A stretch of DNA of 24,257 nt, taken from IMG/VR virus record IMGVR_UViG_3300037115_000048, positions 1-24,257 of that record, one strand, 5' to 3'. The notes under the pieces are model-generated. The model did not search any database. It was given only the letters and a program-made list of their open reading frames with translations, and had not been told where the DNA came from. Shown piece after piece: positions 1 to 24,257 of this stretch (within the stretch, counting starts at the first letter, position 1; each line of letters opens with the position of its first letter). The stretch comes from a virus. The translations under genes were made by a program, and so were the position numbers.

Positions 1-2
1 AG

Positions 3-275
3 GCGAACCCGACCCTGATGCAGGCCATCAGCCAAGGGATCCCACAGAACGCGACCAATGGCATCGGCGTGGTCTCCGGCTACGGTGTCGGCGCCGGTAA
101 CGGCGGCGCGGCCCCGGCGCAGATCTCTGGCACCGGTGGACTCGGCAGCCCAACGGTCGACGCCTCAGGCTCAGGCTCCGCGACATCGTTCGGCGGCGCG
201 CTGGCGGTTGACTCCAAGCAGATGGTGTCCGCGACAACTCAGATCGCGACCCCGGTCGCATATGGTGGAAACTAA
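3..275 (+). CDS. 5'-truncated Ala/Gly-rich small phage protein (paralogue family, copy 1)
   Basis: The reading frame is open to the left edge of the window, so only the last 90 residues are visible; an ATG at 18 exists but the true start probably lies outside. The visible part opens with a short conserved-looking block (PTLMQAISQGIPQNA) that resembles blocks in the genes at 275 and 983. It then becomes low-complexity Gly/Ala/Ser sequence and ends in TQIATPVAYGGN, close to the tail of the gene at 1439 (TIATPPVYTGN). Its TAA overlaps the next ATG (TAATG), which suggests translational coupling. No catalytic motif is seen. A virion-associated (head or tail decoration) role is possible but is only inferred from composition and context. 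Confidence 0.7.
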   Translation, partial: ANPTLMQAISQGIPQNATNGIGVVSGYGVGAGNGGAAPAQISGTGGLGSPTVDASGSGSATSFGGALAVDSKQMVSATTQIATPVAYGGN

Positions 276-757
276 TGACTTTGTACGGCCCTAATGGTGG
301 TGTTGTAAACGGCCAGCCGATCAGCCCCTTCTTCGGCGCGCAGAATGGCGCCGCCACGCCCGGTAGCCCGATCATTCCGTTGCCGGCGCAGGTCAACGCT
401 CCGCAGGTAACACTGTTGGAATCGGCGGCCCGCGGCGCGGTACCGCGCAACGCTATCGTCGCCTCGATCAACGGCGTCAACGCCGGAGCGGGCGACAACA
501 TGTCGGTTGATGAAGCCATGGGCTCCGGTAACGGCGCGCAGGTTAATCTCGGGGCTCCGGTCAACAGCTCATCCGGCAATCCGGCGACTAATGGCGCGAT
601 CAGTAACCAAGAATTTGTCGGCGGTATCATCGGCGCGGTTGCCTCTTCGGCGAACGGCCCCGCCGCGACCAACACCGAGACGCTGACGTCCGCCCCGATT
701 TCTGGCGCGACGGTCGCGGTGAACGTCAGTCTCGTGGCCAACGGGTTTCAGGGTTAA
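275..757 (+). CDS. Ala/Gly/Asn-rich small phage protein (paralogue family, copy 2)
   Basis: This 160-residue protein starts at an ATG overlapping the previous stop, with GGTGGAA a few bases upstream as ribosome binding site. The N-terminus MTLYGPNGG resembles those of the genes at 983 and 1439. The middle block LLESAARGAVPRNAIV resembles the core block of copies 1 and 4. The rest is low-complexity Asn/Ala/Gly/Ser with several hydrophobic beta-like stretches. There is no signal peptide, membrane segment or cysteine. It is unrecognised as a named family. The repeated design suggests duplicated structural or decoration proteins, which is inference. Confidence 0.8.
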   Translation: MTLYGPNGGVVNGQPISPFFGAQNGAATPGSPIIPLPAQVNAPQVTLLESAARGAVPRNAIVASINGVNAGAGDNMSVDEAMGSGNGAQVNLGAPVNSSSGNPATNGAISNQEFVGGIIGAVASSANGPAATNTETLTSAPISGATVAVNVSLVANGFQG

Positions 758-758
758 C

Positions 759-986
759 GTGTCGGACGTCAGCGGCAAAGAGCCCATCGACAATGTGCGC
801 CTGCGGCACCGGCCGAACGCGCCACTGAAGCGCACGGCGAACATGCACAAGGCCGGCAAACCCACGCGCTACGCGGCACAGCCGTACTCGGAGCTGTACC
901 CGCCGCGGGCCATGCCAACTCCGCGCACAGCGAACGCGCACCGCGATGCGACGATCCCACCTCTTCGGACAAGACAACGACCATGA
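759..986 (+). CDS. Small Arg/Pro-rich basic hypothetical protein
   Basis: A 75-residue frame begins with GTG one base after the preceding stop, with CAGGG upstream as a modest ribosome binding site, and ends in TGA overlapping the ATG of the next gene (ATGA). The product is strongly basic, with many Arg, His and Pro residues and no evident fold. Its position inside the array of Ala/Gly-rich paralogues and its tight junctions on both sides favour a real gene. The composition alone would not. No function is recognised; nucleic-acid binding would be a guess. Confidence 0.6.
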   Translation: MSDVSGKEPIDNVRLRHRPNAPLKRTANMHKAGKPTRYAAQPYSELYPPRAMPTPRTANAHRDATIPPLRTRQRP

Positions 987-1435
987 CCTACTTCTTCAAC
1001 AGCTCGACCGCGGCCTCCCCGGGCCTGCAGGTTCCAACTCCCGGGCAGCCGCTGCCGGGCATCCCGCCGAATATGTCGGTCATGGCCGCGATCAGCGCCG
1101 GCCTGCTGCCGGCGAACGTGCTTCAGACCAGCATGGGCGTGGCGGACTCGCGCCCAGGGCGCACCGTGCTGGAGGCGCAGGGGATGGGTCAGGCGAAGGG
1201 CGCAGGCCAGTCTGCTGTGAACCCGTACATGTTCCCGAACGGCGGCGCGGCCGGCGGCGCGGGCCCCGGAGCCGGCGGCGTGAATCAGACACAGGGCCCG
1301 ACTTCGGGCGAGACATCGCTTCTCGTAGCGGCGGCCCAGGGCACGCAGTCGGCGGTCAACGGCGGCCTGAACCCGGCCGCGGCGATCAACTCTCCGAATC
1401 TCACGATACCCGCGCAGCCTGTGTATCAAGGTTAA
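983..1435 (+). CDS. Ala/Gly/Pro-rich small phage protein (paralogue family, copy 3)
   Basis: This 150-residue protein has an N-terminus MTYFFNSST like the neighbouring MTIFYPNSS, a core block PNMSVMAAISAGLLPANVL like that of copy 1, then a Gly/Ala-rich spacer and the tail LTIPAQPVYQG. The start ATG overlaps the upstream TGA. No enzyme motif, cysteine or membrane segment is visible. Short ordered blocks joined by flexible Gly/Ala linkers suggest a fibrous or decoration component. It could equally be a non-structural accessory protein; the family is not recognised. Confidence 0.8.
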   Translation: MTYFFNSSTAASPGLQVPTPGQPLPGIPPNMSVMAAISAGLLPANVLQTSMGVADSRPGRTVLEAQGMGQAKGAGQSAVNPYMFPNGGAAGGAGPGAGGVNQTQGPTSGETSLLVAAAQGTQSAVNGGLNPAAAINSPNLTIPAQPVYQG

Positions 1436-1438
1436 CAC

Positions 1439-1876
1439 ATGACCATTTTTTATCCTAACTCCAGCATTCAGAACACGGCCGGCGACAACCCGGTCGCCCC
1501 CGGCAACGCGCCGGTGCCGAACGCGGCCGGGATCATGAACGGCAACCCGGCCGGCTCGCAGTACCAGCCGCAGGGCGTGCAGCCGCCGTTGCCGATGAAC
1601 ACGCCGAGCGCGCCACTGACGACTCAGATCGCGAACGGCCAGATCCCGCTGCAGACGCAGCCGACGAACGCGAACGTTGCACCCGGTCTCGACTCATTGC
1701 TCGCGCAGATGTCGCGCGGTCAGGTTATCCTTTGCGACTCGACCTATGGTCAGGGTTCGCTGGTGCAAAATTTTCCCGGTGGCGGCGGCAACACTGCGGC
1801 GACGATCGTACCAATCCCAACCGGGCCCGCGAGCGGCGTCACGATCGCAACCCCGCCAGTCTACACAGGCAACTAA
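1439..1876 (+). CDS. Asn/Pro/Gln-rich small phage protein (paralogue family, copy 4)
   Basis: This 145-residue protein begins MTIFYPNSS with an AAGG ribosome binding site nine bases upstream. The first half is disordered-looking Pro/Asn/Gln sequence. A block LDSLLAQMSRGQVIL occupies the position of the core block of the other copies, though it matches more weakly. The tail TIATPPVYTGN is nearly the same as in copy 1 and close to PVYQG in copy 3. It contains a single Cys. Function is unknown. The shared ends are the best evidence for common descent. Confidence 0.8.
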   Translation: MTIFYPNSSIQNTAGDNPVAPGNAPVPNAAGIMNGNPAGSQYQPQGVQPPLPMNTPSAPLTTQIANGQIPLQTQPTNANVAPGLDSLLAQMSRGQVILCDSTYGQGSLVQNFPGGGGNTAATIVPIPTGPASGVTIATPPVYTGN

Positions 1877-1878
1877 CC

Positions 1879-2151
1879 ATGAAAGTTTTCCTCGCGCTGA
1901 TTATCGCTCTTGGTCTCGGCTCCTGCGCACAGAACACCGAGCATATGTACGCAGGCATCGTGATCGAGTACCAGAACGGGAAAGCGGTCGACGCGCACCT
2001 GCTCGGTGTCGCATTCTCGAAAGCAAAATGTGAGGCCGGCGTGAAGAGCGCCGCGGCGGTCGCGAACAGCGAGCCATCCGATGGATCACATTATGTGGTC
2101 GGGTGTGCGGAGTTTGTGCCGTTAATCTCCGCAGATGGCGTGTCGAAATGA
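1879..2151 (+). CDS. Small predicted lipoprotein
   Basis: The 90-residue product has a short hydrophobic signal sequence (residues 1-15) and a lipobox L-G-S-C with the acceptor Cys at residue 16, so it is probably lipidated and membrane-anchored. The ATG at 1879 is preferred over in-frame upstream starts because it puts the signal peptide at the N-terminus and sits two bases after the previous stop. The mature part is about 75 residues with two further cysteines that could form a disulfide. Phage lipoproteins may act in superinfection exclusion or be cargo expressed late. Neither role is shown here. Confidence 0.75.
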   Translation: MKVFLALIIALGLGSCAQNTEHMYAGIVIEYQNGKAVDAHLLGVAFSKAKCEAGVKSAAAVANSEPSDGSHYVVGCAEFVPLISADGVSK

Positions 2152-2327
2152 CCGAACCATGCAAGCACTGCGGGCACTGCCCCGCCTGTGGACAGCCGAT
2201 GCCGGTGCCGTACTATTACGGGCAGCCGTACTACGTGCCGCCCACGATTCCGCATTACGGCTGGGGCGGTACCGCGATTCCTTTGGGCACTACCCTCTGT
2301 GGCAGCACGCTTGGCGCGGTGGCGTAA
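2148..2327 (+). CDS. Small Cys-cluster protein with Tyr/Pro-rich centre
   Basis: The 59-residue product starts at an ATG overlapping the TGA of the lipoprotein gene (ATGA). An in-frame upstream start at 2103 is less likely. Near the N-terminus four cysteines are spaced C-x2-C-x2-C-x2-C (residues 5, 8, 11, 14), the kind of arrangement that can hold a zinc ion. A Tyr/Pro-rich run (PVPYYYGQPYYVPP) follows, then a hydrophobic Gly-rich end. No family is recognised. The metal-binding idea rests only on Cys spacing. Confidence 0.65.
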   Translation: MTEPCKHCGHCPACGQPMPVPYYYGQPYYVPPTIPHYGWGGTAIPLGTTLCGSTLGAVA

Positions 2328-2345
2328 ACTAACACGGCCATCTGA

Positions 2346-3554
2346 GTGGCAACCCTAACAATCGTCCAGACGTACTCCACACCCGGGGCGTACGTCTGGA
2401 CCCCGCCGGGGCTACCTGAGGGCGCGGTCCTAGTATCAGCGACTGTCACCCCTGTAGTGATCGGCGGCGGCGGCGGCGGCGCAAGTGGCCCCGCGGCTAC
2501 TAACAGTGCCGCGAGCGCGGCTGCCGGCGGCGGGGGCGGGGGCGCCGGTTATGCGACCGCGACCTATCAGCTCGTAAATCTTCCCGCGTCTGTGGCGATT
2601 GTTGTCGGTGTCGGTGGTCTGGGGGGTGTGGCGGTTGTAGCGTTGCCGCCAGCAACCTCCTCCCCTGGAAACAATGGCGCTACTGGGACGTCCTCTTCTT
2701 TTGGTGGCACCCTACTTGTCGGCCCCGCGGGCGGCTCGGGATTCGCAAACACTATCGGCGGCGCGGGCGGCACCGGCTCAAATGATGGCACCCGGTCCCC
2801 GACTGGAGTCGTTGTACAAACCGGCGGCGCAGGCGGTATGGCCGGCGTTGCACCAACAGCCGGCGCAGCGGCCACGCTCGCGGGCGACGGCGGCGGCGGC
2901 GGGGCAGCTGCCCAAGGCACGTCGCCATTCTCATTCGCTGGAGCGAATTCCGGCAGCGGCGCGATTGGGGGTGCCCCGGCGATCAACGGTAACGGCACGA
3001 GCGGTGCGGCCGGCTACGCGGGCGCCGGCGGCGGCTCGACCTATACGCCTTACAATACGAGTACCGCCAACTGGTCGGCGGGTTCCGGCGGGGCCGCGAC
3101 TTTCCCAGGCGGTGGTGGCGGCGGCGGCGCAATGGCTGCCAACGACGAGCTACACAGCGCGACCTCGGGCGCAGGCGGTCTCGGCGCGAACGGGATGGTG
3201 GTTGTTACGACGGTCTACGTCGTGTTGTTTCCCGCTACCGTCGCTGGAGGACAGCAGCTGACTCCGAACCCAAATGTTACTGCGGTAGCTGGCATGGGCG
3301 GCGACAAGTGGGGCGCGAACGGTGGCGGCATCAACCCGATCGGCGGGGGTGTCACCGGCGTGCAAGGTTGGGACGAGCGCCTGAAGGTGACAACTTCCGA
3401 CGGTCAGCGCACGACGACCTACGAAGTGAACCCAATCCCGGTGATTGCTAAAGGTGCTCCGACGCAGTCCGTGTTATCTCAAGTTTCCAACAGCGCGCTC
3501 TCGGAACTGAGTTTTGATGATACGCTCCCAGGTGGAGGAAGCCATGCAGGATAA
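2346..3554 (+). CDS. Glycine-rich phage protein, probable tail/virion component
   Basis: This 402-residue protein begins with GTG immediately after an in-frame TGA, so no longer start exists. Residues about 7-20 read QTYSTPGAYVWTPPG, the aromatic TPG-x-Y-x-WTPP signature that opens many phage glycine-rich domain proteins. It is followed by repeated GGGGGG runs, the pattern of proteins folding as polyglycine-rich sheets in tail tips or fibres. The last 100 residues are less repetitive and more polar, perhaps an attachment or trimerisation domain. There is no clear ribosome binding site, and a 12-bp inverted repeat sits just inside the gene. Membership of the glycine-rich tail-associated group is inferred from motif and composition. 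Confidence 0.8.
   Translation: MATLTIVQTYSTPGAYVWTPPGLPEGAVLVSATVTPVVIGGGGGGASGPAATNSAASAAAGGGGGGAGYATATYQLVNLPASVAIVVGVGGLGGVAVVALPPATSSPGNNGATGTSSSFGGTLLVGPAGGSGFANTIGGAGGTGSNDGTRSPTGVVVQTGGAGGMAGVAPTAGAAATLAGDGGGGGAAAQGTSPFSFAGANSGSGAIGGAPAINGNGTSGAAGYAGAGGGSTYTPYNTSTANWSAGSGGAATFPGGGGGGGAMAANDELHSATSGAGGLGANGMVVVTTVYVVLFPATVAGGQQLTPNPNVTAVAGMGGDKWGANGGGINPIGGGVTGVQGWDERLKVTTSDGQRTTTYEVNPIPVIAKGAPTQSVLSQVSNSALSELSFDDTLPGGGSHAG
2364..2401 (+). promoter_or_regulatory. Perfect 12-bp inverted repeat at the start of the glycine-rich gene
   Basis: GTCCAGACGTAC (2364-2375) is the exact reverse complement of GTACGTCTGGAC (2390-2401), with a 14-base spacer. On the mRNA it would form a 12-bp stem starting 18 bases after the GTG start codon. 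No U-tract follows, so it is not a standard terminator. It could hinder or tune translation, or act as a DNA site. It lies in codons of a conserved protein motif, so part of the symmetry may be coincidental. Confidence 0.6.
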
Positions 3555-3822
3555 AGTCATATTCGTGAAACAACGCGGCGGCGCAGCGAAACCGAGAACA
3601 TGGATCCTGATCGCGCTACTCGTGGCCGGGCTCGCGAGCGCGGCAATGAACATCTACCTGATGCGCCACCAGACCATCGAGATCATCTACACGTCGCCGG
3701 TGCTACCGACGACACAGGTAAAAGACAACACTGACGCCGACGTCGGTGTCGTACACATTTTGAATGATGGTGGGATGGGGGTATGCACCTTTGCCGACGC
3801 CATCTGTTGGACAAGAACCTAA
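3544..3822 (+). CDS. Small single-pass membrane protein
   Basis: The product is 92 residues. The ATG at 3544 is chosen because it has a very strong ribosome binding site (GGTGGAGGAA) just upstream; two ATGs at 3514 and 3517 lack this. The N-terminal 19 residues are basic and are followed by one hydrophobic helix (WILIALLVAGLASAAMNIYL, about residues 20-39). A polar region with two cysteines near the C-terminus comes next. The positive-inside rule suggests the N-terminus is cytoplasmic. The 5' end overlaps the glycine-rich gene and the 3' end overlaps the next gene by about 59 bases. Function unknown. Confidence 0.7.
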   Translation: MQDKVIFVKQRGGAAKPRTWILIALLVAGLASAAMNIYLMRHQTIEIIYTSPVLPTTQVKDNTDADVGVVHILNDGGMGVCTFADAICWTRT

Positions 3823-4027
3823 GCCAATCTGGACATGGTGCGTTTGCACCGTCGCAGAACTTCGCGGCGATAACGCGCCGGTCAAATGTACCGGATGCGG
3901 AAAGGCGCTGACGTACTGCGATATACCGGTGCACTACCTGCACCGGCACTGGCACCTTCACTGCGCCCTGGACAGGCTCCCGGGCGCTGATAATCCGTAT
4001 GCGCCCTTGGGCGGTTCGGGGTTTTGA
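3764..4027 (+). CDS. Small Cys/His-rich putative zinc-binding protein
   Basis: This 87-residue frame carries C26-x-C28, C42-x2-C45 and C52, then a dense His cluster (HYLHRHWHLHC, residues 57-67). The arrangement suggests one or two zinc sites, but it does not match a finger class I can name. It overlaps the 3' end of the membrane protein gene by 59 bases in another frame, and the ribosome binding site is weak, so a shorter start is possible. The conserved-looking Cys/His content argues for a real gene. It is followed by a short non-coding gap. Confidence 0.55.
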   Translation: MMVGWGYAPLPTPSVGQEPKPIWTWCVCTVAELRGDNAPVKCTGCGKALTYCDIPVHYLHRHWHLHCALDRLPGADNPYAPLGGSGF

Positions 4028-4122
4028 TTCGTAACTATTTAAATAACGCAGCGCGCCGCCGCGCTCGATAATCCGACCAAGTCGGCGACGATGATAATGC
4101 GCCTCGGCGCTTAGGAAAAAAT
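4028..4122 (+). promoter_or_regulatory. Intergenic gap with AT-rich palindrome and small hairpins (possible regulatory region)
   Basis: This is one of the few spaces without a gene. It holds an AT-rich tract with the 8-bp palindrome ATTTAAAT (4037-4044), a hairpin CCGAC-CAA-GTCGG (4073-4085) and a second short one formed by GCGC repeats near 4099-4110. A ribosome binding site (AGGAAAAAAT) then leads into the ATG at 4123. I could not find a well-spaced -35/-10 pair, so calling it a promoter is only a suggestion from AT content in GC-rich DNA. Confidence 0.3.
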
Positions 4123-4611
4123 ATGAGTACCCTCGGAATTTTCAGGGACGACTACTACAACTCGATCTCCGTGCTTGCGGCAGCGCAGTACACGGCCACG
4201 GCGCAGGCTTCTGGCGTATTAGCCGGCGCCGCTATGGCCGGCGCAGAGCAGTGCTTCGTTCTGAACACTACGGCCACCGCGCTGACGACCGACTCCGCGA
4301 TCAACATCATCGCGGCGATCCAGAACGCGGTCGCGGTTGCGGTCAAAACCTCTCAGGCTAATGGCGGCGGATTCGCCACCGGCTTGGGCGTGCCGAACAA
4401 CCCGTCCCTGTTCCCGAACCTGTTCAATCTGTCGTGGACGCTCATTATCGAGAACACGGCGGCCACGCTGACGCTTACCGGCGGTGCGGGAGTGACATTG
4501 CTGGGCACCGCTACCGTGACGACCGTCACGCAGCGCACATGGGTCGTGACCATCACGTCCCCGACTACTGTCACGATGCAGACCGTCGGTCAGCAGCTGA
4601 CCTCCGTTTAA
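4123..4611 (+). CDS. Probable virion (decoration-like) protein, beta-rich
   Basis: The 162-residue protein has an Ala/Thr-rich N-terminal half. The C-terminal half (IIENTAATLTLTGGAGVTLL followed by a Thr/Val-rich sheet) has the alternating pattern of small beta-sandwich phage surface proteins. The ribosome binding site AGGAAAAAAT is close to the start. Such Val/Thr-rich domains often occur in head or tail decoration proteins, but I cannot assign a specific family. It is the first gene after the intergenic gap. One Cys is present; there is no signal peptide. Confidence 0.75.
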   Translation: MSTLGIFRDDYYNSISVLAAAQYTATAQASGVLAGAAMAGAEQCFVLNTTATALTTDSAINIIAAIQNAVAVAVKTSQANGGGFATGLGVPNNPSLFPNLFNLSWTLIIENTAATLTLTGGAGVTLLGTATVTTVTQRTWVVTITSPTTVTMQTVGQQLTSV

Positions 4612-4634
4612 TTTTTTCAAGAGGAATTTTCATC

Positions 4635-4883
4635 ATGGGCAAGAAAGAATCAGCCGACATGCGCGGCGAAGAGTATCTCAAGGGCCGGCGCGCTGGCGTT
4701 GAGGGAACATACGGCAAGACCCGCAAGGGCGTAGCCGAGGAAACCATTATCGGCGGCTCAGGCGAGCAGTCCGATGGCGGGACGCTTGACGTCGAGCTGT
4801 CGGGCGCGGCCGCCCGCATCTACCGTAACGCGGTAGAGAATCGCGAGACCCCAGATGGCGATAAAGCATTGACCGAACGCTAG
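4635..4883 (+). CDS. Small charged hypothetical protein
   Basis: The 82-residue product is charged (MGKKESADMRGEEYLKGRR start) with a Gly/Ser-rich middle and an acidic end. The ATG at 4635 is supported by the strong AAGAGGAA sequence 10 bases upstream; an in-frame extension further 5' would run inside the previous gene. It has no cysteines and no membrane segment. It is followed two bases later by a GTG-start gene. No family is recognised. Confidence 0.75.
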   Translation: MGKKESADMRGEEYLKGRRAGVEGTYGKTRKGVAEETIIGGSGEQSDGGTLDVELSGAAARIYRNAVENRETPDGDKALTER

Positions 4884-4885
4884 TC

Positions 4886-5167
4886 GTGCCATCAGTTTCC
4901 CCAGCACAGGCGCGGCTTATGCGTGCGGCAGCTCATGGCTGGAAAAAGCCAGGGGGCGGCGGCCCGTCTGTTGCTGTGGGAAAAGAATTCCTGCACGCGG
5001 ATGAACGGAAGCGGAAGGGCGCACGCTCGAAAGAGCAGGTGCATGACCGCAAGCAAGAAATGGACTCCTGGGCCTCCGGTGGTGGTAAGCACGACCGACG
5101 GCCCGACCCGAATCGAGTTAACGCGGACCGGCGCAAGCGCCCGTCATACGCGAGGCCAGACACATGA
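4886..5167 (+). CDS. Small basic phage protein of the 'SPAQARLMRAAAH' type
   Basis: This 93-residue basic protein opens with SPAQARLMRAAAHGWKK and then SVAVGKEFLHADERKRK. That resembles a short motif common in small uncharacterised phage proteins (S-x-x-Q-A-R-L-M-x-A-A-A-H ... P-x-S-V-x-x-E-F-x-x-A-D). The usual intervening stretch is altered here and a long Lys/Arg-rich C-terminal part is added. The start is GTG two bases after the preceding stop, without an obvious ribosome binding site, so coupling is likely. The stop overlaps the next ATG. The biochemical role of the family is not known to me. Confidence 0.75.
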   Translation: MPSVSPAQARLMRAAAHGWKKPGGGGPSVAVGKEFLHADERKRKGARSKEQVHDRKQEMDSWASGGGKHDRRPDPNRVNADRRKRPSYARPDT

Positions 5168-5433
5168 TCGGCGATGTACAGCACAAGCGCGGCGCGAAGG
5201 CCGAAGCCTACAAAGTGAAGAACTCGAAGGGCCGCAGCCACAAGACCATCGCGCCCGGCAAGGAAGCGAAGGACGATGACGGCGACGCGGGCACGAGCAG
5301 CGTCGCGCGCCGCATGACGAAGGGCATGAAGCCCGGACCGGGCCGTGACAAACAGGATCCAGGCAAGCAGCAAAGCCGTCAACTCTCGACGCTCGATCTG
5401 TGGTGCCAAGGCAAGAAGGACTGCTACAAGTGA
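5164..5433 (+). CDS. Small Lys-rich hypothetical protein
   Basis: The 89-residue product has many Lys, Arg, Gly and Asp residues and looks largely disordered. It starts with an ATG overlapping the preceding TGA (ATGA) and ends in TGA overlapping the next GTG. Basic disordered proteins of this kind are often found in phage structural operons and could bind nucleic acid or the capsid interior. That is inference, and no family is recognised. Two cysteines lie close to the C-terminus. Confidence 0.7.
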   Translation: MIGDVQHKRGAKAEAYKVKNSKGRSHKTIAPGKEAKDDDGDAGTSSVARRMTKGMKPGPGRDKQDPGKQQSRQLSTLDLWCQGKKDCYK

Positions 5434-5876
5434 CCCTTCGGGTTAGCTCTCACGTTCCGTTGGCGGCCGTCACTACCCGTGCGACGCAGCCGCCCGCTAG
5501 CGCCGTCACGCTGCCCGCCGGTGCGCCGACCAATGTGATTAACCTATCCCTTAACCCCGGCTCCTACTATGTATGGGGGATCGTCACATTCGTTTTGAAT
5601 GGCTCTACTATAATCGGTGAACAGATTGGCATCAGTGATATAACCCAGGCGTTTGTGGCGGAGGCAGGGGATTCGGTTATCGCTCCGAATCCTAACATGT
5701 ACTGGCCTTTTGCAACAAATTCCACGAGCGGTAACCATACGATGGAGGTTGGGCCGGTAATCGTGACCGTGACCACTCCTTTCACGTTAATTTTTCTTGT
5801 AGCGCAGCAGAACAGCTCCACCGGGACCGTGACCGCGTACGGCACGCTCCGCGCCTCACTTATCAGCGCACCCTAA
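5430..5876 (+). CDS. Probable virion-associated beta-rich protein
   Basis: The 148-residue protein is rich in Val, Thr, Ile and Pro, with alternating hydrophobic stretches typical of a beta-sandwich (for example SYYVWGIVTFVLNGSTIIGE and GPVIVTVTTPFTLIFLVAQQ). The start is taken as the GTG at 5430 that overlaps the preceding stop (GTGA) and has AAGAAGGA ten bases upstream. A GTG at 5400 would extend it by ten residues. The DNA looks less GC-rich than its neighbours, which may mean recent acquisition. Function is inferred only from composition and operon context. Confidence 0.75.
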   Translation: MTLRVSSHVPLAAVTTRATQPPASAVTLPAGAPTNVINLSLNPGSYYVWGIVTFVLNGSTIIGEQIGISDITQAFVAEAGDSVIAPNPNMYWPFATNSTSGNHTMEVGPVIVTVTTPFTLIFLVAQQNSSTGTVTAYGTLRASLISAP

Positions 5877-5888
5877 CAGGACATCAGA

Positions 5889-6230
5889 ATGTCAATTGAC
5901 ACAACCTTTAAACCGCTCGGGCCATCCATCGGGGTCACCACGACCCCGGTGCAGGTGAGCACGACCGACGGCTGCGGCAAGACAGCGGTACGTGTCATTA
6001 ACACGTTTACCGCTCTCCAGGCGTTTTGCTGGGCGCCGACCGCCGCGCAGGCGGCCGCGCTCGCGGCCACATTGCCGGCCACCGGCGTCGGGCTCGCGGC
6101 CGGCGTGACATCCCCGAACACAGTCTTCATGTTACCCGGCAGCGTGGAAGTATTCGAGATCGCGTCAAACATGTTCTTCTGCGGCAACGGCTCCGCCGCA
6201 TTCATGTTCTTACCGGGAATTGGCGCCTAA
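5889..6230 (+). CDS. Small beta-rich phage protein, possible head decoration/tail component
   Basis: The 113-residue product has an N-terminal Thr/Val-rich beta region, an Ala-rich middle and an end with alternating aromatic and small residues (VFEIASNMFFCGNGSAAFMF). AGGA sits eight bases before the ATG. The pattern of a compact single-domain beta protein with a surface-like Gly-rich end is common among phage capsid-associated proteins, but no family can be named. Its stop overlaps the next ATG as TAATG. Confidence 0.75.
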   Translation: MSIDTTFKPLGPSIGVTTTPVQVSTTDGCGKTAVRVINTFTALQAFCWAPTAAQAAALAATLPATGVGLAAGVTSPNTVFMLPGSVEVFEIASNMFFCGNGSAAFMFLPGIGA

Positions 6231-6457
6231 TGGCTAAGTTAAACGCCGCTGCACGGAAGAAGATTCCCGGCAAGGATTTCGCCGGCCCTGACCGCTCGTA
6301 CCCGATCGAGGACGCGAGCCACGCCCGTAACGCGCTCGCGCGCGCGAGCGGCAAGTCGATCGAAGGCAAGGTGCGCGCTGCCGTGCACGCCAAGTTTCCC
6401 GGCATCGGGAAGTCGCGCGGTGAGCGCGCGGACAAGTTTATGAGGACCGGAAAGTGA
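6230..6457 (+). CDS. Small basic conserved phage protein (DUF6582-like)
   Basis: The 75-residue product reads LNAAARKKIPGKDFAGPDRS, YPIEDASHARNALARASG and a C-terminal VRAAVHAKFPGIGK. This is the recognisable pattern of a small family widespread in phage and prophage structural regions, which I believe is catalogued as DUF6582. The ATG overlaps the previous stop (TAATG), and the stop TGA is shared with the GTG of the next gene. An in-frame longer version starting within the preceding gene is unlikely. In the family this block often occurs inside larger capsid or protease-related proteins; a stand-alone function is not known to me. Confidence 0.8.
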   Translation: MAKLNAAARKKIPGKDFAGPDRSYPIEDASHARNALARASGKSIEGKVRAAVHAKFPGIGKSRGERADKFMRTGK

Positions 6458-6801
6458 GAAACAGTGTTATCCCCATGCTCGCGGCCGTCTTCCCAAGCGG
6501 GAAGGTAGCGAAGGCGCAGGACAAGAAACGCGCCAAGAAATCGAAGGGCGAGAAATCCGTGACCGAGCCGGGCCAGCAGCACGGCGAGCTGTCGTCCGAC
6601 ACGCCGCCGACGCCGGGCCAGTTGATCAAAGCATCCGCGAAAAGTTCGATGCGTAACGCGACCGAGAGCTGGGTCAGCGGACATATTAGCACGAAAGAAC
6701 ACAACGCGCTGCACGCGCGCGCCAAGCACGTGCTCTCAGGCAAGAAGGTGCGTGAATTCAAGGGTACGAGTGGCGAGCGCTCGTTCAAGAAAATCCGATG
6801 A
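6454..6801 (+). CDS. Small basic phage protein with ATE-x-WV-x-G-x-IST-K motif
   Basis: The 115-residue product begins with GTG in a GTGA junction. Its C-terminal half, NATESWVSGHISTKEHNALH followed by ARAKHVLSGKKVREFKG, resembles a repeated motif of small phage proteins often coded next to the previous gene type. The N-terminal half is Lys-rich and disordered. It is a basic protein with no cysteine. The family role is not known to me; association with capsid or DNA is plausible from charge and neighbourhood only. The stop overlaps the start of a 25-codon mini-ORF. Confidence 0.75.
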   Translation: MRNSVIPMLAAVFPSGKVAKAQDKKRAKKSKGEKSVTEPGQQHGELSSDTPPTPGQLIKASAKSSMRNATESWVSGHISTKEHNALHARAKHVLSGKKVREFKGTSGERSFKKIR

Positions 6802-6875
6802 TCATCCGCCTCAACGTGCGCGTCGGAAGTTGCATCTGTACGGTTCGCATCGATCGTAGCTGGCAAGTAGGCTAA
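6798..6875 (+). CDS. Mini-ORF of 25 codons bridging two genes
   Basis: An ATG overlapping the upstream TGA (ATGA) opens a 25-residue frame whose TAA overlaps the next ATG (TAATG), so it exactly fills the space between its neighbours. The peptide starts MIIRLNVRVG and has two cysteines (C-x-C), with hydrophobic, basic and aromatic residues. The ribosome binding site is weak, so it would depend on coupling. It may be a true small gene or a passive bridge that carries ribosomes to the next gene. Confidence 0.45.
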   Translation: MIIRLNVRVGSCICTVRIDRSWQVG

Positions 6876-7327
6876 TGTCAGCCGGCATCGGGAACCGATA
6901 CCTTCAGGGCTCCCCTGTCCTGCCGTACGCCCACTTCATGGCGTACCAGAACACGGACATTTTTTTCGACCTGCAGTTCGTCGATCATACGCAGACGCCG
7001 GTCACACCGACCGCGATCAGCATCGAGATCGATGACCTGACCAACAGCATCGCGATGCTGAACCCCACGATACTCAACCCGGCGGGGAACTCGGTCGCCG
7101 GTCCGCCGTGGTTGTTTTATCCCGTGTTCGGGCCCACGTCCATGTACCTGCAGATCCAGGCACCGATCTGGACGATGTCGTTCCCGTACATCGGCTCGCA
7201 GGTCTGTCAGGTCGGCATGACGTTCACGGCCACGGACTCTGTCACCGGACAGCCGTTCACATCCACGCAGGTTGTCGCGATCGTCGAGATGGTCTCCGTC
7301 GCGACGGTCAGCGGGCAGACCCCTTAA
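6875..7327 (+). CDS. Probable virion protein, beta-sandwich-like
   Basis: The 150-residue protein contains repeated beta-like segments (DIFFDLQFVDH, AISIEIDDLTN, MYLQIQAPIWTMSFPYIG, QVCQVGMTFTATDSVTGQPF). The end TSTQVVAIVEMV resembles a last strand of an immunoglobulin-like or jelly-roll domain. It starts at an ATG overlapping the mini-ORF stop. There is no signal peptide or membrane helix. Its place between small basic structural-region proteins and the chaperonin-like genes suggests a virion or assembly part. The exact role is unknown. Confidence 0.75.
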   Translation: MSAGIGNRYLQGSPVLPYAHFMAYQNTDIFFDLQFVDHTQTPVTPTAISIEIDDLTNSIAMLNPTILNPAGNSVAGPPWLFYPVFGPTSMYLQIQAPIWTMSFPYIGSQVCQVGMTFTATDSVTGQPFTSTQVVAIVEMVSVATVSGQTP

Positions 7328-7349
7328 ACTACTACGAAGGTGAGATATC

Positions 7350-7649
7350 GTGGGTATAGCATTCCACCAGCTTTTGCTGGATGACATGATTGCTGTCGCG
7401 CTGCTGGGTGACTCCGCTGCGATGGGGCGCATCAAGTTGCCGGATTGGCAGCGGTATCTGCGCGGCACCGTGATCGCTGTCGGACCCGGTAAGATGCTCC
7501 CGTATGGCGACCGCGCACCGATGGAGTGCAAGGTTGGCGACACGGTGACGTTCTCACCGACAGCCGGCATGGCGAGCGACTACGGGGTTGGCAAACAAGT
7601 GCGTTTGATGAGAGATCCGGATGTAGATTCTGTGGAGGAAGCCTCATGA
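7350..7649 (+). CDS. GroES-like co-chaperonin (copy 1)
   Basis: The 99-residue product aligns by eye over its whole length with bacterial GroES (about 97 residues). LLDDMIAVALL corresponds to the first strand, GRIKLPD (26-32) sits at the mobile loop that contacts GroEL, and RGTVIAVGPGKMLPYGD (38-54) matches the signature strand and roof hairpin. PMECKVGDTVTFSP is equivalent to the PLDVKVGDIVIF stretch. Co-chaperonins cap GroEL and assist folding; phages such as T4 (gp31) encode their own to fold the capsid protein. It starts with GTG behind AAGGTGAG and its TGA overlaps the next ATG. No GroEL is in the window, so it would work with a host or distant chaperonin. Confidence 0.85.
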   Translation: MGIAFHQLLLDDMIAVALLGDSAAMGRIKLPDWQRYLRGTVIAVGPGKMLPYGDRAPMECKVGDTVTFSPTAGMASDYGVGKQVRLMRDPDVDSVEEAS

Positions 7650-8191
7650 TACTCACGCCGGAACTCCAAGATGTTGCGGCACGCACGCACGTGCTGCGTG
7701 ACCGAGTCTTAGTGAAGATTCTTCCGTATGTGCACCCAATCTTGGCGACGCCCGGAGTTGAGGTGAGCAAAGGGGTTGTGATCGCAGTCGGCTACGGCAG
7801 ACGGCAGCGCCGTAAGGTAGAATTTAAACAGAGCATCAGCGGCGGGGCGCCAGTGATTGGCCCGGACGGAAAGACCGTCATGAAATTTGCGCCCTCACGC
7901 CTGAACGACCGTGCACTGTTTTTTGATGACGGCGATGAGACGGGGCGCATAATTCCGATGCAAGTGAAGCCGGGCGATGTAATCGAGTTTGGATTCAGAA
8001 ACGTGACGTTGGTGGATTTTGACCGTGTCGGGTTCCCTGGAATCGGCCATCTCGCTTTCATCTGGCAAGCCGCAGTTTATAGCATCGATCCAGACGAGTC
8101 TTTTGAAAATTGTCTTCTTTGGCAAGAGAGCGCAGGCCACGACCGTCAAGGGAACTTTATGAGCGGACAGGAGAGTTGGGCCCGTGCTTAA
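7646..8191 (+). CDS. Divergent GroES-like protein with inserted segment (copy 2)
   Basis: The 181-residue product starts at an ATG overlapping the stop of the first GroES-like gene (ATGA). HVLRDRVLVKILPYV (15-29) and KGVVIAVGYGRR (42-53) match the first strands of GroES. IPMQVKPGDVIEFG (103-116) matches the PLDVKVGDIVIF strand. Between these lies an extra stretch of roughly 45 residues placed at the roof hairpin, and the segment where the mobile loop would be (30-41) is short. A C-terminal tail of about 60 residues is also beyond normal GroES length. The fold call is fairly good; whether it binds a chaperonin is open. It could form mixed rings with copy 1. Confidence 0.7.
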   Translation: MILTPELQDVAARTHVLRDRVLVKILPYVHPILATPGVEVSKGVVIAVGYGRRQRRKVEFKQSISGGAPVIGPDGKTVMKFAPSRLNDRALFFDDGDETGRIIPMQVKPGDVIEFGFRNVTLVDFDRVGFPGIGHLAFIWQAAVYSIDPDESFENCLLWQESAGHDRQGNFMSGQESWARA

Positions 8192-8202
8192 GCAATCTTG
8201 GC

Positions 8203-9099
8203 GTGAGTAACCGTAAACCAAAGACCGGAAAGGCGGACTTCGCGCGTCAAGTCTGCGACGCCATCAAAGACGGCTCGCCTGATATGTACAACGGCGCCGC
8301 CAGACGCGTTGTGCCGATCGAGGAAGCCGAGAGACAGGGATGGCCGCACTACTACGACGGCAAGACCGCGTGCCCCCAGGGGCATGTCGCCGCCCGGTAC
8401 GTCTCAAATCCTGCCGTCTGCGTGGATTGCCGGCGCATCGGCGACGGTAAAACTGCGATTTACTCGAAAACCGAATTTCTGGACGCCCTGACAGGCCATC
8501 CCGTGTACGTGGACCCGGTCGCAAGCGACAGATTCGAGTGGACAGACGAAAAAAAGCGCCAACTGTTGACCGCGTGGATCAATACCACCGATATTTTAGC
8601 CGCCGCGAAGACAATTGGCGCGCAACCGTCGCATGTGATCGATCTTTTGGCGTCGGATGTCGAATTTAAGGCCGCTTACGAAGACGCGCAGCGAAAAGTC
8701 GAGCAAGTGCAGCTCTGGTCGGTCGAATCAAGGGCCGGCGGCGGTAGTGATCGCCTTCAGTTGGCGATGGCGCAGAGTAAATTCACTCAATTCGGAGCCA
8801 AAACAGGTTTGGCGGACCGGCCAACAGTAAACACGGAGCAGGCGCGTGCAGAACTTACCCAACTCCTATCAGTTGCTAAGCGAGCGCTTGCTCAGCGAGC
8901 ACGACTTGAGTCAGTTGCAAGAACTAGTCGAAGTGTGGGACGTACTGACATCCCCGCAGCAGATTCAGCAGGCACTGACGTGGAAAAACCGGCTCTATTG
9001 GGACAACCACACGACAATAGCGACTTGGTTTCCGACGCCGGCAGTGAGAGCGGCGTATCCGAAGCAGATGCTGCACTTCCAACTCGGCGCAAAGTATGA
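8203..9099 (+). CDS. Terminase small subunit-like protein with N-terminal zinc motif
   Basis: The GTG at 8203 gives 298 residues; a TTG at 8110 would add 31 and overlap the GroES-like gene. No good ribosome binding site marks either start. Residues 57-76 carry C-x3-H-x11-C-x2-C (C57, H61, C73, C76) within YDGKTACPQGHVAARYVS, a knuckle common in phage DNA-associated proteins. Residues about 113-160 (WTDEKKRQLLTAWINTTDIL then GAQPSHVIDLLASDVEFKAAY) look like the helix-turn-helix region of small terminases, which recognise phage DNA for packaging. Its position immediately before the large subunit fits. The last 84 codons overlap the large-subunit gene in another frame and look low-complexity. 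Confidence 0.7.
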   Translation: MSNRKPKTGKADFARQVCDAIKDGSPDMYNGAARRVVPIEEAERQGWPHYYDGKTACPQGHVAARYVSNPAVCVDCRRIGDGKTAIYSKTEFLDALTGHPVYVDPVASDRFEWTDEKKRQLLTAWINTTDILAAAKTIGAQPSHVIDLLASDVEFKAAYEDAQRKVEQVQLWSVESRAGGGSDRLQLAMAQSKFTQFGAKTGLADRPTVNTEQARAELTQLLSVAKRALAQRARLESVARTSRSVGRTDIPAADSAGTDVEKPALLGQPHDNSDLVSDAGSESGVSEADAALPTRRKV

Positions 9100-9733
9100 C
9101 GAGCGCGGCCTGTTCGGGGGGAATCGCAGCGGCAAGACACATTGCGGCACATTCGAGGACACGCTCCATTTGACCGGCCTCTATCCGGACTGGTGGGAGG
9201 GCCGGCGCTTCGATCGCGCGATTGGCGCCTGGGTGGCGACCGATACCGCAAAAAACGTCCGCGACATCCTACAGGAGAAGTTCTGCGGGGAGCCGGGCGT
9301 GCCACAGCTGTTTGGTACCGGCATGATTCCGATCGATTACTTTGCCAGCGAGCCCACGTCGAAGCACGGGATCGCGAACGCATTCGAGGCGGCATACGTC
9401 CACCATTTTACGAACGGGATCTATGACGGCGTCTCGACACTGATGTTCAAGTCCTACGATCAAGGACGTCAGGCGTTCCAGGGCACCCAACAGGATCTCA
9501 TCCACCCGGACGAAGAACCGAAGATCGAGATCTACACCGAGATGTCGTTACGGCTTATGAGCACGTCCCCCGGTGAGCAGAACGGGGCCTTAGTTTTGAC
9601 CGAGACCCCGCTCTTAGGGATCAGTGAATTAATGATCGCGTTCATGCCAGAGCTGAACCCGCTGCCGGATGCGCGCCCTGTTCGCGAGTACGACCACGAT
9701 CAACCGGACTACGACATGGTGGTCAGTGAGTGA
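8846..9733 (+). CDS. terL: Terminase large subunit, N-terminal ATPase part (split gene)
   Basis: The 295-residue product is the motor half of a large terminase, which pumps DNA into the prohead. WFPTPAVRAAYPKQMLHFQL is the typical lead-in. GGNRSGKT (91-98) is the Walker A motif, PDEEP around D222-E224 is the Walker B acidic site, and LTETP (251-255) is the coupling motif. The GTG start at 8846 has GGAG six bases upstream and lies inside the small-subunit gene; a GTG at 8933 is an alternative. The frame ends at a TGA created within a GTGA tandem duplication, and the nuclease domain continues in the next frame. Without it this half could hydrolyse ATP but not cut DNA. Confidence 0.85.
   Translation: MQNLPNSYQLLSERLLSEHDLSQLQELVEVWDVLTSPQQIQQALTWKNRLYWDNHTTIATWFPTPAVRAAYPKQMLHFQLGAKYDERGLFGGNRSGKTHCGTFEDTLHLTGLYPDWWEGRRFDRAIGAWVATDTAKNVRDILQEKFCGEPGVPQLFGTGMIPIDYFASEPTSKHGIANAFEAAYVHHFTNGIYDGVSTLMFKSYDQGRQAFQGTQQDLIHPDEEPKIEIYTEMSLRLMSTSPGEQNGALVLTETPLLGISELMIAFMPELNPLPDARPVREYDHDQPDYDMVVSE
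9726..9733 (+). repeat. GTGAGTGA tandem duplication that splits terL
   Basis: The bases read GTC-AGT-GAG-TGA in the ATPase frame. Removing one GTGA copy joins the frames as DMVVSEINESRVATFLDMDD, a continuous terminase sequence. The duplication therefore both makes the stop codon and supplies a GTG start for the downstream frame. It may be a real 4-bp insertion or a sequencing or assembly error. Confidence 0.75.
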
Positions 9734-10517
9734 GATTAACGAGAGTCGCGTCGCAACCTTTTTAGATATGGATGATGTGCCTCATCTAACAGCCGCGGAA
9801 AAAGCCAAAATTTTAAAAGGCGTTGCACCCTTCGAGTTGCAGGCGCGCAAGTCCGGTATCCCTGGTCACGGCGTCGGCGCGATCTATCCGATCGCCGAGA
9901 GCGTCATGACGATGCCGGCATTCGATATTCCGAAGCACTGGCCGCGCAGCTACGGGATGGACCCGGGCTGGAACTGCACCGCGGTGATATGGTTCGCGTG
10001 GGACACAGACCACGGATACGTGGACCGGGACGGCGCGAGGCGCTATCCGGCGTACGGGTACGATGAGTACTACATGGGTCAAGAGCACCCGGCCATCCAT
10101 GTCGCCGGGATCAACCGACGCGGCCCATGGATCCCCGGCGTCATCGACCCCGCTGCCGAGAAGGCGCGCGGCCTCGATGGCGAACTGCTGCTTGAGACCT
10201 ACCGCGGGCTGGGACTGAACGTCCACAAGGCCGACAACTCGGTTGTGTCGGGCCTGATTCAGACCTGGGATATGCTTTCGACTCAGAAGCTGCGCGTCTT
10301 CGACACGCTGCTGAACTGGCGCAAAGAGATCCGCCTATACAAGCGCGACGAGAAGGGCGTCATCATCAAGCGCAACGACCACTTGATGGACGCGATGCGC
10401 TATAACGTTATGAGCGGTTTCGCCGTGGCGCGGCCGCCGCCGGCCAGCGAGGGCGGTCTGCCATGGTTTACCTGGAGTCCTGAATTAGCTTCTCCTGGTG
10501 GGGTATGGAGCGGGTAG
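9726..10517 (+). CDS. terL: Terminase large subunit, C-terminal nuclease part (split gene)
   Basis: From the GTG at 9726 the product is 263 residues. MDDVPHL (15-21), the IPGHGVGAIYP stretch and SYGMDPGWN with D79 are typical of the region leading into the RNase H-like nuclease of large terminases. VIDPAAE (D141) and NDHLMDAMRY (D218, D222) supply the further metal-binding aspartates. The nuclease cuts concatemeric DNA at the start and end of packaging. The start is uncertain: GTG 9726 overlaps the upstream TGA by eight bases, which allows reinitiation, and ATG 9768 is another choice. The open frame extends back to 9669. All key acidic residues are kept, so the half is not visibly decayed. 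Confidence 0.85.
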   Translation: MSEINESRVATFLDMDDVPHLTAAEKAKILKGVAPFELQARKSGIPGHGVGAIYPIAESVMTMPAFDIPKHWPRSYGMDPGWNCTAVIWFAWDTDHGYVDRDGARRYPAYGYDEYYMGQEHPAIHVAGINRRGPWIPGVIDPAAEKARGLDGELLLETYRGLGLNVHKADNSVVSGLIQTWDMLSTQKLRVFDTLLNWRKEIRLYKRDEKGVIIKRNDHLMDAMRYNVMSGFAVARPPPASEGGLPWFTWSPELASPGGVWSG

Positions 10518-10519
10518 CG

Positions 10520-10699
10520 ATGTCGCCCGCGGCGATCGATTATGAATTCAAGTACCGCGGACAGCTGCTGTTCGTGGACACAGACGGCCAGCTGATGGTG
10601 TGGGGGCGCGCGTCCAAGCGGGTCGACCTGACTCCGTTATTGACCGGGAGAGATGAAGAAGTGAAGAGGTTCCTGATTGCGAGGGCGTTACGCGGTTGA
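10520..10699 (+). CDS. Small hypothetical protein between terL and endonuclease VII
   Basis: The 59-residue product has two beta-like strands (EFKYRGQLLFVDTDGQLMVW) and a helical end with basic residues (EEVKRFLIARALRG). The ATG at 10520 has GGAG nine bases upstream. An in-frame ATG at 10505 would add five residues and overlap the terminase stop. The 3' end overlaps the next gene by 23 bases. No family is recognised. The position suggests a packaging-related accessory, which is unproven. Confidence 0.65.
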   Translation: MSPAAIDYEFKYRGQLLFVDTDGQLMVWGRASKRVDLTPLLTGRDEEVKRFLIARALRG

Positions 10700-11021
10700 G
10701 TTTAAGCACAGTCCGGAATGGCGGCGGCAGAACCGAGAGTCTGTGAGTCGTTATCAAAAGAAGCATCCGGAGAGGGTTCTTGTACGGCATCGTCTTCAGC
10801 GCGGTTTACCCGCCCCAACGCGCATTTGTCCCGCTCTATGCGAATGCTGCGGAAGGCCACCGAACGGCCGAGGTGTTATGCATTTGGACCACTGTAGCTT
10901 GACTGGATTTTTCAGAGGCTGGCTCTGCGCCAGTTGCAATTTAGGCATAGGAAGTTTGGGTGATACATTGGGCGGCATTCAAAGAGCCGCCGCATACTTA
11001 CAGAGGAGTGAGGGAATTTGA
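10677..11021 (+). CDS. Endonuclease VII-like Holliday junction resolvase (HNH/treble-clef)
   Basis: The 114-residue product contains C55-x2-C58, then HLDHC (69-73) with H69, D71 and H72, then TGFFRGWLCASCNLGIG with C84 and C87. This is the zinc-bound beta-beta-alpha nuclease core of the T4 endonuclease VII family, which resolves branched DNA before packaging. The N-terminal region rich in Arg, Lys and Gln with NRESVSRYQKKHPERVLVRH resembles the usual basic helix before the core. Start TTG at 10677 is supported by AAGAGG seven to nine bases upstream; GTG 10743 is an alternative. Free-standing HNH/EndoVII genes can move between phages, and this one separates the terminase from the portal operon block. 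Confidence 0.85.
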   Translation: MRGRYAVEFKHSPEWRRQNRESVSRYQKKHPERVLVRHRLQRGLPAPTRICPALCECCGRPPNGRGVMHLDHCSLTGFFRGWLCASCNLGIGSLGDTLGGIQRAAAYLQRSEGI

Positions 11022-11536
11022 GCACGCAACTGAAGTTGACGGACAGCGAAGGTTTACGTCTTCGGCAACAGAGCGCGACAGACGTGGAACACGTTAAAAC
11101 GGTTCAGAACGACGATGGCACCGCCGTCGTGCAGGTAGTCAAGAGCAAGGACTGGAAGTTCGACAAGTTGACCGACTACGAGGGCCGACCAGTAGATTTC
11201 ATGGATCAGGATCGCGATGTGCGGTTGGTCGATGGCGCCGGCAAGAAAATGAAACTCGGGACATATTCACCGCATATCACCGCGGGTACACGCAATCTCG
11301 TGGTCGAGCGCAAAGGTAAGGTCAAGAGCCTGGACTTCCTGAATCGCGCCATCCGTAACCAGCTCCGGATCAAATATCAGGAACTGAAGGACACAGGCCG
11401 CAAGACGAAGGATGGCAAGCCGATTCATCAGTGGGAAGACGCGCCCGGTCAACCTGTTTACGTTGCGCCTAATACTTGGGGCGGCGCGTTTGTCGGCGAC
11501 AACCAGCGCGCCATAATTGAGGAGTTACCAACATGA
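11018..11536 (+). CDS. Hypothetical protein upstream of portal
   Basis: The 172-residue product begins with TTG in a TTGA junction with the endonuclease stop. GAGGAG lies a little upstream. It is a mixed charged protein with beta-like N-terminal strands (TAVVQVVKSKDWKFDKL, RDVRLVDGAGKKMKLG) and a helix (LDFLNRAIRNQLRIKYQELK). The end is Trp/Gly-rich. No catalytic motif or cysteine is seen, and no family is recognised. The position between packaging and portal genes suggests a role in head assembly or packaging. Confidence 0.75.
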   Translation: MSTQLKLTDSEGLRLRQQSATDVEHVKTVQNDDGTAVVQVVKSKDWKFDKLTDYEGRPVDFMDQDRDVRLVDGAGKKMKLGTYSPHITAGTRNLVVERKGKVKSLDFLNRAIRNQLRIKYQELKDTGRKTKDGKPIHQWEDAPGQPVYVAPNTWGGAFVGDNQRAIIEELPT

Positions 11537-11562
11537 TCCATGACGATTACGAAGGCTTCTAA
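11533..11562 (+). CDS. Nine-codon mini-ORF leader before portal
   Basis: ATG at 11533 overlaps the upstream TGA (ATGA) and encodes MIHDDYEGF before TAA at 11560. A strong GAGGAG lies eight bases before the ATG, better than that of many full genes here. The likely ribosome binding site of the portal gene (GAAGG, 11551-11555) is inside this mini-ORF, and the portal GTG follows three bases after its stop. This suggests a leader peptide that couples or meters portal translation. Confidence 0.45.
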   Translation: MIHDDYEGF

Positions 11563-11565
11563 GCC

Positions 11566-14010
11566 GTGAGCGGAAATTCAGGCGAGAACTGGGATTTAGT
11601 ATCAAGTGTGCCCGGCCAGACCGGGCCGCTGCCTGATCATCCTGGGTTCGACATCGAGGACGAGGGCGCGCTCATGTCGCGCATCCGTAACTTCTATGAC
11701 GAGGGTGTTGGAGCGTGGGAAGAAAACCGCCGCATGCACTCGGAAGATCTGAATTTCATCTACAACTCTGAGGCGATGGGCCAGTGGGATCCGGTCGTCC
11801 TTCAGAACCGCCGCGGCAAGCCCTGCTACACATTCAACCGGTGTCTGCAGCCGGTTAACATCGTCGTGGCCGACATGCGACAGACGCGCCCCGCAGGCAA
11901 GGTGCGCCCGGCCAGCAAAGGCGCGAGCGTGCCAGTTGCCGAAGTCTTCGGCGGCCTGTGCCGCTCGATCGAGCAGTGCTCGCGCGCCGATCAGATATAC
12001 AAAGAACAGTTCAAGTTCTCCGTCGCGGGCGGCTTCGGCGCGTGGCGTATCATGCCGACGTACATGCAAGACGACGGGGATGGCGCCTTCGATCAGGTGC
12101 TGCGCCTCATCAACATCGCGAACCCGCAGACCGTGATCTGGGATCCGCAGTGCGCGGACGCCTGCGCAGGGGACGCGAACCGCTGTGTCGTGACCGAGCG
12201 CATCGCGGAAGAAGTCTACCACGCGCTCTACAAGGACGGCAACGGCCAGAGTTTCGCTATCTCGCGCGACAGTTACGGTTGGTTCACCGATCAGGAAGTC
12301 CGGATCGCGGAGTACTTCGAGCGCGTGCCGCGCGAGAAACAGATTGCGAAGATGACGGATGGCACCGTCCAAGACTACGACGCGGATCTGCGTGCGCAGG
12401 AAGCGCACTTTGACGAGCACCGGATCACGTACGAGCAGCACGGCACCACGCGCATTGCCAAAGACAAGCAAGGCAACAAGATGGTGCGGCGCACCGTCGT
12501 CTGGCAAGTGATGTGGGTGAAGGTCGACGGATCGAATGTCCTCGAAGGCCCGTACTACTACGACTGGAAGCGCATCCCCGTGGTCCGCTGCCCCGGCCGG
12601 TACATCAACATCGAGGGCCGCAAGAAGTTTCAGTCGCTGATTCGTCACGCCAAGGACGCGCAGCGCAGCTACAATTCCCGGGCCTCGGACATGATCGAGC
12701 GTAGCGCGCTCATTCCGAAGGCGCCATACCTCGTCACCGAGGCAATGATCAAGGGCTACGAGAACGACTGGAACCAAGCGAACGTCCAGTCGCGGCCGTA
12801 CCTGCCGTACAACGTGGACGCTAAGGCGCCGGAAGGCGGGATGCCGTTCCGCACCCCGCCGCTCGATCTGCCGCAGGGCGCCATGGCGCTCGCGCAGATG
12901 TCGATTCAGGACATCCAGGCCACCATCGGTTACTTCGACCCGGCGCTCGGCAACGCCGAAGACATGAACCGCGTCTCAGGCAAGGCGCTCGTGCAGCACA
13001 CGAAGCGTTCGGACCTGGGCAGCTACGAATTCACGGACGGATTCCAGTCAGCTCTGCAGCTGACCTGGGAGATGTTCGTTGACATGATCCCGACCGTCAT
13101 GGACTCCGAGCGCGTCGAGCGCATCATCGGGCACGATGGCGTGGAGGCCATGGTCACGGTGAACGGCGCCCAGGAAGGCACCGACGACCTGATCAACGAC
13201 CTGAGCAAGGGTGAGTACGATGTCACGGTCACCATTGGCCCGAACTTCGAGACGGCCCGCCAGCAGGCACTCGATACGCTGATCTCGTTCAGTGAGGCGC
13301 TGCCGCAGACCGCACCGATGATCGCGGACCTGCTCGCGAAGAACATTGACACGCCGGACGCGCAAGAGATGTCGCGCCGGCTGCGGATTCCGCTGATACA
13401 ACAAGGACTCATCCAGCCGACCGAGGCGGAAAAGAAAGCCGGAGTTGGTCAGCAGAAGACGCCGCAGCAACAGGCCCAGGAGGCGCAGCAGGCGTTGTTG
13501 ACAGCTAAGGTTCAGAAGACGGGCGCTGAGGCCACGCTCGCGCAATCGAAGGTTCAGATGATACCGGTGGAGCAGCACAAGCTGCACGTCGAGACCGCCG
13601 GCAAGCATCTCGGCAACATCAAGATCGCGCACGACATCGGCGCGGACGCACAGGCCGCGGCCACCGCTCAGCAGGCGGAGGAGCAGGAGATGCAACAGGA
13701 TGCGCAAGCGCACGCGCAGGGCCAGCAGCAGGACGCGCAGGCGCACGCGCAAGACCAGCAGCAGGGCCAGCAGCAGCACGTTGCCGATCTGACTCATGAG
13801 CACCAAGCGCACGTCGCGGGTCTGTTGAAGGAGCGCTCGCAGCACGAGGCCGACATCGCGCACGCGCATGCATCGCATCAGGCCGAGATGGCGCATATGC
13901 ACGAGAAACATCAGCTGACCCTGAAGCATCAGGGAGAGCTGAACGAGCAGAAGGTCGCCGCCGCCAAGGCGCTGGCCGCTGCCAAACCCAAGAAGGCAAA
14001 GGCCGCTTGA
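11566..14010 (+). CDS. P22-type portal protein with extended Gln/His-rich C-terminal helix
   Basis: The 814-residue product is the dodecameric DNA gateway of the capsid. Its length is above the 725 residues of P22 portal. The N-terminal part (IRNFYDEGVGAWEENRRMHS, then PCYTFNRCLQPVNIVVADMR), the core with WDPQC and the YYYDWKRIPVV and RSYNSRASDMIERS stretches, and the helix-loop region IQDIQATIGYFDPALGNAED match the P22-like portal pattern. From about residue 625 the sequence is a long Ala/Gln/Glu/His helix resembling the portal barrel of P22 but unusually rich in His and Gln. The start is GTG, overlapping the influence of the 9-codon leader. It packs with the terminase and the gp4-like connector. 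Confidence 0.88.
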   Translation: MSGNSGENWDLVSSVPGQTGPLPDHPGFDIEDEGALMSRIRNFYDEGVGAWEENRRMHSEDLNFIYNSEAMGQWDPVVLQNRRGKPCYTFNRCLQPVNIVVADMRQTRPAGKVRPASKGASVPVAEVFGGLCRSIEQCSRADQIYKEQFKFSVAGGFGAWRIMPTYMQDDGDGAFDQVLRLINIANPQTVIWDPQCADACAGDANRCVVTERIAEEVYHALYKDGNGQSFAISRDSYGWFTDQEVRIAEYFERVPREKQIAKMTDGTVQDYDADLRAQEAHFDEHRITYEQHGTTRIAKDKQGNKMVRRTVVWQVMWVKVDGSNVLEGPYYYDWKRIPVVRCPGRYINIEGRKKFQSLIRHAKDAQRSYNSRASDMIERSALIPKAPYLVTEAMIKGYENDWNQANVQSRPYLPYNVDAKAPEGGMPFRTPPLDLPQGAMALAQMSIQDIQATIGYFDPALGNAEDMNRVSGKALVQHTKRSDLGSYEFTDGFQSALQLTWEMFVDMIPTVMDSERVERIIGHDGVEAMVTVNGAQEGTDDLINDLSKGEYDVTVTIGPNFETARQQALDTLISFSEALPQTAPMIADLLAKNIDTPDAQEMSRRLRIPLIQQGLIQPTEAEKKAGVGQQKTPQQQAQEAQQALLTAKVQKTGAEATLAQSKVQMIPVEQHKLHVETAGKHLGNIKIAHDIGADAQAAATAQQAEEQEMQQDAQAHAQGQQQDAQAHAQDQQQGQQQHVADLTHEHQAHVAGLLKERSQHEADIAHAHASHQAEMAHMHEKHQLTLKHQGELNEQKVAAAKALAAAKPKKAKAA
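13699..13764 (+). repeat. Two tandem 33-bp repeats in the portal C-terminal barrel
   Basis: Two consecutive 11-codon units encode DAQAHAQGQQQ and DAQAHAQDQQQ. They differ at a few bases and one residue and lie in the predicted coiled-coil barrel. Such units can expand or contract by slippage, which would lengthen or shorten the barrel. Confidence 0.75.
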
Positions 14011-14015
14011 TTCCC

Positions 14016-14029
14016 AGTCTGGTGAGACT
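14016..14029 (+). other. Short hairpin between portal and scaffold
   Basis: AGTCT-GGTG-AGACT forms a 5-bp stem with a four-base loop in the 59-base gap after the portal stop. No U-tract follows, so it is not a convincing terminator; it might be an RNA-processing or stability element. Confidence 0.3.
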
Positions 14030-14069
14030 CGCCTCGCGGCAGCGCATCGCCGTGTAATTGGAGATTGAC

Positions 14070-15260
14070 ATGGCTTTCACACGTGATGAACTTTCGGCCT
14101 ATGAAAAAAAGCCGCAGACAAAAATTTCAGACAAGGCTAACCCCTTCGCTGGAGCTACTCCCGCTCGGGCCGCCGACGCATCTGCTGTCGCAGCCGTTAA
14201 AGCAGGACAAAATTTAGATGCCACGCCTGGGGGCACCCCGGCTGCAGCCGCAGCCGTAGTCCAGGACTCACTTGTTGATGACGCCCCGGTCATCGATGAG
14301 GGTGAACTCGGCGACCCGACCGATTCGGGTGAGGGGACTTCGGACGAACAATCGGAGGAATCGTCCGCCTCCGCCGTTGATCCCGGCAATGAACCGGAAC
14401 CTAACGCGGACCTGACAGGCGAGCAGCAGACTGAAGAGGAAGCTGCCGTGCGTCAGGCACCGAAGAAAGGCTCCGCCGCGGAACGCATTGTGGAAGTTCT
14501 TGATCTTGCGGATGGCTACAAGGAATACGGCAAACTGAAGGCGGCCGAGGTGACGGACTTACGCGCCGAACTCGAACGCCTGAAGACGCCGTTCAAGGCT
14601 AGCCCCGCAGCGGTATCGCTTGGTGACAAACCCATGCCTCGGATGGAGGATGAGGATGTCAACTTCGATGCTGATAAACTGCAGGCTAAAACTGAGAAGT
14701 GGATCGATGCGCGAGCTGAAGTCGCCGCCGATCGCGCCCTTGAGCGGCGGACAGGTCAGACCGAGACCCAGAAGTTGAGATCGGAAATCGACGCGAAGAT
14801 GGACACCTTCGCGAAGACACACGATGACTTCGAGTCAGTGGTAAAAAAGAATAAGGTTCTGCACGCCAATCAGTTGGCCCCACAGGCAGCTGGAATGGTT
14901 GGCAGATCTGAATATACCGCTGACCTAGTGTACCGGTTTGGAAAGGATCTTGATTTAGCGGTACGTGCCGCGAAGGCTGATCCGGTCCAACAGATGTTGA
15001 TCGTCGCCGACATGATCGCCGACATCAAGGCCGAGAAGAAGGCCGCGGGAACGAAAACCCCACAGCCCGGTGCGAAACCGGGCGCAACGAAGTCCATCAC
15101 CAAAGCGCCCCCGCCCCCGCGGCCGACCCAGGCCGGCGGACGTGCGGCGGTGCGAGACCCCCTCGACCCTAGTGTGTCGATGGATGATTTCGCACGTCAG
15201 CACAGGGATCGCACACAAGCCGCGCGCGCGCAGAATCGCAAGCAACGCGGGCTGAATTGA
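14070..15260 (+). CDS. Scaffolding-like head assembly protein
   Basis: The 396-residue product sits between portal and coat, the position of scaffold in P22-like genomes (P22 scaffold is 303 residues). ATG 14070 has GGAG six bases upstream and is preferred to TTG 14058. The N-terminal third is acidic and disordered. The centre is helical and charged (RIVEVLDLADGYKEYGKLKA, then heptad-like Leu spacing through DLRAELERL). The C-terminus is basic, with Pro-rich SITKAPPPPRPT and a short basic end. Scaffold proteins guide coat assembly and then leave; a basic C-terminal helix-turn-helix contacts the coat in P22. Sequence similarity to P22 scaffold was not visible, so the call rests on position and architecture. 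Confidence 0.72.
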   Translation: MAFTRDELSAYEKKPQTKISDKANPFAGATPARAADASAVAAVKAGQNLDATPGGTPAAAAAVVQDSLVDDAPVIDEGELGDPTDSGEGTSDEQSEESSASAVDPGNEPEPNADLTGEQQTEEEAAVRQAPKKGSAAERIVEVLDLADGYKEYGKLKAAEVTDLRAELERLKTPFKASPAAVSLGDKPMPRMEDEDVNFDADKLQAKTEKWIDARAEVAADRALERRTGQTETQKLRSEIDAKMDTFAKTHDDFESVVKKNKVLHANQLAPQAAGMVGRSEYTADLVYRFGKDLDLAVRAAKADPVQQMLIVADMIADIKAEKKAAGTKTPQPGAKPGATKSITKAPPPPRPTQAGGRAAVRDPLDPSVSMDDFARQHRDRTQAARAQNRKQRGLN

Positions 15261-15283
15261 AAAATAACTCGGAAGGGTTTTAA

Positions 15284-16561
15284 TTGGCTAACTCACTTAT
15301 CACGGCCCAATGGGTTGCTCGTAAGGCGCTGGTACTACTCCACGCCAAGAGCAATTTCACCGGTCGTACAAACCGGGACTACCAGAGCTTGCTCCCAGGA
15401 CCGATCAACGGCGTCATCCTTGGTCAGCAGCTCTCGATCCGTCTGCCGTTCCAGTACGTTCTGCGTACCGGCCCGCAGATGAACGCCCAGAACAGCGTTC
15501 AGCGTTTCGCCACGTTGCTGGTCAACCAGCAGCTCGGCGTCGACATCAACTTCACTTCGGTGGAGCGCGCGATGTTGCTGAACAACTTTGAAGAGCAGGT
15601 GCTTGAGCCTGCCATGGCCCGTCTGGCCGCCGGAGTGGAAAACTTCACCACCGGTCAGGTCAACAACGTGCCGAAGTTCACTGGCGCGTACAACACCACA
15701 GCGATCTACGACAACCTGCTCCAGAACGAGCAGTACCTGACGGAAGCGCTGGCTCCAGAAGATAACCGGCGGACTTTCACGGCCACCCCGCAGACCTCGC
15801 GGTACTTCGTGAAGGACAACAAAGGTCTCTTCCAGCCCGAGAGCACGATCTCTGATCAGTGGCTCGAAGGTGTGATCTCAGACAAGGCCGCTGGCTACGT
15901 CTGTTTCCGCAACACGAAGCTCCCGACCCATGTGGTTGGTACCTTCACCACTTCCGCCCCGACCGTGAACGGCGCCGGACAGTCGAACCCTGGCGCGGGC
16001 AACGCGTTTGTGTCGACGTTCTCGCTGAACACAACCGGTTGGACGGCAACTGACACCCTGAACGCTGGTGACATCATCAGCATCGCGGGCGTCAACGACG
16101 TGGATCCGGAGACCAAGGCTTCCCTGGGTCGTCCGAAGCAGTTCGTTGTGACTACCACGCAGACGATGGCCGGTGGTGCTAACACCATCGCTATCGCCCC
16201 GGGTATCATCACGGGCGGCTCCTACCAGAACGTGGACAACGTCCCGGCCACCGGTGCTGTCATCAGCATCTTCGGCCAGTCCGGTGCCGTGGCTCTGGCT
16301 GCGCTTAGCGGCGCGCTGCTCAAGCAGTCGCTCGGCTGGTATCGCGATGCGATCGTGTTCGCGAATCCTCCCATGCTCGACCTCAGCCCACTCGTCAAGA
16401 TGACGGCTGCGGAGGCCTTCGAGGGTTACAACATGCGTTTCGCGCAACAGTGGGATCCGTCTAACGACGTGCTCCCGGCTCGTCTCGACTCGATCGTCGG
16501 CGCGGTTCTCAGCTACCCAGAGCTGGCCGTACGGAATATCGAAGTCGCGTCGGCTGCCTAA
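15284..16561 (+). CDS. Major capsid (coat) protein, P22 gp5-like
   Basis: The 425-residue product has nearly the length of P22 coat (430). It starts MANSLITAQWVARKALVLLH, then has the long E-loop-like region and a typical P22-family insertion domain around GDIISIAGVNDVDPETKAS, QFVVTTTQTM and IAPGIITGGSYQNV. It ends DLSPLVKMTAAEAFEGYNMR and ARLDSIVGAVLSYPELAVR. It forms the icosahedral shell with the HK97 fold. The start is TTG, an unusual choice for a highly made protein, but it has a near-ideal GGAAGGG six bases upstream. Codon choice looks even and biased toward C and G, fitting high expression. Confidence 0.9.
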   Translation: MANSLITAQWVARKALVLLHAKSNFTGRTNRDYQSLLPGPINGVILGQQLSIRLPFQYVLRTGPQMNAQNSVQRFATLLVNQQLGVDINFTSVERAMLLNNFEEQVLEPAMARLAAGVENFTTGQVNNVPKFTGAYNTTAIYDNLLQNEQYLTEALAPEDNRRTFTATPQTSRYFVKDNKGLFQPESTISDQWLEGVISDKAAGYVCFRNTKLPTHVVGTFTTSAPTVNGAGQSNPGAGNAFVSTFSLNTTGWTATDTLNAGDIISIAGVNDVDPETKASLGRPKQFVVTTTQTMAGGANTIAIAPGIITGGSYQNVDNVPATGAVISIFGQSGAVALAALSGALLKQSLGWYRDAIVFANPPMLDLSPLVKMTAAEAFEGYNMRFAQQWDPSNDVLPARLDSIVGAVLSYPELAVRNIEVASAA

Positions 16562-16582
16562 TCTAACATAGGAGAATAAACT

Positions 16583-17008
16583 ATGAGTAATATACAGGGC
16601 GGCTACGGGCACGGCGACGTGTTTGGTATCCCGTTCGATTTCTACGCGGGCGCCGTCGGTGTTCCTACCGGCGCTACCTACACGATGCAGACCAACCAGC
16701 TGGTGCTTTTCCCCGCTGCGGCGGTTACCGGTGTCACGGTCAACCTTCCACTGAATCCGGTGGACGGCTGTTGCGCTGAGATCAGTAACGTCGGTTTGAC
16801 CACTTCGACTGTGACGGGCACGATCGCCCCGAATACGGGCGACGCGATCGCGGTCGGTGGCCTCGGCATCGTGACCGTTATCACTCCCGCCGCGTTAACC
16901 ACGGCCGGCAGTGCGAGCAACACGATCAAGTACAAGTACTCGTTGAACGGCTTCCAGCCGGCCTCGGGTGCCGCGGTGAACCCGCGTACTTGGTTCCGCG
17001 TGCAGTAG
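16583..17008 (+). CDS. Probable capsid-associated (decoration) protein
   Basis: This 141-residue protein is coded directly after coat, with AGGAG before the ATG. Its body is beta-rich with many Val, Thr and Gly (YTMQTNQLVLFPAAAVTG, GIVTVITPAALTTAG). It ends with a conserved-looking NPRTWFRVQ tail. Small beta proteins following the coat gene often decorate or stabilise the shell, but no family is recognised. Two adjacent cysteines occur (DGCCAEIS). The gene is followed by a hairpin pair and the terminator candidate. Confidence 0.75.
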   Translation: MSNIQGGYGHGDVFGIPFDFYAGAVGVPTGATYTMQTNQLVLFPAAAVTGVTVNLPLNPVDGCCAEISNVGLTTSTVTGTIAPNTGDAIAVGGLGIVTVITPAALTTAGSASNTIKYKYSLNGFQPASGAAVNPRTWFRVQ

Positions 17009-17023
17009 AGTAAGAAGAACAGC

Positions 17024-17043
17024 GCGGGCGGCCCTCACCCCGC
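17024..17043 (+). other. GC-rich hairpin after the capsid block
   Basis: GCGGG (17024-17028) pairs with CCCGC (17039-17043) around a ten-base loop, 15 bases after the decoration-gene stop. No U-tract follows. It may act as an RNA 3'-end stabiliser together with the stronger hairpin downstream. Confidence 0.35.
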
Positions 17044-17089
17044 ACCGCGCAACGTGAACGCCGACGGTATAACTTAGGCGTGACTCTTT

Positions 17090-17118
17090 CGGTCTGAGAG
17101 CAGACCGTTCATATTTTT
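17090..17118 (+). terminator. Intrinsic terminator candidate after the capsid block
   Basis: CGGTCTG-AGAG-CAGACCG makes a perfect 7-bp stem with a tetraloop (17090-17107), followed after six bases by TTTTT (17114-17118). The gap between stem and U-tract makes it a modest rather than ideal rho-independent terminator. It lies in the largest non-coding space of the window, between capsid and tail genes, where termination would limit read-through from the abundant coat mRNA. Confidence 0.6.
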
Positions 17119-17129
17119 AAAGGAAGCGC

Positions 17130-17564
17130 GTGACCAGCACCATTCAGGCGATGATAACTGAGGCGTACCAGAAAATCGGAATCGTGTCCGAAGGTCGCGC
17201 CCCTACGCCTACGCAGAGTGCGAACGCGCTGACGATCATGAATGATAACCTCCTTACGCAGATGCGTGATGGGTGGGGCGGCATCGGCTGGTTCCCGCAA
17301 TCACAGGCGAACCTCAACAGCAACGCGCCGCTCAAAGACGAAGACATCGGCGACGTGAAGCTGATGCTAGCTTCGTGGATCGCGGTCCACTACGGCATCG
17401 CAATCAAGGGATCCCCGGACCCGAACGACCTCACGGCGCTCGGAAATCAGATCCAGGGCGCGTACCGACGTCTCAATAAACGCTATCTCCGGTACGTGGA
17501 ATGTGATCTTGGCGAGTTGTCGCGTCCGACTGGTGGCCCTTGGGGAGGTCTCGCGTGGAACTGA
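17130..17564 (+). CDS. Head-tail connector, P22 gp4-like tail accessory factor
   Basis: The 144-residue product is slightly shorter than P22 gp4 (166). The start IQAMITEAYQKIGIVSEGRA is the usual helix opening of this family. The region LTIMNDNLLTQMRDGWGGIG, then helices with LMLASWIAVHYGIAI, follows the same order as gp4. The protein forms a ring below the portal and closes the head after packaging. The start GTG has AAAGGAAG five bases upstream. A 27-codon mini-ORF with a strong ribosome binding site overlaps its last codons. Confidence 0.83.
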   Translation: MTSTIQAMITEAYQKIGIVSEGRAPTPTQSANALTIMNDNLLTQMRDGWGGIGWFPQSQANLNSNAPLKDEDIGDVKLMLASWIAVHYGIAIKGSPDPNDLTALGNQIQGAYRRLNKRYLRYVECDLGELSRPTGGPWGGLAWN

Positions 17565-17638
17565 CACTAGAATCCAATCCGCGTCTGATCCCAGCCGAGG
17601 ATAATCTGCGCAAAGGCGCTCAATTGTTGGCTGCGTAA
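17555..17638 (+). CDS. 27-codon mini-ORF before the plug gene
   Basis: GTG at 17555 has GGGGAGG six bases upstream, one of the best ribosome binding sites in the window. It encodes a 27-residue peptide (MELTLESNPRLIPAEDNL start) ending at TAA 17638. It overlaps the gp4-like stop by ten bases and ends one base before the ATG of the plug gene, which lacks a site of its own. It thus looks like a small gene or a leader that delivers ribosomes to the plug gene. Confidence 0.55.
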   Translation: MELTLESNPRLIPAEDNLRKGAQLLAA

Positions 17639-17639
17639 G

Positions 17640-19199
17640 ATGCCAGCCGACTCGAAACCCCTACAACTCCCGCTCGCGTCCTACCAGCTGCCCGACCTTC
17701 GCGCTAGCGCGAAGCTGCTGATCGGGTGCTATCCGGAACCGATCCAACAGGACGGGAACGCGGGCTCCGCTCTTGGCGGCCAGATTGTTTCGTTTGATGA
17801 CAAGGACGGTCAGGCCGCGGTACTGCGCGCGTGGCCCGGTATCACCGCGTTCAGTGGCATCGGGCCGGTGCGCGGGTTCTGGGAAATGGCCGGTCAAGAG
17901 TACGTGGTCGCGGGCTCGACACTCTACACGCTCAGCGCGGCCGGTGTCGCGGTACCCATACCCGGCAGCGCGGGCACGTTAACCGGAACCGGCATCGTGC
18001 GGATGACGGACAATGGCGCCTGCATGGTGATCCTCATCCCGGGCACCGACATCTGTTACACCTACACCCTGACCTCACCGGGCGGCTACGGTGCCGTGGG
18101 CACGTACGCGCAGTTGACGAATGCGTTCTTCCTTGGCTTTGGTGGCGCAATTGATTGCTGGTTCGTGGACACCTATATCGTGTTCCTCGCCAACAACAAC
18201 GGGGGCCATGGCTCGTACACGTTCTTCAACGACGACGGGAGGCAGTTTTCGGGCTACTCACAGATTTCTTTTACGACCGCGGCCTCGGTCACGCGCCAGT
18301 TCGGTACCGACCCGTTCTACGGGATGTGTATCGATCATCGCGAGGTGCTGCTGTTCGGGTCGCGGACGACGGAAGGATACGTCGACACCGGCAACCCGAT
18401 CGGATCCCCTTTTTCCAGCGCGCCCGACACGTACATGCCCTATGGCATGCACCCGAGCTGCGCTTATTCTATCGCGCTGCAGGACAACTCGCCGTTCTGG
18501 GTCTGCAACGATCTGACCGTGCGACGACGCCAGGGTCAGACCCCGGTGCGCGTGTCGAACCCGTACATCGAGTACCAGCTCGCGATCGCCGACCAGAACG
18601 ATCTGCTGCTCGGGTGCTATGCGATGGCGCCGACATGGAACGGGCACCCGTTCTATGTGCTGACGATCCCGCTCATGCAGATGACGTTCGTCTACGACTG
18701 TGTGACCCAGCAATGGTTCAATCTGGTGTCGGAGATTGGTGGTCAAGAGATTCAGTGGCAGGCCCTCAGCTACCACAACGCCTTCGGGCTGCAACTGATC
18801 GGCAGCGCGGGCACGGGCGGGGTCGGGTACCTTGATTCGACCACGCAGATGGAATTTGGTGTGACCCCGGTCGTGCGTGCGTTCACGATGCAGCCGATCT
18901 ACAGCATGAACGACCGCATCATCACGCGCCGCATCGAACTGGTGATGACGGCCGGCGGCGGCCCGACGCCCGATGTCGCGCCGAAGGTTGATCTGCTGCT
19001 CTCTGATAACTGGGGTCAGAGCTACTACGCCGCCGGAGACCAGAGCCAGACGCTGGGTGTACCCGGCGATACGGACAACCGCGCGGTCTGGTGGAACCTT
19101 GGTCAGCACCGCAGCCTCGTGCCGCAGTTCAGGATCACCGACGCGACCCCGACTTTCACTGTGGATGTGCACGCGGTCATCGAACCCGGGACATATTGA
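17640..19199 (+). CDS. Packaged DNA stabilisation protein, P22 gp10-like
   Basis: The 519-residue product resembles the family of P22 gp10 (472 residues), the hexameric tail-hub protein that holds DNA in the head after packaging. LRAWPGITAFSGIGPVRGFW is the hallmark start (compare LRSFPGIT in P22). The rest is a beta-propeller-like pattern with repeated strands such as NDDGRQFSGYSQISF, RQFGTDPFYGMCIDHREVLL and TRRIELVMTAGGG. It ends at TGA overlapping the fibre ATG. No start signal of its own is evident. It follows the gp4-like gene as in P22. Confidence 0.85.
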   Translation: MPADSKPLQLPLASYQLPDLRASAKLLIGCYPEPIQQDGNAGSALGGQIVSFDDKDGQAAVLRAWPGITAFSGIGPVRGFWEMAGQEYVVAGSTLYTLSAAGVAVPIPGSAGTLTGTGIVRMTDNGACMVILIPGTDICYTYTLTSPGGYGAVGTYAQLTNAFFLGFGGAIDCWFVDTYIVFLANNNGGHGSYTFFNDDGRQFSGYSQISFTTAASVTRQFGTDPFYGMCIDHREVLLFGSRTTEGYVDTGNPIGSPFSSAPDTYMPYGMHPSCAYSIALQDNSPFWVCNDLTVRRRQGQTPVRVSNPYIEYQLAIADQNDLLLGCYAMAPTWNGHPFYVLTIPLMQMTFVYDCVTQQWFNLVSEIGGQEIQWQALSYHNAFGLQLIGSAGTGGVGYLDSTTQMEFGVTPVVRAFTMQPIYSMNDRIITRRIELVMTAGGGPTPDVAPKVDLLLSDNWGQSYYAAGDQSQTLGVPGDTDNRAVWWNLGQHRSLVPQFRITDATPTFTVDVHAVIEPGTY

Positions 19200-21421
19200 T
19201 GTCCGCGATCGTCCTGATTTCCAAGCCGGGTATCACGCAGGCGAGCGTGTTGAATGTTCCGGACAAATGGGATCCGGTGTGGTTTCGGAGTCTCGTTAAC
19301 AATTTGCTGAAGGGTGCGGACGTTCGCAACGCGATCGCGGGCCCTGGTATCACGATCACCGGCAACATCTCGACCCCGTACGCGACGATCTCGGCGACCG
19401 GTGGCGGCGGTGGCGTCAGTTCGGTCACCGCCTCCGGCGTGGGCATCACGGCAACACCCACAACCGGCGCCGTCGTCATAGCGAACACGGGTGTCACCTC
19501 CATTGTCGCCGGCACCGGGATCACGATCTCCGGCGCCACGGGCGCGGTGACGATCAACGCGACCGGTGGCGGCTCGGGAACTGTTACGAGCGTTTCGGTT
19601 GTGTCCGCCAATGGGCTCGCTGGCACGGTGGCGACCGCGACCACCACGCCCGCGATCACGCTGTCGACTACGGTAACGGGGATCTTGTACGGAAATGGAA
19701 CCTCGATCGCGGCCGCGACCGCCGGCGAGTTTCCGACACTGAACCAGAGCACGACCGGTAACGCTGCGACCGCGACAACAGCGGGCAATGTGACCGGTGT
19801 GGTGGCAATCCTCAACGGTGGCACCGGCCAGACCACCGCTGCCGCGGCCTTCGCGGCGCTCTCGCCGCTGACGACCGCTGGTGACATCATAATTGAGAAC
19901 GCGACGCCAGCCCCGGCGCGGCTCGCGATCGGCAGCACGGGACAAGTGCTCACCGTGGTCTCGGGTCTGCCGAGCTGGCAGACTCCGGCATCGCCCGGCA
20001 CCGGTACGGTCACAAGCGTGTCCGTTGTGTCCGCGAACGGTTTTGCGGGCGCGGTGGCGACCGCGACGACGACGCCGGCTATTACGATCTCCACGTCGGT
20101 GACGGGGATCCTATACGGTAACGGCACGTCCGTCGCGACGGCGATCGCAGCTAATTTCCCGACGCTGAACCAGAGCACCACCGGTAACGCGGCCAATGTC
20201 ACCGGAACGGTTGCGATAGCCAACGGTGGAACCGGCCAGATCACGGCCGCGCTCGCGTTCGCGGCGCTCTCGCCGATGACGACCGCTGGTGATATTATCT
20301 ACGAGAACGGGACGCCCGCTCCCGCGCGCCTGGCTATTGGCTCTACGAATCAGGTTCTGACGGTTATAGGCGGGCTGCCGAGCTGGCAAACCCCGTCAGC
20401 CGGTGGTGTGACCTCGGTCACCGGCACAGCGTTAGAGATAACTGCCTCCCCGACTACCGGCGCGGTGGTGCTCTCGCTACCGTCTGCGGTCACGCTGCCA
20501 GGGTCGCTGATCGTAACGACCACGACGAGCCTGATCGGCAACGTCAGCCTAGGCTCTGCGACGGCCGGAACATCGATCACGCAGACCGCGGCCACGGCGA
20601 CCGGGACGACGCTCGCTATAGCGGGCAGCAACGCCGGTACCGCGACGGACGCGGGTGGTGTGATCACGATCACCGGTGGCACCGGAAACACATCCGGCGC
20701 AGGCGGTGCGGTCTCGCTTGTCGGTGGTGCGGGGGGCTCAACCGGCGCCGGCGGCCTAGCGTCGGTGCTCGGCGGTGCGACGACGGCCGGTACGGGCGGC
20801 GGGGTCGCGATCACGGCGGCGAACGCTGTTGCATCAGCCACAGCGGGCGGCACGGTCACGATCACGGCCGGCAACGGCGCTACGTCTGGTGCGGGCGGTC
20901 AGGTAATCATCTCCGGGGGAACTTCGCCCACCGGTACGCGTGGCGCTATTAAAATTATGTCCGGCGGGGTATCCACATTCGTTGTCACCGGTAACGTAAC
21001 CGGGATCACGGTGGAGGGATACGGCCCGACAGCTGGCGGGCTGGTGGACATGACGCCAGACAGCGGATCCTTTACGTTCACAGCCACGGGCATGTCGACG
21101 TCGCCCACCGGCACGGGCTTCTGGGTTCGCCTTGGTAACATGGTTCTGCTTTTGCTTCCCGCGATCACGGGCACCAGCAACGCCAATACGTTTACGTACA
21201 CAGGACTGCCGGCAGAGATTCAAGCGGCACGGCCAATTACCTGCCCGTTGGTCGAGGACTATGTTGAGAACGGCGGCGCCGTAGTCAACACCGCGGCTGC
21301 GGTACTCACGTCGGGATCCGGCACCGTTCGCTTTGATCTGGGCGGATCAAGCACCGGATGGGGAAGCACACTCGCCAAGGGACTGGAGACAGCCATGATG
21401 ATCGCATACCTGCTCACCTGA
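19199..21421 (+). CDS. Tail fibre-like protein with tandem repeats
   Basis: The 740-residue product starts at an ATG overlapping the upstream TGA (TGATG). The N-terminal part (VPDKWDPVWFRSLVNNLLKG) probably attaches to the tail. A long Thr/Val/Ala/Gly-rich shaft follows, with two repeats of about 135 residues (about residues 127-264 and 269-400) of the kind seen in phage fibres (VSVVSANGLAGTV, NGGTGQTTAAAAFAALSP). A collagen-like Gly-rich stretch and a C-terminal domain near FWVRLGNMVLLLLPAI follow. That end probably binds the host surface. The design matches host-recognition fibres; the receptor is unknown. Confidence 0.82.
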   Translation: MSAIVLISKPGITQASVLNVPDKWDPVWFRSLVNNLLKGADVRNAIAGPGITITGNISTPYATISATGGGGGVSSVTASGVGITATPTTGAVVIANTGVTSIVAGTGITISGATGAVTINATGGGSGTVTSVSVVSANGLAGTVATATTTPAITLSTTVTGILYGNGTSIAAATAGEFPTLNQSTTGNAATATTAGNVTGVVAILNGGTGQTTAAAAFAALSPLTTAGDIIIENATPAPARLAIGSTGQVLTVVSGLPSWQTPASPGTGTVTSVSVVSANGFAGAVATATTTPAITISTSVTGILYGNGTSVATAIAANFPTLNQSTTGNAANVTGTVAIANGGTGQITAALAFAALSPMTTAGDIIYENGTPAPARLAIGSTNQVLTVIGGLPSWQTPSAGGVTSVTGTALEITASPTTGAVVLSLPSAVTLPGSLIVTTTTSLIGNVSLGSATAGTSITQTAATATGTTLAIAGSNAGTATDAGGVITITGGTGNTSGAGGAVSLVGGAGGSTGAGGLASVLGGATTAGTGGGVAITAANAVASATAGGTVTITAGNGATSGAGGQVIISGGTSPTGTRGAIKIMSGGVSTFVVTGNVTGITVEGYGPTAGGLVDMTPDSGSFTFTATGMSTSPTGTGFWVRLGNMVLLLLPAITGTSNANTFTYTGLPAEIQAARPITCPLVEDYVENGGAVVNTAAAVLTSGSGTVRFDLGGSSTGWGSTLAKGLETAMMIAYLLT
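19577..20398 (+). repeat. Tandem duplication inside the tail fibre gene (426-bp period)
   Basis: Codons from 19577 to 19990 and from 20003 to 20398 encode parallel segments. Both run from GTVTSVSVVSANG through FPTLNQSTTGNAA and NGGTGQ to GLPSWQTP. The second copy is a few codons shorter in the middle. The two have diverged at many positions, so the duplication is not recent, but they remain able to recombine. Confidence 0.8.
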
Positions 21422-21427
21422 ACGCGC

Positions 21428-21784
21428 ATGAAACTGAATTGGTCACTGTCGACTGCTCCCGCTCTCACACCCGAGTACTGGTTGCTCTTCGTGGACGGCA
21501 ATGCGTTGTGCGCGCTCATCAATCAGGCGCCGTACGTCGGCCCCGGCGCGTATTCGGTAGACCTGACGAAGCTTGATTCCAACGTAATTCTTCCAACCGA
21601 CGGATTGCCTCATGCGTACAGCGTGGCGCTTGTTGGCGGCGGATCGATAGGCCCCCAGTCTCCTACGGCTTCCGTAACACTTTCTCCGGTGGCGACCCTT
21701 CCGTCGCCGCCGGCAGTTCCCCTGCCCGGACCCGTGTGGCCCGCAGCGGGCGCATTAACAGTTCAAACAGAGGTGAGTTTATGA
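21428..21784 (+). CDS. Small hypothetical protein after the fibre
   Basis: The 118-residue product begins six bases after the fibre stop. Its first 80 residues look like a small beta domain (NWSLSTAPALTPEYWLLFVD, then AYSVDLTKL and HAYSVALVGGG), resembling fibronectin-type sheets. The end is Pro-rich (SPPAVPLPGPVWPAAG). It may be a fibre accessory or assembly factor, judging by position only. The stop overlaps the ATG of the next gene. Confidence 0.7.
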   Translation: MKLNWSLSTAPALTPEYWLLFVDGNALCALINQAPYVGPGAYSVDLTKLDSNVILPTDGLPHAYSVALVGGGSIGPQSPTASVTLSPVATLPSPPAVPLPGPVWPAAGALTVQTEVSL

Positions 21785-21987
21785 CGGATAAAGAAATGAT
21801 TCAAGATAAGTACGAAATTTCCCCACGCATCGCGCACAACATCATCAACCTCCTGCAGCGTGTGAAGTGCGAAGGAGCGGAGTGCTTGGCGTGGGCGGAG
21901 GCGCACGCGTTCTTAACGCCATACGCCGCACAGATGCCTCAACCGACGCAGGGTGTACCGTTTGAATCCGGAGCGAAGCCAGCGTGA
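21781..21987 (+). CDS. Small helical protein at the start of the lysis cassette
   Basis: The 68-residue product starts at an ATG overlapping the preceding TGA, with AGAGGTGAG upstream; a longer in-frame start at 21736 lacks this support. It is helical and polar in its first 50 residues (RIAHNIINLLQRVKCEGAEC) and Pro-rich at the end. Two cysteines are close together. There is no membrane segment. No family is recognised. The stop overlaps the GTG of the next gene. Confidence 0.7.
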   Translation: MTDKEMIQDKYEISPRIAHNIINLLQRVKCEGAECLAWAEAHAFLTPYAAQMPQPTQGVPFESGAKPA

Positions 21988-22247
21988 CATTGAAAGGGAC
22001 GATGGAGTCGGTGTTCGCAGCGGCCGCTGTCGTGCTCTCAGCGGGCGGTGGCATCGGCACGTCACTCTATAACTCCGGCAAGACGAACGCGCAGGTCGTG
22101 ATCATACAGCAGCACCAGACAGATCAAAACACGAGGATCGACGCGAACGCCAAGATCGTGACCACGCAGCAGCTGCTCGATGCTGCCGTGGCCCAGAAAC
22201 TGGACGACATGGGCAAGCAGCTAGATCGCATCGAGAAGAAGTTGTGA
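21984..22247 (+). CDS. Small membrane-anchored coiled-coil protein
   Basis: The 87-residue product has an N-terminal hydrophobic helix (VFAAAAVVLSAGGGIGTSLY, about residues 9-28) and a long polar helix with heptad spacing (KLDDMGKQLDRIEKKL at the end). The start is GTG in a GTGA junction. Placed right before the lysozyme, it may be a holin or holin-regulating protein, or a spanin-like part. The single membrane helix and long coiled coil do not fit a specific class. Confidence 0.68.
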   Translation: MTLKGTMESVFAAAAVVLSAGGGIGTSLYNSGKTNAQVVIIQQHQTDQNTRIDANAKIVTTQQLLDAAVAQKLDDMGKQLDRIEKKL

Positions 22248-22720
22248 CCAAGGATTACTCGTTCCTCGACCCGCGGATCGATGTTCGCCTCGCGCGCGAC
22301 ATCGACGCGGCCGAAGACGATGTGCTGACCGCGTATCAGGACTCGCTCGGCAACTGGACGATCGGTCGCGGGCATCTGATGCCACGTCCCGGCACCCCGA
22401 AAGGCTGGGCCGGGTTCACGATCATCCAATCGACCAGCGACCGGTACTTCAACGGGGATCTACTCGCCGCGATCGCGCTCGCGCAGAAATGGCCCGAGTA
22501 CCTGTCGTGTGACACCGAGTGCCGGCGCAACGCCTTGGAGGAGATCGCGTTCAACATGGGTAACAAGTGGGCCAGCTTCGTTCACGCGCGCGCCGCCATC
22601 TCCGCGCAGGACTGGCAGACGGTGCACGACCAACTGCTGGACAGTCTATGGGCTACCCAGGTGCACGGGCGCGCAACGCGCATCGCAACTTACTTTCTTA
22701 CCGGACAATACCCCACATGA
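22244..22720 (+). CDS. Endolysin, GH24 (T4-lysozyme-like)
   Basis: The 158-residue product shows the catalytic arrangement of GH24 lysozymes: E24, D33 and T39 at spacings of nine and six, within LTAYQDSLGNWTIGRGHLM. These match E11, D20 and T26 of T4 lysozyme. It cleaves the N-acetylmuramic acid to N-acetylglucosamine bond of the peptidoglycan. NALEEIAFNMGNKWASFVHA corresponds to the second-lobe helix region. There is no signal peptide or membrane anchor, so a holin should release it. Start GTG is in a GTGA junction. Confidence 0.88.
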   Translation: MTKDYSFLDPRIDVRLARDIDAAEDDVLTAYQDSLGNWTIGRGHLMPRPGTPKGWAGFTIIQSTSDRYFNGDLLAAIALAQKWPEYLSCDTECRRNALEEIAFNMGNKWASFVHARAAISAQDWQTVHDQLLDSLWATQVHGRATRIATYFLTGQYPT

Positions 22721-22974
22721 GTGATGACCTAGGATATATTCGAGAGGCGCTGGGCCGCATCGAGCAGAAAATCGACGGGAGCGTCACCCTGCTGGCGCAG
22801 CACACGGGGGACGACAAAGTCATCGCGAAGGCGCTCTTCGACCGTATCGAGGTGCTCCAGCTTGGCGCCGCCAAGCAGAAGGGTGCGCTGAGGGTGTGGG
22901 GTATCGTCGGTAGTACCGTGGGCGCGGGCATCGGCTATCTCATCGAGCGCGTGACCCTCGGCCGTCACTCATGA
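22717..22974 (+). CDS. Small coiled-coil protein with C-terminal membrane helix
   Basis: The 85-residue product starts at an ATG overlapping the lysozyme TGA. The first 45 residues are a polar helix (YIREALGRIEQKIDG, then ALFDRIEVLQLG). The end has a hydrophobic helix (VWGIVGSTVGAGIGYLI) and a short basic tail. It resembles XhlA-type haemolysin or holin-associated proteins in layout. Its arrangement mirrors the gene at 21984, which has its helix at the other end. Confidence 0.7.
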   Translation: MSDDLGYIREALGRIEQKIDGSVTLLAQHTGDDKVIAKALFDRIEVLQLGAAKQKGALRVWGIVGSTVGAGIGYLIERVTLGRHS

Positions 22975-23159
22975 GCGATCCCGGTGAGAAGAAGGGTTGG
23001 TTCACGACCCGCAAAGTTCTGACGTACACCAGCATCGCGCTCGCGACGGCAATGGTCTACACCGGCAAGATGTCGGATGGCGTCTGGGTCTACGCGATGG
23101 CGGTTTTCATCGCTGGACACCACGCTGCTGACCTGATCAAAACATGGAAGGGAAACTGA
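22971..23159 (+). CDS. Putative holin (two membrane helices)
   Basis: The 62-residue product has two short hydrophobic helices (about 17-31 and 38-50) separated by a tight turn, a charged N-terminus and a basic end (HHAADLIKTWKGN). Size and topology match class II holins, which form the holes that let the lysozyme out. The ATG overlaps the previous TGA. The VYAMAVFIAGHHAADLIKTW stretch looks family-specific, but I cannot name the family. Confidence 0.68.
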   Translation: MSDPGEKKGWFTTRKVLTYTSIALATAMVYTGKMSDGVWVYAMAVFIAGHHAADLIKTWKGN

Positions 23160-23380
23160 TGGTTTCTGATAACAACGGCAACCTGCGCGAGCTGGTGCTC
23201 GCGTGGCGCGAGACCGACCGGCTCGCGCTGAACCTCTCGACAGAGGCCAATAAGATCCAGATGGCGGCGCTCAACGACAAGTACAGCTCCATCGCCAAGC
23301 TGGTCTACATTGGCCTCGGGATCGTGCTGACGCTCAACGTGGTGGCGGGCCTCATCGCCCTCCTGATGACGCGCAAATGA
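23159..23380 (+). CDS. Small membrane protein with C-terminal helix (lysis region)
   Basis: The 73-residue product has a polar, helical first part and a hydrophobic helix near the end (LVYIGLGIVLTLNVVAGLIALLM, split as about 49-70), finishing with MTRK. ATG 23159 overlaps the previous stop (TGATG) and has AAGGGA upstream; an ATG at 23144 would add five residues. It may be a second holin, an antiholin or an assembly factor. Nothing in the sequence decides between these. Confidence 0.65.
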   Translation: MVSDNNGNLRELVLAWRETDRLALNLSTEANKIQMAALNDKYSSIAKLVYIGLGIVLTLNVVAGLIALLMTRK

Positions 23381-23844
23381 TGGCACTACTCGGAGGACTC
23401 GGCATCAAGGACATCTTCTACGGCGTGCTCGTCACGATTGCGCTGACGTGGGGCGGTTGGACGTATCACAAATACGAGGCCGCGGTGACCTACGCCGCGA
23501 ACGCGAAGGCCGCGACTGTGCAGGTAGAGGCCAACGTCAAGAAGGCCATAGACGATCTCAATACAACTCACGCCGCTGCTGTGGCGGCTATTCAGGTGGT
23601 TCAAGATGCTCAACTCAAAACTGCTGCCGCTCAGTCTGCTGATCTTGCTCAGCGGCTGCGCAACTACCAAACCAATCGTGGTACCTGCCCAGTGCTGGGT
23701 AGTACCGCCCCCGCCCCCACGGCAGGAACTGCAGGTGCCAGCAGCGTTGACGAAGCTGTCGCAGGCGTTATCGTCGCAGCCGCCCACGACAACGCCGTAA
23801 TCACGGCTGAACGCGCCGAGCGCGATTCTTTAAACGGAAAATAA
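23377..23844 (+). CDS. Rz: i-spanin (Rz-like)
   Basis: The 155-residue product has an N-terminal membrane helix (IFYGVLVTIALTWGGWTYH) and an Ala-rich helical periplasmic part (AAATVQVEAN-type sequence through about residue 100). It then has a Gly/Ala/Ser-rich linker and a final helix (DEAVAGVIVAAAHDNAVITA). This is the layout of inner-membrane spanins, which pair with an outer-membrane lipoprotein to fuse the membranes in the last step of lysis. The o-spanin is coded inside it in the +1 frame. Confidence 0.8.
   Translation: MMALLGGLGIKDIFYGVLVTIALTWGGWTYHKYEAAVTYAANAKAATVQVEANVKKAIDDLNTTHAAAVAAIQVVQDAQLKTAAAQSADLAQRLRNYQTNRGTCPVLGSTAPAPTAGTAGASSVDEAVAGVIVAAAHDNAVITAERAERDSLNGK
23606..23800 (+). 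CDS. Rz1: o-spanin (Rz1-like) lipoprotein nested in Rz
   Basis: The 64-residue product is coded in the +1 frame wholly inside the Rz-like gene, as in lambda. The signal sequence is followed by lipobox L-S-G-C with the acceptor Cys at residue 18. The mature part is Pro-rich (VVPPPPPRQELQVP), typical of Rz1 proteins. It would sit in the outer membrane and bind the Rz C-terminus. AGGTGG lies six bases before the ATG. Confidence 0.85.
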   Translation: MLNSKLLPLSLLILLSGCATTKPIVVPAQCWVVPPPPPRQELQVPAALTKLSQALSSQPPTTTP

Positions 23845-23846
23845 AT

Positions 23847-24257
23847 ATGGGTATCAGCGGCATCAGCGCTCCTAGTAGCTACGCAAACGTAGCTTTGCAG
23901 CCCGGAGGCTCTGGAACAGCTTCTGCGCCGGGCACGTTAGGTTCGCTCCTGACGAGCGCGGCCGGAGTCTACGGCAGCCAGAATGCGTCCGAGCAGCAGA
24001 CGCAGGCGATCAACGCCGGCATCACGACCCAGCAGAGCACGATGGGGAACATCAATTCCCTGTACACGCCCCAGACTACGCTCGGCAACAGCGCCATGGG
24101 CGCGCTCGGCAGCGCGGAGGGACTGAACGGAGCCGCGCCGGATTACTCCGGGTTCATGAACATGCCCGGGTACCAGTTCGCTCAGACGATGGGCGTGCAG
24201 GCGGGCGAGCGTCAGGCCGCTGCGATGGGTAACGCAGGTAACTCCGGCACGTCCGCG
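23847..24257 (+). CDS. 3'-truncated probable internal/ejection protein
   Basis: The frame starts two bases after the Rz stop and runs open to the window edge (137 codons seen). It reads MGISGISAPSSYANVALQPG, then Ala/Gln-rich helices (SQNASEQQTQAINAG) and MNMPGYQFAQTMGVQAGERQ AAAMGN. The GYQF-x-Q-x2-G-x-Q-A block is common in phage proteins annotated as DNA-transfer or internal virion proteins after the lysis genes. The identity is a fair guess. The 3' end and true length lie outside the window. Confidence 0.6.
   Translation, partial: MGISGISAPSSYANVALQPGGSGTASAPGTLGSLLTSAAGVYGSQNASEQQTQAINAGITTQQSTMGNINSLYTPQTTLGNSAMGALGSAEGLNGAAPDYSGFMNMPGYQFAQTMGVQAGERQAAAMGNAGNSGTSA

What the first reader, a model, noticed from the sequence alone, without database searches (positions are those of the whole stretch)
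3..1876. Array of small Ala/Gly/Asn-rich paralogues with shared ends and a shared core block
Seen: copies at 275, 983 and 1439 begin MTLYGPNGG, MTYFFNSST and MTIFYPNSS. A core block (QAISQGIPQNA, ESAARGAVPRNA, AAISAGLLPANV) recurs in three copies. Ends such as TPVAYGGN, PAQPVYQG and TPPVYTGN recur. Separate spacers of variable low-complexity sequence join these. This looks like duplication with fast change in the linkers, as in decoration or adhesion proteins. The family is not known to me and may continue left of the window.
Basis: partly seen in the sequence, partly recalled or inferred. Interest (0 to 1): 0.6.

Follow-up and report, generated by a model that had tools for sequence, protein, structure and literature searches.

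The report
Five-gene two-box protein cassette in podophages
A row of small, nearly uncharged phage proteins that share a short paired motif and a common tail end forms a conserved, apparently undescribed gene cassette in uncultured P22-like phages; it sits beside interchangeable sugar-binding-type genes, so it is most likely part of the virus particle's outer surface.

Summary
The window is a 24-kb fragment of an uncultured P22-like podovirus. The four ORFs (A 3-275, B 275-757, C 983-1435, D 1439-1876) belong to a cassette, A-B-C-D-E, found in the same order in 30 other IMG/VR contigs (some cut short), ahead of the terminase genes. A 14-residue 'SRG box' profile (about [ST]-[LVI]-[LM]-x-A-x-S-R-G-x-[IV]-[SP]-x-N), trained without the family tested, beats 99% of shuffles in A 22/23, B 21/24, C 24/26, D 27/27. 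Profile alignments pair a second box. A, B, C and most D end in [YF]xG(x) (89/98; 1-2% by chance). E holds at best a degenerate box. Linkers vary by indels, but dN/dS is about 0.2: the duplications are old and there is no sign of positive selection. E, or the gene after it, carries swappable Laminin-G, PASTA, propeller-like or pectate-lyase-type domains. A-D match nothing in Pfam, PHROGs or PDB, and A-E nothing in 50,697 phage records. Best reading (inferred): small virion-surface proteins whose boxes are docking elements, with E anchoring a variable adhesin. Nothing here shows virion location.

The parts
3..275 (+). Gene A, 3' part (5' end lies off the contig); full homologues about 150-180 aa with two boxes
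   Evidence: phmmer match to A family, E 1.6e-29; alignment A5
9..50 (+). A, second box PTLMQAISQGIPQN
   Evidence: PSSM 25.5 bits with A in the training set, 5.0 without; invariant NPTL..SQG in 23 members
275..757 (+). Gene B, 160 aa; its start overlaps the stop of A (TAATG)
   Evidence: Relatives at 39-51% identity over nearly full length; alignment A6
407..448 (+). B, first box VTLLESAARGAVPR
   Evidence: PSSM 11.6 bits without B in the training set, above 99% of shuffles
503..535 (+). B, second box SVDEAMGSGNG
   Evidence: Family's second box pairs with that of A and C in profile alignments
983..1435 (+). Gene C, 150 aa (divergent member)
   Evidence: phmmer E 1.6e-6 to C family; alignment A3
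1073..1114 (+). C, first box MSVMAAISAGLLPA
   Evidence: PSSM 21.1 bits without C in the training set
1160..1201 (+). C, second box RTVLEAQGMGQAKG
   Evidence: Family's second box aligned with those of A and B
1439..1876 (+). Gene D, 145 aa, the widest-spread member
   Evidence: phmmer E 4.7e-19; found even in the distant contig L098
1616..1660 (+). D, first (degenerate) box LTTQIANGQIPLQTQ
   Evidence: D-E two-box alignment; alignment A9
1691..1732 (+). D, second box DSLLAQMSRGQVIL
   Evidence: PSSM 20.7 bits without D in the training set
2346..3554 (+). Gene E: about 290-aa Gly-rich (minor-tail-protein-like) N-terminal domain fused to the conserved E module
   Evidence: phmmer E 1.1e-19 to E; phrog_356 minor tail protein E 2.3e-6; Gly_rich_2 below cut-off
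3225..3554 (+). E module GGQQLTPNPNV..GGDKWGANGGG plus a possible degenerate box QSVLSQVSNSALSE (3465-3506)
   Evidence: Alignment A8; box 4.5 bits, within the shuffled range on its own

Best explanation
The cassette encodes small structural proteins of the phage particle's surface. Shown: five adjacent genes (A-E), overlapping or nearly so; A-D are low-charge, Gly/Ala/Asn/Ser/Thr/Gln/Pro-rich, carry two copies of a short box and mostly share the tail [YF]xG(x); E is fused to, or followed by, swappable carbohydrate-binding or lyase-type domains. Inferred: the boxes are the small folded docking elements that bind one repeated site on the particle (coat lattice or neck) or each other, the C-terminal strand joins subunits, and flexible linkers hold the parts off the surface. 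E is the anchor that carries the variable adhesin, in the manner of a capsid-binding domain with an adhesion head (as I recall for T4 Hoc and T5 pb10). Five paralogues would let one docking rule place five different subunits.
For: Box homology beyond shuffles. C-terminal motif in 89/98. Fixed order in 30 other contigs. The cassette heads the plus-strand structural block in the 61,042-bp relative G003. Variable neighbours: Laminin_G_3 (L013, L060, L003), PASTA (L013, L060, L010, L055; L003 just below cut-off), pectate-lyase-like (L041); a Big_2-like ORF (E 0.002, below cut-off) and a propeller-like E fusion in L098. Window E resembles a minor tail protein. Charged residues only 3-5% in window A-D against 14-24% in coat and portal. 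B missing in L030/L031 and A-C not found in L098, as for accessory parts. Known decoration proteins with Ig-like or collagen-like parts act in adhesion (PMC7602432).
Against: No proteomics or structure. AlphaFold2 is poor (A pLDDT 42; B 52, with residues about 41-82 near 70) and no fold match was found. The position, before the terminase, is away from the tail genes. Adhesin-type domains are fused only to E, not to A-D, so for A-D the link is by neighbourhood. Cultured relatives, VvAW1 included, give no tblastn match to A-E, so the particle can be built without them in related phages.
Confidence: 0.5

Rival explanations
1. Assembly or head-completion factors: A-D are internal or transient proteins used in coat folding, scaffolding or packaging, together with the two Cpn10-like proteins and terminase downstream.
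For: They lie a few kilobases ahead of two Cpn10-like genes, terminase and portal in one gene block; mostly disordered sequence would suit assembly factors.
Against: A separate scaffold gene is present (phrog_8865); box proteins neighbour adhesin-type genes; B is dispensable in two contigs.
Confidence: 0.2
2. Parts of the short tail or its tip (adaptors, fibre joints) that connect a second receptor-binding spike to the virion.
For: ORFs after E share the N-terminus TPANSGQGDSPKSAFDKINANF, which I recall from tail fibres/spikes (memory); LamG part matches phage tail and virion proteins.
Against: The other tail genes, with likely fibre and spike genes, lie at the far end of the structural region in G003; five different adaptors would be unusual.
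Confidence: 0.17
3. Host-directed proteins made late: proteins that modify the host envelope or exclude other phages.
For: A lipoprotein-like ORF sits between D and E in the window, L034 and L044; a trypsin-like ORF precedes A in L005 and L007.
Against: A-D show no signal peptide or transmembrane segment by eye; composition fits surface fibres better.
Confidence: 0.1
4. Chance similarity in low-complexity sequence.
For: Composition is strongly biased.
Against: Shuffle controls, leave-one-family-out test, synteny and dN/dS about 0.2.
Confidence: 0.02

Closest known systems
Hoc (T4) / pb10 (T5) / gp17 (N4) type decoration proteins
   Same: Accessory particle proteins in which, as the review describes, adhesion domains are displayed; compared by analogy to E
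   Different: No sequence likeness found; here a cassette of five genes with 14-residue boxes, mostly without a confidently predicted fold
SPP1 gp12 collagen-like head spike
   Same: Small low-complexity surface protein
   Different: No collagen Gly-X-Y repeat in A-D; boxes instead
P22-like podoviruses (VvAW1, Shewanella phage X14, P22)
   Same: Portal (PF16510, E 5e-143), coat (PF11651), scaffold and Hc3-like head-closure genes
   Different: Nearest portal only about 33% identical; no match to A-E; relatives with the cassette reach 59-61 kb; terminase large subunit in two genes
Dockerin modules (analogy only, from memory)
   Same: Two tandem copies of a short helical segment as a docking unit
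   Different: No calcium-loop residues; no claim of homology

Membership tests
Phage head decoration proteins | Present on the outside of mature capsids | not testable with these tools
   No proteomics or particle structure
Phage head decoration proteins | Encoded among structural genes | tested here: met
   Heads the plus-strand structural block in G003, with terminase, portal, scaffold and coat downstream
Phage head decoration proteins | Sequence or fold match to a known class (beta-tulip, OB-fold Dec, Soc, Ig-like) | tested here: inconclusive
   No convincing Pfam, PHROG or PDB match for A-D; models too poor for a fold comparison
Adhesins / receptor-binding proteins (E) | Carbohydrate-binding or lyase-type domain | tested here: met
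   Met for E fusions or the gene after E in several relatives; in the window's E only a weak Gly-rich/minor-tail match
Adhesins / receptor-binding proteins (A-D) | Carbohydrate-binding or lyase-type domain | tested here: not met
   No domain match in A-D
Collagen-like phage proteins | Gly-X-Y repeat | tested here: not met
   None in the A-D sequences by inspection
P22-like podovirus | P22-type portal and coat | tested here: met
   PF16510 and PF11651 above cut-off

The most novel reading that the evidence does not exclude
The two-box module is a new, minimal phage docking device: diverged paralogues use one short repeated helix-turn motif and a common C-terminal strand to assemble a mixed fringe on the particle, and the E member plugs in exchangeable adhesins. 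A 68-aa protein in L098 (2915-3121) that is little more than two boxes would be its simplest form.
Probability: 0.22. Interest if true: 0.72.

Novelty: new variant of a known kind. Interest (0 to 1): 0.5.

Why it matters
It defines a conserved, so far nameless protein family in a clade of phages without close cultured members, gives a short motif by which members can be recognised, and points to a site where these phages exchange adhesin-type genes. If the docking reading is right, the box would be a compact way of attaching proteins to phage particles.

Tried and rejected
Pfam and PHROGs with A-D: nothing convincing; phrog_13961 for B (E 0.087) was hit by only one of 22 members, and two weak PHROG hits to A (E 0.006, 0.009) by one of 23 each. 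tblastn of A-E against 50,697 phage records: no match at E<=1. Genome collection: no hit with B; with the portal one contig, L077, in a 'Solirubrobacterales bog' MAG, carrying E and the following genes. That is too weak to name a host, since viral contigs are easily mis-binned. AlphaFold2 on A and B: low confidence, no fold match. A DsbA_N hit to A (E 0.019, below cut-off) and PDB hits (E 0.15, 0.49) were dismissed as chance. Joining of the window's two ends was rejected: in G003 ejection genes and cassette are far apart. Four literature searches gave general reviews at most.

Full report
What the window is. The 24,257-base window is an IMG/VR virus record, without tRNA genes. It encodes a P22-type portal (PF16510, E 5e-143), a P22-type coat (PF11651, E 5e-25), a scaffold, an Hc3-like head-closure protein, a terminase and, at the right end, the start of a DNA-ejection protein. 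The closest portals among 50,697 phage records are only about 33% identical, so the phage belongs to a clade without close cultured members.

The observation. ORFs at 3-275 (A, cut by the contig end), 275-757 (B), 983-1435 (C) and 1439-1876 (D) are as reported. B alone finds 12 relatives at 39-51% identity over nearly the whole length. Further scans with A, C, D and E bring the count to 30 distinct contigs besides the window, and the last scans add none. The order is A-B-C-D-E-[variable]-F, one copy of each, wherever the genes are present. Exceptions are losses: B in L030/L031; A undetected and B only 54 aa in L063; extra DNA between B and C in L043 and L044; the distant contig L098 has D, E and a 68-aa two-box protein but no recognisable A-C. 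Several contigs are cut within the cassette.

Is the likeness real? Three tests agree. First, hhalign between families against column-shuffled profiles, which keep composition and column conservation: A-B, A-C, B-C and A-D exceed all 100 shuffles, C-D 99 of 100; with larger families all pairs but B-D (1/60) and B-E (2/60) exceed all 60. hhalign's own probability is high only for A-C and B-C (94%), 45% for A-B, and low for pairs with D and E, where only 13-37 columns align. So A-B-C are paralogues over a good stretch, D shares the box region, and E is borderline. Second, a 14-residue box profile trained without the tested family beats the 99th percentile of shuffled proteins in nearly all members of A-D, but in only 7 of 26 E. 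In the relative G003, B, D and C score 38, 34 and 26, the next protein 11.7 (these families were in the training set and the greedy ORF choice left A out there). Third, all A, B and C proteins and 18 of 27 D end in [YF]xG(x), against 1-2% of shuffles.

Anatomy. The box reads about [ST]-[LVI]-[LM]-x-A-x-S-R-G-x-[IV]-[SP]-x-N. Profile alignments pair two boxes: A ESIMAAVSRGEISLNQ and NPTLMQAISQGVPQN; B MSVLEACSRGIIPRNA and SLDEAMSSGNGAQ; C DTVLASASRAALPLNA and RTVAEALSIGDRNG; D LTTQLSNGNI and DSLLAQMSRGQVIL; E has degenerate versions at best. Box spacing in A is 32 residues in 12 of 22 members. The AlphaFold2 model of B puts a short helix on the first box, a strand after it, a helix on the second box and a strand at the C-terminus, with residues about 41-82 at pLDDT near 70 and most of the rest low; A is unreliable throughout. 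Family means for charged residues are 4-7%. In the window the stop of A overlaps the start of B; in relatives such as L007 the B and C frames overlap by four bases, which suggests coupled translation.

Evolution. Median dN/dS is 0.19-0.26 for the four families, from pairs above 70% identity, so they are real genes kept by purifying selection. Linkers differ by insertions and deletions. Each ORF is recognised by one family profile only at E<1e-3. The duplications therefore predate the spread of this clade.

Surroundings. E is the best clue to function. In the window it is fused to a Gly-rich domain resembling a minor tail protein. In L060 and L010 E (found by profile) is fused to Laminin_G_3 plus PASTA and to PASTA; L013, L003 and L055 have the same layout, with the E module (GGDxWGAxGG) seen by eye only. 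In L044 and L098 E is fused to a propeller-like domain. In L041 the next gene is pectate-lyase-like (PF12708), and the genes after E in L005, L063, L064, L028 and L065 share its N-terminus. In G003 (61,042 bp; its first 30 bases recur 97 bases from the end, so probably a complete circular genome) the cassette heads the plus-strand structural block, while ejection genes and likely tail fibres and spikes are at its far end.

Interpretation. I take the cassette as accessory surface proteins of the virion. The step from homology and neighbourhood to surface location is inference, and so is the docking role of the boxes. Known head decoration proteins give precedents for adhesion domains displayed on the capsid and for parts that are disordered until bound (PMC7602432). 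Membership among decoration proteins is not claimed: the defining feature, presence on the capsid, could not be tested.

Limits. Host and habitat are not established. The relatives come from assembled metagenomes. The number of relatives depends on the scan patterns used. One genome-collection scan hit the clade (L077), in a MAG that may be mis-binned.

Noticed in passing
window 8846-9733 and about 9726-10517: The terminase large subunit lies in two overlapping genes (ATPase half and nuclease half) in the window, G003 and L077, while VvAW1 has one ORF.
   Followed up: partly
window 7350-7649 and about 7640-8113: Two tandem Cpn10/GroES-like genes (first PF00166 E 5e-9; second E 0.0013, below cut-off) upstream of the terminase, with counterparts in relatives.
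   Followed up: partly
window 1879-2151: Small ORF with a lipoprotein-like start (MKVFLALIIALGLGSCAQ) between D and E; similar-looking ORFs at the same place in L034 and L044. Possibly receptor-blocking or exclusion; untested.
   Followed up: no
L005 4545-5180, L007 4445-5086: Trypsin-like protease ORF with a likely signal peptide just upstream of gene A (PF00089 E 1e-10 for the L007 copy).
   Followed up: no
window 759-986: 75-aa basic ORF between B and C, without a clear counterpart in most relatives; L044 has a different 70-aa basic ORF there.
   Followed up: no
L098 2915-3121: 68-aa protein with two boxes and little else (KNVLAKLSTGELAAN, STLLSSMSKG), seen by eye.
   Followed up: partly

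What the first reader, a model, noticed from the sequence alone, without database searches (positions are those of the whole stretch)
8846..10517. Large terminase split into ATPase and nuclease frames by a 4-bp GTGA duplication
Seen: Walker A, Walker B and coupling motifs are in one frame, which ends at TGA 9731-9733. The nuclease motifs (D79, D141, D218, D222 of the second frame) are in the next frame. Removing one GTGA from GTGAGTGA (9726-9733) restores a continuous terminase sequence. The same duplication provides both a stop and a GTG start, so a two-protein terminase made by reinitiation is conceivable. A simple sequencing or assembly error, or a recent inactivating mutation, is also possible. 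Both halves keep their key residues, which argues against long-standing decay.
Basis: partly seen in the sequence, partly recalled or inferred. Interest (0 to 1): 0.8.

Follow-up and report, generated by a model that had tools for sequence, protein, structure and literature searches.

The report
Phage DNA-packaging enzyme in two genes
In a large group of mostly uncultured phages the enzyme that pumps and cuts viral DNA, normally one protein, is encoded as two overlapping genes cut inside its motor domain, so the two pieces probably have to fit together to work.

Summary
In detail: terL is in two frames meeting at GTGAGTGA (9726-9733). The proposed cause is not. Of 92 contigs whose nuclease half is at least 50% identical to the window's (window included), 91 are split at the same linker, in differing relative frames; the nearest relative has the same GTGAGTGA. 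The motif is one form of a start/stop overlap (ATGAGTGA, ATGAGTAA, GTGAATGA), not a duplication that broke a gene. Error, recent mutation, frameshifting and introns fit badly. Both halves are under purifying selection; four catalytic Asp are invariant in 56 sequences.

The cut is not at the ATPase/nuclease hinge. By structure it lies inside the ATPase domain: ORF A holds the P-loop engine; ORF B the last ~50 residues of that domain, the hinge and the nuclease. In 14 contigs an HNH/endonuclease VII-like ORF sits between the halves; two loci keep deletion scars of one. A single split clade is rejected. Best reading: two separately translated proteins that assemble into one TerL, a genes-in-pieces terminase. 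The papers found report terL in pieces only with introns or inteins. No protein data exist.

The parts
8846..9733 (+). terL-A: P-loop (engine) part of the large terminase ATPase domain, 295 aa, GTG start, TGA stop 9731-9733
   Evidence: Pfam Terminase_6N, phrog_2 and phrog_31467; homologues with the same end; dN/dS 0.118 with L005
9726..10517 (+). terL-B: end of the ATPase domain (about residues 1-50), hinge and RNase H-fold nuclease, 263 aa from GTG 9726 (the frame also has an ATG at 9669)
   Evidence: phrog_2, phrog_5653 and P22 nuclease domain 4dkw; D79 D141 D218 D222 invariant in 56 sequences; dN/dS 0.101 with L005
9726..9733 (+). GTGAGTGA: start codon of terL-B (GTG 9726-9728) overlapping stop codon of terL-A (TGA 9731-9733); 8-nt overlap
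   Evidence: same place and spacing in L005; ATGAGTGA, ATGAGTAA, GTGAATGA or TTGACTAA at the same place in many relatives
9747..9854 (+). terL-B residues 8-43: strand and two helices at the end of the ATPase domain in the model
   Evidence: model residues 301-336; ATPase-only structures reach model residue 340-350; poorly predicted without A
9116..9139 (+). Walker A motif GGNRSGKT in terL-A
9497..9520 (+). Walker B motif LIHPDEEP in terL-A
9590..9619 (+). coupling motif region LVLTETPLLG in terL-A
8110..9099 (+). small terminase (terS) candidate ORF, overlapping terL-A by 254 nt in another frame; the outermost start is given
   Evidence: phrog_4044 terminase small subunit, E 2.9e-5; overlap
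11566..14010 (+). P22-like portal protein, a following head gene
   Evidence: Pfam P22_portal E 5.5e-143

Best explanation
The large terminase of this P22-like-headed phage is a stable two-gene, two-protein enzyme. terL-A makes the P-loop engine part of the ATPase domain; terL-B makes the rest of the ATPase domain, the hinge and the nuclease. B is translated from its own start codon, which overlaps A's stop, probably by termination-reinitiation here (no Shine-Dalgarno-like motif found) and helped by such a motif in about half of the insert-free relatives. The two chains then assemble non-covalently: B's first ~50 residues complete A's ATPase fold, giving a canonical TerL. The cut leaves the covalent link between the end of the ATPase domain and the nuclease intact. 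HNH/endonuclease VII-like genes enter and leave the junction in relatives, and such insertions probably made or maintain the split. Shown: two frames, conservation, selection, position of the cut (by model), inserts and their scars, rejection of a single split clade. Inferred: two proteins made, reassembly, function, and the endonucleases as the cause.
For: Split in 91 of 92 contigs with B at least 50% identical: relative frame +1 in 46, +2 in 21, frame 0 with stops in 10, insert in 14, intact 1 (L225). L005 (A 85%, B 89% identical) has the same junction. In 47 of 54 distinct insert-free junctions the chosen B start lies within -40 to +3 nt of A's stop; for the window the script chose ATG 9669 (-62), GTG 9726 being at -5. 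dN/dS over 13 pairs: A 0.04-0.31, B 0.03-0.15. D79/D141/D218/D222 invariant in 56 B sequences. Shine-Dalgarno-like motif before B's start in 26 of 54 distinct insert-free junctions, against 25 of 1738 start-like codons inside A. In 9 of 9 virus records of 40-61 kb a phrog_2 search rang only at the split terL (limits below). Cut inside the ATPase domain: read-through model pLDDT 85.7 with a poorly predicted junction (274-295); ATPase-only structures of P74-26 and T4 span to model residue 340-350, and nuclease-only structures other than P22's begin at 341-346; B alone is poorly predicted over its first ~55 residues. Endonuclease-like ORFs between the halves; scars of 44+12 nt in L024 and 15+27 nt in L042.
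Against: No protein, ribosome-profiling or packaging data. The window has no Shine-Dalgarno-like motif before either B start. In T4, cutting gp17 at the hinge kept ATPase and nuclease but abolished DNA translocation (PMC3012670, passage), so a two-chain TerL is not expected to work without special contacts; the cut here is elsewhere. The B-only model used a thinner alignment (56 against 89 sequences), so its low confidence is only suggestive. No co-fold of A with B could be run. The phrog_2 search is not sensitive: it found the A half in only 1 of the 9 records and missed L130's known B half altogether, so a second, diverged terL is not excluded. The P22 nuclease structure 4dkw is listed from model residue 257, although by sequence it starts at B residue 49. 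The endonuclease-caused origin is not shown: inserts are in 14 of 92 contigs and could have invaded an existing junction.
Confidence: 0.8

Rival explanations
1. Sequencing or assembly error: the true terL is one frame and a 4-bp artefact splits it.
For: Removing 4 bases would join the frames; one window alone cannot exclude it.
Against: 91 of 92 related contigs are split at this point, in three frames and with inserts; L005, another contig with 15% amino-acid differences in A, has the same junction.
Confidence: 0.02
2. Recent inactivating mutation or decaying gene.
For: The Walker and catalytic residues are intact, which would fit a very recent event as well.
Against: Shared through the clade, 32 of 32 split rows in the careful tree; dN/dS 0.10-0.12 for the window pair; no second phrog_2 terminase in 9 of 9 long virus records, a search of limited sensitivity.
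Confidence: 0.02
3. Programmed +1 frameshifting at GTGAGTGA makes a fused TerL.
For: The frame relation is +1 in the window and in 46 of 92 contigs in all; the overlap would allow slippage.
Against: In 21 contigs the shift is +2, in 10 the halves are in one frame with a stop between, and in 14 a 396-517 nt insert lies between them; no shared slippery sequence was seen by eye at the junctions (not searched for); 26 of 54 distinct insert-free junctions have a Shine-Dalgarno-like motif before B's start.
Confidence: 0.05
4. Group I/II intron or intein splicing joins the halves, as in other phages' terL.
For: Interrupted terL genes are known: ICP1 (PMC10448857), Bastillevirinae (PMC11878797), Jug phages (PMC12363816), phage IBB_35 (PMC3322345) (passages).
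Against: No Rfam match in 19 loci including the window; in the window the halves overlap by 8 nt, so there is nothing to splice; the inserts are largely filled by an endonuclease-like ORF that in several loci touches or overlaps A's stop and B's start. Inteins were not searched for.
Confidence: 0.02
5. The two proteins work as separate enzymes and do not rebuild one TerL fold.
For: Four distant relatives have 1.1-1.8 kb between the halves (L111, L117, L119, L130), so close neighbourhood is not always kept.
Against: The cut is inside the ATPase domain, leaving A without its last strand and helices and B with a poorly predicted N-terminus alone.
Confidence: 0.08

Closest known systems
Aeromonas phage Aeh1 nrdA split by the mobE homing endonuclease ('genes-in-pieces'; PMC2988022, passages; Friedrich 2007 seen only in reference lists)
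   Same: An essential phage gene is in two reading frames with a free-standing HNH gene between them; the separate polypeptides form an active enzyme.
   Different: Here the gene is terL, 77 of 91 split contigs have no insert, the split is shared by a whole clade, and one origin is rejected.
Aeromonas phage 25 / 44RR DNA polymerase gene 43A/43B (PMC2988022, passages)
   Same: A split enzyme gene; the products of phage 25 co-purify and are active.
   Different: A different enzyme; the passages name two phages, not a clade.
Intron- or intein-interrupted terL (ICP1, Bastillevirinae, Jug phages, Campylobacter phage IBB_35; passages)
   Same: terL in pieces, with homing endonucleases inside or beside it.
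   Different: There splicing is shown or presumed to rejoin one protein; here no intron was found and the window's halves overlap.
P22-like / T4-like large terminases (P22 gp2, T4 gp17)
   Same: Same domains, motifs and catalytic Asp residues; fold matched by structure.
   Different: Those are one chain.

Membership tests
Tailed-phage large terminase (TerL; Terminase_6 / P22-like) | N-terminal P-loop ATPase with Walker A, Walker B, coupling motif | tested here: met
   Pfam Terminase_6N 39.8 bits, cut-off 22; motifs placed
Tailed-phage large terminase (TerL; Terminase_6 / P22-like) | C-terminal RNase H-fold nuclease with catalytic Asp cluster | tested here: met
   P22 nuclease 4dkw Z 24.0, rmsd 2.2, 184 aligned, E 2.4e-12 by sequence; four Asp invariant in 56. 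Pfam Terminase_6C was below its cut-off (20.4 against 22.6)
Tailed-phage large terminase (TerL; Terminase_6 / P22-like) | Both domains in one polypeptide | tested here: not met
   Two frames, here and in 91 of 92 close contigs, window included
Tailed-phage large terminase (TerL; Terminase_6 / P22-like) | Place in the packaging module beside terS and portal | tested here: met
   terS candidate upstream, P22 portal downstream
Homing-endonuclease 'genes-in-pieces' | Gene divided into two frames relative to intact homologues | tested here: met
   27 intact homologues aligned across the linker
Homing-endonuclease 'genes-in-pieces' | Free-standing endonuclease gene at the break | tested here: not met
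   Not in the window (8-nt overlap); inserts in 14 of 92 contigs, with scars in L024 and L042
Homing-endonuclease 'genes-in-pieces' | The two products form an active enzyme | not testable with these tools
   Needs expression and binding assays
Intron-split terL | Group I/II intron between the halves | tested here: not met
   No Rfam match in 19 loci; the window's halves overlap
Intein-split terL | Intein between the halves | not tested
   No intein search was run; in the window there is no sequence between the halves

The most novel reading that the evidence does not exclude
A whole clade of environmental phages runs a genome-packaging motor whose every subunit is a two-chain complex, cut between the ATP-hydrolysing engine and the part that passes force to the nuclease domain. 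This fission has happened (and perhaps been reversed, L240) several times at the same surface loop, driven by endonuclease genes that come and go, because it spares the covalent link that T4 needs for translocation.
Probability: 0.5. Interest if true: 0.85.

Novelty: new variant of a known kind. Interest (0 to 1): 0.7.

Why it matters
TerL is a hallmark tailed-phage protein, much used as a marker (recalled), and a model molecular motor. In T4, separating its domains at the hinge abolishes translocation (PMC3012670, passage). A natural motor working in two pieces would show which covalent links the motor really needs, offer a ready-made separable engine for biochemistry, and warn that terL surveys requiring a full-length gene can miss such phages (phrog_31467, the best match of the A half, has no function assigned).

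Tried and rejected
GTGA duplication as the cause: rejected, since the 8-nt motif is a start/stop overlap with ATG, GTG or TTG in relatives, and of 92 close contigs only L225 (B 50.6%) is intact. Introns: Rfam, gathering thresholds, 19 loci, no match. Inteins: not searched. NCBIfam found nothing for five inserts and both halves. PDB by sequence found nothing relevant for A. Phage records near in DNA: none by megablast of window 1-24000. Spacers of 1.1-1.8 kb in distant loci: no Pfam match in two L117 ORFs, LPD23 in an L111 ORF; L119 and L130 not searched. L107, and possibly L109, L070 and L075, have overlaps reaching close to or into B's conserved start, so some splits could be plain frameshifts; they do not carry the argument.

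Trees: the first (quick, 108 rows thinned from 144) had long branches meeting; it needs 7 changes of intact, at least 5 forced by starred branches. The second (careful, 80 rows) left out 49 of 190 rows (open-ended, B under 36% identical, or short) and thinned the other 141 at 93% identity; it needs 11 changes between split and intact, 6 forced by starred branches. One split clade is rejected (p-AU 7.5e-79), but I had seen the trees before the test, long branches are in play, and it cannot tell repeated fission from repeated re-fusion.

Rows dropped and counts mended: an earlier tally gave 94 records, 93 split; it counted L219, L222 and L223 twice (re-fetched contigs) and left out the new contig L187. 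The recount drops L001, L085-L088, L219, L222, L223 and L170-L217 except L187: 92 contigs, 91 split, 78 distinct B sequences. L080 and L131, with one half only, are left out. Farther out the split is less common: B 36-50% identical, 17 intact and 17 split (2 more intact but open-ended); under 36%, 27 intact and 8 split (1 more open-ended).

Not-in-print claim: searches, in open-licence PMC only; subscription papers and most preprints were not searched, and only passages of the papers cited were seen.
Full report
What was checked. Frame A (8846-9733) matches Terminase_6N and frame B (9726-10517) matches large-terminase families and the P22 nuclease domain. The neighbours are a P22-like portal, a scaffold and a P22-like coat gene, so this is a head and packaging module. 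The record is a 24,257-base virus record, probably a fragment.

Is it an error or a recent mutation? No. Scans of the viral collection and a comparison of both halves in the fetched loci show the same split in the relatives. Of 92 contigs whose B half is at least 50% identical, window included, 91 are split: 46 in relative frame +1, 21 in +2, 10 in frame 0 with stops between, and 14 with 396-517 nt between the halves; one (L225, 50.6%) is intact; the 92 hold 78 distinct B sequences. The nearest relative, L005, has the same GTGAGTGA though 15% of A and 11% of B residues differ. Elsewhere the same place reads ATGAGTGA, ATGAGTAA, GTGAATGA, TTGACTAA, or a stop touching an ATG or TTG. In 47 of 54 distinct insert-free junctions the chosen B start lies within -40 to +3 nt of A's stop; five lie beyond +3 and two before -40, one of them the window, where the script preferred ATG 9669 (-62) to GTG 9726 (-5). 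So GTGAGTGA is a start/stop overlap, and its look of a duplication is a by-product. Pairwise dN/dS is 0.118 (A) and 0.101 (B) for window and L005; over 13 pairs A ranges from 0.04 to 0.31 and B from 0.03 to 0.15. D79, D141, D218 and D222 are invariant in 56 B sequences. In nine of nine long virus records (40-61 kb) a phrog_2 search rang only at the split terL, but it found the A half in one of the nine only, and in a second set it missed L130's known B half, so a diverged second terL is not excluded.

Where is the cut? Intact homologues carry a linker of very variable length at this point, between the helix after the coupling motif and a conserved stretch (WDDxPHL). The read-through of both frames, modelled with 89 sequences, gave pLDDT 85.7 and pTM 0.78, with residues 274-295 (the junction) under 50. 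Solved ATPase-only domains (Thermus phage P74-26, Z about 19; T4 gp17, Z about 15) span to model residue 340-350, and solved nuclease-only domains of SPP1, G20c, P74-26, RB49, Sf6 and herpesviruses begin at 341-346; P22's, 4dkw, is listed from 257 (only first and last aligned residues are given), though by sequence it starts at B residue 49, model residue 342. B starts at model residue 294. So B's first ~50 residues are the end of the ATPase domain, and the cut is a loop inside that domain. B modelled alone has block pLDDT 31-59 over its first 60 residues and no strand there, against 71-91 for the same residues 8-57 in the joined model; its nuclease part is mostly confident. Its alignment was thinner, so this is suggestive only.

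How it most likely works. A and B are translated separately. Before B's start a Shine-Dalgarno-like motif stands in 26 of 54 distinct insert-free junctions, against 25 of 1738 start-like codons inside A (related sequences, so not independent); after an insert it stands in 1 of 9. In many relatives A's acidic tail (such as EEEEVVVDE) encodes it (by eye). The window lacks it before both possible starts, so coupling of termination to reinitiation is inferred. The chains then complete one fold. A review reports that cutting T4 gp17 at the hinge kept ATPase and nuclease but lost translocation, and calls ATPase subdomain II the transmission between engine and nuclease domain (PMC3012670, passages). 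From memory, that subdomain's C-terminal part begins near T4 residue 314, which would put the natural cut near the engine/transmission border and leave transmission and nuclease in one chain. This would explain why this cut, and not the hinge cut, is tolerated; it is inference.

How it arose. In 14 of 92 contigs an insert of 396-517 nt lies between the halves. Ten of the 14 inserts were searched in Pfam: five match Endonuclease_7 (L007, L010, L025, L035, L044); of the other five, four have no match and L046 has one irrelevant match below cut-off. Six were searched in PHROGs (L007, L010, L029, L046, L071, L078) and six of six match endonuclease VII or HNH families; NCBIfam gave none for five. 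The four not searched look like the others by eye (L011, L045 and L059, L187). Most of these ORFs begin in A's last codons, several at the very place where B begins in insert-free relatives, and several end on or next to B's start. L024 keeps the first 44 and last 12 nt of L029's 519-nt gene, and L042 the first 15 and last 27 nt of L046's 501-nt gene, so the endonuclease can be lost while terL stays split. In the careful tree the window sits in a group of 32 rows, all split (support 100/100); over 80 rows, split and intact need 11 changes, 6 forced by well-supported branches, and a single split clade is rejected (p-AU 7.5e-79; I had seen the trees before). Farther relatives are mixed: B 36-50% identical, 17 intact and 17 split; under 36%, 27 intact and 8 split, open-ended ones left out. 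An intact row, L240, sits among split ones (93/95); its linker holds SGSKVAIMVSWEDVPHL where the split L229 starts MSKVAVMVSWEDVPHL, which hints at re-fusion. L167, in the cultured Acetobacter musti LMG 30640, is a split terL with a GTGA overlap; that genome also has other, unsplit phrog_2 matches on other contigs.

Against this reading: no protein data; the T4 hinge-cut result; no Shine-Dalgarno-like motif in the window; a suggestive but unequal comparison of models; a terminase search of limited sensitivity; no test of A-B binding; and some distant splits that may be simple frameshifts.

Compared with what is known. It works like the genes-in-pieces enzymes of phages Aeh1 (nrdA) and 25 (gene 43), whose separate polypeptides are active (PMC2988022, passages). 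It is TerL by domains, motifs and place, but fails the one-chain feature. terL genes in pieces are known with introns or inteins (PMC10448857, PMC11878797, PMC12363816, PMC3322345; passages only); no intron was found here. One GenBank phage (MW202785) already has two CDS both called large terminase protein, with no note in the record. No paper on an unspliced two-protein TerL was found in nine searches of an open-licence library, which leaves most subscription journals unsearched.

Verdict. A real, conserved two-gene terL; a new variant of the genes-in-pieces kind, with a testable two-chain motor. The duplication, error and mutation readings are rejected.

Noticed in passing
window 8110-9099 / 8846-9733: The terS candidate ORF overlaps terL-A by 254 nt in another frame; in seven of seven relatives looked at (L005, L006, L009, L012, L015, L019, L020) a frame open upstream of A likewise runs 188-212 nt into it (in L012 cut by the contig end). 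A long overlap, possibly dual coding; the frames were not compared by sequence.
   Followed up: partly
L240: Intact terL nested among split ones, with a linker that resembles a former B start (SKVAIMVSWEDVPHL): possible re-fusion.
   Followed up: partly
L117, L130, L119, L111 (between A and B): 1.1-1.8 kb between the halves; an L111 ORF there holds an LPD23 domain, two L117 ORFs have no Pfam match.
   Followed up: partly
window 7526-8191: Weak match to the co-chaperonin Cpn10 (E 0.0046, below cut-off), near the packaging genes; the related record MW202785 has an annotated groES co-chaperonin downstream of its head-to-tail connecting protein.
   Followed up: no
L163: A split terL of this clade on a 34-kb contig of a Solirubrobacterales bog MAG: a possible host lead, or a phage contig binned with it.
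   Followed up: no
window 2346-3554: Weak glycine-rich-domain match (Pfam Gly_rich_2, E 0.0027, below cut-off) in a 402-aa ORF.
   Followed up: no
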